In this document: positions 1 to 64,000 of the stretch, piece after piece
Layout of the letters: each line of letters opens with the position of its first letter
Numbering within the stretch: the stretch's first letter is position 1
Source of the DNA: an uncultured Clostridia bacterium
GTDB taxonomy: Bacteria > Bacillota > Clostridia > Peptostreptococcales > Anaerovoracaceae
Assembly (NCBI GenBank): GCA_945830395.1
Contig: CALZYE010000004.1
Span: 54,342-118,341, forward strand
Direction: 5' to 3'
DNA length: 64,000 bases
Program-made: the position numbers and the translations under genes
Notes under the pieces: model-generated
What the model saw: only the letters and a program-made list of their open reading frames with translations
Database searches by the model: none
Told to the model about the DNA's origin: nothing

Positions 1-1685
1 CCGATGAAACCGATGGTAAGGGTTCCGTGTTTAATGACCTCTTCTATAGTATCCTCAGGCTTGAGTTTGCCGGAGTCGATCCATACGCCCTGCCCCATGA
101 GGAACGGGAAGTTTTTAGCCTTTTTCTGCCCCTGGATCTTAAATCTTTCGTTTAACTGACCTATACACAAATCGATCATATGGTCGAGACTTTCAAAGAA
201 TGCCTCTATGTCTCCCTTTGCCTTGATTCCGAGGCGAGGCAGGTTTATAGATGTGAAGGAAAGATTTCCCCTGCCGTAAACGACTTCTCTTGAAGGATCG
301 TATTGATTACCCATTACACGCGTTCGACAGCCCATGTAGGCACATTCTGTTTCAGGATGGCCCGGTTTGTAATACTGCTTGTTGAAAGGCGCATCCAGAA
401 AAGAGAAATTTGGGAAGAGTCTCTTTGCACTGGTCTTGCACGCAAGTTTGAACAAATCGTAGTTAGGATCCTCAGGATTGTAGCTTACACCTTCCTTTAC
501 CTTGAAAATTTGGATTGGAAATATCGGTGTCTCACCGTTTCCGAGACCTGCGTCGGTGGCTTCCATAACGCACTTCATCACAAGGCGCCCTTCAGGGGAG
601 GTATCGGTTCCGTAATTTATTGAGCTGAACGGAACCTGAGCACCGGCTCTTGAATGCATGGTGTTCAAATTGTGAATCAGAGCCTCCATCGCCTGATAGG
701 TTTTTCTTACGATTTCCCTGTCTGCAAATTTCGTAGCCTGCTCCTGAAGTCTCTTGACAGTTGCGGCATCTGCAAACTTTGAGAGGAAAGAAGCCTCAGC
801 CTTCTTATAGTCATCGTCATGGGACATACAAGGATATACATTATATTTTTCCTCGGTATCCTTAACGAAGGCTTTCATAACGGCAGGTCCGTCTTCAATT
901 CCGAACAGAAGCTCTATCATTTTCCCCATATTTGAGGAATACAGTCTCTTGTAGCTTTTGCGAACACCGGGAGCCATGCCGTAGTCGAAGTTTGGAACGG
1001 ACTGACCTCCGTGCTGATCGTTTTGGTTGGACTGAATTGCTATGCACGCCAGCGCCGAATAGCTTTCAATGTCGTTAGGTTCTCTCAAATGACCGTGTCC
1101 CGTGGAAAAACCGTTCTTTAGGAGACTTACCAAGTCGATCTGACAGCATGTCATGGTCAGAGTGTAAAAATCCATATCGTGAATATGAATATCGCCATTG
1201 TTGTGAGCTTTACCGTATTTCGGGTCGATTACATACATCTTGTAAAACTCTTTAGCTCCCTCGGAACCGTACTTAAGCATGGTTCCCATGGCGGTATTTC
1301 CGTCGATATTCGCATTCTCGCGTTTAACATCGTTATCCTTTGCCTCTTTGAAGGTCAAATCTTCATATATGTGCATCAGCTGAGTATCCATATCGCGTAT
1401 GCGAGTCCTTTCCGCACGATAAAGAATGTATTCCTTTGCCGTTCTGGCATGACCGTTTTCGATAAGGATCTTTTCCACGGCATCCTGGGTCTGCTCAACT
1501 GTAGGAATCGATGTGTGACAAACCTCAAGAAGATACAATTCGACCTGCTTCGCAAGATATTCCGCCATCTCTCTGTCTCTGCCACCCAAAACTTTGGCGG
1601 CATTAAAGATTGCGTCTGCGATTTTGTCCACACTAAACTCTACGACCCTGCCGTCACGCTTGATAATGCGTTGTATTTTGTCCAT
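1..1685 (-). CDS. nrdD: Anaerobic (class III) ribonucleoside-triphosphate reductase, N-terminal part; runs off the left edge
   Basis: Reverse-strand translation from ATG at 1685 reads MDKIQRIIKRDGRVVEFSVDKIADAIFNAAKVLGG (ATP-cone), then ...GNTAMGTMLKYGSEGAKEFYKMYVIDPKYGKAHNNGDIHIHDMDFYTLTMTCCQIDL..., NrdD-like. Open to the window edge. RBS-like GGAG just upstream. The forward ORFs here are shadows. Confidence 0.93.
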   Translation of the reverse strand, partial: MDKIQRIIKRDGRVVEFSVDKIADAIFNAAKVLGGRDREMAEYLAKQVELYLLEVCHTSIPTVEQTQDAVEKILIENGHARTAKEYILYRAERTRIRDMDTQLMHIYEDLTFKEAKDNDVKRENANIDGNTAMGTMLKYGSEGAKEFYKMYVIDPKYGKAHNNGDIHIHDMDFYTLTMTCCQIDLVSLLKNGFSTGHGHLREPNDIESYSALACIAIQSNQNDQHGGQSVPNFDYGMAPGVRKSYKRLYSSNMGKMIELLFGIEDGPAVMKAFVKDTEEKYNVYPCMSHDDDYKKAEASFLSKFADAATVKRLQEQATKFADREIVRKTYQAMEALIHNLNTMHSRAGAQVPFSSINYGTDTSPEGRLVMKCVMEATDAGLGNGETPIFPIQIFKVKEGVSYNPEDPNYDLFKLACKTSAKRLFPNFSFLDAPFNKQYYKPGHPETECAYMGCRTRVMGNQYDPSREVVYGRGNLSFTSINLPRLGIKAKGDIEAFFESLDHMIDLCIGQLNERFKIQGQKKAKNFPFLMGQGVWIDSGKLKPEDTIEEVIKHGTLTIGFI

Positions 1686-1906
1686 TTTCCATAACTCCTT
1701 CTCTTATATCAAATATACTACATTATACTATATGTTGTGCTTATTTCGCACCTGTTGAATAAAAGTATACTACTTAAACTGTGGCAGGTCAATGGATATA
1801 ATATATATTTAACAAAAACTTCAAACTTGGTCAAAATTGATACAGTTATTGACGGCAAGCCTTTTTTGAATATTTGGTGAAGAGAACATGGTTTGTTTGA
1901 AAAAAA

Positions 1907-4900
1907 GTGAATAAAGTGGTAAAATTATGTGAATCAAAAGATAGGAAAAGAGAGATGAATAATAAGAAGTACAGTAAAAAATTATATGAAGTAAGAGAAG
2001 CGTCGGATTTAAAGGACATTATTCTCAAGAGTACAAGCCTCTTTGCAGACAAGACGGCTTATTTGGTAAAAAACCGCAAGGCAGGGAAGTTTGTACCAAT
2101 AACTTACGGCAAAGTTAAGGAGGATTTGGACGGACTTGGAACCAAACTCATGGATCTGGGACTGTATGGGAAGAAGATTGCAGTTATAGGTGAAAGCAGC
2201 TATTACTGGATTTTGACATACTTCACCACCGTTGCAGGTGTGGGAGCCATAGTTCCTTTGGATAAGAACCTTCCGGGAGAAGAATTGATGGGTCTGATTG
2301 AAAGATCGGGCGCAAGCGCTATTGTGTATTCGGACAAGGTGAAGAAGAGCATACAGCCTGTTTTTGAAAATCCTCATAATATAGAATTTTTTATTTCCAT
2401 GGACTCTGAAGAGGACACGGAGGAAGCATTGTCCATGAGCGGCCTTATTGAAGAAGGAAGGGAGCTTTTGGCTTCGGGAAATAAAGATTATGTGAACGCA
2501 AATGTCGATCCGGATCAGATGGCTACTCTTTTGTTCACCTCGGGAACTACAGGCATGGCAAAGGGTGTTATGATGTCCCAGAGGAATATTGCGGCAAACT
2601 GTGTCAATATGTCCAAATATTTTCAGATTCCTGAGCCGGGCATAGTGCTTTCCATTCTGCCGATTCATCATGCCTACGAAATGACCTGCGACATCTGGAC
2701 TACTTTCTATCAGGGCAAGACCATTGCAATTTGTGAGGGCCTGCGCTATATCCAAAAAAATATGGCGGAGGTAAAGGCAAATGTACTTCTGGGAGTACCT
2801 CTCGTATTTGAAAAGATGTACAAAGGAATGTGGAAACAGGCAGAGAGCAGAGGTGAGGCGGAGAAACTGAGAACCGCTATAGACCTTTCCAGAAAGCTTA
2901 AATTATACAACAATAAATCCATCTGTAAGCGTATGTTTAAGGCAATCCATCAGTCCTTTGGCGGTGCCATGGAAAAATTTGTTGCCGGAGGAGCGGCGAT
3001 AGATCCCAAGGTTATTGAGGACTTTGAGGCCATGGGTTTCACCATGATTCAAGGCTACGGAATGACGGAAAACGGTCCTATCGTTTGTGTTAACCAGGAC
3101 AGGTACAGCAAGGCAGCCTCCGTAGGAAAGCCTATGCCGAAAACGGAGGTAAGAATAATCAATTCCGATGAAGATGGAATTGGAGAGATTATATGTAAAG
3201 GTCCGTCGGTGATGCTGGGCTATTATGAGAATCAGGAAGCTACCGATGAGGTTTTGAGAAACGGCTGGCTTCATACAGGGGATCTGGGCTACATGGATGA
3301 AGAAGGCTTTGTCTATATCACAGGGCGAAAGAAAACGGTAATCGTAACCAAGGGAGGAAAAAATATTTTCCCTGAAGAACTTGAAGCGGTTTTGATGGAA
3401 GATGAGCGCATACAGGAAGTTCTTGTTCATGGAGTGGATGACGAGAGAGTGGGAAATGTTGTAATTACAGCTGATATATATCCTAATTACAAGCTTTTGA
3501 CATCTACGGAAGGGAAGCTCAGTTCTTCCGAGGTATACCACTTCTATAAGGAGTTGGTTGAGGTAATAAATAAAAAATTCCCGCCTAACAAGAGGATTAA
3601 GAGAATCAATATCAGAACCGAGGAGTTTGTAAAAACCACAACGGGGAAGATTAAGCGCTTCGGAAATAATACGGAAACTGCATCGGTTGGCGAATCCCAT
3701 CCGGAATGCTCCGGGGAAATGAGGAAAAAACAGGATAAGAAGGCGAAATCAAAGATTAAGTCACTTGCCATGAATGAATATGAGGGTGTTTCATATCACA
3801 ATGTAAGACCGATTCCTGAGCTTAAGACCATGCTGGAAACCAGCGCGGATATTTATGGTGACAGACCCGCCGTTTATCAGAAATTTGACAGCAAGAAGCC
3901 TTATGTGGAAATCACATACAAACAGCTTTTGTCAGATGTGAATTCTTTGGGAACAGCGCTTTTAAACAGAAATTTCAAGGATAAGAAGATTGCAGTTATA
4001 GGAAATAACTGTTATCAGTGGGCGGTAAGCTATCTTGCGGCGGTATGCGGAACCGGGGTTTGTGTTCCTCTGGATAAGGAACTTCCTGCCCATGAACTGA
4101 AGCAGCTTGTAGTCGATGCAGATGTCAGCTGCGTACTTTCGGATAAAGATTATGAGAAAATCTTTTGTGATATGAAGGCGGAGGGTGACACGAATCTGGA
4201 ACTTCTGGTTAACTTTGACTATGGAGAGAATGAGAGCAGCAAGGAAGGCGTAATGACTCTTAAGGCGCTCATAGAAGAGGGACAGAAGCAGATTGCAACA
4301 GGAGACAGACAGTTTTTAGATGCTGAGATTGATGCGGAAAAAATGGCGGTAATACTTTACACTTCGGGAACCACGGGAGTTGCCAAAGGAGTAATGCTGT
4401 CGCACAGCAACATATGCGATAACCTTATGGGGGCACCTACTTTCATGAAGATTTGTGAAGAAGATATTTTCTTTTCCGTGCTTCCTCTCCATCATACATA
4501 TGAGTGTACCTGCGGTCTTTTGATTCCTCTTTACATGGGAGCTTCAATCGCCTACTGTCAGGGACTTCGCTATATAGAAAAGAATATGAAGGAAATCAAA
4601 CCTACAATTTTCTTAGGCGTTCCGCTGCTCCTTGAGGGGCTGTACAAGAAAATCCGGAAAGAAATTCAGAGACAGGGTAAAGAAAAGGCCTTTAAGCGAA
4701 TTCTTATGGCTAACAGATTGAGTAGGAAAGTTAAAATCAATCTGGTGAAGCCTTTTGTGAAAGATATTCATAAGGTGTTTGGAGGCAGAATGAGAATCTT
4801 AATCGCAGGAGGTTCAGCCATAGATCCTAAGGTTTTAGACTTTTTCAACGATATAGGATTAACTGCAGTTCAGGGGTATGGATTGACGGAATGCAGTCCC

Positions 4901-5518
4901 CTTGCGGCGCTTAACCCGGATAAACCGTGGCTGATGCGCAGCAACTCCGCAGGTCATGTGATGCCGGGCATGGAGGTTAAGGTTGTCAACAAAGGAAGCG
5001 ACGGTGTAGGTGAAATCGTTCTAAAGGGAGCCAGCGTAATGCTCGGATACTACAACAACCGGGCAGCCACAGATGAGGTTCTGAAAAACGGATGGTTCTA
5101 TACAGGAGATCTGGGCTATGTGGATAAGGACGGCTACATATATATAACCGGACGGCTGAAAAATGTCATAATCACTCAGAACGGCAAGAATGTGTACCCG
5201 GAAGAGCTTGAAAACTATCTGAAGAATATTTCCTGTATAGAGGAAGTGATGGTCTGGGGACAAAGCAGCGAACTGGACGAAAAGGATATTATAATTGCAG
5301 CTACCGTGACCGTAGATGAAGAACTTCTTGCACAGGCAATCGGAAGCGACTATACGGAGGAGGAAAAGAGAGATTTCATCTGGGAAGAGGTGGACAAGAT
5401 TAATGAGAGTTTGCCTCTATTCAAAAAGATAAAGAAGGTTGTAATAAAAGAAGACGAGTTTGAAAAAACCACAGCAAAAAAGATAAAAAGATTTGTCAGC
5501 AGTAATAAAGAAAGCTAA
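1907..5518 (+). CDS. Double AMP-binding (long-chain acyl-CoA synthetase-like) protein; start could also be 1955
   Basis: Two full adenylate-forming domains in one ORF: LLFTSGTTGMAKGV...GYGMTE...TGDLGY and ILYTSGTTGVAKGV...GYGLTE...TGDLGY. Confidence 0.9.
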   Translation: MNKVVKLCESKDRKREMNNKKYSKKLYEVREASDLKDIILKSTSLFADKTAYLVKNRKAGKFVPITYGKVKEDLDGLGTKLMDLGLYGKKIAVIGESSYYWILTYFTTVAGVGAIVPLDKNLPGEELMGLIERSGASAIVYSDKVKKSIQPVFENPHNIEFFISMDSEEDTEEALSMSGLIEEGRELLASGNKDYVNANVDPDQMATLLFTSGTTGMAKGVMMSQRNIAANCVNMSKYFQIPEPGIVLSILPIHHAYEMTCDIWTTFYQGKTIAICEGLRYIQKNMAEVKANVLLGVPLVFEKMYKGMWKQAESRGEAEKLRTAIDLSRKLKLYNNKSICKRMFKAIHQSFGGAMEKFVAGGAAIDPKVIEDFEAMGFTMIQGYGMTENGPIVCVNQDRYSKAASVGKPMPKTEVRIINSDEDGIGEIICKGPSVMLGYYENQEATDEVLRNGWLHTGDLGYMDEEGFVYITGRKKTVIVTKGGKNIFPEELEAVLMEDERIQEVLVHGVDDERVGNVVITADIYPNYKLLTSTEGKLSSSEVYHFYKELVEVINKKFPPNKRIKRINIRTEEFVKTTTGKIKRFGNNTETASVGESHPECSGEMRKKQDKKAKSKIKSLAMNEYEGVSYHNVRPIPELKTMLETSADIYGDRPAVYQKFDSKKPYVEITYKQLLSDVNSLGTALLNRNFKDKKIAVIGNNCYQWAVSYLAAVCGTGVCVPLDKELPAHELKQLVVDADVSCVLSDKDYEKIFCDMKAEGDTNLELLVNFDYGENESSKEGVMTLKALIEEGQKQIATGDRQFLDAEIDAEKMAVILYTSGTTGVAKGVMLSHSNICDNLMGAPTFMKICEEDIFFSVLPLHHTYECTCGLLIPLYMGASIAYCQGLRYIEKNMKEIKPTIFLGVPLLLEGLYKKIRKEIQRQGKEKAFKRILMANRLSRKVKINLVKPFVKDIHKVFGGRMRILIAGGSAIDPKVLDFFNDIGLTAVQGYGLTECSPLAALNPDKPWLMRSNSAGHVMPGMEVKVVNKGSDGVGEIVLKGASVMLGYYNNRAATDEVLKNGWFYTGDLGYVDKDGYIYITGRLKNVIITQNGKNVYPEELENYLKNISCIEEVMVWGQSSELDEKDIIIAATVTVDEELLAQAIGSDYTEEEKRDFIWEEVDKINESLPLFKKIKKVVIKEDEFEKTTAKKIKRFVSSNKES

Positions 5519-5596
5519 ATTGCCGCAAGCGTTGACATTAACTGCCTTGTAGGATATAATTTCTTGCAAGGTTTAATTAGAAAATGGAGGAATCAA

Positions 5597-6082
5597 ATGG
5601 TAGAAGAAGTGCTGTTAACCCAAGGGGATTACGAAGATATAGAGAATCAGAGAGATCATCTCGTTTCCGTAAAGAGAAAAGAGGTATCTCAAAGATTGAA
5701 AGAAGCTATTTCCTACGGAGATTTGTCCGAGAACGCAGAGTACACGGCGGCAAAGGACGAGCAGGCTGAACTTGAGGCGGAAATCACAAGGCTTGAGATG
5801 ATGATGCGAAACGCCAGAATCATCAATTCAGAAGAGATAGATGTCGATAAAGTAAATGTAGGGTTGTTGGTAACTGTGAAGTGCAAGGAAGATGGGGAAA
5901 CGGAAATCTTTGAAATAGTAGGCTCTACAGGAGCAGATCCTTTTGCGGAACCTGCAAAAATTTCAAATGAGTCTCCAATCGCATCAGCTCTCATCGGTCA
6001 CAGAAAGGGCGAGGAGGTAGAGGTCTCGCTGCCTGATGGAGCTATTCATTACAGCATTTTAGAAATTGCAAAGAAAAATTAG
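5597..6082 (+). CDS. greA: Transcription elongation factor GreA
   Basis: MVEEVLLTQGDYEDIENQRDHLV...AISYGDLSENAEYTAAKDEQAELEAEI; RBS GGAGG before 5597 (ORF track start 5564 is probably too early). Confidence 0.93.
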   Translation: MVEEVLLTQGDYEDIENQRDHLVSVKRKEVSQRLKEAISYGDLSENAEYTAAKDEQAELEAEITRLEMMMRNARIINSEEIDVDKVNVGLLVTVKCKEDGETEIFEIVGSTGADPFAEPAKISNESPIASALIGHRKGEEVEVSLPDGAIHYSILEIAKKN

Positions 6083-6095
6083 GAGTATGTAAAAG

Positions 6096-8039
6096 ATGAG
6101 TACGGACAATATTAACAATATCAACGCTGAGCCAGAAAGCGAAATGTATGAAGAAGATCTTAATGAGCAAAGACAGATTCGCCGTCAGAAATTAAAAGAT
6201 TTGCAGGAGGCAGGCCGTAATCCTTATATCCATGAAACATGGAATGTGACGGCTCACAGCAAGGACATTAAAGACAACTTCGATGCTCTTGAGGACGAGG
6301 AAGTATCCTGTGCCGGAAGAATTATGAGCAAGCGCGTAATGGGAAAAGCTGCTTTCTTTGATTTGCAGGACAAGCAGGGCAGAATCCAGTGCTATGTAAA
6401 AAGAGATGAAATCGGTGCAGAGGAATACAAATGGTTTAAGACCTATGATATTGGAGATATAGTTGGAATTGAGGGAAGGGTTTTTAAAACCAAGACTGAG
6501 GAAATTTCAATCCACATTACTAATCTTGTGTTACTGTCAAAATCTCTGCAGGTGCTTCCCGACAAGTGGAACGGTCTGAAGGATACAGATATTCGCTACC
6601 GCCGGCGCTATGTGGATCTAATCATGAATCAGGATGTAAGAGATACATTTATCAAGCGTTCCAAGATTATTCACGAGATGAAAAGGGTGCTTGAGGAAGA
6701 CTACGGTTATCTGGAAGTGGATACGCCTATTTTAACTGCAATTGCAGGCGGTGCAAATGCAAGACCTTTTGAGACTCACCACAATACTCTCGATATGGAT
6801 TTGAGAATGAGAATATCCAACGAGCTGTATCTTAAGAGGCTTATCGTTGGAGGCCTCGACCGTGTCTACGAAATGGGAAAGATGTTCAGAAACGAGGGAA
6901 TGGACAGAAACCATAACCCGGAATTTACTTCTATGGAATGTTACATGGCATACGGAAATATGGAAAACACCATGGAAGTTACCGAGCAGCTGGTATACAA
7001 GGCTCAGATGGAGGTTAACGGAACGCCGATTATATCCTATCAGGGCAAGGAGTTTGATGTTACTCCGCCTTGGCGCCGTCTGAACATGGCAGATGCCGTT
7101 AAGGAGATTACAGGTGTTGACTTCGCAAAGATAGACACCGATGAAGAAGCCAGGTCAGCGGCAATCGCTTACGGAATGGATGCAGATGAAATAAAGGGCT
7201 TCACAAGAGGAAAGCTGATTGCCGAGATGTTTGAGGAATATTGTGAAGATGTTCCGGGGTATTTGGACGGACCTGTATTTATTGTAGGTCATCCCGTTGA
7301 AGTCTCCCCACTTGCAAAGAGGGATCCGGAAGATCCGAGAATAACCCGCCGTTTTGAAGCATATATCAACGGATGGGAGATTGCCAATGCTTTTTCGGAG
7401 CTGAATGACCCTATCGATCAGTTTGAGAGATTTTCAGAGCAGCAGGCAGAACTTGATGCGGGCATAGATGATGAAGCTCATCCGATGGATATGGACTTCG
7501 TAAATGCTTTGGAAGTTGCAATGCCTCCTACAGGCGGACTTGGAGTTGGAATAGACCGCGTAATCATGTTGATTAGCGACTCTGCAAGTATCAGAGATGT
7601 ACTGCTGTTCCCTACGATGAAGCCTTTAGGTGCAGGCAAGGCGGAAAAAGAGTCAAGAAAAATTGACCTGTCAAAGGTGAAGATTGAACCTCTCTTTGAA
7701 GAGACAGTTGATTTCGATACATTCAGAAGGTCGGATTTCAGAGTGGTGAAGGTTAAGGACTGCGTGGAAGTACCTAAGAGTAAGAAACTTTTAAAATTTA
7801 CTTTGGATGACGGATCCGGTGTTGAAAGGACTATACTTTCAGGGATTAAGGACAATTATTCCGCAGAGGAATTGATAGGTAAATCCCTTGTGGCGATAAC
7901 AAACCTGCCGCCGAGAAAGATGATGGGAATCGAATCTTGCGGAATGCTTCTTTCGGCAGTTTGCGATTACGAAGATGGAGAACTTTTGAATCTCGTTATG
8001 GTTGATGAAAATATACCGGCAGGATCGAAGCTGTACTAA
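6096..8039 (+). CDS. lysS: Lysyl-tRNA synthetase (class II) with C-terminal tRNA-binding (EMAP/Trbp111-like) domain
   Basis: Class II LysRS signatures (RYRRRYVDLI, FRNEGMDRNHNPEFT, GLGVGIDRVIML) followed by DFRVVKVKDCVEVPKSKKLLKFTLDDGSG...LPPRKMMGIESCGMLLSAV. Confidence 0.95.
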   Translation: MSTDNINNINAEPESEMYEEDLNEQRQIRRQKLKDLQEAGRNPYIHETWNVTAHSKDIKDNFDALEDEEVSCAGRIMSKRVMGKAAFFDLQDKQGRIQCYVKRDEIGAEEYKWFKTYDIGDIVGIEGRVFKTKTEEISIHITNLVLLSKSLQVLPDKWNGLKDTDIRYRRRYVDLIMNQDVRDTFIKRSKIIHEMKRVLEEDYGYLEVDTPILTAIAGGANARPFETHHNTLDMDLRMRISNELYLKRLIVGGLDRVYEMGKMFRNEGMDRNHNPEFTSMECYMAYGNMENTMEVTEQLVYKAQMEVNGTPIISYQGKEFDVTPPWRRLNMADAVKEITGVDFAKIDTDEEARSAAIAYGMDADEIKGFTRGKLIAEMFEEYCEDVPGYLDGPVFIVGHPVEVSPLAKRDPEDPRITRRFEAYINGWEIANAFSELNDPIDQFERFSEQQAELDAGIDDEAHPMDMDFVNALEVAMPPTGGLGVGIDRVIMLISDSASIRDVLLFPTMKPLGAGKAEKESRKIDLSKVKIEPLFEETVDFDTFRRSDFRVVKVKDCVEVPKSKKLLKFTLDDGSGVERTILSGIKDNYSAEELIGKSLVAITNLPPRKMMGIESCGMLLSAVCDYEDGELLNLVMVDENIPAGSKLY

Positions 8040-8093
8040 GCAGGAGAAGTTAAGGATTCTGAAAAGAGCAGGTATACAAGTTAATAAGTTAGA

Positions 8094-8125
8094 AAAAAGA
8101 GATTGAGGTTAATCAATCTCTTTTT
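8094..8125. terminator. Bidirectional terminator between lysS and the araC remnant
   Basis: AAAAAGAGATTGA-GGTTAA-TCAATCTCTTTTT perfect stem with A/T tracts. Confidence 0.8.
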
Positions 8126-8576
8126 CATTATTATGAAGAACCGGAGCATTCTTTGTATATTTTTTAATATCCTTAGGATAAAATCCTTTGTATTTTTTGA
8201 AACAGATACTAAATTTGCTGTGAGAAGAATAGCCTACAGTTTCCGCTATATCCTGAATTTTAAGGGAGGAGTTCAATAAAAGAATTTCCGCCATATTCAT
8301 TCGCCGTCTTTGAGTATATTCTGTAATTGTGCATTGATATTTTTGCTTAAATAATTTTTTTAGTTTTGTACCGCTCATAGTGGATATTTTCTCTAAAGTA
8401 TCTTGTGAGATGGATGTTGCATAATGGTCATCTATATAGTCAGCAACATTTTTTAAAGCTTCATCATCAGCAATAGATATAGGATTACCGTATTTATTCA
8501 AAAACGAGTCTATTGTAATGCTTAACCATTCTTTCGCTTTTGATTCAAAAAAGATTTCAGCGGCGGGAGCTGTCAT
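8109..8576 (-). pseudogene. AraC-family regulator, 5'-truncated remnant (C-terminal HTH retained)
   Basis: 155 aa only; begins mid-linker (TAPAAEIFFESKAKEWLS) and contains the C-terminal double HTH (YSSHSKFSICFKKYKGFYPKDIKKY). No effector domain. Confidence 0.7.
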
Positions 8577-8591
8577 TTTACAATTAAGTAT

Positions 8592-8939
8592 ATGCTTGAT
8601 GCAGATTTAGCTGAAATATATGGTTATGAAACTAAAAACTTTAATAGACAAGTAAAAAATAATATTGAGAAGTTTGAAGGTGAAGATTTTATGTTTCAAC
8701 TTACCGATGAAGAAATATTAGAACTTTCAAGAGCTGCAAGAGATAATACCCAAGTTACAGTCTTTAGTGATAATGTGAGAAACAAGGATATGCTTACAAA
8801 AAATATCTTAAATGATTTTAGAAAAGATTATCCTAATATAGACATGAAACTGAAGATAGCAGGTAAAGCATATCACGATAGATACATTGTTTGGTGGAAT
8901 GTTAAACAATTAGAATTTGAAAATTTAATATACAGATAA
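8592..8939 (+). pseudogene. ORF6N-domain protein remnant, apparently truncated with an internal deletion
   Basis: MLDADLAEIYGYETKNFNRQVKNNIEKFEGEDFMFQLTDEE is the ORF6N core, joined abruptly to a C-terminal-like NKDMLTKNILNDFRKDYPNIDMKLKIAGKAYHDRYIV segment. Confidence 0.6.
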
Positions 8940-9342
8940 CAGATTAAACAGCCATACTTAACAAAAAAGCCTTAATGGGCAGAAATTTTCAATGATGAGT
9001 TTGAGAAATACCGGGGTGTTAACAATTTGAACTGAACCCGAAATGTTAGACAAAATCTAACGAAAGGGATTCACTTCATTTCGTGACACCTCTTTTCTTT
9101 TGCAAAAAAAACATATCTGAAATTTTTGATATACAGATAATCACCGTCGATTGCAAAGATTGCTGAAACCATTGGCATTACTGAAGGTATGGCATGCAGA
9201 TACTTACATTTGCATGAGAACTCAATATTATATGTCTGTTACATTGAATAAATATAAAAAAATGTTACAATATAAAAGGTATTTGGGAAGATTTTATTTA
9301 TAGAAGATAGACATATTTAGGAAAGTGGAAGGACAGATTTAG

Positions 9343-9933
9343 TTGATACTGGTTTTAGATAATTACGATTCATATGTGTATAATCTTGTAGCATATCTGA
9401 AAGAAGCAGGTGAAAATGTGGTTGTGAGAACTCCTGAAAATTTTCGGGAAGATGAGGTATGTGGCTTCGGTATTTCAGGAGTTTTATTATCTCCGGGGCC
9501 GGGACATCCGGAAGAATCACAGGTGATGAAGAAGATTATGGATGATTTTGCAGGGCGCACCCCTATTTTGGGAGTTTGTCTCGGACATCAGTTTATTGCC
9601 ACATATTACGGCGGTGAGGTAATAAGAGGAGAAAGACCTATGCACGGCAAACTTACCAAAGTGTGTATAGAAAACGGTGCTGATGAGGAGGAAATAGGAA
9701 TTTTTCAGGGGATTCCAAAGGAATTTACGGTTACGAGGTACCATTCTCTTGTGGCGACAGAGCCTTTGCCGAAGATGCTTAAGGTTACTGCAAGGGATGA
9801 AGACGGGGTTATCATGGGACTTTCTCACAGGGAGATTCCCGTATTCGGAGTTCAGTTTCATCCGGAGGCGCTGCAGACAGAATACGGGCATGAATTGATA
9901 AACAACTTTATAAGGATTTGCAATGAAAACTAA
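9343..9933 (+). CDS. pabA: Aminodeoxychorismate/anthranilate synthase glutamine amidotransferase subunit (TTG start)
   Basis: MILVLDNYDSYVYNL...SPGPGHPEES...ILGVCLGHQFIA...FGVQFHPEA; followed by pabB and pabC. Confidence 0.92.
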   Translation: MILVLDNYDSYVYNLVAYLKEAGENVVVRTPENFREDEVCGFGISGVLLSPGPGHPEESQVMKKIMDDFAGRTPILGVCLGHQFIATYYGGEVIRGERPMHGKLTKVCIENGADEEEIGIFQGIPKEFTVTRYHSLVATEPLPKMLKVTARDEDGVIMGLSHREIPVFGVQFHPEALQTEYGHELINNFIRICNEN

Positions 9934-11377
9934 GACAGAAAGATGCATCAGGGAAATCAGAGGAATAACAGCTTTTGAAATATTTGAAAGGCTAAGGGAA
10001 AAAGGGGATTTTTTATTGGAATCTTCGCTTAAAAATCAGCTGGGAAAGTTTACGATTGCAGGATTTAAGCCCTATTTATCCATTGAAGAGTGCGGCAGAG
10101 GGTTTACGGTCAACGGGAAAGCTTTTCAAGGTGATATTTTGTCGTATATAAAAAAATATTTGAAAGAGAATGGCATAACTGAAAAAGATCTTGAAATGAT
10201 GGGAATTTCCGGGGAAGATATTCCTTTTGTGGACGGCTGCATAGGATACTTTACCTACGGTTTCGGAATGGGGCAGATGGGCATTAAGTCGAAGCATCGC
10301 GAGAAAATTAAGATGCCGAAGGCTATGTTTAAGTTCTATGATTTTGTTGTAGTGGAAAACCATGAGGAAAATAGGATTTTCCTAATTTGTAACGGTAAGA
10401 CCAATGACAGCAGAGAGCTTATGGAGGAAGTTTCCCGAAAAATTGAAGCCCTTAAACACGATATAGACCGCGGGGAAGAGAGGAACCGGAAGGAAGTAAA
10501 TTACTTTCAGAAAGAAGGAAAGCACCTTAGAAATGGTGAAAAACTTTGCTTCGGGAATAAGAACAGCTGGAAATGTGATTTTAGTAAGGAAGAATATAAG
10601 AGGGCCGTTTCCCACATGATTGAACGCATATGTGCAGGCGACATATATGTGGTAAATATGACTCAGCAGTTGAATATTTCCGGCGAAAAAAAGCCGTTTC
10701 AGGTATACACCTCGTTGAGAGAAAGAAATCCTGCGCCCTTTTCTGCATTTCTTGAGGAGGATGAGTATTCAATCCTCTGTGCATCCCCTGAAAGATTCCT
10801 GAAGTGTGAGTCGGGAAGGGTGTGGACGAGACCTATTAAGGGGACAAGGCGCAGGGGCGTGACAGAACAAGAGGATCTTCAGTTTAGGGAGGAACTTGCA
10901 AACTCAGAAAAAGACAGGTGCGAGCTGCGGATGATTGTGGATCTTGAGCGCAACGATTTCAATAAGGTGTGTGCTCCGGGGAGTGTAAAGGTTCCGCGAA
11001 TGTTTGATATTGAAGAATATGCAACGGTTTTTCACCTGTCATCGACAGTTGAGGGAACCTTGGGAGACAGTGATGTCACAGACTTAATTTCTGCATCATT
11101 TCCGGGGGGCTCCATTACCGGAGCTCCGAAGAGAAGAGCCATGGAACTCATTGACGATATAGAAAAGTCTTCCAGAGGTCTTTATACAGGATGCATAGGA
11201 TATATAGGACTTGACGGAAACTGCGATTTTAATATAGTAATCAGGACGGCGGTATATCAGGACGGCATATATCAGATGGGCGCCGGCGGAGGCATAACAT
11301 GGGAGTCGGAGCTTGAGTTTGAGTATGAAGAAGTCTTTCAAAAGGCGCTTGCCCTTGAGAAAGCCATAGTGGAGTGA
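9923..11377 (+). CDS. pabB: Aminodeoxychorismate synthase component I
   Basis: Chorismate-binding motifs PIKGTRRRG, ELRMIVDLERNDFNKVC, SFPGGSITGAPKRRAMELID. Confidence 0.93.
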   Translation: MKTKTERCIREIRGITAFEIFERLREKGDFLLESSLKNQLGKFTIAGFKPYLSIEECGRGFTVNGKAFQGDILSYIKKYLKENGITEKDLEMMGISGEDIPFVDGCIGYFTYGFGMGQMGIKSKHREKIKMPKAMFKFYDFVVVENHEENRIFLICNGKTNDSRELMEEVSRKIEALKHDIDRGEERNRKEVNYFQKEGKHLRNGEKLCFGNKNSWKCDFSKEEYKRAVSHMIERICAGDIYVVNMTQQLNISGEKKPFQVYTSLRERNPAPFSAFLEEDEYSILCASPERFLKCESGRVWTRPIKGTRRRGVTEQEDLQFREELANSEKDRCELRMIVDLERNDFNKVCAPGSVKVPRMFDIEEYATVFHLSSTVEGTLGDSDVTDLISASFPGGSITGAPKRRAMELIDDIEKSSRGLYTGCIGYIGLDGNCDFNIVIRTAVYQDGIYQMGAGGGITWESELEFEYEEVFQKALALEKAIVE

Positions 11378-11456
11378 AAAAGAAATTTCGGAAAACTTAC
11401 GACGAACCGGAATTACTCTTGAGGGAGATATATTGGATTAAGAGGACATATAAAAA

Positions 11457-12251
11457 ATGAAGTTTGACAGCGGATATGCATTTGGAATAGGAGCTTTTGA
11501 AACCATATCTATTTACAAGGGGAAACCTGTGCTTTTCGATATGCACTTGGAGAGACTGAACGGAACCCTTAATTTTCTTGGCATCAATAAGTATATTGAG
11601 GCAAGGGATGTTCTTGAATTCTGCTTTGCAGGCGGGGAGAAAGAGGATTTTTCTCTAAGAGAATACTGCAGGAAACCTCACAGTTTTTTCAGGGACAAAG
11701 GCGTGCTTAAGTTGATGGTTTCTCAGGAAAATAATATTTTTTCGGTAAGAGAGAATCCTTACGATATTTCAGACATGAACAGCGCAGTTTCTCTGGGAGT
11801 GCCTGATGTTATCAGAAATGAAACCTCTCCGTTTGTAAATCATAAGACATTTAATTACGGTGAAAATCTCTTTCTGAAGAAAGATGCCGTAGAAAATGGA
11901 TTGCACGATTACCTTTTTTTAAATTCTAAGGGAAATGTTGCAGAAACCTCTACAGGAAATATTTTCTTTGTGAGAGAGGGAAAACTTTTTACACCCGGGG
12001 CAGAGGACGGAATTTTGCCGGGAGTTATGAGGCGCTTTGTTTTGGAAAGAAGTGAAGACATTGTTGAAACTGAGATTGCTTTTTCGGAGCTTGACAGCTT
12101 TGAAGAGTGTTTTGTCACCAACTCCCTTACAGGTATTTTGCCGGTGATAAGGGTGGAGGGTTTTTCCTTTGAAGTCGGGGAAAAAACTGCGGAGTTAAAG
12201 AAGCTCTATTTAAATTATCTGGAAGAATTTGACGGAAAAAATATTTTATAA
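11457..12251 (+). CDS. pabC: Aminotransferase class IV, probable aminodeoxychorismate lyase
   Basis: FGIGAFETISIYKGKPVLFDMHLERL...NGLHDYLFLNSKGNVAETSTGNIFFV; third gene of the pab cluster. Confidence 0.85.
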   Translation: MKFDSGYAFGIGAFETISIYKGKPVLFDMHLERLNGTLNFLGINKYIEARDVLEFCFAGGEKEDFSLREYCRKPHSFFRDKGVLKLMVSQENNIFSVRENPYDISDMNSAVSLGVPDVIRNETSPFVNHKTFNYGENLFLKKDAVENGLHDYLFLNSKGNVAETSTGNIFFVREGKLFTPGAEDGILPGVMRRFVLERSEDIVETEIAFSELDSFEECFVTNSLTGILPVIRVEGFSFEVGEKTAELKKLYLNYLEEFDGKNIL

Positions 12252-12260
12252 AAAATTTAC

Positions 12261-12313
12261 TTGACAACTAAACAGAAAAGAATTAAACTACAGTTGAACA
12301 ATAATTCAACTGT
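12261..12313 (+). promoter_or_regulatory. Putative promoter and ArsR/SmtB-type operator upstream of the metal-efflux operon
   Basis: TTGACA (12261-12266), 17-bp spacer, TAAACT (12284-12289), then perfect inverted repeat ACAGTTGAA-CAATAA-TTCAACTGT (12290-12313), containing TGAACAnnnATTCA. Confidence 0.6.
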
Positions 12314-12374
12314 TTGTTTTTTGTGAGAGGATTTACAGATATTATGTGCAGGATGTTTTGTAATTGGAGGTAAT

Positions 12375-12743
12375 ATGGCGTCTAAGAAGAATGAGGATAT
12401 GTATCGCTGTGACTGCAATGTGATTCACGAAGAAGTTATTGAGAAGGTTGGAGAACACATGCCTGAGGATGATACTCTGATGGATCTGGCAGATGCCTTT
12501 AAGGTTTTCAGCGACTCCACGAGGCTGAAGATTTTATGTGCGCTTTTGCAGGAGGAGATGTGCGTATGTGACATTTCTTCGCTATTGGGAATGTCAAAAT
12601 CGGCAGTTTCACATCAGCTTCGCACTTTGAAGCAGACGAACTTGGTGAAAAACAGAAGAAGCGGGAAGGAAGTATACTATTCTATTGCTGACAAGCATGT
12701 GGAAACCATTATAAATAACGGTATGGAACATGTTTTGGAATGA
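12375..12743 (+). CDS. ArsR/SmtB-family metal-responsive repressor (CadC-like)
   Basis: Winged HTH ALLQEEMCVCDISSLLGMSKSAVSHQLRTLKQTNLVKNRRSGKEVYYSIAD; N-terminal CDC plus MCVCD cysteines as in CadC-type sensors. Confidence 0.9.
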   Translation: MASKKNEDMYRCDCNVIHEEVIEKVGEHMPEDDTLMDLADAFKVFSDSTRLKILCALLQEEMCVCDISSLLGMSKSAVSHQLRTLKQTNLVKNRRSGKEVYYSIADKHVETIINNGMEHVLE

Positions 12744-12813
12744 TAAAATCGTATGTTTTCGTAAACCGTAGCGTCAGATTTGGCACTACGAAATTGTATC
12801 GGGGAGGTAAAAA

Positions 12814-13032
12814 ATGAAAAAGAAATTTAAGATGGATGAACTGCAGTGTGCAAACTGCGCAGCTAAGATGGAAGCTGCAATCAAAGAAATTCCGGGTGTT
12901 TTGAATGCAAATATGAATTTTATCATGCAAAAGCTGACACTGGAGGCCGATGATGACAAATTTGAGGAAATCATAGAGGAAGCTCAAAAAATATGCGATA
13001 AGTTTGAGCCGGGAATTAAAATCGTTAGATAA
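12814..13032 (+). CDS. Stand-alone heavy-metal-associated (HMA) domain protein
   Basis: 72 aa; MDELQCANCAAKMEAAIKEIPGVLNANMNFIMQKLTLEAD. Confidence 0.85.
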   Translation: MKKKFKMDELQCANCAAKMEAAIKEIPGVLNANMNFIMQKLTLEADDDKFEEIIEEAQKICDKFEPGIKIVR

Positions 13033-13106
13033 GAAATTTGCCGAAGTAAACCGGTTATTTCGGCATTACCCTTACCAAAGAAGCAGTATAAAGAGGCAGT
13101 ATTGAG

Positions 13107-14975
13107 ATGGATAAGAACAAGAAGAAGCTAATCAGATTTATAATTTGCGCAGTCTTATTTGCAGGAATTGAAGTAATACGAAGAACGCTGTTAAAAAGTT
13201 ATTTTAACGAAGAAATTTGGATAGGATATTTTCTGTATGTTCCCACATATCTTTTGGCTGCATACGATATTCTCTTCAAAGCGTTTAAGAATATATCGAG
13301 AGGACAGATATTCGATGAAAACTTTTTGATGATGATAGCGACATTCGGGGCTTTCGGAATAAGGGAATTTTCTGAGGCGCTGGCGGTTATATTGTTTTAT
13401 CAGCTTGGAGAACTTTTTCAGGATTATGCGCTGGGTAAGAGCAGAAACTCAATTAAGGAACTGATGGAGATATGTCCTGAATATGCAAATTTGGAGACGG
13501 AGTCATCGGTAGAGACGGTAGATCCTGATGATGTTCCTGTGGGAAGCATAATTGTAGTTAAGCCGGGTGAGAGAATCGCCCTTGACGGACTGGTTATAGA
13601 GGGAGATTCCATGGTTGATACATCTTCTCTCACCGGAGAATCTGTACCTGCAAGAGTGACCAAGGGAGATGAGGTTATAAGCGGCTGCGTAAACGGAAGC
13701 GGTCTTCTGAGAGTGAAAACTACCAAAGAGTTTGAGGATTCAACAGTTTCAAGAATACTTGAACTTGTGGAAAATGCCACGGGGAAGAAGGCAAAAGTGG
13801 AGAACTTTATAACACGATTTGCAAGGGTATATACACCGATTGTAACTGTAGGTGCAGTGCTTCTTGCCACCGTTCCGCTGCTATTTTTCGGCGGTGCTTT
13901 CTCAGACTGGCTGCAAAGGGCATGTGTATTTCTGGTTATATCCTGTCCCTGCGCTTTGGTTATTTCCGTTCCGCTGGGATTCTTCGGCGGTATAGGAGCC
14001 GCATCTAAAGCAGGTATCCTTGTTAAAGGCGGAAATTATATTGAAGCAATATCGAAGATGAATACGATGGTGTTTGATAAAACGGGAACACTGACTGAAG
14101 GAAATTTTGTGGTCAGCGAAGTTGCGCCTGAAAACATGTCAAAGGAAGAGCTTATTTGCATCGCGGCACTTGCGGAAGGCTATTCCAATCACCCTATAGC
14201 ACTTTCTGTCAAAGAGGCTGCCAAAGCTGAGCCGGATTTATCCAAGGTAAAGAGTATTGAAGACATTTCCGGGAAGGGAATTGTTGCAGAGACCGAAAAT
14301 GGAAGTATAATTCTGGGTAATCCAAGGATTATGGAGGAAAATGGAATAAAGATCCGAGAAAACGATGCACCGGGGACTGTAATCTATGTTGCAGAGAACC
14401 AAACCTTTTTGGGAAGTATCGTGATTTCAGATACGGTAAAAAAGGGTGCAAAAGAGGCGATTCAAAATGCAAAGGAAATGGGAATAGAAAACTGCATAAT
14501 GCTTACCGGAGACAAGAAGCAGGTTGCAGAAAGCGTGTGCAGAGAACTTGGGATAGACGAGTGGTACAGTGAGCTTTTGCCTCAGGATAAAGTTGAAATA
14601 ATGGACCGAATTCTGAAAAAGACACATGCTAAAGGATTTTTAGGCTTTGCAGGAGACGGTATTAATGATGCTCCCGTACTTGCCCGTGCAGATGTAGGCT
14701 TTGCAATGGGCAGCATGGGCTCAGATGCAGCTATTGAGGCTGCAGATGTTGTGATAATGGACGATGATTTGGATAAGATAGGCAGAATAATTCGCATATC
14801 GAGAAAGACCATGTCCATAGTAAAAGCAAATATTGTATTTGCAATCGGAGTAAAATTTCTGGTCCTCGGACTGGGAGCTTTGGGCATTGCCAACATGTGG
14901 TCGGCGGTATTTGCAGATGTGGGAGTTGCAACCCTGTGCATTCTTAATTCCATGAGAATGCTCAGGTATGGATGA
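13107..14975 (+). CDS. Heavy-metal (Cd/Zn/Pb-type) translocating P1B ATPase lacking the N-terminal HMA domain
   Basis: SLTGES, SCPCALVISVPLGFFGGIG (CPC), VFDKTGTLTEG, GDGINDAPVLARADVGFAMG. Confidence 0.93.
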   Translation: MDKNKKKLIRFIICAVLFAGIEVIRRTLLKSYFNEEIWIGYFLYVPTYLLAAYDILFKAFKNISRGQIFDENFLMMIATFGAFGIREFSEALAVILFYQLGELFQDYALGKSRNSIKELMEICPEYANLETESSVETVDPDDVPVGSIIVVKPGERIALDGLVIEGDSMVDTSSLTGESVPARVTKGDEVISGCVNGSGLLRVKTTKEFEDSTVSRILELVENATGKKAKVENFITRFARVYTPIVTVGAVLLATVPLLFFGGAFSDWLQRACVFLVISCPCALVISVPLGFFGGIGAASKAGILVKGGNYIEAISKMNTMVFDKTGTLTEGNFVVSEVAPENMSKEELICIAALAEGYSNHPIALSVKEAAKAEPDLSKVKSIEDISGKGIVAETENGSIILGNPRIMEENGIKIRENDAPGTVIYVAENQTFLGSIVISDTVKKGAKEAIQNAKEMGIENCIMLTGDKKQVAESVCRELGIDEWYSELLPQDKVEIMDRILKKTHAKGFLGFAGDGINDAPVLARADVGFAMGSMGSDAAIEAADVVIMDDDLDKIGRIIRISRKTMSIVKANIVFAIGVKFLVLGLGALGIANMWSAVFADVGVATLCILNSMRMLRYG

Positions 14976-15055
14976 ACATGAGATTGCAGGTAAGAAACAG
15001 GCTTTTAGCTGCAATTTTTCAGGTAAAACAGATAACAAAGAAAGGGACGGAGAGG

Positions 15056-15826
15056 TTAACTCAAAGTTCCTTTTTTTCTTTTTCTAAGCAGAAAGCAGAA
15101 AGTAGAAATTAAAATTAGGACAAAACTTATATATTGCGAGGTGGATACACCCCAATATACACCTCTTACGGAATCAAAACGAAGAAATTCTATCAAAACT
15201 CTAATGAGACCATAGAGAAAAAGGTAAATTTCTATATTGTATGAGGATTTACTTTTTTTACTAAGAGTATAGAGAATTACTGAAAGAAGAAATAAAAGGA
15301 TTGATTCCAGCAATTGTACGGGAAACAGTGAAATGTTGTGAGGTGCAAAAGAATTGGAGGGAAACTGCACAGCACCTATTTTTGAATAGGGTATGCCATA
15401 GCAGCATCCTACGAAAAAACACCCTAATCTTCCAAAAGCATGGGCTAAAGGTATTGCAAAAATATATTTTTTTAAAAAATCAATGGTTTGTATCTTATGA
15501 ATTTTACCACATGAAAGTGATGTAAAAACTCCCAAAATCAGACCGCCATAGAATACAAAACCGCCATTTATTATCAGAGGAATATTTTTTGGTTGAAAAA
15601 GAGTATCCCAACCTATTTGGTTTAGAAGTACTGCGATGTACATGAGTTTTGCTCCTATAAATCCGCCGATAAGCCCGTATCCCTCGAGAATAATAATATC
15701 ATCAATAGAATCCCTATTTTTTTTCGCCATATGAAAAACGGATATATTTGCGATTATAATTCCGGATGCAATTAAAATTCCGTATGTTGAAATTTTGCTG
15801 TTTAGAATATTTATATATGGTAACAT
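15056..15826 (-). CDS. lgt: Prolipoprotein diacylglyceryl transferase family protein
   Basis: Lgt-like multi-pass protein: STYGILIASGIII..., INGGFVFYGGLILG, IPLAHAFGRLGCFFVGCCYG, FPVQLLES, GLIRVLIEFLRFD. Confidence 0.85.
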   Translation of the reverse strand: MLPYINILNSKISTYGILIASGIIIANISVFHMAKKNRDSIDDIIILEGYGLIGGFIGAKLMYIAVLLNQIGWDTLFQPKNIPLIINGGFVFYGGLILGVFTSLSCGKIHKIQTIDFLKKYIFAIPLAHAFGRLGCFFVGCCYGIPYSKIGAVQFPSNSFAPHNISLFPVQLLESILLFLLSVILYTLSKKSKSSYNIEIYLFLYGLIRVLIEFLRFDSVRGVYWGVSTSQYISFVLILISTFCFLLRKRKKGTLS

Positions 15827-15897
15827 GAGTCTTTTGATATTAAATAAAAAAGTACTGAAGTGTCAAATAGACACTCCAGTCTTTAAATAAATTACAA

Positions 15898-16170
15898 CTA
15901 ATTTCCACTTAATACTGAGTTTAATGATGTAGCCGTACCGCTTGCACAAGCTACACAAGCAGCATATAAAACTACACCCAGTACCAGTCCTATGATTGAA
16001 CAGATAAGTCCGGCTGTTGCAATTGACTTTGTTTCAGCATTTTTTCTGCCTAAAGCACCTAAAATAGTTCCTATAGCGCCGATGATGGATCCCAGCCATC
16101 CAAATACCCCGGCAGAAAAAACTCCGCATAGAATAGATACAATTCCTAATACTAATGATGCGACTCCCAT
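15898..16170 (-). CDS. Small membrane protein (DUF4190-like)
   Basis: 90 aa with two glycine-rich hydrophobic helices: MGVASLVLGIVSILCGVFSAGVFGWLGSIIGAIGTILGALGRK... Confidence 0.6.
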   Translation of the reverse strand: MGVASLVLGIVSILCGVFSAGVFGWLGSIIGAIGTILGALGRKNAETKSIATAGLICSIIGLVLGVVLYAACVACASGTATSLNSVLSGN

Positions 16171-16200
16171 TCTGTTTCCTTATCCTTTCTCTCTTCTGAA

Positions 16201-16599
16201 TTACTCCTCTGTACTGGTTACTTTAGCCAACTTCTTATTTATGCGTGTCATTACTTTGGTGTAGTATTTGGCATCTTCCTCTGAAAGCTTAGATTGATCA
16301 ATTTTTTCAAGTTTTTCCATCATTTTGGTATACTTGGTCAGATAGTTTGTGTAGTCTGTAATCATACCTAATGCATCGTCAGAATTTTGATACTTGTTCA
16401 TAAAGCTAACATACTCATCAAAGAAATCTTCGTAAGAATCCATTAATTTTTTAAACTTCTTACTAACCGTAGGCTTTTTTTGTTCTGTCTGCGCCGTTTT
16501 CTTTTTCTCTTTGGATTCTGATGAATTTTTTCCCGCGCATCCCACCAGCAGACCGGTGCAGAGAAGTGATGACAGCAAAATTACCATTGCCTTCTTCAT
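16201..16599 (-). CDS. Predicted lipoprotein of unknown function
   Basis: MKKAMVILLSSLLCTGLLVGCAGKNSSESKEKKK: signal peptide with lipobox LVGC; RBS GGAGG upstream of 16599. Confidence 0.75.
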   Translation of the reverse strand: MKKAMVILLSSLLCTGLLVGCAGKNSSESKEKKKTAQTEQKKPTVSKKFKKLMDSYEDFFDEYVSFMNKYQNSDDALGMITDYTNYLTKYTKMMEKLEKIDQSKLSEEDAKYYTKVMTRINKKLAKVTSTEE

Positions 16600-16730
16600 T
16601 GATACCTCCATAAAAATTTAGATAGATAAAACCGCTCAGCACATCCAGTATATATATATATAGTCAAGACTTTTCGGAAAAATTTTATAAGAAAATTGGA
16701 TAAACTTACCACAAGAAAAAGGCAGCTTAT

Positions 16731-16773
16731 AAAAAAGTGAGATTCGTATGCCTTGGAAGCACACAAATCTCAC
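16731..16773 (-). terminator. Rho-independent terminator for the reverse-strand metallophosphoesterase gene
   Basis: Reverse strand: GTGAGATTTGTGTGC-TTCCAAG-GCATACGAATCTCAC-TTTTTT, 15-bp stem with G-U pairs. Confidence 0.85.
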
Positions 16774-16842
16774 CATGTCTTTGACCTATCAAATTGATAA
16801 TTTCACCTTCCTTTGAAAAATCGCAAGTTGCCACAGGTGTTT

Positions 16843-18012
16843 TCAATATTGGAAGTCAATTACTGCGATTTCACTCTTAGTCCCTATCCTTATAGGCGCC
16901 CCGGAGGTTCCTATTCCCGATGTTACGACGCTGTATACATTGTGAATAGTCTTTAACCCATAGGGATTTTCATATAGAAAACGGTCTATTATATTGCCGG
17001 GAAAATACTGCCCGTCTCTGGTATGCCCGCTTAGAGCAACATCGACACCGCTTTCCTGAAAACGCTTGAAGTCATCGGGCCTGTTCTGAAGCACAAAAAT
17101 CGGCATGCGGCTATCCAGAGAACCGGTAAGCGCCGAAACGGATGCACGCTTCTGAGTACTGTAGGAATCATCGGTTCTTGCCACAATCTGCACCCCGTTA
17201 ATATAGATGGTAATATCCTCAAGAATCTGAAAACCGCTGTCGGTCATATATTTGCTCATCTGTTCTCTGCTTGGATTCGGAGTATTGGGCATCAGGGTGA
17301 AGCCTGCGAAAAGAGGCTGTTCAATGTCGGTGTTGCCATATACGGCATAGACTCCCTGTTTAGCTTTTATTCCTTTCAAAATTTCTGAATACAGGTCGGG
17401 ATTCTTAAGAGAACTTAAGTAACTGCTGAATGTATTTCCGGCAACGAATACCGCATCCGCATCCTGCTTATTTATCTCTCTGACCATTGCTTTCAGCTGT
17501 TCCACATGGGTATTTGCACCTAACTGAAGGTCAGATATGAGCACTACCTTCAGCTTGCCGGAGGATGTGGTCTTTTTTGACGAGGTTATGTTATATTTGG
17601 TTGTTCTGACCTTATGAGAATTTACATGTCCGAAAACATTCAGTGACATGGAGACCAAAACGCATATACTCAGAACCGTAACGCCTATCCAAGGTGCAAC
17701 AACTGCTTTGTCGGGATTCTTATGGTTGATTATCCAAGCGATTCCTCTGAATACATGAAAGATAATCAGACAGCCCGTAAAATAAATAAGGAAGCCGAAC
17801 CACAGGTTTCCGTTGGTTTCCAAAATATTTCTCAGAGAGCCTTCCCCTAAAAAAGCAGCTCCCACAGGCATAAGACCTAAAGCGATAAAGATTAAATCGG
17901 TTAAAATTCTGGGAATTACGCTTTTTGATATGAGTTTAAGCCAGTGATTCAGCTGTAAAATCGTATATATGTATAATATTGAATATAGTGCAATTATTAT
18001 AAGTACTTTCAT
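16843..18012 (-). CDS. Membrane-anchored metallophosphoesterase
   Basis: N-terminal hydrophobic segments, then KVVLISDLQLGAN...DAVFVAGNTFSSY...YAVYGNTD...VALSGHTRDGQYFPG, degenerate metallophosphoesterase motifs. Confidence 0.75.
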   Translation of the reverse strand: MKVLIIIALYSILYIYTILQLNHWLKLISKSVIPRILTDLIFIALGLMPVGAAFLGEGSLRNILETNGNLWFGFLIYFTGCLIIFHVFRGIAWIINHKNPDKAVVAPWIGVTVLSICVLVSMSLNVFGHVNSHKVRTTKYNITSSKKTTSSGKLKVVLISDLQLGANTHVEQLKAMVREINKQDADAVFVAGNTFSSYLSSLKNPDLYSEILKGIKAKQGVYAVYGNTDIEQPLFAGFTLMPNTPNPSREQMSKYMTDSGFQILEDITIYINGVQIVARTDDSYSTQKRASVSALTGSLDSRMPIFVLQNRPDDFKRFQESGVDVALSGHTRDGQYFPGNIIDRFLYENPYGLKTIHNVYSVVTSGIGTSGAPIRIGTKSEIAVIDFQY

Positions 18013-18157
18013 AGTTTCTCCTTTCGACTGTTATAGTATTTTACAAAAATTTTATATAAAATACAATGTTATTTATATGAAATATGATATAATGATTAAA
18101 AAAATTGGCGATTAAAATATTGATTGAAATCGGAAATAAGCAATGTGGGAGGATAGA

Positions 18158-19027
18158 ATGGAAGTTTTTAAGCCTGTTAAGGAAGGAAAAGTAAGAGAGA
18201 TATACGACAACAACGAAAGTCTGATCATGGTGGCCACCGATAGAATTTCAGCATTTGACCATATTCTGAAGAATAAGATTACAGATAAAGGTGCAATTTT
18301 AACCCAGATGTCAAAGTTTTGGTTTGACCTGACAAAGGATATAGTTCCAAACCATATGATTTCTGTGGACAATAACGATATGCCGGAGTTTTTCAGGCAG
18401 GAGGGGTATGTGGGAAACAGCACCATGTGTAAGAAACTCACCATGCTTCCGGTTGAATGTATCGTCAGAGGATATATAACAGGCAGCGGCTGGGCAAGCT
18501 ACAAGAAGGACGGAACCGTTTGCGGAATCAAGCTCCCTGAAGGCTTAAAGGAGTCGGACAAGCTTCCCGAGCCCATTTATACCCCAAGCACAAAGGCGGA
18601 AATAGGAGATCACGATGAAAACATTTCCTTTGAGAAAAGCATCGAGGTGATAGAAAGAGAATTTCCGGGAAAGGGAAAGGAGTATGCGGCAAAGCTGAGA
18701 GACTATACCGTGGCGTTGTACAAGAAGTGTGCCGAATATGCCCTTGAAAGAGGAATTATTATAGCAGATACCAAGTTTGAATTTGGACTTGATGAAGAGG
18801 GGAATGTGGTTCTGGGAGATGAGATGTTGACTCCGGACAGCTCCAGATTTTGGCCTTTGGAGGGCTACGAACCCGGAAAATCACAGCCTTCTTATGACAA
18901 GCAGTTCGTCAGAGACTGGCTTAAGGCTAATCCGGACAGCGACTATCTTCTTCCGGATGATGTAATTGAAAAAACCGTTGCAAAGTATAAAGAGGCTTAT
19001 GAGCTGCTAACGGGAAAGGCTTTTTAA
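18158..19027 (+). CDS. purC: Phosphoribosylaminoimidazole-succinocarboxamide synthase
   Basis: MEVFKPVKEGKVREIYDNNESLIMVATDRISAFD...VECIVRGYITGSGWASYKKDGTVCGI...DEMLTPDSSRFWP; RBS GGAGG before 18158. Confidence 0.95.
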   Translation: MEVFKPVKEGKVREIYDNNESLIMVATDRISAFDHILKNKITDKGAILTQMSKFWFDLTKDIVPNHMISVDNNDMPEFFRQEGYVGNSTMCKKLTMLPVECIVRGYITGSGWASYKKDGTVCGIKLPEGLKESDKLPEPIYTPSTKAEIGDHDENISFEKSIEVIEREFPGKGKEYAAKLRDYTVALYKKCAEYALERGIIIADTKFEFGLDEEGNVVLGDEMLTPDSSRFWPLEGYEPGKSQPSYDKQFVRDWLKANPDSDYLLPDDVIEKTVAKYKEAYELLTGKAF

Positions 19028-19542
19028 TGGATAATCAGCAGTACAGTAATACCGTGGAAAAGATTGACGAAAGGGAAGAAAGGAAGAAAGAACTTGTTGA
19101 CAGCGGCAGGTTTCATGAGATGGTATCCCTTTTGGAAAAACACGGGCTTGAATTTTATGATGATGAGGTTCAGGACTATGTTCAGATGTTTGATGTTATC
19201 GGGGAGCTGTGTGAGAAAGCTGTGACATGGCAGGATTCGGTGCCGGCTTTTGCAAAGCTTGTTGCAATTTTAAATGACGAAAGCCTCGCTTGCGGAAGGG
19301 CGAAGATGAAGGCAATGTACGAGGAGCTTGATTCTTTGGGAGAAACAAAGGGTAAGCTGGACAGAAAGGGTAAGCTGTTTTTTTCCTTCAGCGTTTATGC
19401 CGCTTGCTCCGTAATTTCAGAGAAAGATGATAAAAAGCATTTTTTCATAGGTATGCCGGAGTTTGAATCTCCTGAGTATATCAAGTATAAGATGGAAGAA
19501 TATTGGGCAATCGACCCTTATATGTTTAATTTTGCTTTTTAG
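19027..19542 (+). CDS. Hypothetical protein, 171 aa
   Basis: Start overlaps the purC stop; acidic soluble protein; no family recognised. Confidence 0.6.
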   Translation: MDNQQYSNTVEKIDEREERKKELVDSGRFHEMVSLLEKHGLEFYDDEVQDYVQMFDVIGELCEKAVTWQDSVPAFAKLVAILNDESLACGRAKMKAMYEELDSLGETKGKLDRKGKLFFSFSVYAACSVISEKDDKKHFFIGMPEFESPEYIKYKMEEYWAIDPYMFNFAF

Positions 19543-19557
19543 AAAAGTTTTGTTGAG

Positions 19558-20307
19558 ATGGGCAAGTTAAGTAGAGAAAATTCAGTGAAAAAGAAGATTT
19601 TGATTACAGGAGGCTCCAGAGGAATCGGGGCTGCCGCAGTAAGGCTTTTTGCGAAGCTTGGTTTTGGTGTTGTATTTTTTTATAAAGACAGCAAAGCGGA
19701 CGCGGAAGCCATTGCGCAGGAGTTCGGATGCAAAGCTGTTAAGTGCGATGTTTCGGATTCGGAGGCAGTAACGGAAGCTGCAAAAGAGCTGGAAAAAGCA
19801 GGCTATGCCGGATTTGACGCCATAATATGCAACGCGGGAGTAAGTGAAACCGGACTGTTCACATGCTTGGGAGAAGATGAGTGGAACAGGCTTAAGTCTG
19901 TAAACTTAGACGGGGCAGTGAATGTTCTGCAGAGATTTTTACCCGATATGATAAGCAAAAAAAACGGAAGTATTGTTCTGGTCAGCTCCATGTGGGGCAG
20001 GGCGGGAGCTTCCTGTGAAGCCGGATACTCTGCCACAAAAGCTGCCCTAATCGGACTGGGAAAGAGTCTTGCCAAGGAGCTGGGTCCATCGGGAATCAGA
20101 GTTAACTGTGTGGCGCCGGGAGTAATCGATACGGAAATGAACAAAGACCTTACGGAAGAAGACTTAAAATCTCTGCGTGAGGAGACGCCGCTGGGGAGAA
20201 TCGGACAGCCCCGGGAGGTTGCAGACCTGATAGCGTTTTTGGTATCGGAAAGGGCCTCTTTTATTACCGGTCAGGTGATTGGGATAGACGGAGGATTTGT
20301 AGTATAG
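19558..20307 (+). CDS. Short-chain dehydrogenase/reductase (FabG-like)
   Basis: LITGGSRGIGAAAVRLF...NAGVS...YSATKAALIGLGKSLAKELGPSGIRVNCVAPGVIDT. Confidence 0.88.
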   Translation: MGKLSRENSVKKKILITGGSRGIGAAAVRLFAKLGFGVVFFYKDSKADAEAIAQEFGCKAVKCDVSDSEAVTEAAKELEKAGYAGFDAIICNAGVSETGLFTCLGEDEWNRLKSVNLDGAVNVLQRFLPDMISKKNGSIVLVSSMWGRAGASCEAGYSATKAALIGLGKSLAKELGPSGIRVNCVAPGVIDTEMNKDLTEEDLKSLREETPLGRIGQPREVADLIAFLVSERASFITGQVIGIDGGFVV

Positions 20308-20320
20308 CGAGGGAATCTAT

Positions 20321-22117
20321 ATGGAAATAATAAAGGGGATTTTTACAGGAATAGGAGAGTTTCTGATTTCTATACCATCATCAATAGGGGATACTTTCAG
20401 CTCTGCAAATTCAGCAGGTGATATTTACACTACATTTGCAAGATGGATATTTATTTTCTTGGCGTTTTACATACTTTTAAAGTCGATAAAATCGCTTTTG
20501 AAGAGTAATAATGCGGCGGAAGTTTGGGCATATCTCAATACCGGTCCTTTTATAAATATTCCGCTTAAGCATTGGGAAAATGTAATAGGCAGAGCCGGAA
20601 GCTGCGATGTGCAGATAGACGATATGAGTGTTTCAAGAGCCCACGGCACGCTGACCAGAGATAATGACGGAATATGGAAATACATGGATTTAGGTTCAAA
20701 AAACGGTGCAGTTCTCAACGGTACAAGAATTGAGCCTAATACAGAGGTTGAAATCAGAACGGGAGACAGCCTTGTCTTAGGAAAAGCGAAGTGCATGCTT
20801 TTTCCCATAAGCATAGAAGAGCGAAGAAATAATATTTGGCACAGAACCAGAGACACCGTGCTCGTGTCTCCATGGGCATCTTTGATTGCAATAACCGTTT
20901 TTCAGGTGATGACGGTTATACAGCTGATGATTGGCCTCGACAAGAGATATGATCAGCAGATTACAATATCATATATGGGACTGTGCGGACTTATGTGGGG
21001 GTATGTAATCGTCCTCAGAAGTATGAAGCGCAAGGGTTTTGAGATGGAGCTTATAGCTTTCTTTCTGTGCACTTTGTCCCTTGCGGCGGTTGCGACGAGA
21101 TTTCCCAATCAGGTGTTTAAGCAGTTTATTGCAATCTGCCTGGGTGTAGGACTCTTCTTTTTCATGTGTACATGGCTTAGAGAACTTCCGAGGACAATTA
21201 AGATTAAGAAGATAGTATATGCTCTTGCAGTGGTGCTGTTTCTTATAAATGTAATATTTGGAGAATCCAGAAACGGTAATAACAACTGGATCAGCATAGG
21301 AAGCCTTACCATTCAGCCGTCGGAACTTGTAAAACTGGCATTTATCTGGGTCGGAGCGGCGTCTTTAGACGAACTCTTTGATAAGAAAAACACATTGATA
21401 TTTACAGGCTTTTCTCTGTTTTGCTTCGCCTGTCTTGCAGCTATGGGAGACCTTGGGACAGCGACGATATTCTTTGTAACATTTTTGATTATATCATTTC
21501 TCAGAAGCGGAGACCTTACGAAGATTATAGTGATTGCCGGTGTTGCCGGTGTTGCCGGAATGGTTGCCTTAAGGTTTAAGGGCTATGCTCTGGCAAGAAT
21601 ACTTGCTTGGGGTCATATGTGGGAACCTCAGTATATAAATGCGCGAGAAGGCTATCAGATAACCAGAAACATGACGGCTTCAGCCAGCGGCGGTTTTGTG
21701 GGGCTTGGCGCCGGAAAGGGGTGGCTTCACGAGCTTTATGCCTCTGAGACAGATTTGGTATTCGGACTGATTACAGAGGAGTGGGGACTTATAATTGCAG
21801 TTCTGACAGTTTTGGCGATATTGACTCTGTCGATATTTGCCTACAGATCTATTCTGAACGGTCGCTCCACCTACTATACGATTGCGGCATGTTCCGCCAT
21901 GTCCATATTCATTTTTCAGACGATGCTGAATGTCTTAGGCTCTTTGGATTTACTTCCGTTTATGGGAGTTGCTTTTCCTTTCGTTTCTTATGGAGGAACT
22001 TCCATGATGGCATCCTGGGGACTTTTGGCATTCCTTAAATCGGCAGATACGAGGCAGAACGCCAGCTTTGCCGTAAGCCTTAAGGATAGAGGAATGGGAG
22101 AGGAGGACAGACTGTGA
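20321..22117 (+). CDS. FHA-domain/FtsW-RodA-SpoVE fusion (SEDS glycosyltransferase)
   Basis: N-terminal TM then FHA (IGRAGSCDVQIDDMSVSRAHGTLTRD...LGSKNGAVLNGTRI), then SEDS motifs NGNNNWISIG...IQPSELVKLAFI...GDLGTATIFF...PFVSYGGTSMMASWGLLAF. Confidence 0.93.
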   Translation: MEIIKGIFTGIGEFLISIPSSIGDTFSSANSAGDIYTTFARWIFIFLAFYILLKSIKSLLKSNNAAEVWAYLNTGPFINIPLKHWENVIGRAGSCDVQIDDMSVSRAHGTLTRDNDGIWKYMDLGSKNGAVLNGTRIEPNTEVEIRTGDSLVLGKAKCMLFPISIEERRNNIWHRTRDTVLVSPWASLIAITVFQVMTVIQLMIGLDKRYDQQITISYMGLCGLMWGYVIVLRSMKRKGFEMELIAFFLCTLSLAAVATRFPNQVFKQFIAICLGVGLFFFMCTWLRELPRTIKIKKIVYALAVVLFLINVIFGESRNGNNNWISIGSLTIQPSELVKLAFIWVGAASLDELFDKKNTLIFTGFSLFCFACLAAMGDLGTATIFFVTFLIISFLRSGDLTKIIVIAGVAGVAGMVALRFKGYALARILAWGHMWEPQYINAREGYQITRNMTASASGGFVGLGAGKGWLHELYASETDLVFGLITEEWGLIIAVLTVLAILTLSIFAYRSILNGRSTYYTIAACSAMSIFIFQTMLNVLGSLDLLPFMGVAFPFVSYGGTSMMASWGLLAFLKSADTRQNASFAVSLKDRGMGEEDRL

Positions 22118-23457
22118 AGAATCTTGAGCGCAGAGGAATAATTTGTCTCCTGTTGGCGGCATGCCTTTTCATCGGAATATGCATTTATCTGTATAGATTC
22201 GTTACAAGAGCGGGAGACTGGGTTACATATCCGTATAATTCCCATATCTACAACAACGGTCAGGTGGCATCAGGGAATATATTTGATGCCGGCGGCAATC
22301 TTTTAGTGGGAGCCAAAGGCGGGAAGATAAAGTGGAACGGCAGTGAAAATGTGAGGAAGGCTACGGCACATGCAGTAGGGGATTTACAGGGTAATGTCGT
22401 GACCGGAGCAGAGACGGCTTTCAGAGATAAGCTGCTTGGGTACAACCTTATAACCGGTACATACAGCATGAACGGAAAGGGCAAAAATATAACTTTGTCT
22501 GTAAATAAAGATATTTCAGAGACGGCATATACGGCGCTGGCGGGCAGAAAGGGTCTTGTAGGGGTATATAACTACAAGACCGGTGAAATTATATGTATGG
22601 TAAGTACGCCTACTTTTGATCCTAAGAACATGCCTAAGGGAAAAGACATTCCCGATGGAACTTTTGTTAATAAATTTTTAAGCGGAACTATGACTCCGGG
22701 TTCGATTTTCAAGCTTGTTACCTCGGCAGCCGCCATTGAGAATTACAAGGGTATTGACAGCTGGTCATATAACTGCAGCGGCACGCGGACTATAAACGGT
22801 CAGGAGATAAAATGCACAAGACCTCACGGCAAGGTGGATTTTGCAGGAGCTTTGGCGTCATCCTGCAACTGCGGATTTTCTGAACTGACAGAGAAGGTTG
22901 GTGCGGGGAAAATGAAGGAGTACACCGAAAAGCTGGGATTGACAAAGCAGTACGATATTGACGGGATTAAAAATGCAAGGGGAAGCTTCAAATTTCCGGG
23001 GTATGCTCCTCTCAGCCTTGCATGGGCAGGAATAGGGCAGTGGAAGGATCAGATAAATCCATGCTCCATGCTGGTATATCTAAGTGCTGTTGCAACTGAC
23101 GGAAGAGGAACGGTTCCGAAGGTTTTGCACAGTGCCGCAGGAGGTGGAGAAAAGACAGAGCAGATGATAGAAGAAACCACCGCCAAAAGGCTCAGAGACA
23201 TGATGAAGAATAACATTACCTCTGAGTACGGACAAGGGAATTTCCCGGGTCTTGATATATATGCAAAATCAGGTACTGCAGAGGTGGGGACGGCGAATTC
23301 AAACGCGTGGTTTGCAGGATTTATAAAGAATGCAGATTATCCTTATGCATTTATAGTTTGCGTAGAAAACGGCGGATTTGGAAGCACGGTGGCAGGACCT
23401 GTTGCAAATACGGTTATGCAAAAAGTTATTTCTACCGAAGCTGCTGCTACAAATTAA
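22114..23457 (+). CDS. Penicillin-binding protein, class B-like transpeptidase (GTG start)
   Basis: TM anchor; TPGSIFKLVTS (SxxK), SSCNCG, KSGTAEVG; translationally overlaps the FHA-SEDS gene. Confidence 0.9.
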   Translation: MKNLERRGIICLLLAACLFIGICIYLYRFVTRAGDWVTYPYNSHIYNNGQVASGNIFDAGGNLLVGAKGGKIKWNGSENVRKATAHAVGDLQGNVVTGAETAFRDKLLGYNLITGTYSMNGKGKNITLSVNKDISETAYTALAGRKGLVGVYNYKTGEIICMVSTPTFDPKNMPKGKDIPDGTFVNKFLSGTMTPGSIFKLVTSAAAIENYKGIDSWSYNCSGTRTINGQEIKCTRPHGKVDFAGALASSCNCGFSELTEKVGAGKMKEYTEKLGLTKQYDIDGIKNARGSFKFPGYAPLSLAWAGIGQWKDQINPCSMLVYLSAVATDGRGTVPKVLHSAAGGGEKTEQMIEETTAKRLRDMMKNNITSEYGQGNFPGLDIYAKSGTAEVGTANSNAWFAGFIKNADYPYAFIVCVENGGFGSTVAGPVANTVMQKVISTEAAATN

Positions 23458-23477
23458 GTGATATTGGAGGAAAAAAT

Positions 23478-24695
23478 ATGAAAAACGGTGAAAAACAGTA
23501 TAGCTTGAGAGGGCTTAATTCGGTATTCTTCGGGCTTCTTTTGGCGATGATAGCGGGAATAATAGGCTCGGCAGTCAAGAGCATCGTATCTCTCGGCTTT
23601 GAAAATAAGACATACGACATGTATATAGACATAGGAATTATCGCAATCGGAGGGGTTATAAGCTGGATTCTTATAATCGCAGGACTTTCGGCGGTGAAAC
23701 AGGTTTCGGGCAAATTCGGGAAAGCTGAAAAATATTATATCATAGAGATCCTCGGTGTAATTGTAGAACTGGGACTGGCAGCTCTGGCAGCTTATCTCGT
23801 TGGAGAAAAAATGTATACCGATAACGGATTTAATTTGGGAACCAAAGTTCTTGCCATAGTCGGAGTTTTAGTCGTTATTTCACTTATAGTATGGATAATG
23901 AACCTCCTTGCCGTAAAAAATCTGCTGGGAGGCTGTGCCGATGTGGCGATGGAGCACGATGACAGGCGGTATTCCCGCAAATGTACAAGGCTGTGGGTTG
24001 AATATATCCTTTTGAACATAGTCATGGCAGCAGGTGGAATTTCTGTCGGAATGTTTGTATTCAAGGTTATATCGAAAATAGGAGGAATGGAAAATTCAAT
24101 ACAGCGGATAGGCGGACTCAAGGGATTTCAGGAAATTTCAGGGCTGGGCGTATCTCAGATTTATGGAGTTATCGCTCTTATTGCAGTTCTTTCAATTTTA
24201 GCTTTTGTTATTCAGATTTTGGTGATGGTCAGGGTTCGTGGAACATATAAGAGGTTTCATAATGTGCCTGTAAAGGTGGAAGAAAAATCCCCAAAGACCG
24301 AGACAAATTCGGATACGGGAAAACTTTCGGAATTACACCCTTTTGCAAAGAAAGCAGAGGATGGTACTCCTTCTCCTCTCGATACAATTCAAAGCGGAAA
24401 GCCAATGCCGGAGGCGGCTGAAACGAAGGTAGTTGACAAGGCACAGATGGACGAAGCTTTGAAAGGCGGCAGAGATGCTGTGACAGAAAATCTGCCTAAT
24501 GAGGAAGCTTCAGCCAAGGCCATAGATAAGCTGTTTGCCGATGCTCTGAAGAAGGAAGAAGAGCTTAACGGTGATGTCAAGTCAGATAGAGTAAAGGCTG
24601 CCGATAAATCAGCAGATGAAGCAGAAGAGGCGACTGAAGAAGCAGAAAATACTTCGGGTCCGGAAGCAGAAAAGCCAGATTCAAAGCTTGACTGA
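23478..24695 (+). CDS. Multi-pass membrane protein with long acidic C-terminal tail, unknown function
   Basis: MKNGEKQYSLRGLNSVFFGLLLAMIAGIIGSAVKS...; RBS GGAGG before 23478; acidic tail (DEAEEATEEAENTSGPEAEKP). Confidence 0.7.
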   Translation: MKNGEKQYSLRGLNSVFFGLLLAMIAGIIGSAVKSIVSLGFENKTYDMYIDIGIIAIGGVISWILIIAGLSAVKQVSGKFGKAEKYYIIEILGVIVELGLAALAAYLVGEKMYTDNGFNLGTKVLAIVGVLVVISLIVWIMNLLAVKNLLGGCADVAMEHDDRRYSRKCTRLWVEYILLNIVMAAGGISVGMFVFKVISKIGGMENSIQRIGGLKGFQEISGLGVSQIYGVIALIAVLSILAFVIQILVMVRVRGTYKRFHNVPVKVEEKSPKTETNSDTGKLSELHPFAKKAEDGTPSPLDTIQSGKPMPEAAETKVVDKAQMDEALKGGRDAVTENLPNEEASAKAIDKLFADALKKEEELNGDVKSDRVKAADKSADEAEEATEEAENTSGPEAEKPDSKLD

Positions 24696-24837
24696 AGCAG
24701 AGCAAATCCGCATAAAAAATTATAAAATGAATGATATATTTTGGTTTAAATATTTTAAGTTGGGTATTATATCATTAGTTAATTTGATTTAACTTAGATG
24801 GGTATCATATTAAAATAATTTAGAAAAGGAGTATATT

Positions 24838-25401
24838 ATGTCATTAATAGGAAAAGAAATAGGCGATTTCAGCGTACAGGCTTATCAGAATAATAATTTT
24901 AAAACAGTAACCAAAGACGATGTGTTAGGAAAGTGGAGTGTTTTTTTCTTCTATCCTGCAGATTTTACATTTATCTGCCCAACGGAGCTTGCAGACCTTG
25001 CGGATCAGTATAACGAATTTGAAAAAATCGGGTGCGAGGTGTATTCGGTTTCGTGTGATTCACACTTTGTGCACAAGCAGTGGCACGAACAGTCTGAGCT
25101 TATAAAGGGCATCAAATACCCTATGCTGGGAGATCCGGCTCATGTGCTTGCAAAGGACTTTGAGGTTCTGATTGAGAAAGACGGAATGTCTGAAAGAGGA
25201 AGCTTCATAGTTAATCCGGAAGGCAAGATCGTAGCTTACGAGGTGGTTGCGGGAAATATCGGAAGAAACGCTGAAGAACTGCTCAGAAGAGTTCAGGCAA
25301 GCCAGTTTGTTGCAGAACACGGTGATAATGTTTGCCCTGCAAGATGGAAGCCCGGACAGGAGACTCTAAAACCGAGCCTTGATTTGGTGGGAAAACTGTA
25401 A
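24838..25401 (+). CDS. ahpC: Peroxiredoxin, AhpC-type
   Basis: MSLIGKEIGDFSVQAYQ...FFYPADFTFICPTELADLADQY...VCPARWKPG. Confidence 0.93.
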   Translation: MSLIGKEIGDFSVQAYQNNNFKTVTKDDVLGKWSVFFFYPADFTFICPTELADLADQYNEFEKIGCEVYSVSCDSHFVHKQWHEQSELIKGIKYPMLGDPAHVLAKDFEVLIEKDGMSERGSFIVNPEGKIVAYEVVAGNIGRNAEELLRRVQASQFVAEHGDNVCPARWKPGQETLKPSLDLVGKL

Positions 25402-25501
25402 AGTCAATTTTAAAAAATATATAATTAGAGATATTAAAAAGGCAGGTCAGCCTGCTTAACGGGAAAAAGAGAATAATAGTTTATGATTTTTGAATCTGCA
25501 G

Positions 25502-25540
25502 CCGCCGGGAAGTGCTTCCCGGCGGTTTGCGGATTTTTTA
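25502..25540 (+). terminator. Rho-independent terminator after ahpC
   Basis: CCGCCGGGAAG-TG-CTTCCCGGCGG perfect stem followed by TTTGCGGATTTTTTA. Confidence 0.75.
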
Positions 25541-25668
25541 GTTGGGATTAACATTTTTCCCGCATACTTGACTTTTCCCTCAAGAACGATATACTTGTAT
25601 ACAGGGATAGCAGTATAGTTTTTCTATCTATCATAGTAAAGTAAACGAACTGTGTTGGAGGTATATAG

Positions 25669-27036
25669 ATGATTGAGATATCAAAGAAGACAAATTTACT
25701 GGAGCAATCCAGCTATAGATACTCGCTGCAGGATGTCAAGGAGCCGAACTTGATGAGGGAACACTACGGGTATGAGGACGCCCCGAAAATTTCTTTTAAT
25801 CATAGATTGGTCCCTATGGCTATGCCGGAGGATATTTGGATTACGGATACATCTTTTCGCGACGGACAACAGGCCATGGCGCCATACTCCGTTGAAAATA
25901 TAGCAGAACTCTATAAGCTTATGGCAAGACTTGGAGGACCCTACGGCATCATAAGGCAGTCGGAGTTTTTTATTTATACGGAGAAGGATAGAAAAGCTGT
26001 AGAAAAGTGCATGGAGCTTGATTATAAGTTCCCCGAGATAACTACTTGGATTAGGGCTAATCAAGACGATTTTAAGCTGGTTAAGGAAATGGGTATAAAG
26101 GAAACCGGGATTTTAGTTTCATGCAGTGACTATCACATTTTCAAAAAGATGGGAATGACGAGATTGGAAGCGGTGAATTACTATCTCGATACCATTAAAG
26201 CCGCCTTTGAGGCAGGTGTTGTTCCGAGATGTCACTTGGAGGATTTGACAAGAGCTGACTTTTACGGCTTTGTCGTTCCATTTGTAAACGAAATTATGAA
26301 GCTGTCTGAGGAAGCGAAAATTCCTGTTAAAATAAGAGCCTGCGACACCATGGGTTACGGCGTTCCTTACAGCGGTGCGGCACTTCCAAGAAGTGTTCCG
26401 GGAATAATTTACGGACTTCAGCATTACTCGGGGGTACCAAGTGAAATGATTGAGTGGCACGGACATAACGATTTCTATCATGCCGTTTCCAATGCTTCGG
26501 CGGCTTGGCTTTACGGATGCAGTGCGGTTAACTGCTCACTTCTTGGGATTGGAGAGCGAACGGGGAATATTCCTCTGGAAGCCATGGTATTTGAGTATGC
26601 AGGACTCAGAGGCTCCTTTGACGGCATGGATCCTACTGCAATTACCGACATTGCAAGGTATTTTGAAGATGAGATCGGGTATGAAATCCCTCCGAGAACA
26701 CCTTTTGTGGGGGAGGATTTTAATATGACAAAGGCGGGAATACACGCAGACGGTCTTCTGAAAGATCAGGAGATATATACGATTTTTAACACAGAGAAAC
26801 TTCTGAACAAGAAGCCGGGAGTTACCATAGGAAAGACAAGCGGGCTTGCGGGAATCGCCTACTGGATTAATGAGCACTTTGATCTTCCGGAGGAAAAACA
26901 GTTTGATAAAAAGGATCCTCTGGTTATAGCTTTGAAAGAGTGGATTGACGATTTGTATGAGCAGGGTAGAAACACCAATATTTCCAACAGAGAAATGAGA
27001 AGGAAGATTAAGGAGTTAAGAGATGATAGAGTATAA
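25669..27036 (+). CDS. DRE-TIM family synthase; probable Re-citrate synthase (isopropylmalate/homocitrate synthase homologue)
   Basis: ITDTSFRDGQQAMAPYSVENIAELYKLMARLGGPYGIIRQSEFF...EWHGHNDFYHAVSNASAAWLYG; no C-terminal LeuA regulatory domain; linked to aconitase and IDH genes. Confidence 0.8.
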   Translation: MIEISKKTNLLEQSSYRYSLQDVKEPNLMREHYGYEDAPKISFNHRLVPMAMPEDIWITDTSFRDGQQAMAPYSVENIAELYKLMARLGGPYGIIRQSEFFIYTEKDRKAVEKCMELDYKFPEITTWIRANQDDFKLVKEMGIKETGILVSCSDYHIFKKMGMTRLEAVNYYLDTIKAAFEAGVVPRCHLEDLTRADFYGFVVPFVNEIMKLSEEAKIPVKIRACDTMGYGVPYSGAALPRSVPGIIYGLQHYSGVPSEMIEWHGHNDFYHAVSNASAAWLYGCSAVNCSLLGIGERTGNIPLEAMVFEYAGLRGSFDGMDPTAITDIARYFEDEIGYEIPPRTPFVGEDFNMTKAGIHADGLLKDQEIYTIFNTEKLLNKKPGVTIGKTSGLAGIAYWINEHFDLPEEKQFDKKDPLVIALKEWIDDLYEQGRNTNISNREMRRKIKELRDDRV

Positions 27037-27685
27037 GAGCATGTCCCTTTCAAATCAGGTTTTTGAAAAGATTGAATACAATATTTTAAGCGGAGAGTAT
27101 AGAATAGGTGAAATCATAAGTGAAAAAAGACTTTCATCAGAGCTTGGCGTCAGCAGAACTCCCATAAGAGAGGCACTTGGAAGATTGAGTGAGGAAGGTC
27201 TTGTGGGAGATTCTCCTTCGGGGACTGTGGTTTTAGGTATAACAGCTAAAGATGTGGACGATTTTTATGAAGTGAAAAGAAGACTTGAGACCTTGGCGGC
27301 ATGCAGGGCATGCAGGCTGATGGATGAAGCGGGGCTTAGGGAACTTGAAGACATAGTTGAGCATCAGGAGTTTTATGCTGCGAAAGACGATGCCGAAAAA
27401 ATCAGAGACCTTGATACTAATTTTCACGCAGCTATTTACAAATACTGCGGCAGCAGGGTCCTTGAGAAAATTTTGTCGCCGCTTCACAGAAAGATAATAA
27501 AGTACAGAAGTGCATCTCTTAAAAACAGCAGGGACAGAAGGCTGGAGTCCATAAAGGAGCACAGAGAAATATATGAGGCTATTAAGGAAAGAGATGAAGC
27601 GAAGCTGGAAAGGTTAATGGAATTTCATATAGAAAATGCTTACAAGAGCATTTGCGAATTTGGAGATGAACAGGAGATTGGTTAA
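27023..27685 (+). CDS. GntR-family (FadR/FCD subfamily) regulator
   Basis: LSNQVFEKIEYNILSGEYRIGEIISEKRLSSELGVSRTPIREALGRLSEEGLV + FCD-type C-terminal domain. Confidence 0.9.
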   Translation: MIEYKSMSLSNQVFEKIEYNILSGEYRIGEIISEKRLSSELGVSRTPIREALGRLSEEGLVGDSPSGTVVLGITAKDVDDFYEVKRRLETLAACRACRLMDEAGLRELEDIVEHQEFYAAKDDAEKIRDLDTNFHAAIYKYCGSRVLEKILSPLHRKIIKYRSASLKNSRDRRLESIKEHREIYEAIKERDEAKLERLMEFHIENAYKSICEFGDEQEIG

Positions 27686-29616
27686 TGGAATATACGATAG
27701 CGGAGAAAATAATAAAAAAACATTTGGTGTTCGGGAAGATGAAAGCGGGAGAAGAGGTGGCTCTTAAAATTGACCAGACCCTCACTCAGGACGCCACAGG
27801 TACCATGGCATATCTGGAGTTTGAAACTATGGGAATACCCAGGGTAAAAACGGAGCTTTCGGTGGCATATATAGATCACAATACATTGCAGTCAGGTTTT
27901 GAAAATGCAGATGACCACAGATTTATACAGTCCATGGCAAAGAAATACGGCTTGAGATTTTCAAGACCCGGAAACGGAATTTGCCATCAGGTGCATTTGG
28001 AAAGGTTCGGCATACCGGGAAAAACATTGATCGGCTCCGACAGTCATACTCAGACATGCGGAGGTCTCGGGATGCTTGCAATGGGTGCGGGAGGTCTTGA
28101 TGTGGCAGTTGCCATGGCGGGAGGAGCGTACCATATAACTATGCCCAAGATGTATAAGGTGAATTTGACGGGAGTGCTGAATCCCTTTGTCACTGCAAAG
28201 GATATAAGCCTTGAGATTCTGAGAATACTGTCGGTAAAAGGCGGCGTTGGTGCAATAATTGAATGGGGAGGACCCGGGATAAAGAATCTTTCGGTTCCCG
28301 AGAGGGCGACCATAACGAATATGGGAGCTGAACTTGGCGCCACCGCATCAATATTTCCTTCCGATGAGATTACACTGGAATTTATGAAGGCTCAAGGACG
28401 TGAAAAGGATTTTGTCCCTTTGGAAAGTGATGTTGATGCGAGATACGATAGGGTGATAGATATAGAACTTTCCGAGCTGAAGCCTAAGATAGCATGTCCG
28501 CACAGCCCCGACAATATTGTTGATGTTGAAAGCATAGAGGGAACAAAAGTCGACCAGGTGTGCATAGGTTCATGCACAAATTCTTCCCTTTACGATATGC
28601 TGAAGGTGGCTGCTATTATCAAAGGAAAAACCGTAAATCCCGATGTGAGCCTTTCCATTTCACCGGGCTCAAAGCAGGTACTTTCCATGATGGCAGAATG
28701 CGGCGCGCTTACGGATATATTGGCAAGCGGTGCAAGGGTGCTTGAATGCGCATGCGGACCATGCATAGGTATGGGTTTTTCCCCTAACTCACAGGGTGTT
28801 TCTTTGAGAACATTTAACAGAAACTTTGAAGGCCGTTCAGGAACAAAGGACGGCAGGGTATATCTGGTATCCCCTGAAACTGCAGTTGCGGCGGCGATTA
28901 CAGGTGTGATAACGGATCCGAGAAAGCTTGGAGAGCCGCCTGAGGTGAAAATCCCTGAGAAATTCAAGGTGGATGACAGTTCCGTACTTCTTCCCGCATC
29001 TGAGGATGAGGCTTCTGAAGTTGAAATTCTAAGAGGCCCTAATATAAAGGCATTTCCAAAGGGAGAGCCTTTGAAGGAAACTTTTAAAGCGAAAATTTCT
29101 CTAAAAGTTTCCGACAATATAACCACGGACCATATAATGCCGGCAGGAGCGAAGATTCTTCCGTACAGATCAAATATTCCTTACCTTTCAAAATACTGTT
29201 TTGAGGTCTGCGATAAGGATTTTGCAGAAAGAGCAAAGGCGGAGGGCAGGAGCATCATAATCGGAGGAGAAAACTACGGACAGGGTTCGTCGAGGGAGCA
29301 TGCGGCTCTCGTGCCTCTCTATCTGGGAGTTAGAGTAGTGCTTGCAAAGAGCTTTGCAAGAATACATGAGGCAAACCTTATAAATGCAGGTATTATGCCT
29401 CTTACTTTTAAAAATATGGAAGATTATGACGAGCTTTCACAGGGAGATGAGCTTTTCATAGATAATATATTTGAAGGCATGGAGTCCGGAGAAATTACTG
29501 TTAAAAACTTGGAAAATTCAAAAAAAATTAAAGCGGCTTGTAATTTTTCGGGCAGACAAAGGGATATTTTAAAGGCGGGCGGTCTGCTTTCCTATGTAGC
29601 GACGGAGGCTGAATAA
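27685..29616 (+). CDS. Aconitate hydratase
   Basis: IGSDSHTQTCGGLGMLAMGAGGLDVAVAMAG, QVCIGSCTNSSLYDM, ACGPCIGMGFSP, GGENYGQGSSREHAALVP. Confidence 0.93.
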   Translation: MEYTIAEKIIKKHLVFGKMKAGEEVALKIDQTLTQDATGTMAYLEFETMGIPRVKTELSVAYIDHNTLQSGFENADDHRFIQSMAKKYGLRFSRPGNGICHQVHLERFGIPGKTLIGSDSHTQTCGGLGMLAMGAGGLDVAVAMAGGAYHITMPKMYKVNLTGVLNPFVTAKDISLEILRILSVKGGVGAIIEWGGPGIKNLSVPERATITNMGAELGATASIFPSDEITLEFMKAQGREKDFVPLESDVDARYDRVIDIELSELKPKIACPHSPDNIVDVESIEGTKVDQVCIGSCTNSSLYDMLKVAAIIKGKTVNPDVSLSISPGSKQVLSMMAECGALTDILASGARVLECACGPCIGMGFSPNSQGVSLRTFNRNFEGRSGTKDGRVYLVSPETAVAAAITGVITDPRKLGEPPEVKIPEKFKVDDSSVLLPASEDEASEVEILRGPNIKAFPKGEPLKETFKAKISLKVSDNITTDHIMPAGAKILPYRSNIPYLSKYCFEVCDKDFAERAKAEGRSIIIGGENYGQGSSREHAALVPLYLGVRVVLAKSFARIHEANLINAGIMPLTFKNMEDYDELSQGDELFIDNIFEGMESGEITVKNLENSKKIKAACNFSGRQRDILKAGGLLSYVATEAE

Positions 29617-29617
29617 A

Positions 29618-30913
29618 ATGTTTGGTAGAAAGAGACTTAATTTGAAAAATGCCATCAAGAATAGAAAAAAAAATATCGACAGAACAAACAGGAAAGAAAA
29701 ATATCTGAATAAAAGACGAGAATCCTTTGTTGTGGATTTGGTGGAATCAGGCATAAAGGAAATGAACGAGATGGCGGAAGTTGCAGATGCTACAGGTCAG
29801 TTCAGAAATCTTTTGCTGGAGCAGCTTACGAGGATTAAAACCTTAAAGGAAGAATCAAGGGGAAGTAAGGATTTTTTCCAGCTTTCGCAGATAACTATAG
29901 GACTCTGTCCAGGTGACGGCATCGGTCCTGTAATAATGGAACAGGCGGACAGACTTCTCAGAGCCCTTCTTAAGGAAGAAATCGAAAGGGGAAAAATAGT
30001 TTTAAAGCCCATAGACGGACTTACTGTAGAAAACAGATTGGAGAAGATGGAAGCTGTTCCGGAAGATGTACTCAGGGAAATTAAAAGCTGTGATGTTTTG
30101 CTGAAGGGACCTACAACAACACCGAAAGGCGGGAATTTGGAAAGTGCCAATGTTAAGCTCAGAAGGGAGCTTGATTTATACGCAAATGTGCGTCCCATTG
30201 TCGTTCCAGAGGAGAATATAGACTGGATATTTTTCAGAGAAAATACAGAAGGTGAGTATGCCCTTGGAAGCTGCGGCATAGAATTTCCGGGTAATCTGTC
30301 CATAGACTTTAAAGTTACCTCAGAGTTCGGCACCAGAAGGATTGCAAAGAAAGCCTTTGAATACGCTTCGGCCAACGGAAAGAGCAGCGTTTCAGTGGTT
30401 ACAAAAGCAAATATAATGAAGAAAACCGACGGAAATTTCTCCAGAATTTGTCACGAAATCGGAAAACTTTATCCGGGAGTGGAAGTTGAGGACTGGTATG
30501 TGGATATAATGGCGGCGAACTTGGTTAACAAAGACATCAGGGATAAGTTTCAGGTGTTTCTTTTACCTAATTTGTACGGCGATATTATTACAGACGAGGC
30601 TGCGGAAATTCAAGGAGGCGTTGGAACTGCGGGAAGTGCCAATATAGGAGATCAATACGCCATGTTTGAGGCGGTTCATGGAAGCGCACCGAGGATGATA
30701 GAAGCGGGGCTTGGCGCCTATGCAAACCCTGCAAGTCTTTTTCAAGCGGTGGTCATGATGCTCAGACATATAGGATATACAGCAAAGGCTTCAGGACTTG
30801 AAAGTGTTCTCACGGAGTGCACCGTGTATGAAAAAAATGTGGTTGTAACGGGAAACTCTGACGGTGCGACCTGCAAAGAATTTTCCGATTATATCATATC
30901 GAAGCTCGTATAG
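29618..30913 (+). CDS. Isocitrate/isopropylmalate dehydrogenase family protein, probable NAD-type isocitrate dehydrogenase
   Basis: IGLCPGDGIGPVIM...FFRENTEGEYALGS...NLYGDIITDEAAEIQGGVGTAGSANIG...EAVHGSAPRM; preceded by a ~90-aa N-terminal extension. Confidence 0.88.
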   Translation: MFGRKRLNLKNAIKNRKKNIDRTNRKEKYLNKRRESFVVDLVESGIKEMNEMAEVADATGQFRNLLLEQLTRIKTLKEESRGSKDFFQLSQITIGLCPGDGIGPVIMEQADRLLRALLKEEIERGKIVLKPIDGLTVENRLEKMEAVPEDVLREIKSCDVLLKGPTTTPKGGNLESANVKLRRELDLYANVRPIVVPEENIDWIFFRENTEGEYALGSCGIEFPGNLSIDFKVTSEFGTRRIAKKAFEYASANGKSSVSVVTKANIMKKTDGNFSRICHEIGKLYPGVEVEDWYVDIMAANLVNKDIRDKFQVFLLPNLYGDIITDEAAEIQGGVGTAGSANIGDQYAMFEAVHGSAPRMIEAGLGAYANPASLFQAVVMMLRHIGYTAKASGLESVLTECTVYEKNVVVTGNSDGATCKEFSDYIISKLV

Positions 30914-31041
30914 GATTTGCATAAGATGAAGGCAGGTTTAATCCACTGTAAACTTAAGGAATCGTTTTGTTGATTATAGGTCTGAAAAATGATAAACTTA
31001 ATCTGTGAAAGAGGAGATTCAAATCGGAATAGGGGATTAAA

Positions 31042-32001
31042 TTGAAAAGGTATACAAGTTCGATTATAAAATTAACAGTTTTTATTGTGGCAGCAGTCAT
31101 AGTATATGTTTGCACGCCTCATACTCGTGAGCCGGTTAAAATAACCGATGTTCCGGCAGGCAAAGGTTTTTCCGTGGTTGAAGACAAGATTCCCTTATAC
31201 GATGGCTTGGGAGATGATGCAAAGGTGGTCAGATACCTCGCCTTTGGAGAGAAAATTTTCCCTAAGATGCAAAGTGAGCTGTTCTACCAGCTAAAACTGG
31301 GCAAGGACGAGGAGGGTAAGCCCATATTCGGCTATGTTAAGAAAAGAGGAATCTTAATATATAATCCCAAGAAAAAGCATGTGGCGCTTACCTTTGATGA
31401 CGGACCCGGTCAGGCAACTACACCGATAGTATTAGAGGCGCTTAAGAAATACAATTGCAGAGCAACATTCTTTGTTGTAGGCAGAATGCTGGACAACAGA
31501 GGCATGAACCTTTTAAGACGGGAGGTGGCACAGGGATGTGAAATAGGAAACCACTCATACAGCCATCCTCTTTTTACGGATCTTAAGAAAAGGGATGTAA
31601 ATAAGCAGCTTGACAGGACAGATCGCCTCATTTACAACGCAATCGGAACAACCCCCAAAATATGCAGGGCTCCGTATGGAGGCTTTAATAAGATGGTTTT
31701 GAACGCGATGAAAAGGCCTAATATATATTGGTCCGTCGATACCCTTGACTGGAAAACAAAGAGTTCTAAAAAAACTTTTAAGGCAGTGAAGAAGAATGTT
31801 AAGGACGGAGCTATAGTTTTGATGCATGATATTCACATGCCGACAGCAAAAGCGGCAGGAAGTATATGCAGATTTTTAAAGAAAGACTTTGAAACCGTCA
31901 CTGTTACAGAACTTGCCAGCATACAGGGCAGGAAGCTTATAGGCGGAAGAAATTACGCATACATAGAAAAGGAAAATACGAAAAATGCCAAATACAAGTA
32001 G
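31042..32001 (+). CDS. Polysaccharide deacetylase, membrane-anchored (TTG start)
   Basis: VALTFDDGPGQATTPIVLEAL...CEIGNHSYSHPLFTDL...RAPYGGFN...VLMHDIHMPT. Confidence 0.9.
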   Translation: MKRYTSSIIKLTVFIVAAVIVYVCTPHTREPVKITDVPAGKGFSVVEDKIPLYDGLGDDAKVVRYLAFGEKIFPKMQSELFYQLKLGKDEEGKPIFGYVKKRGILIYNPKKKHVALTFDDGPGQATTPIVLEALKKYNCRATFFVVGRMLDNRGMNLLRREVAQGCEIGNHSYSHPLFTDLKKRDVNKQLDRTDRLIYNAIGTTPKICRAPYGGFNKMVLNAMKRPNIYWSVDTLDWKTKSSKKTFKAVKKNVKDGAIVLMHDIHMPTAKAAGSICRFLKKDFETVTVTELASIQGRKLIGGRNYAYIEKENTKNAKYK

Positions 32002-32401
32002 GAGGAAGGAATGGAGCTTCTTTATTTGGCAGATTTTCGTAAAGGAAAGAATGTCAGCGGATTTTCCATGACATGTGATTGACGCTATATTTTAAATCGT
32101 ATTACAGATATTGCAAAATATGTAAGAGCCTAAAGGTTTTTATCTCGGAGGATGTGTAGGACAAAACCGTTTCGGAAGTAGAAGCCGTTAGGCTTTTAGA
32201 TTGGTTTTTATCGGAAAATATCACTTGCCGGAAACAGGTTGGAAGTTATGCATAAGGCGGCGGTAAACAAGCGATAGAATCCCGTAAATTTCAATAATTT
32301 TGCGGGATATAATTCTTAAAAAAATCTTAAGATTACCGTATTTCATTGATAACCCGATAATCCCCGTGCTATAATGAGCAAGGTAAAAAAAGGGGTGTAT
32401 T

Positions 32402-33895
32402 ATGAACATTATTGAAAGAATTGAAAACATAGCGGCGCAGACACCGAACAAGACGGCGTTCAGTTCGCGCTTCGGAAAATTGACATATAAAGAACTTTGG
32501 GATGCTTCGGGAAAACTTGCAACATGGATTGACAAAACCCAAGGAGAGAGCAAAAAGCCTGTAATCGTGTACGGACATAAGAATCCTTGGATGCCGGTTT
32601 GCTTCTTTGCTTCGGTAAGGTCGGGAAGGGCTTATTGTCCTGTTGACATCTCAATGCCGGAAGAAAGAGTCTTTCAGATTATAGACAAGATTGGAGATCC
32701 TCTGGTGCTGTCCACGGAGCCTCTTGAGCTTAAGGGAGCTCATTCTTTGGAGGAGCTTAAAGAAATTGCGGAAGCTGAGGAAACCATCTCAAGAGATAAG
32801 TGGATTTCGGGAGATGATATTTTCTATATAATATTTACATCGGGCAGTACAGGTCTTCCAAAGGGAGTTAAGATAACGATGGACAACCTGGTGAGCTTTA
32901 CGGATTGGTCGCGCAGGCTGGGCGCAGAGTTTGACGGAGAGGAAAGAATTTTTCTAAACCAGGCTCCCCTGTCCTTTGACCTTTCGGTTATGGATATATA
33001 TACGGGTTTGACATCGGGTTCGACGATTTGCAGTATAGATAAAGATTTACAGCAGGATAACACAGATATGCTGAACTACATAAAAGAAAACAATGTCAGC
33101 TATTGGGTCTCCACGCCGTCCTTTGCAGACCTTGCCATGACGGCACCTGAATTTAACACAAGGGAGTTTCCTTGTCTGAGAAATTTCTTTTTCTGCGGAG
33201 AAAGATTATCTGTAAGCACCGCAAAGGAATTGAAGAAGAGATTCCCTGATTCGATTGTAATCAACACATATGGGCCGACGGAGTCAACAGTTGCGGTTAC
33301 TGACGTGACTATCACCGATGAGATGTTGGAACTTGGAGAACTTCCCATAGGGAAGACGAAACCCGGTACGCAGATTGTGATAATAGATGAAGATGGAAAA
33401 AGTCTTTCAAAAGGTGAAGCCGGTGAGATGGTAATCATAGGAGATACGGTAAGTCCCGGATACTTTGAGGATGAAGAAAGGACGAGGAAGGTTTTCGGAA
33501 TTACCGAAAGAGGGCAAAGGAGTTACAGAACCGGAGACAAAGGCTTTTACGGAGAAGACGACATGCTTTATATATCCGGGAGAATAGATTTGCAGATCAA
33601 GTTCCACGGCTACAGAATAGAACTGGGAGATATAGAACAGAACTTGCTTGCTATTGAAGCAGTTAAGGGAGCCTGCGTTGTTCCCAAAAAGAAGGAGGGC
33701 AAAATCCAGCAGATCGTTGCATTTCTTGTTTGTGAAGGCATTGAGGGCAGCTTTGCAGACAGAAAAATGATTAGAAATTCCTTGAAGGAAAGACTGCCTG
33801 AGTACATGGTTCCAAAGAAAATTATCTTTGTGGATTCCATACCGATGACGAATAACGGCAAGATTGATAGAAAAAAAATGGAGGCAAGTCTATAA
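32402..33895 (+). CDS. dltA: D-alanine--(D-alanyl carrier protein) ligase
   Basis: AMP-binding: YIIFTSGSTGLPKGVKI, NTYGPTESTVAVT, YRTGDKG, MTNNGKIDRKKM; first gene of dltABCD. Confidence 0.95.
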   Translation: MNIIERIENIAAQTPNKTAFSSRFGKLTYKELWDASGKLATWIDKTQGESKKPVIVYGHKNPWMPVCFFASVRSGRAYCPVDISMPEERVFQIIDKIGDPLVLSTEPLELKGAHSLEELKEIAEAEETISRDKWISGDDIFYIIFTSGSTGLPKGVKITMDNLVSFTDWSRRLGAEFDGEERIFLNQAPLSFDLSVMDIYTGLTSGSTICSIDKDLQQDNTDMLNYIKENNVSYWVSTPSFADLAMTAPEFNTREFPCLRNFFFCGERLSVSTAKELKKRFPDSIVINTYGPTESTVAVTDVTITDEMLELGELPIGKTKPGTQIVIIDEDGKSLSKGEAGEMVIIGDTVSPGYFEDEERTRKVFGITERGQRSYRTGDKGFYGEDDMLYISGRIDLQIKFHGYRIELGDIEQNLLAIEAVKGACVVPKKKEGKIQQIVAFLVCEGIEGSFADRKMIRNSLKERLPEYMVPKKIIFVDSIPMTNNGKIDRKKMEASL

Positions 33896-35080
33896 ATGAG
33901 TTTATACGATGAATTTGACTTTTTTGTATGGTTTGCGGTTCTGGCCATTCCTGCCGTTATCTTGGGCTGTATGGAAAAGAAACTGAAAATATACGGTTTT
34001 TTTGTGACATTGGTATTTGTATACCTTGCACTTAAGAACTCACCTGCGGCACTTGGCTGGCTGGGCTTCTTCTGTGTTTATGATTATCTTCTGATAATTT
34101 CTTTTATCAAGCTTAGGGAAAAGCTGGGAAGAAACAAGATAATTTACAAACTATACCTGCTTGCTTCGCTTATGCCGCTTATCTGCAATAAGCTTTTGGG
34201 GCTTGAGGGAAATCCCGATAAAATATTTATGTTCTTAGGTATCTCGTATCTTACCTTCAAGGGCACGCAGATAATAATAGAGGTGTTTGACGGACTCATA
34301 AAGAAGCAAAATCCGTTGGATTATCTGTACTTCATGTTGTTTTTTCCTGCAATTACCTCAGGACCTATCGACAGAAGCCGCAGATTTGAAGAGGACTTGA
34401 ACAAGCAGCTTTCAAGAGAAGAATATTTGGAGCTTGCAGGAACGGGGATATTCAAGATAGTTCTGGGAGCCTTTTATAAGATTGTTATAGCGGCGCTATT
34501 TTACAGAGTTATGACGACCTTCGGAAAAGAGCCGAATATAGTGTCATGTATGATTTACATGTATACCTACGGTTTGTACCTGTTCTTCGACTTTGCAGGA
34601 TACAGCCTGATGGCAATAGGCTCAAGCTATATATTTGGAATAAAAACACCGGATAACTTTAACAAGCCTTTCTTAAGCAAGGACATTAAAGAATTTTGGG
34701 ATCGCTGGCATATAACCTTGTCCCATTGGTTCAGAGACTTCATTTTCTCGAGACTGATGATGACATTTATGAGAAATAAGACTTTTAAGAATAAGCTTAC
34801 GGGAGCCTCTGTAGGATTTATCGTAAATATGACGGTGATGGGTATATGGCACGGACTGACAGGCTATTACATACTGTACGGTCTGTACCATGGACTGCTT
34901 CTTGCGGGAACGGAAATTTTCCAGAAAAAATCAAAGTTCTACAAGAAATATAAGAAAGAACGCTGGTTCATAGGCTTATCATGGTTCTTGACATTCAACT
35001 TTGTTATGTTCGGCTTCTTCATCTTTTCGGGAAGGTTCACGGAGCTGTTCGATAAACTTATGACAATTATACTTAATTAA
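33896..35080 (+). CDS. dltB: MBOAT D-alanyl transfer protein
   Basis: MBOAT motifs FWDRWHITLSHWFRDFIF...VMGIWHGLTGYYILYGLYHGLLL; between dltA and dltC. Confidence 0.95.
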   Translation: MSLYDEFDFFVWFAVLAIPAVILGCMEKKLKIYGFFVTLVFVYLALKNSPAALGWLGFFCVYDYLLIISFIKLREKLGRNKIIYKLYLLASLMPLICNKLLGLEGNPDKIFMFLGISYLTFKGTQIIIEVFDGLIKKQNPLDYLYFMLFFPAITSGPIDRSRRFEEDLNKQLSREEYLELAGTGIFKIVLGAFYKIVIAALFYRVMTTFGKEPNIVSCMIYMYTYGLYLFFDFAGYSLMAIGSSYIFGIKTPDNFNKPFLSKDIKEFWDRWHITLSHWFRDFIFSRLMMTFMRNKTFKNKLTGASVGFIVNMTVMGIWHGLTGYYILYGLYHGLLLAGTEIFQKKSKFYKKYKKERWFIGLSWFLTFNFVMFGFFIFSGRFTELFDKLMTIILN

Positions 35081-35106
35081 ATGGATTTTTTATAAAGGAG
35101 AAAAAA

Positions 35107-35337
35107 ATGGAAGAGAAGATATTAGATATTTTAGAAGAAATTTGCGGAGACGAAGTAGTAAAGGAAGACAGAGACATAAACCTGTTGGATGAAGACTTAA
35201 TGGATTCATTGGATTACACGGAATTGCTGATTGCGATAGAAGATAATTTTGATGTTGTAATTGCACCTTCAGAGGTTACAAGGGAGGAAATGGATACACC
35301 TAACAAGATTATCAATGTCGTTAAGTCAAGGATGTAA
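35107..35337 (+). CDS. dltC: D-alanyl carrier protein
   Basis: 76 aa ACP-like with phosphopantetheine serine: INLLDEDLMDSLDYTELLIAIEDNF. Confidence 0.94.
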   Translation: MEEKILDILEEICGDEVVKEDRDINLLDEDLMDSLDYTELLIAIEDNFDVVIAPSEVTREEMDTPNKIINVVKSRM

Positions 35338-35367
35338 TTGATACATTTGAAGGGGTAGGGAGTTATA

Positions 35368-36540
35368 ATGAAAAAAGTTGCAGCGTTTATTACCTCGGCA
35401 GTTATATGCATCTTAGTCATAGGGCTGTTTCATTTCAGATTCAGCGGCGATTTAAAAATGAATAATAAGGAGTTCGGTACTTGGTACAATCCTTTTAAAG
35501 ATCTGGCGTCAGGCGTAGTTGCACAGAATTTGCATGATGATACCATGGTTGTGTTCGGCTCTTCGGAATTCAGACATGGAAGAAATACTGTATATCATCC
35601 GATGAATCTGTTCAGAAAACAGAACATTTCTCTGATGACCATAGGAGGACCGTACAACCAGACGCTGAATCATACGACTATGCTGGGGGCGATTTCTCAA
35701 AATATAAAAAAGAAAAAGGTTGTTTTAATCCTGTCGCCCGGCTGGTTTTACAAAGATGGTGTGACGGAGGACCACTTCGGTCTAAGGTTTTCGGAGAGTG
35801 CATATATAAGCTTTATGGAAAATCCCAATATTCCAAAGGCAACGAAGGAATATGTTGCCCAGCGCTCGGAGAAGTTGCTTTCAAAATCCGGCTCGATAAG
35901 AATGAGAGTGGCAAGGACCAATAGAATAAATATTGACGGAAGCAGGAATTTCCTGTCACAGGCGGCGTACAATGTCAGGAAACGATACTTGCGTGACAGA
36001 GATGTTTTGACAGTAAAGGGCGTTCTTAAAGCCGAGAAAATAAAAAAGTTGGAGAGATATAACGGTCATGTTAAAAATGCAAAACCCATAAACTGGGATA
36101 AGGTTCTGGAGGATGCCAGAATAAACGGAGACTTTAAGTCTAATAATCCGTTTCACATAAAGTCCAGTCACTGGAACCTCAAGTTCAAGCACAGGGTTAA
36201 AATTGCAAAGGGTATTCACGCTGATGAAACCTATTTGAAATCACCTGAATATGACGATTTGGAGGCGTTTTTGCAAGTATGCAATTCACAGGGCATCAAA
36301 CCGCTTCTCGTTATACAGGCAGTTAACGGCAGATGGTATGATTATACAGGCTTGACGGCGAAAACCCGTAAGGTGTTTACTAAAAAAATTAATGAAATTG
36401 CTGCAGAATACGGTGCAAAGGTAGAGGACTTTTCCAAGTACGATTATGAGGACAAGTTCTTAGTTGACGCATCACATCCGGCAGCAACAGGATGGGTGAA
36501 GATGGATGAAGCGATTTACAACTATTATAAAGAAAATTAA
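35368..36540 (+). CDS. dltD: D-alanyl transfer protein DltD
   Basis: DltD-like: MVVFGSSEFRHGR...ILSPGWFYKDGV...FLVDASHPAATGWVKMDEAI; follows dltC. Confidence 0.94.
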   Translation: MKKVAAFITSAVICILVIGLFHFRFSGDLKMNNKEFGTWYNPFKDLASGVVAQNLHDDTMVVFGSSEFRHGRNTVYHPMNLFRKQNISLMTIGGPYNQTLNHTTMLGAISQNIKKKKVVLILSPGWFYKDGVTEDHFGLRFSESAYISFMENPNIPKATKEYVAQRSEKLLSKSGSIRMRVARTNRINIDGSRNFLSQAAYNVRKRYLRDRDVLTVKGVLKAEKIKKLERYNGHVKNAKPINWDKVLEDARINGDFKSNNPFHIKSSHWNLKFKHRVKIAKGIHADETYLKSPEYDDLEAFLQVCNSQGIKPLLVIQAVNGRWYDYTGLTAKTRKVFTKKINEIAAEYGAKVEDFSKYDYEDKFLVDASHPAATGWVKMDEAIYNYYKEN

Positions 36541-36547
36541 GGATATT

Positions 36548-36670
36548 ATGGTATCCAGAGAGTACCTGATTTACACCGGAATTTTTACCGGTCTGCTCTT
36601 AATGTTGTATTTCTACAACCTGTACTCGGGAGCAAATGCGCAGCCGGAGTTCACTTATGCTGAATTCTAA
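36548..36670 (+). CDS. dltX: DltX-like 40-aa single-pass membrane peptide (absent from the ORF track)
   Basis: ATG 36548 to TAA 36670: MVSREYLIYTGIFTGLLLMLYFYNLYSGANAQPEFTYAEF*. One TM and C-terminal FxYxxF (FTYAEF); starts 8 nt after dltD stop with AAGGA overlapping it. Confidence 0.75.
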   Translation: MVSREYLIYTGIFTGLLLMLYFYNLYSGANAQPEFTYAEF

Positions 36671-36715
36671 AAGCATGTGAGAGCATATAAAGTATATCGA
36701 GAGAAAAGGTGAAAT

Positions 36716-38197
36716 ATGGAAAAAGGTCAATTTGTAGAGCTTAGAATTGACGATATGACTGTCGACGGTCAGGGTCTGGGCAGAATGCCCGAAGGCCCGG
36801 CCGTTTTTGTGCGTGGAGCGGTAATAGGCGATGTGGTATCGGCAAAGCTGACTAAAATAAAGAGAAGATATGCCTTGGGAAAGCTGGAGAAAGTTATAGA
36901 GGCATCGGAGCACAGGCGGGAAGGCTTTTGTGACTTGCAGGAAGAATGTGGAGGATGTCCGTACGGAAAACTTACATACGAGATGCAGGCGGCGCTAAAA
37001 GAAAAACATGTAAAGGATGCACTTATAAGAATTGCGGGAATCGAGTTTCCTAAAGTTAACGAAATCGTGAAAAACCCCGTTGAATTTGGCTATAGAAATA
37101 AGGCGGTAATGCCGATTTGGACAGGCGGTATCATTACTCGAAAAGGCGGCATTGTGGAAAACCTCGGAGAGCCTTCAATCGGTTTTTATAAAGCTAAGAG
37201 CCATGAAGTCGTTGATTGCCATGTATGTATGCTACAGCCGGAGCCGGTGCGGGCAGTGTCAGAGGCGGTGCGGACCTTTATGAAAGCAGACAACATAACG
37301 GCTTATGATCCTAAGTGGGAAAAAGGTCTTATGCGCAGTGTAACTGTCAGGACCACTCCGGGAACCGGGGAAGTAATGGTTATATTTGTCATCAACGGCA
37401 AAGGCATACCAAATGCGCAGAAGTTAATTGACATGTTGGATGAGGCGGTCTGCAAATCAGGCTACTTGCTTGAGAGCGTTATCCTTAACATAAACCGTAA
37501 TAAAAAAGAAACTTACGGCGAAAGGAATATAACTCTTGCCGGAAAACCTACTATCAAGGAAACTGCAGGAGGTATGGAATTTGAAATATCACCTCTGTCA
37601 TTTTTCCAAGTGAACACTGCGCAGATGGAGAAGCTTTACGATTTGATTGCAGATTATGCAAAGCTTTCAGGTGGAGAAACCATACTGGATCTTTATTGCG
37701 GAGCAGGAACCATAGGGCTGTGGCTTTTGAACTCCTTGAGGCATCGGATGAAAAACGGAGATGTTTCGGAAAAAGCTTTTAGTGACACAAGAGTAATAGG
37801 GATTGAATCTTCCAAGAGCTCTATACTTGATGCCAACCGCAATGCCGTCATAAACGGATTCGTAAATGCAAGATATGTGCGTGGAAAATCCGAAGAAGAG
37901 CTTCCAAAACTTATGGGAGAAGCGCTGCTGAAAGATGAAGCCTTGCGGATAAAGGCGGCAGACTTGGTGATTTTGGACCCACCGAGATCAGGCTGCCGTG
38001 AGGAACTGCTGAAAACCGTTTCGGATGCATGTCCTGAAAAAATTGTGTATGTGTCCTGCGACCCTGCCACCATGGCGAGAGATATTAAGCTTTTGGCAAA
38101 ACGAGGATACGCTTTTGTTGAGGCGACTCCGGTCGACATGTTCAGCTGGACCGGGCATGTGGAGTGCATAGCGTTGATACAAAGAGTGAAATCGTGA
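36716..38197 (+). CDS. rlmD: 23S rRNA (uracil-5-)-methyltransferase, RlmD/RumA family with TRAM domain
   Basis: TRAM N-terminus; LDLYCGAGTIGLWL; LDPPRSGCREELL; YVSCDPATMARD; C-terminus VDMFSWTGHVECIALIQRVKS. Confidence 0.93.
   Translation: MEKGQFVELRIDDMTVDGQGLGRMPEGPAVFVRGAVIGDVVSAKLTKIKRRYALGKLEKVIEASEHRREGFCDLQEECGGCPYGKLTYEMQAALKEKHVKDALIRIAGIEFPKVNEIVKNPVEFGYRNKAVMPIWTGGIITRKGGIVENLGEPSIGFYKAKSHEVVDCHVCMLQPEPVRAVSEAVRTFMKADNITAYDPKWEKGLMRSVTVRTTPGTGEVMVIFVINGKGIPNAQKLIDMLDEAVCKSGYLLESVILNINRNKKETYGERNITLAGKPTIKETAGGMEFEISPLSFFQVNTAQMEKLYDLIADYAKLSGGETILDLYCGAGTIGLWLLNSLRHRMKNGDVSEKAFSDTRVIGIESSKSSILDANRNAVINGFVNARYVRGKSEEELPKLMGEALLKDEALRIKAADLVILDPPRSGCREELLKTVSDACPEKIVYVSCDPATMARDIKLLAKRGYAFVEATPVDMFSWTGHVECIALIQRVKS
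38156..38172 (+). repeat. 17-bp direct repeat, left copy (putative att site inside the rlmD 3' end)
   Basis: CATGTGGAGTGCATAGC, identical to 40098-40114. Confidence 0.85.
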
Positions 38198-38355
38198 AAA
38201 TCCTGTATTTTAAGCAGTTTTACAAGCATTATGTATTTGTAGAAGATGGCGAAGGTGGACGAAAAAAAGTCCTAAAAAATTATATAGATGTGAATGTTTG
38301 CATTGATATGGTGTGTGGAGATACAAAGGATGAATTGGGAAGTGAGAAATAAGAA

Positions 38356-40071
38356 ATGACTAAATTAAAAGGGAAGAAGTTTGAGATAGACGGAAAGATA
38401 TGTACACTTCTTAAACATTTAAAGGATGGAGGGAATTCCAGTGTTTGGATTGCAGAAATTGATAGTAAAAAATTTGCTGTAAAAATTTTAAATGAAGAAA
38501 GTGATAATAAGAAAGAACGCTTTAAAAAAGAAGTAGAGTTTTGTAAAAATGCCAAACATGATAATCTGATTCCAATATATTCGCATGGAGAAATCAATAA
38601 CAAACTTTGTTATGTAATGGAACTTTATGATAAAAATTTAGCGGATTTGATAGAAATTGGAATTAGCTTTGAAAAAGGTTTTAATTATATATTTCAGATT
38701 TGTAGCGCACTTGAGTTCCTTCATAACCAAAATGTAATTCATAGGGATTTGAAACCTGAAAACATTTTGGTAGAGAAAGATAAATTGGTTTTAGCAGATT
38801 TGGGAATCGCTCATTTTGAAAACTCGTCAATAACCAGTAAAGATGATTTGCTAGCAAATAGAGGATATGCTGCTCCAGAACAAAAAATAAAAGGTTTGTC
38901 AAAGGATACAACTACAGCTGTGGATATATTTTCATTAGGATTGATAATGAATGAAATTTTTACTAGCAAAAAACCAGAAGGATCTAATTTTGCTTTAATA
39001 TCAGATATATATCCTTGGTTAATCGATGTTGATGGATTAGTAGAAAGATGCACGAGACAAAATCCTGCGGAACGACCAAACATTAAGGAAGTTTCACTTG
39101 AACTAAAGCTTAAGTTTAATGAATTGAAAGATGAGATAACTTTAATTAAAGAGAATTTAGAAGAACATTTCGAGGAATTAGATTCAAGCATGGATTGTGA
39201 TAGTGAAATAAAAGAAAAAATTATTAAACAAGCATCAAACGATATTTTGACTGCAAAGTATTTTTTTGAGAATAAAACTACACAAGAACTGGAAAAATAT
39301 AATCATAATTATCATTGCAATGTACATTACAAACTTGATACAGGTTTGAGAAGAGATTACATGAAATATTTATTAAAGAAGCGATGTAAAAGGACTTTTT
39401 TGTATGAGAGCAGTGTATATAAAAATGGTTATAAGTATGTACCATTAAATTTGGATGATAATCCTGAAGATAAAAAACTTTATGAAAAATTTTCTTCTTT
39501 TCTTAAAGACAATTCTATTGTTGATGGAGAACTGCTAAAACTATTTTCTTCTTGTTGTAATTATCATTGTGAAGAGATAATTCAAGATTTAGATGAGATT
39601 CAAAAAGAGGTAGAGAATTTAGATGATGCCCCAATATTATATATTGTCATGCATATTATAAATATTAAGGATAATAATGGTGATATATCTTGCGAGAATG
39701 AAATTTTAGTAAACTGGGAAGAGAGTATATCGAATTATGATAACAATAGTATTTATATGGGACTATTAAAAAAAGATAATCGTGAAAAAGAAATAGAAAA
39801 AGTTTTGAATGCATTTATTAAAAATTATAATGCAGTTGTTACTAAGAAAGATAACGGCTTTTTGGTTAGATTTGAAAACGGGAAATTATATAACGATTTT
39901 AAAAAATATGCATTAGAACTATCAGAGCAATATTATATATTTAATGGGGATGTACTTGATTTAGTTAGAGTAGAAAAAGAATATGATGGAATCATTGAAT
40001 TAAAATTATGGAATTCATTTGATATAAAGAATACTTTAGCCAAGATTGTGGGATTTCGGAAAGATTATTAA
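38356..40071 (+). CDS. Cytoplasmic Hanks-type Ser/Thr protein kinase with ~300-aa uncharacterised C-terminal region
   Basis: KFAVKIL (lysine), VIHRDLKPENILV (HRD loop), LADLGIAHF (DLG metal site), GYAAPEQ; no TM or PASTA domain. Confidence 0.88.
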   Translation: MTKLKGKKFEIDGKICTLLKHLKDGGNSSVWIAEIDSKKFAVKILNEESDNKKERFKKEVEFCKNAKHDNLIPIYSHGEINNKLCYVMELYDKNLADLIEIGISFEKGFNYIFQICSALEFLHNQNVIHRDLKPENILVEKDKLVLADLGIAHFENSSITSKDDLLANRGYAAPEQKIKGLSKDTTTAVDIFSLGLIMNEIFTSKKPEGSNFALISDIYPWLIDVDGLVERCTRQNPAERPNIKEVSLELKLKFNELKDEITLIKENLEEHFEELDSSMDCDSEIKEKIIKQASNDILTAKYFFENKTTQELEKYNHNYHCNVHYKLDTGLRRDYMKYLLKKRCKRTFLYESSVYKNGYKYVPLNLDDNPEDKKLYEKFSSFLKDNSIVDGELLKLFSSCCNYHCEEIIQDLDEIQKEVENLDDAPILYIVMHIINIKDNNGDISCENEILVNWEESISNYDNNSIYMGLLKKDNREKEIEKVLNAFIKNYNAVVTKKDNGFLVRFENGKLYNDFKKYALELSEQYYIFNGDVLDLVRVEKEYDGIIELKLWNSFDIKNTLAKIVGFRKDY

Positions 40072-40076
40072 TTATA

Positions 40077-40139
40077 GATATGTTTCCACAGGCGCATCAT
40101 GTGGAGTGCATAGCACTTCTGTCTAAAGTAAAGGTCTAA
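40077..40139 (+). pseudogene. Second rlmD-like C-terminal remnant at the right island end
   Basis: Encodes DMFPQAHHVECIALLSKVKV*, parallel to the intact C-terminus DMFSWTGHVECIALIQRVKS*. Confidence 0.75.
40098..40114 (+). repeat. 17-bp direct repeat, right copy
   Basis: CATGTGGAGTGCATAGC, identical to 38156-38172. Confidence 0.85.
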
Positions 40140-40188
40140 AACTATATAAAAGGCTTGAAATAAAGGGATTCTATGTATAGGTGGAATA

Positions 40189-40221
40189 AAAAATAACCAC
40201 TCGTAAAGAATGGTTATTTTA
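40189..40221. terminator. Bidirectional terminator
   Basis: AAAATAACCA-CTCGTAAAGAA-TGGTTATTTT stem-loop with flanking A/T. Confidence 0.65.
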
Positions 40222-40480
40222 ACTTATCAAAAACATCAGATTTAGTAAGATGAATGGAAGAGTTGGAAGCAATTGTGTCTGCTTCATCAAGAGCATACTC
40301 AATGTCAAAGTATTCAAGTAGCCGCTTTATGGTATCCTGACCATCATAACAAGTATCGATCAGATAACCGGGTTCATTTAAAAATTCCTTTAATCCACGA
40401 TAATAAAAGTATTTCTTCTTATCTTCAATGATAGATGTAAGTAAATTTTGTATATCAGTATAAACAACATCAACAAGCAA
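40214..40480 (-). CDS. Hypothetical protein, 88 aa
   Basis: MLVDVVYTDIQNLLTSIIEDKKKYFYYRGLKEFLNEPGYLIDTCYDGQDTIKRLLEYFDIEYALDE...; not shadowing another gene. Confidence 0.45.
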   Translation of the reverse strand: MLVDVVYTDIQNLLTSIIEDKKKYFYYRGLKEFLNEPGYLIDTCYDGQDTIKRLLEYFDIEYALDEADTIASNSSIHLTKSDVFDKLK

Positions 40481-40608
40481 AAAAGTAGACAGTGAATGGC
40501 GTAATATGGTAAAATAAAATGTCTTTGCCTAAAAGGAGTGTAATATCTTTTGTCGATAAAAAAACATATATGAGGCAATGAAATTATGTTAAGAGGAGTG
40601 ATGTGTTG

Positions 40609-42654
40609 ATGAATAATCAAGTGAAAAGAAAATTTAAAAAACTAAATATTGCTTTTTTTGCTCTTATGTTTTTAATAGGTAATTTAATAGGGAGTTTTAC
40701 AACAAATACAGCCTATGCAGCCGGTAGTGCCGATAGTAATGTAACCTCTTTTACTGTTTCTCCAAAAGAGGTTGCTGATGCCGGTCAGGTAGAGGTAAAA
40801 ATAGAATTTTCAGAAGTTAATAACAGGAAACTCCAAAAAGGTGATACCATAGAACTTAATTGGACAAACGAAAGCAATCTATATTTACAAGGTTACAAGG
40901 GAAAAGTAGATATTAATGATGAGAAGTCAGGTAAAAAAATAGGAGAATTAGTAGTTGAACATGGTAAAGCAACTATTACTTTTGATGATGTGGTAGAGAA
41001 ACTTGAGGATGTTAAAGGATGGGCAAAATTTAATCTTTTGGCCAGAAATTTAGCTGATACAACGGAAGAAAGTGTTAGAACTGCGTATGTTTATGCAGGT
41101 GGCCGTAGTGAATCCGTTAATATTAAAAAATCAGCTTCAGGCAATGAATCTGTTTTCTATTATAAAACAGGTCGTAATGATGTTAACGAAACAAACCGTT
41201 TGTATTGGTGGTTGACAGTTAATTTAGGTAAAAAACATGCTGAAGAAGATGTCAAAATAGAGGATGAAATACAAGAAGGTCACGCTTTAGTGCCGGATAG
41301 TTTTGAGATTACTATCGATTATCATGACAATTACACTAAAAGAATTAAAGGAAAAAATGCTTTAAATGAATTTATAAGTCAATATCCGGGTTCAAATATT
41401 AGTGTAAACGGAAATAAAATTAAAGTATTTATTCCTAAGGAACATGTAAGTAACAATAATATTGATATTTTTTACAAAACTGAGATTACAAATTCTTCGC
41501 AAGAATGGTTTCAAAATAATTCCAAGGCATGGTATAAGGAGTGGGGTGAACCTAAAGTAGAAGGGGGAATATTTAATCATAGTGTACAAAAAGCCAATAT
41601 TTCTGCCGGTGCTATAGGTACGGTTAGAGGTGATTTAAAAGTTACAAAAACCGTTGATGGAACAGATATAGGAATCCCCGGGGTCGTCTTTGAATTAGTA
41701 AGGGCAGATGGAGGAGATATTCGAACAGGAGAAACGAAACTCATTTTAATAACTGATTCTAAGGGAATAGCATCTATTAGAGGTCTTGCAATAGGGGCTT
41801 ATAAATTGAAGGAAATTGATGCTCCTGAATGGATTGATTTTGAACCGTTAAAGGCTCCTGTAAAGGACTTTAATATAAAAGCCGATGATACAAAAGGAAT
41901 TAACTTAGGGGTGACAAATAAGAAAAAAGTTATTTCTATTAATGGTTCTAAAACATGGAATGATAATAAGAACCAGGATGGGAAAAGACCAAATGAGATA
42001 AAGATAAATCTCTTTAAGAAGGTGGGAGATGGCGAGTTAGCCAAGGTAGAAACCAAGACTATAAAAGAGGACACTGACGGAAACTGGAAGTGGAAATTTA
42101 GCAATTTAGAAGAATATGACAATAATGGTAATAAAATTACCTACAGTATCACGGAAGATGAAGTGAAAGGCTATACTTCCAAAGTGGAAGGATACAATGT
42201 AATTAATACTCATACACCGAAAAAGACGAGTGTGCAGGTAACAAAGGCTTGGAAAGATAAGAATAACCAAGACGGAAAGAGACCTGCAAGTGTAACAATC
42301 AAGTTATTGGCAGATGGAGAAGAAGTAAATGGAAAGACTTTAACTCTAACCGCTGAAAATAACTGGACAGGAAGATTTACAGACCTTGACGAATACAAGG
42401 TAGGAAAGAAGATTGAATACACTATCAAGGAAGAGCCTGTAGGAAATGGATATGTAGGCGTCATTACAGGTTCAGCAGAAGACGGCTATGTTGTTACTAA
42501 TGTAAGAAAACCGAACACACCACCGGAAAAACCAAATAAAGAATTACCAAAAACGGGAGATGGAAGCAATATATTCCTATATGCTTTATTAATGTTAACA
42601 TCAGGAGCATTACTGTCGCTTATTGGATATAGACGCAGAAAACATGCTAAGTAG
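40609..42654 (+). CDS. Cell-wall-anchored collagen-binding-type adhesin with SpaA/CnaB domains and LPKTG sorting signal
   Basis: Signal peptide; adhesin domains; VVFELVRADGG...YKLKEIDAP (SpaA-like); CnaB units GSKTWNDNKNQDGKRP and VTKAWKDKNNQDGKRP; C-terminal LPKTGDGSNIFLYALLMLTSGALLSLIGYRRRK. Confidence 0.92.
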   Translation: MNNQVKRKFKKLNIAFFALMFLIGNLIGSFTTNTAYAAGSADSNVTSFTVSPKEVADAGQVEVKIEFSEVNNRKLQKGDTIELNWTNESNLYLQGYKGKVDINDEKSGKKIGELVVEHGKATITFDDVVEKLEDVKGWAKFNLLARNLADTTEESVRTAYVYAGGRSESVNIKKSASGNESVFYYKTGRNDVNETNRLYWWLTVNLGKKHAEEDVKIEDEIQEGHALVPDSFEITIDYHDNYTKRIKGKNALNEFISQYPGSNISVNGNKIKVFIPKEHVSNNNIDIFYKTEITNSSQEWFQNNSKAWYKEWGEPKVEGGIFNHSVQKANISAGAIGTVRGDLKVTKTVDGTDIGIPGVVFELVRADGGDIRTGETKLILITDSKGIASIRGLAIGAYKLKEIDAPEWIDFEPLKAPVKDFNIKADDTKGINLGVTNKKKVISINGSKTWNDNKNQDGKRPNEIKINLFKKVGDGELAKVETKTIKEDTDGNWKWKFSNLEEYDNNGNKITYSITEDEVKGYTSKVEGYNVINTHTPKKTSVQVTKAWKDKNNQDGKRPASVTIKLLADGEEVNGKTLTLTAENNWTGRFTDLDEYKVGKKIEYTIKEEPVGNGYVGVITGSAEDGYVVTNVRKPNTPPEKPNKELPKTGDGSNIFLYALLMLTSGALLSLIGYRRRKHAK

Positions 42655-42700
42655 AATTGGTAGAAGCCAAACAAAGAAATAGAATAAATGGAGATTCAAA

Positions 42701-42749
42701 AACAGGAGGACATCTTATGCCTAAGCACAGAAGTCCTCCTGTTTTATTC
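42701..42749 (+). terminator. Rho-independent terminator after the LPKTG adhesin
   Basis: AACAGGAGGAC ... GTCCTCCTGTT followed by TTATTCT. Confidence 0.8.
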
Positions 42750-43183
42750 TCAGAAACAAAGATAGAGAGTATAAAAAAGAACACACATTTAACCTAAATT
42801 ATTATTTCGGTATATTAGGTTACTATTGTTACTATAAAATGGTACAATGAATAAAAGAAATTGTAGGGATACTTATGTGCATTACAGCGAAGTAAATTGT
42901 CGCAAAACTGACTGATGAAAGAATATAAAAAAATAAGGAAGACATTGTTACTAAGCTTGGTCTTTTTTCGGAAACTTGACTTATATTTATCTATTTTGGA
43001 TAGGTAAATTAGAAGCTTAAGAAGAAATCTGTCACAATATTCTTTGTCACTTCTATGGCAGTCATTTCGGGGTTTGTTATGATACCATATAGGGCTCAAA
43101 GAAAAATTCTTACATCATCCGTAAGTGTTATTTTAATTCGTTTCATACTAAAATTAGAATAACAAATCATGGAGGTGTCATAC

Positions 43184-43957
43184 ATGGAAACAATTTTAAG
43201 AGTAGAATCGTTAAAAAAGTATTACGGAAAAGAGCCCGGTGTAACAAAAGCTTTGGACGGCATATCTTTTCAGGTCATAAAAGGCGAGTTCTTGGGCATC
43301 ATGGGAAGCAGCGGATCAGGCAAAACCACACTTCTCAACTGTCTTGCCACAATAATTAAGCCGACTGACGGTTTGATTCAGATGCAAAATCAGGACTTGA
43401 GCAGGCTGAAAGGCGGTCAATTAGCCGATTACAGAGGGAAGGAAATCGGATATCTGTTTCAGAATTTTGAACTTTTGGATAACCTGACAGCAAAAGAGAA
43501 TATTTTGCTTCCGTTGGCTTTGCACAATGTAGATGAGAGAGAAAGCAAAAGAAGGTTGGAGCTTCTTGCAGGATATTTGGATATTTCTCAGCTTCTTAAC
43601 AAATTTCCTTCTCAGATGTCAGGCGGTCAAAGGCAGAGAGTGGCTGCTGCGCGAGCCTTGATTTTAGACCCTGAAATTGTATTTGCCGATGAACCTACCG
43701 GAGCATTGGATTCAAAAAATGCAAATACTTTGATGCAGAAGCTGTCTGCAATGAATGAAATGGAAAACACAACAATTCTTATGGTTACTCACGATTCGGT
43801 GGCGGCAAGCTTTTGCAATCGGATATTATTCATCAAGGACGGAAAATTGTTCCACGAAATAAGACGGGATTATCCGAGAGAAACCCAAGAGGATTTTTAC
43901 CGGAGAATATTGAAAGTCATGTCAACACTTGCCGGAGGTGATCTCAATGTTTTCTAA
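43184..43957 (+). CDS. ABC transporter ATP-binding protein, BceA-like
   Basis: GSSGSGKTTLLNCLATI, MSGGQRQRVAAARAL, VFADEPTGALD; RBS GGAGG before 43184. Confidence 0.92.
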   Translation: METILRVESLKKYYGKEPGVTKALDGISFQVIKGEFLGIMGSSGSGKTTLLNCLATIIKPTDGLIQMQNQDLSRLKGGQLADYRGKEIGYLFQNFELLDNLTAKENILLPLALHNVDERESKRRLELLAGYLDISQLLNKFPSQMSGGQRQRVAAARALILDPEIVFADEPTGALDSKNANTLMQKLSAMNEMENTTILMVTHDSVAASFCNRILFIKDGKLFHEIRRDYPRETQEDFYRRILKVMSTLAGGDLNVF

Positions 43958-46001
43958 GTTAGTTGAAAGAAACAGCAAGAGGGACAGAAAAAACAACGGT
44001 TTATATTTCGGTTCCATGATTATATCCATTATTGCCTTTTACATTATTCTTTCGCTATCTCACCAAGATGTTATGCTCTTCTTAAAAAAGATGGAGAGCG
44101 ATGCGGTAAACAGACTGTTTGCCATAGTTCCGATTTTTTACGGAGCAACCTTGGTAATGCTGTTCTTTTTAGTATATTTTGCAAGCAGTATGCAGATGGA
44201 AAGAAGAAAACACGAGTTCGGTATTTATCTTACGCTGGGAATGCGTAGAGGGAAGCTGTTTTCAATGCTCCTGCTGGAAGACTTCAGAAACAATATAATT
44301 GCTCTTGGGATCGGACTTCCGGTTGCTGTGGCGATTTCAGAATTAATCAGTCTGATAACAACAAAAATAGTGGGACTTGGTATTATAAGCCACAGATTCT
44401 CGCTGTCGTTTATGGCTGTATTATTTACGGTTATAGGTTTTTTAGCTGTAAAATTCGTGGCATTTATATTTTTGAGTGGAAAGACAGCGAGCAAAGAAAT
44501 CGGAGAACTTATCACATATTCTCCTGCCGGAATTAAAAAAATGCTGCCTAAGGGGATTTATGTACTTGCTTCCGTCCTTGGAATTTTGCTTCTTGCAAAG
44601 ACATATCATTATGGAATAAGCGGCGAAGCCTGGGACAGCCCGAGAAATATGGGAATTACAGTTATATTAGGAGGCATAGGAACGGTTTTGCTGTTCTTCG
44701 GAATGCGTCTTATCATAGGCGTTTTGATGAATTTCGGCAGTAAAAGAAAGCTGCATACATATAATTTCAGACAAATTCAGGAATTGGTTATCAATCGCTC
44801 CGCTGTGCTTGCCCTTTGCTCCCTTTTGATTTTCTCTGCTTTGTGTTTGTTTGGAGCAGGCGTTGCAATCTCAGTTAATAGTGCAAGTAATCGGGAGCAT
44901 GTCTTAGACTATACATTCAAGGATGAAAACCTTGAAGGAGGCAAAGGCATTGATGCGGGCAAAGTGAGAAAACAGATTGCAGAAGCAGGACTTAAGCCGT
45001 ATTTTTCGAGAATAATCGAAATTAAAATAGGAGATCCAAAGGATGAAGGTAAAGTATCCTTTGAGAATATAGCAAACGAATTGAAAGACTCAAAGGACAG
45101 CAAAAATAGAGAAATCCTGATTAACAATTTCGAGCAGTTAAGTGATTGTCAGTTGATTTCTCTTTCAGGGTATAACGAATTGAGAAAGGCTGCAAATTTA
45201 AAACCTGTAGATTTAAGGGAAGACGAAGCCTTTTTATACATGGGCAGGGATTTTTTAATCGACGAGACTTTGATGAATAATGTTGTTAAAACAAATCCTC
45301 AAATCAAAGTTATGGGAAAAATTTTGAAAATCACGGGAGATGTTCAATCATTGCCCGTTGTAACTGACCGTGAAATAACGCTTGCGGAGGCTTTGGTGGT
45401 TTCTGACAATATTTTCATGGAATATACGGGAGGCAGATATTCAAGTTATGTCAGCGGAATCTTAGCACCTGACTTTGTTAAAGAAAAAGGGTTGATGCGA
45501 GCCATCTCCGATATTAATGAGAAGCTTAATGAGACTTTACTCAAATACGAAAGTTATTTGCAGAATATGGGAAGACAGCTGTTTTTCATTATTTCCGCAA
45601 GCTATATCACAATTTATCTTGCAATTGTTTTTCTTGTAATCGCAAATACAATAATCGGCGTGCAGTTTTTAATGGGACAAAGAAAATCGTACAGACGGTA
45701 TCAAACCTTGATACATCTTGGCGCCGGTTATGAGACTCTTTGCAAATCATCGGAAAAGCAAATCAACTGGTATTTCGGCTTACCGATAGCTATCGCTCTT
45801 GTAAACAGTTTTTTCGGGGTGCAGTCGCTGTTTACGGGGATTTTGCCCTCCGGTATAAAGGTGAACATGGCGCAGGAACTTATAATTGCAGTTCTTATGA
45901 TACTGTTATTAGGGGTGTTTGAAGTCATCTACATGAGAATTGTAAAGAGAAACAGCAATAAATATTTGCTGTCATTAATGGAACCGAAAAGAGAAGAATA
46001 G
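43947..46001 (+). CDS. FtsX-family ABC permease, BceB-like
   Basis: Long multi-pass permease with large extracellular loop; GAGG before ATG 43947; overlaps the ATPase gene. Confidence 0.9.
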   Translation: MFSKLVERNSKRDRKNNGLYFGSMIISIIAFYIILSLSHQDVMLFLKKMESDAVNRLFAIVPIFYGATLVMLFFLVYFASSMQMERRKHEFGIYLTLGMRRGKLFSMLLLEDFRNNIIALGIGLPVAVAISELISLITTKIVGLGIISHRFSLSFMAVLFTVIGFLAVKFVAFIFLSGKTASKEIGELITYSPAGIKKMLPKGIYVLASVLGILLLAKTYHYGISGEAWDSPRNMGITVILGGIGTVLLFFGMRLIIGVLMNFGSKRKLHTYNFRQIQELVINRSAVLALCSLLIFSALCLFGAGVAISVNSASNREHVLDYTFKDENLEGGKGIDAGKVRKQIAEAGLKPYFSRIIEIKIGDPKDEGKVSFENIANELKDSKDSKNREILINNFEQLSDCQLISLSGYNELRKAANLKPVDLREDEAFLYMGRDFLIDETLMNNVVKTNPQIKVMGKILKITGDVQSLPVVTDREITLAEALVVSDNIFMEYTGGRYSSYVSGILAPDFVKEKGLMRAISDINEKLNETLLKYESYLQNMGRQLFFIISASYITIYLAIVFLVIANTIIGVQFLMGQRKSYRRYQTLIHLGAGYETLCKSSEKQINWYFGLPIAIALVNSFFGVQSLFTGILPSGIKVNMAQELIIAVLMILLLGVFEVIYMRIVKRNSNKYLLSLMEPKREE

Positions 46002-46068
46002 AAGAATGCGGGAAGAATGGAGAAGGCAAAAATCGGAATTTTAAAAACCATGGGAAGAAGGAACTGAT

Positions 46069-46791
46069 ATGAAGCGTATTTTGGTAATCGAAGATGAGGT
46101 TTTAGTTAGAGATGAGATTGCAATATTGCTGGAGAAAGCCGGATATCAAGTTGATAAAATAACTGATTTTAAAGAAACATCCCGGCAGATAATAAAATAT
46201 AAGACGGATTTGGTTATACTGGATTTGAACTTGCCGGGAGAAACAGGCTTTCAAATCTGCAAAAATCTGAAATCCGCATCTTCTGTGCCCATACTGATTC
46301 TTACTTCCCGTGAACAGCTAAAAGATGAAGTCTATGCCTTGAAGTTAGGGGCGGATGAGTATTTGACAAAGCCTTTCAGAAGTGAAAGGCTTTTGGCGCG
46401 TATAGAAAATCTGTTGAAACGCTATGAGGGAAGAAATAATCTGCTTGAAAAGGATAACTTCCTGCTGGACAGAAACACATACACACTCTATATCGACGGA
46501 AATTCAATTTTGCTTCCTAAGAATCAGGGAAAGCTGTTAGAAACTCTGCTGATGTCGGGCGGCAGTGTGGTGACAAAGGAAGAACTAAGCATGAAGCTAT
46601 GGAATACCTTTGAATTTATTGATGAAAATGCTCTTCAGGTGAATATCACAAGACTTAAAAAGGTGATTAGGGAAGCGGGAATTGCTCTTGAAGTTAAATC
46701 TGTAAGAGGCATAGGCTACAGGCTGAAAGGTTCGGATCTGAAAGATAAGGATGAGAATAAGGTGAATGAGGTGAGTAGGGATGAAGAATAA
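46069..46791 (+). CDS. OmpR/BceR-like response regulator
   Basis: ILVIEDEVLVRDEI...LVILDLNLPGETGF...LILTSR...GADEYLTKPF + winged-helix C-terminus. Confidence 0.93.
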   Translation: MKRILVIEDEVLVRDEIAILLEKAGYQVDKITDFKETSRQIIKYKTDLVILDLNLPGETGFQICKNLKSASSVPILILTSREQLKDEVYALKLGADEYLTKPFRSERLLARIENLLKRYEGRNNLLEKDNFLLDRNTYTLYIDGNSILLPKNQGKLLETLLMSGGSVVTKEELSMKLWNTFEFIDENALQVNITRLKKVIREAGIALEVKSVRGIGYRLKGSDLKDKDENKVNEVSRDEE

Positions 46792-47782
46792 TATAAGATA
46801 TTTAGAGGCGTACATACCCTGGCTGCTCCTTCTTCTGGCATTCGATATATTTACAGCCATATTGCTTTGGCTCTCGGATGTCAGGATATTTCAGTCCCTT
46901 TTCGTTCTTTTGATTTTAACCACAGTGATACTGTTTTCATTTATATCATTTGTGCTTGCAGGAAAAGAAAGGAAAAAAGAGGATGCATACCAAGCGTTTG
47001 TATTGAATCCAGAGAAAAATACTGAGCTGGAACTGCTGCGGTTATGCAGTAGGGCAGAAAGAGAAAGAGTCAAAGAGATAGCGGAGGCATTTTACAAAAG
47101 GCAGGCAGAGACGGAAAAGGTGAAATCCCTGTTGTCAGAATATGAGGAGTATGTTGAAATGTGGGCTCATGAGATAAAATCACCTCTTTCACTTCTTTCT
47201 CTGGTTTTGAAAAATCAAAATGAAAACCTGTCGAAAATCACCGCATTTAAATTGGACTATGCAAAAAGTCAGATTCAGGAAAATGTATCGCAGATTTTAT
47301 TCTATTACAGGGTGAAAAGCGATAAAAAGGACTTTCTATTTGAAGATATTGATTTGCGGGAGAGCATATATGAGGTTTTGGAGAATTTTAGGCCTTTGCT
47401 GGAAGAAAAGAATTTCAAAGTAAAGAAAGATGATATATGTGGAACAATCTATACAGATTACCGCAGCTTAGAATTTATAATTTCTCAAATAATTGCAAAT
47501 GCAGTTAAATACAGCACAGAAAATCCTATGCTCAGCATTTCAACGGGAAAGGACGGCAATCGGAGAGTACTTGCAATCAGGGATAACGGCTGCGGGGTCA
47601 AGGCTTGCGATCTTCCCCATGTGTTTGAAAAGGGATTTACCGGAGACTCCGGAGATACGAGAAAAAAGTCGACGGGCATGGGGCTGTACCTCGTAAAGCA
47701 GTTGGCAGATCCTCTTAAAATAGATATTGAGGTGAAGTCTGAATTTATGAACGGATTTGAGATTTTGTTGAAATTTGTCTAA
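46781..47782 (+). CDS. BceS-like intramembrane-sensing histidine kinase
   Basis: Two TMs with a short loop; EMWAHEIKSPLSLLSL (H box); IANAVKYS (N box); DNGCGVKACDLPHVFEKGFTG; GMGLYLVKQL. Confidence 0.93.
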   Translation: MKNNIRYLEAYIPWLLLLLAFDIFTAILLWLSDVRIFQSLFVLLILTTVILFSFISFVLAGKERKKEDAYQAFVLNPEKNTELELLRLCSRAERERVKEIAEAFYKRQAETEKVKSLLSEYEEYVEMWAHEIKSPLSLLSLVLKNQNENLSKITAFKLDYAKSQIQENVSQILFYYRVKSDKKDFLFEDIDLRESIYEVLENFRPLLEEKNFKVKKDDICGTIYTDYRSLEFIISQIIANAVKYSTENPMLSISTGKDGNRRVLAIRDNGCGVKACDLPHVFEKGFTGDSGDTRKKSTGMGLYLVKQLADPLKIDIEVKSEFMNGFEILLKFV

Positions 47783-48104
47783 ACGAAGATTCCGTGCCAC
47801 ACTGTGGAAAATCTTTTTAATATGCAATTCTTAAGGTTATGAGAGATACTCATTTTTGATACCTATTTTTTCACGATTTATTGTATCAGAGTATTTCTTT
47901 TTTTGTTTATTTCTGCAATATATGTCTTATAAGCTTATAAAAATCACAATTCTGTAAATAAATGTAGACTTTTATAAACATCTGTGTTATATTGAACTTG
48001 ACTGTATTTGAGGAGAATCTTTTTCTGTAAATCAAGGTCTGCTTTGTTTTACAGGTAGAAAAACGAAACCGTTATTAAAAAGAGTGAGGAGGAGAAGGAA
48101 TTCT

Positions 48105-51100
48105 ATGGATAACGAAGCAAGCAAGAAGCGAATACTTGGTATGATGTTGCCATTCCTACTAGTATTCAGCACAATGCTCCAAACGACAATGTGGGCTTTT
48201 GCCGAAAATGCAACTGAACGCACAGACATCAAAATCACGGAATTTAAAATTACGAATACTGAGAATCAGGAAAAGAATAGCTATGCTTACAACGAAAACG
48301 TAAAGTTGAGTATGACATGGGATGCGAGTGCCTATGGTAATACCCTAAAAGCAGGAGACTATTTTAATATTAAGTTGCCTGACAATTTTAAATTTCCAAC
48401 AAATCATGCAGCTACGAATTTTAACATCTATGATCCTTCCGGAGCAAATATTGTAGCAACTGCGGTTGTTTCTCCTGCTCAAGAGGGAGGCGGTACGGTT
48501 AAGGTGACTTTTACTAATTATGTCGAGAATCGATATAACATTAAGGGTACCGTTAATATGCAGGCAACCTTCTCAAAAGTGAAACATAACGAAAATAATA
48601 CGTTTGTTATTACTGTTGGGAAGCACACGTCCAGCAAGACAATTAAAGTGGATGGTCCTGTAGGTCTCAAAGACGAAGTGATTGATAAGTGGGGAGTTCC
48701 CATTGATGGCAAGGATAATGAAGTTCAGTGGATTATGCGTATCAATCATATGAAAGCGGACTTGAAGAATGTTGTCATCAAAGATGAGCTTTCTACAGAG
48801 GATGGAAACCTCGGTGGCATGCAGTATATTCCGGATTCCTTTGTTCTTACAAGGGTGGAATATCACGAATTTGGAGGACTTATAAAGCGCTTTGAGACAA
48901 TTCCGCTGAATGGAAAAATTATGTTTTCAGATAACAATACTAAATTCAAAATCAATTTAGATAATCTGGGGACGAATCAATACCGACTGGAATACAGGAC
49001 AACATACAATTCCGGTACGAGGCTAAAAAATACAGCGGAGTTACAGGCTACTAACGTAAACAAGACAATACATAGAGCATTTAAAGATGCATCTTCATCA
49101 GGGACAGGCTCCGGTGATTTGAACAGCAAAATCAAGATTATTAAGGTGGATGCTGATAACAATGAGACAAAACTTGCGGGTGCTGTCTTTAAAATCACAA
49201 GAATAGCCGATGGTAAAGAATACGAATTAAAAACGAATGCCCAAGGAGAAGCTATAACCGAAAAGCTGGTTGCAGGTGATTATAAAATCAAGGAAGTAAT
49301 TCCACCGGTTGGATATGAATTGAATAACGAAGAACTTACAGTAACTGTTTCTACCGGAAGTGCAACTATCAGAACCATATCTAACAAGCCGATCAAAATT
49401 GACATCGAAGGCACCAAAACCTGGAATGACGGAAACGATCAGGACAGAAAGCGTCCGGATAAGATTAAGGTAAACCTGCTGAAGAACGGTGCACCTTTTA
49501 AAACCGCAGAAGTAAAAGCGGATCCGGCAGGGAACTGGAAGTACAGCTTCAAGGATCTTCGTAAATACGAAAACGGACAGGAAATCAAATATACGGTAAC
49601 AGAAGATGCAGTGCCGGAATATACTCCGGAAATCAACGGATACAACATCAAGAACAGCTACACCCCGAAAGAAACATCTGTTACGGTAACCAAGAAATGG
49701 GACGATGCCAACGATCAGGACGGAAAGCGTCCAAACAGCATCAAGGTGCAGCTCTATGGTGACGATGTCAAGGTAGGGAATGAAGTGGAACTGAACAAGG
49801 GAAACAACTGGAACCATACATGGACCAAACTTCCTGAGAAAAAGGCAGGTCAGACCATCAAGTATACGGTGAAGGAAGTAGGAACTGTACAGGGATACAC
49901 TACCACTCAGAATAATCAGAACCCGGGAAATATTACCATCTGTAATAAACACGTTCCTGAAACCACTAAGGTAGAAGGAAAGAAAATCTGGGACGATAAG
50001 GAAGACCAGGACGGAAAGCGTCCGGATAAGGTTACCATTAACCTTTTGGCAGACGGACAGGAAGTAAAGGAAACTGTCGCTACCAAAGACGACAACTGGG
50101 CATACAGTTTCAAGAACCTGCCTAAATACAAGAACGGCAAAGAAATCGTCTATACGGTAACAGAAGATGCAGTACCGGGCTATACTCCTGAAATCAACGG
50201 ATACGACATCAAAAACAGCTACACCCCGGAAGAAACCGCAGTAACCGTAACCAAAGAGTGGGACGATGCCAACGATCAGGACGGAAAGCGTCCGGACAGC
50301 ATCAAGGTTCAGCTCTACGGCAATGATGCCAAGGTAGGGGACGAAGTGGAACTGAACAAGGGGAACAACTGGACCCACACCTGGACCAAGCTCCCAAAGA
50401 AGTCCCACGGCCAGGATATCAAGTACACCGTGAAGGAGACCGCTCAGGTAGCGGACTACACAACTACGGTGGACGACAGTAACATCGGAAACATCAAAAT
50501 CAAAAACAGCCACACACCGGAAGTGACCGAGGTGAAAGGAACCAAGACCTGGAACGATGCCAACAATCAAGATGGAAAGCGTCCTAAGAACATCACCGTA
50601 AACCTTTTGGCAGACGGACAGGAAGTAAAAGAGATGACGGTATCCGAGGCGGACAACTGGTACTATCACTTCAAGGATCTTCCTAAGTACAAGGATGGAA
50701 AAGAAATCGTTTATACGGTAACGGAGGATTCGGTAGCAGAGTACAGTACGGAAGTACAGGGAACGGACATCAAGAACAGCTACACCCCGAAAGAGACTTC
50801 GGTAACAGTGACAAAGAGCTGGAACGACAGCAACGATAAGGACGGAATCAGACCGGGAAGCATCCGAGTACAGCTTTATGCAAACGGAAAGAAGATGGGT
50901 GATGAAGTTAAGCTGAATGAAGGCAATAAGTGGAGATACACATGGAAGGACCTTGCGGAAAAGGAAAAGGGGAAAGATATAGAATATACAGTTAAGGAAA
51001 CAGGAAAGACAGCAGGATATACTGTAACTGTAGATGACAAGGACCATGGAAACATAATAATCACCAACACACATACGCCAAAGGCTGTGGAGGGAGCAGA

Positions 51101-51203
51101 GACAGGAGACAGAAGCAACCTGATGCTCCACATATGCATAATGCTTCTGGCTGCGGCAGTCATTTTTGGAACGATTGTGGCAAGAAGACGCGCGATGCGA
51201 TAA
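48105..51203 (+). CDS. Large CnaB-repeat surface adhesin with non-canonical C-terminal sorting-like signal
   Basis: Signal peptide; adhesin N-terminus; SpaA-like unit; six CnaB units (WxDxxDxDGxRP); C-terminus AVEGAETGDRSNLMLHICIMLLAAAVIFGTIVARRRAMR. Confidence 0.9.
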   Translation: MDNEASKKRILGMMLPFLLVFSTMLQTTMWAFAENATERTDIKITEFKITNTENQEKNSYAYNENVKLSMTWDASAYGNTLKAGDYFNIKLPDNFKFPTNHAATNFNIYDPSGANIVATAVVSPAQEGGGTVKVTFTNYVENRYNIKGTVNMQATFSKVKHNENNTFVITVGKHTSSKTIKVDGPVGLKDEVIDKWGVPIDGKDNEVQWIMRINHMKADLKNVVIKDELSTEDGNLGGMQYIPDSFVLTRVEYHEFGGLIKRFETIPLNGKIMFSDNNTKFKINLDNLGTNQYRLEYRTTYNSGTRLKNTAELQATNVNKTIHRAFKDASSSGTGSGDLNSKIKIIKVDADNNETKLAGAVFKITRIADGKEYELKTNAQGEAITEKLVAGDYKIKEVIPPVGYELNNEELTVTVSTGSATIRTISNKPIKIDIEGTKTWNDGNDQDRKRPDKIKVNLLKNGAPFKTAEVKADPAGNWKYSFKDLRKYENGQEIKYTVTEDAVPEYTPEINGYNIKNSYTPKETSVTVTKKWDDANDQDGKRPNSIKVQLYGDDVKVGNEVELNKGNNWNHTWTKLPEKKAGQTIKYTVKEVGTVQGYTTTQNNQNPGNITICNKHVPETTKVEGKKIWDDKEDQDGKRPDKVTINLLADGQEVKETVATKDDNWAYSFKNLPKYKNGKEIVYTVTEDAVPGYTPEINGYDIKNSYTPEETAVTVTKEWDDANDQDGKRPDSIKVQLYGNDAKVGDEVELNKGNNWTHTWTKLPKKSHGQDIKYTVKETAQVADYTTTVDDSNIGNIKIKNSHTPEVTEVKGTKTWNDANNQDGKRPKNITVNLLADGQEVKEMTVSEADNWYYHFKDLPKYKDGKEIVYTVTEDSVAEYSTEVQGTDIKNSYTPKETSVTVTKSWNDSNDKDGIRPGSIRVQLYANGKKMGDEVKLNEGNKWRYTWKDLAEKEKGKDIEYTVKETGKTAGYTVTVDDKDHGNIIITNTHTPKAVEGAETGDRSNLMLHICIMLLAAAVIFGTIVARRRAMR
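49402..51080 (+). repeat. Three tandem A-B pairs of CnaB repeats (higher-order period ~561 bp/187 aa)
   Basis: B-type landmark GACGATGCC at 49701 and 50262 and its counterpart near 50823 are ~561 bp apart; A-type landmarks at 49422, 49989, 50550. Confidence 0.85.
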
Positions 51204-51282
51204 TTCTGAGAAGCAGATAAAACAGAATTAGGTGTCCGAAAGTTAAACAATGTGGTGGCAAAGTTAAATAACACGACAGGGG

Positions 51283-51313
51283 AAAAGACGACCTTTATTT
51301 TGGTCGTCTTTTT
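51283..51313 (+). terminator. Rho-independent terminator downstream of the large adhesin
   Basis: AAAAGACGACC-TTTATTTT-GGTCGTCTTTTT. Confidence 0.8.
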
Positions 51314-51513
51314 GCATGGGGAAAATCTGAAAATGAAGAAACCGGTTTGTGTGCAGCAAGCCTCAAAAAACTGTATAGGCATCAGGTCATTTTTTGTCCT
51401 ATAAGCCCATTTTTTCCCTTGGAAAAATTTCCAAAAACACTTGTTAGATAAGACTAACTAATGTATAATGTCCTTACAGACGATATCGTCGGTAAGAAAG
51501 AGAGGGTGTAAAT

Positions 51514-52122
51514 ATGTGTTCTGCCAAGAGGCTTAGTGAAAAGGAAAGAAAAAAAGAAATTATGAACTCTGCCGTGAAAGTGATTCTAAAGAAGGGATTT
51601 GACAACACGACTATGGAAGATATTATTGCCGGAACTACCTTATCAAAGGGCGGTGTATATCATTATTACGGCAATGTAGTTGAAATTTTCAGAGACATTA
51701 TGCTCTTTGGTATTGAGTATAGAAATGAAATTATCAGAGATCATTTGAGAGAGTGCAGAGAAGGATGTGAAAATCAGTTTATGGCGAAACAGCTGGTCGA
51801 CAAAATTTTAGATGACAATCCTTACATACCCCTCTATGTTGAGTTTCTGATAGCGAAAAAACGAAATCCGAAATTAAATAATCTTATGCCGGAGCTGCAG
51901 GAGCAGACGAAAAACAGATTCGAGGACATAATGGGAAATTCTCCGGGCTGGCTTTCCGATCAGAATATTTTTCAATTTCTTACCGATTTCATCAATGCAA
52001 TGATATTAGCATCGAACATTTTGGATGCGCGAGAATGTTTTGCTGAGAATAGGGAAAACATGGAGCAAATGCTTATTTTCATATTCGATAAAGTAAAGGA
52101 GAACCGTAATGAAAGTTTATAA
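51514..52122 (+). CDS. TetR-family regulator
   Basis: KEIMNSAVKVILKKGFDNTTMEDIIAGTTLSKGGVYHYYGNVVEIF. Confidence 0.9.
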   Translation: MCSAKRLSEKERKKEIMNSAVKVILKKGFDNTTMEDIIAGTTLSKGGVYHYYGNVVEIFRDIMLFGIEYRNEIIRDHLRECREGCENQFMAKQLVDKILDDNPYIPLYVEFLIAKKRNPKLNNLMPELQEQTKNRFEDIMGNSPGWLSDQNIFQFLTDFINAMILASNILDARECFAENRENMEQMLIFIFDKVKENRNESL

Positions 52123-53863
52123 AAAGTTATTTAAGTATGTACCCCAGTGCATGATAAACGGGTATTTGTCCATTATAATATCCGGTGTTTCCGCCTTTTT
52201 TATGGTATTTGGATATTATTTCATTTATCTGTTTTTAAGAGAAGCGGTTGTAAGGGGTGATTATGAAAATGCCGGTTATTTTTCAATCAGGATTGTGATG
52301 TATCTGACATTAAGCGCTTTGCTGTATCTCATTTCAGGGATATTATCCCACATATTAGCCTTTCGCTTGGAGACGAATTTAAGAAAAAAAGGGATAGACG
52401 GGCTTACGGATTCAAGCTTTCGTTTTTTTGATTTGCACTCGTCAGGCTATATCAGAAAGACCATAGATGACAATGCCGCAAAGACGCACACGGCTGTAGC
52501 CCACATGCTTCCTGATAACTCGCAGGCGTTTCTTGTTCCGATTTTCGTCCTCGTATTATCTTTTGCCATCGGACCTCGCGTAGGGGCAACCATTGTAATT
52601 TTAACGGTTTTGAGCGGATTGATTCTAAAGGGAATGATGGGCAGTGGTGAGTTTATGAAATTATACCAGGCATCTCTTGACAGATTGAGTTCAGAAACAG
52701 TTGAATATGTGCGCGGCATGCAGGTGGTGAAGATTTTCGGAACGAGATTAAAGTCATTTAAGGCATTACACAAAGCTATAACGGACTATTCAAAATATGC
52801 CTATAACTATTCTCTAAGCTGTAAAAAGCCTTATGTGATTTATCAATTGATTTTTCTGGGACTGATTGCGATTATAACCATTCCTCTGAGCTTCTTTTTG
52901 ACAAATATCGGAAATCCCAAAGAGGCTTCTGTGGAGCTCATTATGATTTTTTTCTTAAGTGGTGTAATGATGGTCTCGTTTATGAAAATCATGTGGGCAA
53001 GCATGAACATGTTCAACGCAAATTATGCCGTAGATAATTTAGAAAAATTGTATGACAGAATGCAGGAGGATAAGCTGTCCTACGGCGAAAGGAATCATTT
53101 TGACAACTTTGATATTGAATTTGATAATGTCAGCTTTTCATACGGCGACAATAAGGTGTTGGAAAATCTGTCTTTTTCATTAGAGGAGAAGAAGACTTAT
53201 GCTTTGGTAGGACACTCCGGCTCGGGAAAATCCACCGTCGCCAAACTTCTGTCGGGGTTTTATAAAGTGGACAGCGGAGCCATTAAAATAGGAGGGCATC
53301 CTCTTGAAGAGTATACGAAAGAAGCTGTTGTCAGCAATATTTCATTCGTATTTCAAGACAGCAAACTGTTTAAGAAATCCATCTATGAAAATGTTGCCAT
53401 GGCAGATGAGAAGGCGAAGAGAGAAGAAGTTATGCATGCAATGAAGCTTGCAGGCTGCGATGAAATTATCGCCAAATTCAAAGAAAAGGAAAATACGATT
53501 ATAGGTTCAAAAGGCGTGTACCTTTCAGGCGGCGAAAAACAGAGAATTGCCATTGCAAGAGCGATTTTGAAAAAATCTCCGATCGTGATCATGGATGAAG
53601 CAAGCGCCTCAATTGATGCTGATAACGAGTATGAACTGCAAAAAGCCTTTAAAAATTTAATGAAGGATAAGACGGTCATCATGATTGCTCATAGAATGAC
53701 CAGTATACAAAATGTTGATGAAATACTGGTTTTAGAAAATGGAAAGGTAGTGGAAAGAGGCAATGACGAATCATTGGTAAGAAAACAAGGCTTATACAGC
53801 AAGCTTCTGAGCCTGTACGAAACTGCAAATGATTGGAGGATTTCAAATGAAGAATTATTATAA
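52109..53863 (+). CDS. ABC transporter permease/ATP-binding protein (exporter fold)
   Basis: N-terminal TMD; GHSGSGKSTVAKLLSG; LSGGEKQRIAIARAIL; VIMDEASASID. Confidence 0.92.
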   Translation: MKVYKKLFKYVPQCMINGYLSIIISGVSAFFMVFGYYFIYLFLREAVVRGDYENAGYFSIRIVMYLTLSALLYLISGILSHILAFRLETNLRKKGIDGLTDSSFRFFDLHSSGYIRKTIDDNAAKTHTAVAHMLPDNSQAFLVPIFVLVLSFAIGPRVGATIVILTVLSGLILKGMMGSGEFMKLYQASLDRLSSETVEYVRGMQVVKIFGTRLKSFKALHKAITDYSKYAYNYSLSCKKPYVIYQLIFLGLIAIITIPLSFFLTNIGNPKEASVELIMIFFLSGVMMVSFMKIMWASMNMFNANYAVDNLEKLYDRMQEDKLSYGERNHFDNFDIEFDNVSFSYGDNKVLENLSFSLEEKKTYALVGHSGSGKSTVAKLLSGFYKVDSGAIKIGGHPLEEYTKEAVVSNISFVFQDSKLFKKSIYENVAMADEKAKREEVMHAMKLAGCDEIIAKFKEKENTIIGSKGVYLSGGEKQRIAIARAILKKSPIVIMDEASASIDADNEYELQKAFKNLMKDKTVIMIAHRMTSIQNVDEILVLENGKVVERGNDESLVRKQGLYSKLLSLYETANDWRISNEELL

Positions 53864-55568
53864 GAAGCGTTACTCTTTGACTGAGCAGGGCGCAAAAAAT
53901 CTTACAAAAGCAACATGGTTCAGCTTTTTGACCTACTGCATCAATTTGGCGCCGATGCTACTTTTGATGGCGCTGTCCAACCAGCTTATACTGAATAATG
54001 AAAGCGGGACATGGCAATATGTAAGTACAGCCGTAATAACTCTAATATTAATGTATGCTCTTTTATCTAAGGAGTATGTGAGCTTGTATAATGCGACTTA
54101 TAAAGAGTCGGCGGATTTAAGAATAGGGATTGCAGAGAACCTGGCAGAACTCCCTATCGCATATTTCTCAAAACATGATTTGTCGGATTTGTCACAGACT
54201 ATTATGGCGGATGTGGAGGCCATTGAGCATGCAATGAGCCATTCTATTCCAAAGGTGGTCGCTATGTGGATGTTCTTTCCTCTTATGGGACTTGCGATGC
54301 TCATCGGTAACTGGAAACTGGGGCTTGCAGCCATTATTCCAACGCTGCTCAGTTTTGTGGTTTTACCTCTGGCAAAGAAAAAAGAAGTTTCATCCTACAG
54401 CAAATACTTTAATCTGCTGAGAGATAACTCGGAAATGTTTCAGGAAACCATTGAATTGCAGCAGGAAATCAGCAGCTTCAATCAATCTGACAAGGTGAAG
54501 AAAAGCCTGTATAAAAAGATGGAGGAGAGCGAAAGGATTCACCTCAAGGTGGAATTTGTCTCAATGATGGTCATGGGTCTGTCTTCGCTTTTTTCTTATA
54601 TCAGTGTAGCGGTGGTTATAGCGGTAGGTATCAGGCTTTTAATCAATAATGAAATAACCCTTTTGTATCTCATCGGCTACATTATCGGGGCAATTAAAAT
54701 TAAGGAACTGTTTGACATATCAAAAGAAGGTATCATGGAAACATTCTACATTGAACCTGCAGTCAGAAGAATCAAGGAAATTAAAAACACCGTGCTTCAG
54801 GAGGGGGAAGAAACAGAACTTTCCAATTATGATATAGAGTTCAAAAATGTATCTTTTGCCTACGATCGCGATAATGAAGTTCTAAAGGATGTAAGCTTCG
54901 TAGCCAAGCAGGGACAGGTAACGGCTCTTGTGGGGGCGTCAGGTTCGGGAAAAACCTCAATATTAAGACTTGTTTCAAGGCTTTATGATTACGACAAGGG
55001 AAGCATATCGGTAGGCGGAAAGGATATAAAAACCATATCCACAGACTCGCTGTTTAAAGATGTATCCATTGTTTTTCAGGATGTTATGCTGTTCAATACC
55101 AGCATTTTGGAGAACATTCGTATGGGAAGGGCTTCGGCAGGAGATGATGAGGTGAAAAGAGCCGCAAGACTTGCAAATTGTATGGACTTTATCGGGAAAC
55201 TTCCGGAGGGGTTTGACACTGTAATCGGTGAAAACGGAGCGGAACTTTCGGGAGGAGAGAGGCAGAGATTATCCATAGCAAGAGCTTTTTTGAAGGATGC
55301 ACCTATTCTTATACTGGATGAGATTTCTGCAAGTCTTGATGTGGATAATGAGAAGAAAATTCAGGACAGTTTGAATAAATTAATCAAGAATAAGACGGTA
55401 ATCGTCATTTCCCACAGACTGAAATCCGTGGAAAATGTTGATAAGATTGTGGTAATTGATGACGGTTTCATAGAAAGTATGGGAAATCATAAGGAACTCA
55501 TAGAGACTTCAAAAGTATATAAAAATCTTGTTGAAAAAACAAAATTGGCAGAAGCATTTAACTATTAG
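53847..55568 (+). CDS. ABC transporter permease/ATP-binding protein (partner)
   Basis: TMD; GASGSGKTSILRLVSR; LSGGERQRLSIARAFL; LILDEISASLD; RBS GGAGG before 53847. Confidence 0.92.
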   Translation: MKNYYKKRYSLTEQGAKNLTKATWFSFLTYCINLAPMLLLMALSNQLILNNESGTWQYVSTAVITLILMYALLSKEYVSLYNATYKESADLRIGIAENLAELPIAYFSKHDLSDLSQTIMADVEAIEHAMSHSIPKVVAMWMFFPLMGLAMLIGNWKLGLAAIIPTLLSFVVLPLAKKKEVSSYSKYFNLLRDNSEMFQETIELQQEISSFNQSDKVKKSLYKKMEESERIHLKVEFVSMMVMGLSSLFSYISVAVVIAVGIRLLINNEITLLYLIGYIIGAIKIKELFDISKEGIMETFYIEPAVRRIKEIKNTVLQEGEETELSNYDIEFKNVSFAYDRDNEVLKDVSFVAKQGQVTALVGASGSGKTSILRLVSRLYDYDKGSISVGGKDIKTISTDSLFKDVSIVFQDVMLFNTSILENIRMGRASAGDDEVKRAARLANCMDFIGKLPEGFDTVIGENGAELSGGERQRLSIARAFLKDAPILILDEISASLDVDNEKKIQDSLNKLIKNKTVIVISHRLKSVENVDKIVVIDDGFIESMGNHKELIETSKVYKNLVEKTKLAEAFNY

Positions 55569-55578
55569 GAGGGGTGAA

Positions 55579-56160
55579 ATGTCAGAGAATAAGTTGAAAA
55601 TTAGAGATCTTGTTACAATAGGTGTATTTGCGGTTATCTATTTTGTGGTGATGTTCGGCGTGGGGATGATCGGAGTGATTCCGATTTTATTCTTGGTATA
55701 TCCTACCATACTGGGTATTGTAACGGGAACGATTATTATGTTATTTATGGCAAAGGTACAAAAGCCTTGGGCTTTATTCATACTTGGAATGCTTTCTCCG
55801 CTTCTCATGTTCGCCATGGGTCATACATATGTGCTTGCATTACACGCAGTCGTAGTAATGCTCATCGCGGAAATGCTGAGAAGAGTCGGGAACTATAAGT
55901 CATTTAAATATAACGCTTTTTCCTTTGCAATTTTCAATACATGGATTTGCGGATCGTTGATGCAGATGCTTTGGGCAAGGGAAAAGTATATTGAAATGTC
56001 CATGATGATGGGGAAGAGCTATGTCGATGTATTAGAAAAGTTAATTACATATCCGAATATGGCTTTGGTTTATGCAGGTGCTCTTGCAGGAGGTGCAGTC
56101 GGAGCATGCATAGGAAAGATGCTTCTGAAAAAACATTTTGAAAAAGCAGGTATTATTTAA
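55579..56160 (+). CDS. ECF transporter S-component (MptD/Trep_Strep-like)
   Basis: MSENKLKIRDLVTIGVFAVIYFVVMFGVGMIG...; followed by ECF T and A genes; RBS GGAGG. Confidence 0.8.
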   Translation: MSENKLKIRDLVTIGVFAVIYFVVMFGVGMIGVIPILFLVYPTILGIVTGTIIMLFMAKVQKPWALFILGMLSPLLMFAMGHTYVLALHAVVVMLIAEMLRRVGNYKSFKYNAFSFAIFNTWICGSLMQMLWAREKYIEMSMMMGKSYVDVLEKLITYPNMALVYAGALAGGAVGACIGKMLLKKHFEKAGII

Positions 56161-56852
56161 TGTGGACGATGTCAGATAATAGAGCAAACCCGAATCCCAT
56201 AACGAAGTTTTTAGTTGTGGGATTATTGGGATTTACGGTATTACATTCAATAAATCATTATCTGGAGTGGTGGGTTATATCAATAATTTCAGTGATGTAT
56301 TTTTTAAACGGATTAGGTAAAGAAGGCATTAAAAATTTAGCGGTGTTCGGACTTTTATTTTTTGCCCCGGGATTCACCCAGGCGTCTCAATTTCCAATTA
56401 TAATAAAAATGTTCTTTGCCCTGCTTTTTGTGCTTCGCATGTTCTACATTCCCTTTGCCGCAGGTAAATTTTTAATTAAGACATCGGATGTGGGAAGCAT
56501 TATATCCTCCATGGATTACCTGCGAATACCGAGCTCCGTATCCATCCCCGTAGCCGTAATGTTTCGCTTCTTTCCCTCATTTATGGAAGAGAGAAACCAC
56601 ATTAAGATGGCTATGAAAATCAGAGGGATAGAGACGAAGAACCCGATAAAATATTTGGAATATGTCGCAGTTCCTCTCCTCATCATATCCTCAAATATAG
56701 CAGAGGATATTTCAAAAGCGGCAGAGACGAAATGTATCGGAAATCCCGTAAAAAAAACAAGATATGTAAGGGTATGTGTAAAGCCTATAGATTTTATTTA
56801 CGCTTTTGCGGTGTCTGCCGCAGTGGTGGGAGGTTGGTTATGCTTGCTTTAA
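56160..56852 (+). CDS. ECF transporter T-component
   Basis: Multi-pass; FRFFPSFMEERNHIKMAMKIRGI (T-component coupling motif region). Confidence 0.85.
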   Translation: MWTMSDNRANPNPITKFLVVGLLGFTVLHSINHYLEWWVISIISVMYFLNGLGKEGIKNLAVFGLLFFAPGFTQASQFPIIIKMFFALLFVLRMFYIPFAAGKFLIKTSDVGSIISSMDYLRIPSSVSIPVAVMFRFFPSFMEERNHIKMAMKIRGIETKNPIKYLEYVAVPLLIISSNIAEDISKAAETKCIGNPVKKTRYVRVCVKPIDFIYAFAVSAAVVGGWLCLL

Positions 56853-58237
56853 AAAAACTGTCTTTATCCTATGGAAAAGATAAAGAAATATTGAAGGATA
56901 TTACGCTGAATGTAGCGGAAGGAGAATGCATTTTATTTACGGGGAAGAGCGGAAGCGGGAAGTCCTCTATCATAAATTCCATAAACGGTTTAGCTTTTGA
57001 ATACGAAAATGCCCTTATTTCAGGAAGCATCAAGGCAGGCGGAAAAGAGATTGGCAATATGAAGTTATATGAGATTTCACTTTTGATTTCAAGTGTTTTT
57101 CAAAACCCCAAAACACATTTTTTCAATGTGGACACTACATTGGAGCTGCTGTTCTATCTGGAAAATATAGGGCTTGACAGAGAGGAAATGGATAATCGCA
57201 TGGAGGACATGCTGAGAGTTTTCCCAATAGAACATCTTTTAGGCCGCAATATTTTTGAACTTTCCGGAGGGGAAAAACAGATTTTATGTGTAGCATCCTG
57301 CTATATTTCAGGCTGTAAAGCCGTTGTACTCGACGAGCCGTCCTCCAACTTAGATGAAAAATATATTGGTATATTGAGCGATATGCTGAAAATTTTGAAA
57401 GACAAGGGAATTACTCTAATTCTTGCCGAGCATCGAATTTACTATTTAATGGACATGGTGGACAGGGTTTTTCTGGTTCAAAGGGGCAGGATATGCGGTG
57501 AATTTACCGGGGAGGAGTTTATGAGGCTGCCGGATAAGCAGTTGACAGAACTGGGAATTCGCCCGGTTCGTAAAACAAAGTTAGAAAAAATAGAGAAAAA
57601 TTCCGGAAAAGATTTGATAGTAAAAAAACTTTCTTGCAGCTTCGGAAGTAAAGGAATGCTGAACATAGAAAATATTTCGTTCGGCTTGGGAAATATTTAC
57701 GGCATCATAGGTAAAAACGGATGCGGAAAGTCAACATTTTTGCGGGCTATGACGGGATTGGAAAAAAAAGGAAAAAGTGAGATACTGTTTAACGGCGCCG
57801 CTTTGAGCAGAAGAGTCAGAAGGAAAAAGTCATCTCTTGTAATGCAGGATGTAAACCACCAACTCTTTACCGATTCTGTAGAAGAGGAAATGAAGCTTGG
57901 AGCCAAAGGTCTCAGACAGGAGAGAATAGAGGAAGTTTTATCCGGACTTGGCTTAACAAAGCTGAGAGACAGACATCCCATGAGTTTATCGGGAGGGCAA
58001 AAGCAGAGAGTAGCCATTGCATCTGTCTTGTGCAGAGATTCCGAATTTATATTTTTTGATGAACCGACAAGTGGGATGGATTACAACAATATGCTGAAAA
58101 TTTCAAGACTGATAAAAGCCATGGCAACCGGGGAAAATATAATATTCATCGTCTCCCATGACACTGAATTTTTAAACGAAACTGCAGATATGGTTCTCAA
58201 TTTAGAAAAATTCAGAAAAAATTCAGATATGATTTGA
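56840..58237 (+). CDS. ECF transporter double ATPase (A-A' fused)
   Basis: Two ABC domains: GKSGSGKSSIINS/LSGGEKQILCVASCY and GKNGCGKSTFLRAM/LSGGQKQRVAIASVL; start 56840 overlaps the T gene. Confidence 0.9.
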   Translation: MLALKKLSLSYGKDKEILKDITLNVAEGECILFTGKSGSGKSSIINSINGLAFEYENALISGSIKAGGKEIGNMKLYEISLLISSVFQNPKTHFFNVDTTLELLFYLENIGLDREEMDNRMEDMLRVFPIEHLLGRNIFELSGGEKQILCVASCYISGCKAVVLDEPSSNLDEKYIGILSDMLKILKDKGITLILAEHRIYYLMDMVDRVFLVQRGRICGEFTGEEFMRLPDKQLTELGIRPVRKTKLEKIEKNSGKDLIVKKLSCSFGSKGMLNIENISFGLGNIYGIIGKNGCGKSTFLRAMTGLEKKGKSEILFNGAALSRRVRRKKSSLVMQDVNHQLFTDSVEEEMKLGAKGLRQERIEEVLSGLGLTKLRDRHPMSLSGGQKQRVAIASVLCRDSEFIFFDEPTSGMDYNNMLKISRLIKAMATGENIIFIVSHDTEFLNETADMVLNLEKFRKNSDMI

Positions 58238-58267
58238 AGTAGTTTAAATATGTTTATAGAAGAAATG

Positions 58268-58302
58268 AGCCGTGGTGCCGCCTGTACTATGGCTATTTTT
58301 TG
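58268..58302 (+). terminator. Rho-independent terminator after the ECF operon
   Basis: AGCCGTGGT-GCCGCCTGT-ACTATGGCT followed by ATTTTTTG (G-U pairs in stem). Confidence 0.6.
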
Positions 58303-58450
58303 TACAAAATGGTATAATCTGCAGTGGAATGTTATTTGCAGTGGGAACGAGAGCCGGCGGCAGAACCGGAAAATTGCAAAGGGTATGAAAAATAGCTGCA
58401 AACAATATCAGGCATAATTAAAGGGCTTAAATTAAATGGGGGAACAGGTA

Positions 58451-59182
58451 ATGATAGAGTTTAAGAATGTATCTAAGAGTTATGGCAGCATCAAGGCTTT
58501 AAAGAACTTGAATATCACAATAAACAACGGAGAGATATTAGGATTAATCGGTCATAACGGAGCGGGAAAATCCACAGCGATTAAATCTCTTGTCAGTGTC
58601 ATAAAACCGACGGAGGGGGAAATAAGGGTTGACGGCTTGAGCCTGAAGGAGAACAGGGTGGCAATTAAAAAGAAAATCGGGTATGTGTCAGACTCTCCCG
58701 ACCTGTTTCTCAGATTGTCAGCCATGGACTACTGGGATTTTATAGCAGGTGCTTACGGGCTTTCAGATGCTGATAAGGAAAAGAGAGTAAAAGAACTTCT
58801 TAAAATATTTGACTTGGAAGATGCCGTTTTTCAGCCAATTGAATCTTTTTCCCATGGAATGAGACAAAAAGTGTTCTTAATAGGGGCGCTTCTTGCAAAT
58901 CCTGATATATGGGTCTTGGATGAACCTATGACAGGACTTGATCCCCAAGCGGCATTTGACCTTAAGGAACTTATGAGAAAGCATGCAGGTGAGGGTCATA
59001 CGGTGATTTTCTCAACCCATGTGCTTGAAGTTGCAGAACAGATTTGTGACAGAATCGCTATTTTGAAAAAGGGGGAGCTTATATATCTGGGAACTATTCA
59101 GGCATTGAAGGAGATGCATCCTGAGCAAAGTCTTGAGCGGATTTATCTGGATATGGCAGGCAGAAAAGAGGAAAACCGATGA
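58451..59182 (+). CDS. ABC transporter ATP-binding protein
   Basis: GHNGAGKSTAIKSLVSVIKPTEG; SHGMRQKVFLIGALL; WVLDEPMTGLDP. Confidence 0.9.
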   Translation: MIEFKNVSKSYGSIKALKNLNITINNGEILGLIGHNGAGKSTAIKSLVSVIKPTEGEIRVDGLSLKENRVAIKKKIGYVSDSPDLFLRLSAMDYWDFIAGAYGLSDADKEKRVKELLKIFDLEDAVFQPIESFSHGMRQKVFLIGALLANPDIWVLDEPMTGLDPQAAFDLKELMRKHAGEGHTVIFSTHVLEVAEQICDRIAILKKGELIYLGTIQALKEMHPEQSLERIYLDMAGRKEENR

Positions 59183-60843
59183 GATGGTCTATGATAAAGA
59201 GCCTGATAAGGCTGAACCTGGTGTATTCTACAGATACCGCAACAGTGGACAGAATTAGAAAGAAGCAAAGAGAAAATCCCAATTTAAATATGTCCATGAG
59301 ATTGATCAGGACGCAGCTTATAGTAGGAACTCTGTTTGCAGCTGTTTTCGGGATTATGCTCATGTTTATCGACATGAAAAAGAATCCGGAGCAGTTTGGG
59401 ATATATGGCTTTTTCTTCGTTATGGTAACTTTTTTGCAAAGCTTTCTGGTTATTTTCAATGTTTTCTATGAGAGCAGGGACATGGAAGGATATAGACATA
59501 TTCCGGTGACTACGGCAGAGGTTATACTGGGAAAGAGTGTGACGGTCATAATGGGTACTTTTTTCTATCTTTTCCCGTTGATTGTAATATTTTTTGTAAT
59601 GCCGTTCAAGGCGGCTCCAAATATTCCCCTTGCAGTTTGTTTTGCCCTGACGAACACGGTTTTAATTCCTACGGGAGTTTTAATATCAGCTTTTGTGCTG
59701 ATAAATATTATCGGCGCCACATCGGTTTTTCAGCGGCACAAGAAAGGGGTATCTGCAGTACTTACAGGAATTGTGTCCATGATTTTGGGAATAAGTTTCC
59801 TTGCCCTAAATCCCCAGCTTTTTATATACGATTTGCTCAAGAACCATACAGGGTTATTTGAGCCGTACATTAAGCTCTTAGAATTTGAGGCGAGTCCCAC
59901 CATAAAAGGAGCTGCCGTTACATTGGGACCATGGCTTTTAATCAGCATTTTTGGGATTTTGTACACAAGAAAGGTGATATTGACAAACCTGTATGAGCAG
60001 GTTTCAGGTAGCCAGTCCCAAAATGCCGGCGGAAAAAAGCATAAGCTGAAAGTTGCAAATGAAGATACCTTAAAGCAGGAAAAAAATCTAAAGAACATGA
60101 AGCAGGGCTTTTGGAAGGGAAGAAGCCTCAAAAGACTGCTTTTTAAGTATAATTTGGGACTTTTGCTTGACACTACGGTGCTGTTTCAATTTTTGATTAC
60201 GCCCCAGATTATAATGCCCCTTGTCATGTCAAGCTCAATATATCAAACATCAAAGTACATGAATGGAATTGCAATTGACTGGCAGTATTCAATTGTAGCT
60301 GTTGTAACAGGTATATTTTATGCATTTATGACATCGGGAATGCTGCACTTTATCATTATATCTTTGGACAGAGAGAATTTTAATTTTATAAAATCCTTGC
60401 CTATGGATTTTTCAGAGTATATAATGTACAAGTTCCGGTTTGCTTTTGTTGTACAAGACATAATCCCGATGGCGTTTATCATTGGAATCTGTGTGTGGCT
60501 GAGAATACCGTATTATATAATGCTGATGGTCAGCCTGTCATTTTTGTTCACCGCATTACTGATTTGCCACCGGGACTTCAAAAGCGACTACAAACATTTA
60601 GACCTGGATTGGCAGAGCGTTACACAGCTTGCAAACAGAGGCGGAAGTAATATAAAGAAGGTGCTTATATTTTTTCTGGTAATATTTTTAGGTACACTCT
60701 TTACCGTTATATCCTATTTTATATCGAAAGAGATGTCTCTTGAGCTTGTAAGAACGATTTCGGTTTTGATGCTGATTTTGCTCGCCCTTATCAGCCTGTC
60801 TTATCACAGGATGGAGGTCAGGTTTTGGAAATCCCAATCATAG
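59179..60843 (+). CDS. ABC transporter permease, ~554 aa
   Basis: Multi-pass hydrophobic; 4-nt overlap with the preceding ATPase gene. Confidence 0.8.
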   Translation: MRWSMIKSLIRLNLVYSTDTATVDRIRKKQRENPNLNMSMRLIRTQLIVGTLFAAVFGIMLMFIDMKKNPEQFGIYGFFFVMVTFLQSFLVIFNVFYESRDMEGYRHIPVTTAEVILGKSVTVIMGTFFYLFPLIVIFFVMPFKAAPNIPLAVCFALTNTVLIPTGVLISAFVLINIIGATSVFQRHKKGVSAVLTGIVSMILGISFLALNPQLFIYDLLKNHTGLFEPYIKLLEFEASPTIKGAAVTLGPWLLISIFGILYTRKVILTNLYEQVSGSQSQNAGGKKHKLKVANEDTLKQEKNLKNMKQGFWKGRSLKRLLFKYNLGLLLDTTVLFQFLITPQIIMPLVMSSSIYQTSKYMNGIAIDWQYSIVAVVTGIFYAFMTSGMLHFIIISLDRENFNFIKSLPMDFSEYIMYKFRFAFVVQDIIPMAFIIGICVWLRIPYYIMLMVSLSFLFTALLICHRDFKSDYKHLDLDWQSVTQLANRGGSNIKKVLIFFLVIFLGTLFTVISYFISKEMSLELVRTISVLMLILLALISLSYHRMEVRFWKSQS

Positions 60844-60906
60844 AGTATGGTCGTTTTCAGGAAATATGATTGGAGAAGGAGTGGATTTGACGGAGGAAGT
60901 GGAAAA

Positions 60907-62283
60907 ATGAAGAAGTATGATATTATCATTGCCGGCGCAGGCGCCGGAGGGGTTTTTATGGCTTACGAGCTTACCAAATCAGGTGTTGATGCAAATATTT
61001 TGATGATAGACAAGGGAGCACCTTTGGAAAAGAGGGTCTGTCCCATTAAGGCGGGGAAAACGGAAACCTGCGTAAAATGTTCACCTTGCCACATTATGAA
61101 CGGATACGGCGGTGCAGGAACACTTTCGGATGGAAAGTACAATATAACCACACAGTTCGGCGGCGACCTGCACAAGTTTGTGGGAGAAGAACAGGCTATG
61201 ACCCTCATGGAGTATGTTGATGAGGCTTTATGTTCCATGGGCGGAGCCGATGCAAAACTTTATTCAACGGCAAGTTCGGATTTAAAGACGAAGTGCCTTC
61301 AACATGATTTGCATCTTCTTGAAGCAAAGGTGAGGCATCTTGGAACGGATAGAAATGTGAGAATCCTCGGCAAGATTTTTGAGTATATTTCATCTAAGAT
61401 TGAAATGAAATACTATACGAGCATTGAAGATGTCGAAAGGCTTAAGGATGGAACCTTTAAGGTGGTTACAAAAGGTGAGGAATTTCAATGCAGGGATTTG
61501 GTTCTTGCAACGGGTCGCTCAGGCTCCAAATGGATTTCCAAGATATGTGATAAATTCGGCATAGAACAGATGAAAAATCGTGTTGACATAGGCGTTAGAG
61601 TGGAGCTTCCCGCAGAAGTGTTTAAACACATCACAGACGATGTGTACGAAAGCAAAATCGTATATAAGACTAAACAGTACAACGACCTTGTGAGAACTTT
61701 CTGCATGAATCCCTATGGCGAGGTGGTTTCAGAGAATACAAACGGAATAGTCACAGTTAACGGGCACAGCTATGCAGACCCCTCCCTCCATACGGGAAAT
61801 ACCAACTTTGCTCTGCTCGTTTCAAATCAGTTCACAGAGCCTTTCAAGGACAGCAACGAATACGGTGAATCCATAGCAAGGCTTTCCAATATGCTGGGTG
61901 GAGGAGTTCTTCTTCAAAGGTTCGGGGACTTGGTGAAAGGCAGAAGAAGCAGCGAAAGAAGAATGGAAAAATGCTTCACAAAGCAGACTCTTAATGCGAC
62001 GGCAGGAGATTTGAGCCTTGTGATTCCGAAGCGTCAGCTGGACAGCATAATTGAAATGGTTTATGCTTTAGATAAGATTGCTCCGGGAACGGCAAACGAG
62101 GATACTCTGCTTTACGGTGTGGAGGTTAAATTCTATAATTCAAAGGTTAAAGTGGATGAGAATCTTGAAACTTCGATGAAAGGTCTCTATGTCATAGGGG
62201 ACGGTTCGGGAGTTACACACTCCCTTTCTCAAGCTTCGGCAAGCGGAGTTTATGTTGCAAGGTGTCTTGCGGGGAAATATTAA
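60907..62283 (+). CDS. FAD-dependent oxidoreductase with cysteine cluster
   Basis: MKKYDIIIAGAGAGGVFMAYEL (Rossmann); RVCPIKAGKTETCVKCSPCHIMNGYGGAGTLSDGKYN; GLYVIGDGSGVTHSLSQASASGVYVAR. Confidence 0.88.
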   Translation: MKKYDIIIAGAGAGGVFMAYELTKSGVDANILMIDKGAPLEKRVCPIKAGKTETCVKCSPCHIMNGYGGAGTLSDGKYNITTQFGGDLHKFVGEEQAMTLMEYVDEALCSMGGADAKLYSTASSDLKTKCLQHDLHLLEAKVRHLGTDRNVRILGKIFEYISSKIEMKYYTSIEDVERLKDGTFKVVTKGEEFQCRDLVLATGRSGSKWISKICDKFGIEQMKNRVDIGVRVELPAEVFKHITDDVYESKIVYKTKQYNDLVRTFCMNPYGEVVSENTNGIVTVNGHSYADPSLHTGNTNFALLVSNQFTEPFKDSNEYGESIARLSNMLGGGVLLQRFGDLVKGRRSSERRMEKCFTKQTLNATAGDLSLVIPKRQLDSIIEMVYALDKIAPGTANEDTLLYGVEVKFYNSKVKVDENLETSMKGLYVIGDGSGVTHSLSQASASGVYVARCLAGKY

Positions 62284-62304
62284 ATAAGCTTTATATGAGT
62301 TCAC

Positions 62305-62363
62305 AAAAAGACTGACACTTAGGGAAATGCAGCTGTTCTGTAAATCCTAAATGTCAGTCTTTT
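62305..62363. terminator. Bidirectional terminator between convergent genes
   Basis: AAAAGACTGACACTTAGG ... CCTAAATGTCAGTCTTTTG long stem. Confidence 0.85.
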
Positions 62364-62445
62364 GAGTATCCTGTCACTTTTTATGATGTATGCTTTGCTT
62401 TAGACTGTCAATCTCGTAATTTATATGATTTTCATGTTTGGTTTT

Positions 62446-63006
62446 CTATACCGTATACTTTGCTTCAAGCCGGGAAAGCATGTCAAGATAGTGCTTTTGA
62501 GTGCCCGCTTCTTCGGCGGCCTTCTCAAAATCTTTGCAGCGTTTGTCTATCTCTGAGAAAACATCTTCTCCTAATTGACGCTCTGCAAAGGTGAAAACTA
62601 CGCTGTTCTCCTTTTCGATATGAATCTGAAGAAGGTGAGCATAGGCCATAGCCTCGGTCAAAATATCGAGTTTATGCTCTGTGGTTTTATTCTCCTTATA
62701 TTCATTCAGCGCCGTTTCAAGTCCTAAAATATGGCTTCTGCCAAGATCATGCTCCACAAGCATACCGTGTGTAATCAAGGTTTCTGCTACGGGACCCAGC
62801 TTTGAAACCATTTCGGGAAAGAGAATTTTCTCTTCTTTTCCGTGATGATGCTTATCTGCGTAGTTTCTGACAAAATCTATCATGTTTCTGAAATCTGCAT
62901 CATTTATTTCTGCACCTTCGAGAATTCCGCAGCATGCGTGCCTGATAACATTAAGCATTCTGACTATGTTATCGTGTTCAAATATTAGACATTCAGTACT
63001 GTACAT
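62446..63006 (-). CDS. Hemerythrin-domain protein
   Basis: FEHDNIVRMLNVIRH...YADKHHHGKEEKILFPEM...HLLQIHIEKENSVVF. Confidence 0.88.
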   Translation of the reverse strand: MYSTECLIFEHDNIVRMLNVIRHACCGILEGAEINDADFRNMIDFVRNYADKHHHGKEEKILFPEMVSKLGPVAETLITHGMLVEHDLGRSHILGLETALNEYKENKTTEHKLDILTEAMAYAHLLQIHIEKENSVVFTFAERQLGEDVFSEIDKRCKDFEKAAEEAGTQKHYLDMLSRLEAKYTV

Positions 63007-63022
63007 TTATTTTCCTCGCTTT

Positions 63023-63625
63023 TTATTTGATTGACAGCTTATAATGGTTAAAGTCTGATGCAGTAACCTTCATTTTGCTGTTCTTTAACATTCCTTCCAT
63101 AACCTTGAGCCTCAGCCTGTAGTAGTTTGCAGGATCTCCGCCGGCATCAACCCAGTATGAGCCGTGAATGTCTTGGCATTGCTGCCAAGTATAGCATGTA
63201 CTGTCTTGAGAGGTAACGCTGTTTACCCGGTCGCAGGGCATGCCGTTCAGAAGGGTGTCGTCAAACTTTCTGTATATATCAGAGGCGGTATCGGATTCAG
63301 CTGCCGGATTTTTGCTGCCGAAGTCAAAGGCTGTTTTTTCGATTTCGCTTATTCTGGAAGAATCGGCGGAAAGGATGTCCGTAACAAGCCGCGCATATCT
63401 TTCTTCCGCCGCCTTAATTCTTTTCTGAAGCCATCCATGAATGTTTGCAAGGTCGATTAATTCCTCAAGGGGCTTCATGTCAGAAGAAGCATATTTTTTT
63501 ATAAGCGTTCTGTCCATATCCCAATCATTTTTTTCGGCACAGTCCAGTATACTTTTGGATAAATCCTCCTGAAAGCGAATTTTATTGTACAGCCAGTAGT
63601 GAATAGGTCCCAAAAAAGCACTCAT
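63023..63625 (-). CDS. Hypothetical protein between hemerythrin and DUF1858 genes
   Basis: MSAFLGPIHYWLYNKIRFQEDLSKSILDCAEKND...; tight spacing to neighbours. Confidence 0.75.
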   Translation of the reverse strand: MSAFLGPIHYWLYNKIRFQEDLSKSILDCAEKNDWDMDRTLIKKYASSDMKPLEELIDLANIHGWLQKRIKAAEERYARLVTDILSADSSRISEIEKTAFDFGSKNPAAESDTASDIYRKFDDTLLNGMPCDRVNSVTSQDSTCYTWQQCQDIHGSYWVDAGGDPANYYRLRLKVMEGMLKNSKMKVTASDFNHYKLSIK

Positions 63626-63626
63626 T

Positions 63627-63857
63627 CTATGCCTCCCGAGCCTTTTCCGCTATCGCCTTATTCACAGCCTCAAGAACCTTATCCGGTTCCAAACCGTGAA
63701 CAAAGCAGGCATCCTTAAGTGATTCAGCCTGAGAAGAAGGGCAGCCGAGGCAATGCATTCCGTGTGAAATGAGAGTCTCAATAGTTTCAGGATGTTCTGC
63801 TACAAGCTGGCCTACCAAAATATCTGCGTTTACTGTTTTTATATCTTTCATTTTCAT
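63627..63857 (-). CDS. DUF1858-domain protein
   Basis: VGQLVAEHPETIETLISHGMHCLGCPSSQAESLKDACFVHGLEPDKVLEAVNKAI; RBS GGAGG upstream. Confidence 0.88.
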   Translation of the reverse strand: MKMKDIKTVNADILVGQLVAEHPETIETLISHGMHCLGCPSSQAESLKDACFVHGLEPDKVLEAVNKAIAEKAREA

Positions 63858-64000
63858 ATCCTCCTAAAGTTTTGATATTTCTATAGTCTAACTATACCCC
63901 GTTTTTTAAAAATTATCCGTATCAAGTATTATAATTTTAAAAAATAAAAATTAAGACCGATAAAATTAAGAATGTAAAATATTTTTGACAGGGGTTAAAT

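Follow-up and report, generated by a model that had tools for sequence, protein, structure and literature searches.

The window, a 64,000-nucleotide stretch from an uncultured Clostridia bacterium (contig CALZYE010000004.1), contains an intact rlmD (rumA) gene followed by a single large gene for a Hanks-type kinase. The 17-mer CATGTGGAGTGCATAGC lies across the 3' end of rlmD and recurs exactly behind the kinase gene (Table 1). An earlier note on this DNA had described these repeats and the AT-rich interval of about 1.9 kb between them, with essentially one gene and no recombinase, and both descriptions are confirmed. No third copy of the 17-mer occurs in the window at up to three mismatches (shuffles expect 0.09) or in the whole 1.78-Mb genome at up to two mismatches, and a chance origin of the repeat is therefore rejected. 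The kinase gene is poor in GC (27.6%) compared with rlmD (46%) and with the window as a whole (40%), and no integrase or recombinase, relaxase, or conjugation gene accompanies it between the two 17-mers.

Table 1. Features at the rlmD locus (positions in the window).
Feature	Position	Strand	Evidence and remarks
rlmD (rumA), intact	36716..38197	+	TIGR00479 rumA, E 1e-98; last codons from 38164 element-supplied
Left 17-mer, attL junction	38156..38172	+	crossover placed inside CATGTGGA/G, 38156-38163 host side; 37 distinct junctions
Left end of rumA-type ICE family	38164..38359	+	97-98.5% identity to ICE left ends of G026 and G039
Cargo Ser/Thr (Hanks-type) kinase, 571 aa	38356..40071	+	Pkinase E 1e-35; orthologue in Pseudoramibacter alactolyticus
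Right rlmD-like tail, DMFPQAHHVECIALLSKVKV and stop	40077..40139	+	RlmD-tail profile E 1e-8; arm unlike same-genus rlmD
Right 17-mer	40098..40114	+	exact-repeat search

The left junction is best understood by comparison with other insertions in rlmD. From within CATGTGGA onward, 204 bp match, at the identity given in Table 1, the left ends of rlmD-inserted elements in Eubacterium infirmum (G026) and Peptostreptococcus canis (G039). A scan of the genome collection finds this ICE left end at 34 loci, predominantly at rlmD/RumA-type 3' ends, in Anaerococcus, Peptoniphilus, Streptococcus (including S. suis, S. oralis, and S. anginosus), Mogibacterium, Peptostreptococcus, and other genera. Across 37 distinct junctions, the host side is variable and the element side is near invariant, even past the bases used for the search. 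The last rlmD residues, CIALIQRVKS before the stop, recur at these 37 junctions across many Firmicutes and are therefore supplied by the element; a native origin of the left tail is rejected on the same grounds. The boundary between host and element falls inside CATGTGGA/G, with the downstream half of the left 17-mer being element DNA, and the host arm upstream, GACATGTTC-GCTGGAC-GGGCATGTGGAGTGC, fits the genus, with genome G013 nearest. The left junction is a serine-recombinase attL with a new rlmD tail swapped in. Like rumA-type ICEs and IMEs, the unit is inserted near the 3' end of rumA/rlmD and has exchanged the C-terminus, and like a CIME it retains attL. The site-specific integration proposed in the earlier note thus holds, with a C-terminus that was replaced and still leaves the frame open, but the foreign C-terminus is the left one, not the right one. 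Since HVECIA is encoded on both sides, the 17-bp identity extends past the true crossover; in other attL/attR pairs, two to three bases are different across the equivalent 17 bp.

The P. canis ICE measures about 54 kb from left core to right core and carries a relaxase (PF03432). Its right end lies inside the gene of a large serine recombinase with Resolvase, Recombinase, and zinc-ribbon domains. When the two ends are joined in a script, the recombinase gene becomes uninterrupted, completed by 60-odd residues encoded in the left end. The left-end ORF stub of the window (to 38352) corresponds to this C-terminus in the excised form of the ICE and is the only piece of an integrase left in the element. 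The kinase ATG at 38356 is 3 bp past the stop codon of the stub, where orf1 of the ICE begins. ICEs with this left end are rumA/rlmD-specific serine-recombinase ICEs of a Tn1549/CTn5-like kind. Published rumA ICEs support the statement that the rumA/rlmD 3' end is a known integration site in streptococci (PMC4701971; PMC5357655), and the same exchange of the target-gene C-terminus is described for them (PMC4701971). Similar left ends also follow serine recombinases with no more than 25-29% identity to that of P. canis in Anaerococcus ihuae (L139) and on the A. prevotii plasmid pAPRE01 (L148), so that diverged recombinases seem to share the attachment arm. The P. canis recombinase shares 66% identity with its rumA-type counterparts in other hosts. 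The draft genome that contains the window yields five serine-recombinase matches, the best of which has 39% identity to the P. canis recombinase, and none close to the rumA-type enzymes. The kinase unit therefore has no evident cognate enzyme in this genome at present.

The right end has a different architecture. The tail begins 5 bp past the kinase stop codon, and in the window its match to the RlmD-tail profile is second only to that of rlmD itself, which bears out the earlier description of a second RlmD-type C-terminus. The order on this side is TTATA and GATATGTTTCCACAGGCGCAT (DMFPQAH in the rlmD frame), the core, and then ALLSKVKV and a stop codon. The right copy is rlmD-like on both sides of the crossover (DMFPQAH/HVECIA). 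Typed rlmD genes of the same genus have Gly directly before the HVE-type motif, not QAH, and the arm upstream of the core is for this reason foreign to the genus. In the canonical attR of P. canis, recombinase-gene DNA is followed by CATGTGGA and then by the displaced host tail. The window likewise shows a core with an rlmD-like tail behind it, but what precedes the core resembles rlmD and not the ICE right arm; by comparison with the right ends of P. canis and E. infirmum, the right copy is not a plain ICE attR. The TTATA upstream of the tail is not rlmD sequence and matches the right ends of other rlmD islands. These islands end in a conserved module in which a palindrome is followed by (T)TATAGATATGTTCCCACATACG and, directly or after a spacer, by the core. 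The right end of the window resembles the second half of this module, with the palindrome itself missing. With moderate confidence, sequence resemblance points to the right copy being an element-borne end that mimics rlmD; alternatively, it would be a relic of an earlier host tail.

Other genomes carry single cargo genes downstream of rlmD, including a 205-aa SAP-domain protein, TfoX_N, a CAAX protease, and others (L177 in G133, L176 in E. infirmum, L178 in G099, L180/L197 in G050). Behind each of them, at a distance of a few to about 50 bp, lies a conserved module of roughly 85 bp in which the palindrome TTTTAACGATA-N9-TATCGTTAAAA precedes an rlmD-like GATATGTTCCCACATAC. All exact palindromes are confined to the stretch behind rlmD in three genomes, in arrays of 1-4-kb units, and looser copies lie away from it in G099 (764365) and G199 (1141977). 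In G199 (L078/L157), the ICE left end is immediately preceded by three tandem rlmD-like arms (GATATGTTyCCg..), reminiscent of fossil rlmD tails stacked up one after another. The rlmD of G099 hosts a 2.4-kb recombinase-less mini-island with the same left end, encoding an alpha/beta hydrolase and a 207-aa protein. In the window itself, an 88-aa ORF on the minus strand (40214-40480) matches only the last 50 positions of the PADLOC candidate defence model PDC-S04 (E 2e-11), and is thus a defence-type gene fragment immediately right of the second 17-mer. Farther right (40603-47782) is an LPXTG-anchored Cna_B/SpaA-type surface protein and, by eye, an ABC exporter pair with a two-component system resembling peptide-antibiotic resistance operons.

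The kinase contains the motifs HRDLKPEN, DLG, and APE, and its C-terminal region of about 360 aa matches no family. The PADLOC models of the anti-phage kinases PD-T4-6, Stk2, and MAD6 match the kinase domain only (E 1e-44 to 1e-25), and MAD6 scores 96.9 bits against an NCBIfam cut-off of 460. The C-terminal half is absent from 394 other genomes of the order and the whole kinase from 390 other genomes of the class. The kinase is thus otherwise rare, and the possibility that it belongs to the core genome of the order or the class is rejected. Searches of viral contigs return neither the kinase nor the left-end pattern, and searches of phages and plasmids do not return the C-terminal half. A promoter scan stays at chance level, and an AlphaFold model from a two-row alignment is unusable (mean pLDDT 41). 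We would guess that the protein is an accessory kinase, possibly in phage defence.

The same unit of core, left end, and full-length kinase (569 aa) resides in the rlmD of Pseudoramibacter alactolyticus ATCC 23263 (L141). Along their entire 1.9 kb the two units are 79% identical in nucleotide sequence, and the homology ends at the kinase stop codon. The kinases are 70% identical in amino acid sequence, the RlmD proteins 29%. Occurrence of the unit in the rlmD of two such distantly related bacteria indicates that it moved horizontally. The dN/dS of the kinase is 0.24, and the gene is under purifying selection; a functional gene has thus spread horizontally together with this left end. In P. alactolyticus the kinase is followed at the same 21-nt spacing by DIFLWMSHAETVVWRARR and a stop codon, a tail that is weakly RlmD-like (E 0.59 alone), and the left-end stub carries small indels. 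That a second family has the unit speaks more for a genuine minimal element than for mere decay in the present genome. Same-genus genomes have ordinary rlmD ends with other tails and no element, and the ICE left end is absent from all other same-genus genomes searched. The earlier note had asked for empty sites in relatives, and these exist; an arrangement in which all relatives carry the kinase with no empty site did not occur. The DNA downstream of rlmD in relatives has no match to the window, so that no nucleotide-exact empty site can be drawn for the right flank.

The locus is probably (about 60%) a minimal, non-autonomous, CIME-like element, in which a single cargo gene is flanked on the left by the end of a rumA/rlmD-specific serine-recombinase ICE and on the right by an rlmD-like end. 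The kinase occupies the position of the first ICE gene, right behind the recombinase C-terminal stub. For excision and insertion, a complete ICE in the same cell would provide the recombinase, acting in trans at CATGTGGA/G, and the unit may be transferred along with the ICE or with chromosomal DNA. Counted against such an element are the lack of a recombinase close to the rumA-type enzymes among the matches in the genome, the right end, which is not a canonical ICE right end, and the weak RlmD likeness of the tail in P. alactolyticus; no excision product was seen, and the empty sites come from same-genus genomes, with no conspecific one among them. More tentatively, and as a doubtful extension, rlmD ends may generally host recombinase-less cassettes of one to few genes with an ICE left end and an rlmD-mimicking right end, often the palindrome TTTTAACGATA-N9-TATCGTTAAAA followed by GATATGTTCCCACA. 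Moved in trans by ICE serine recombinases, they would form stacked, integron-like arrays, of which the kinase unit would be the smallest member seen.

Decay offers another origin, although a rather unlikely one. A complete ICE whose first gene was the kinase would have inserted in rlmD, and all DNA from the kinase stop codon up to an older rlmD-like relic would later have been deleted, leaving a dead unit; the two species would then represent independent decays of related kinase-bearing ICEs. CIMEs arising by decay are well known (PMC5704250), and the rlmD loci of this ICE family are full of stacked ICE remnants. The indels in the P. alactolyticus stub and the missing rumA-type recombinase fit as well. 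Independent deletions sit poorly, however, with homology that is lost exactly at the kinase stop codon in both species with an rlmD-like tail directly after it, with purifying selection on the kinase, and with the finding of no kinase-carrying ICE among the left-end loci examined. Still less probable is that rlmD was replaced by homologous recombination with kinase-carrying donor DNA, or partially duplicated, in which case the current rlmD and attL would be the donor's and 40077-40139 an older rlmD stump. The rlmD likeness on both sides of the right crossover would be explained, HVECIA coding by itself can yield the 17-mer, and in G133 the arm of the resident rlmD is found a second time behind the gene. 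Yet it is the left arm that fits the genus and the right arm that does not, so the current rlmD looks native, and the TTATA shared with other islands is foreign to rlmD.

A minimal CIME-like element of this kind suggests that, through the rumA/rlmD attachment system of ICEs, one accessory gene can pass between distant hosts with no mobility gene of its own. The junctions also show that in many Firmicutes the RlmD C-terminus is encoded by a mobile element and not by the host. The exact ends and the donor ICE family given here are usable for testing trans-mobilization of one-gene units. Elements of this general kind are known; the one-gene kinase unit is new among them.

The cargo resembles the anti-phage kinases PD-T4-6, Stk2, and MAD6 in its Hanks-type domain and mobile context, and differs in its unmatched C-terminal 360 aa and in a MAD6 score far under the cut-off. 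With the rumA-specific single-serine-integrase ICEs and IMEs of Streptococcus and CTn5 of C. difficile, the kinase unit shares the target gene, a crossover in its 3' part, exchange of the C-terminus, and a direct repeat of the 2-21-bp kind (PMC4701971; PMC5357655), and with the streptococcal elements also the left-end sequence itself. Unlike them, it has no integrase, relaxase, or conjugation genes, is 1.9 kb long and not tens of kb, and ends on the right in rlmD-like sequence instead of an integrase gene. CIMEs, or cis-mobilizable elements, keep their attachment sites, have lost integration and transfer genes, and accrete in tandem at one locus (PMC5704250). The kinase unit is alike in lacking these genes, in its retained attL, and in tandem accretion at the same locus, whereas it differs in a right site that is not a recognizable ICE attR, in its single cargo gene, and in the occurrence of one unit in two distant hosts.
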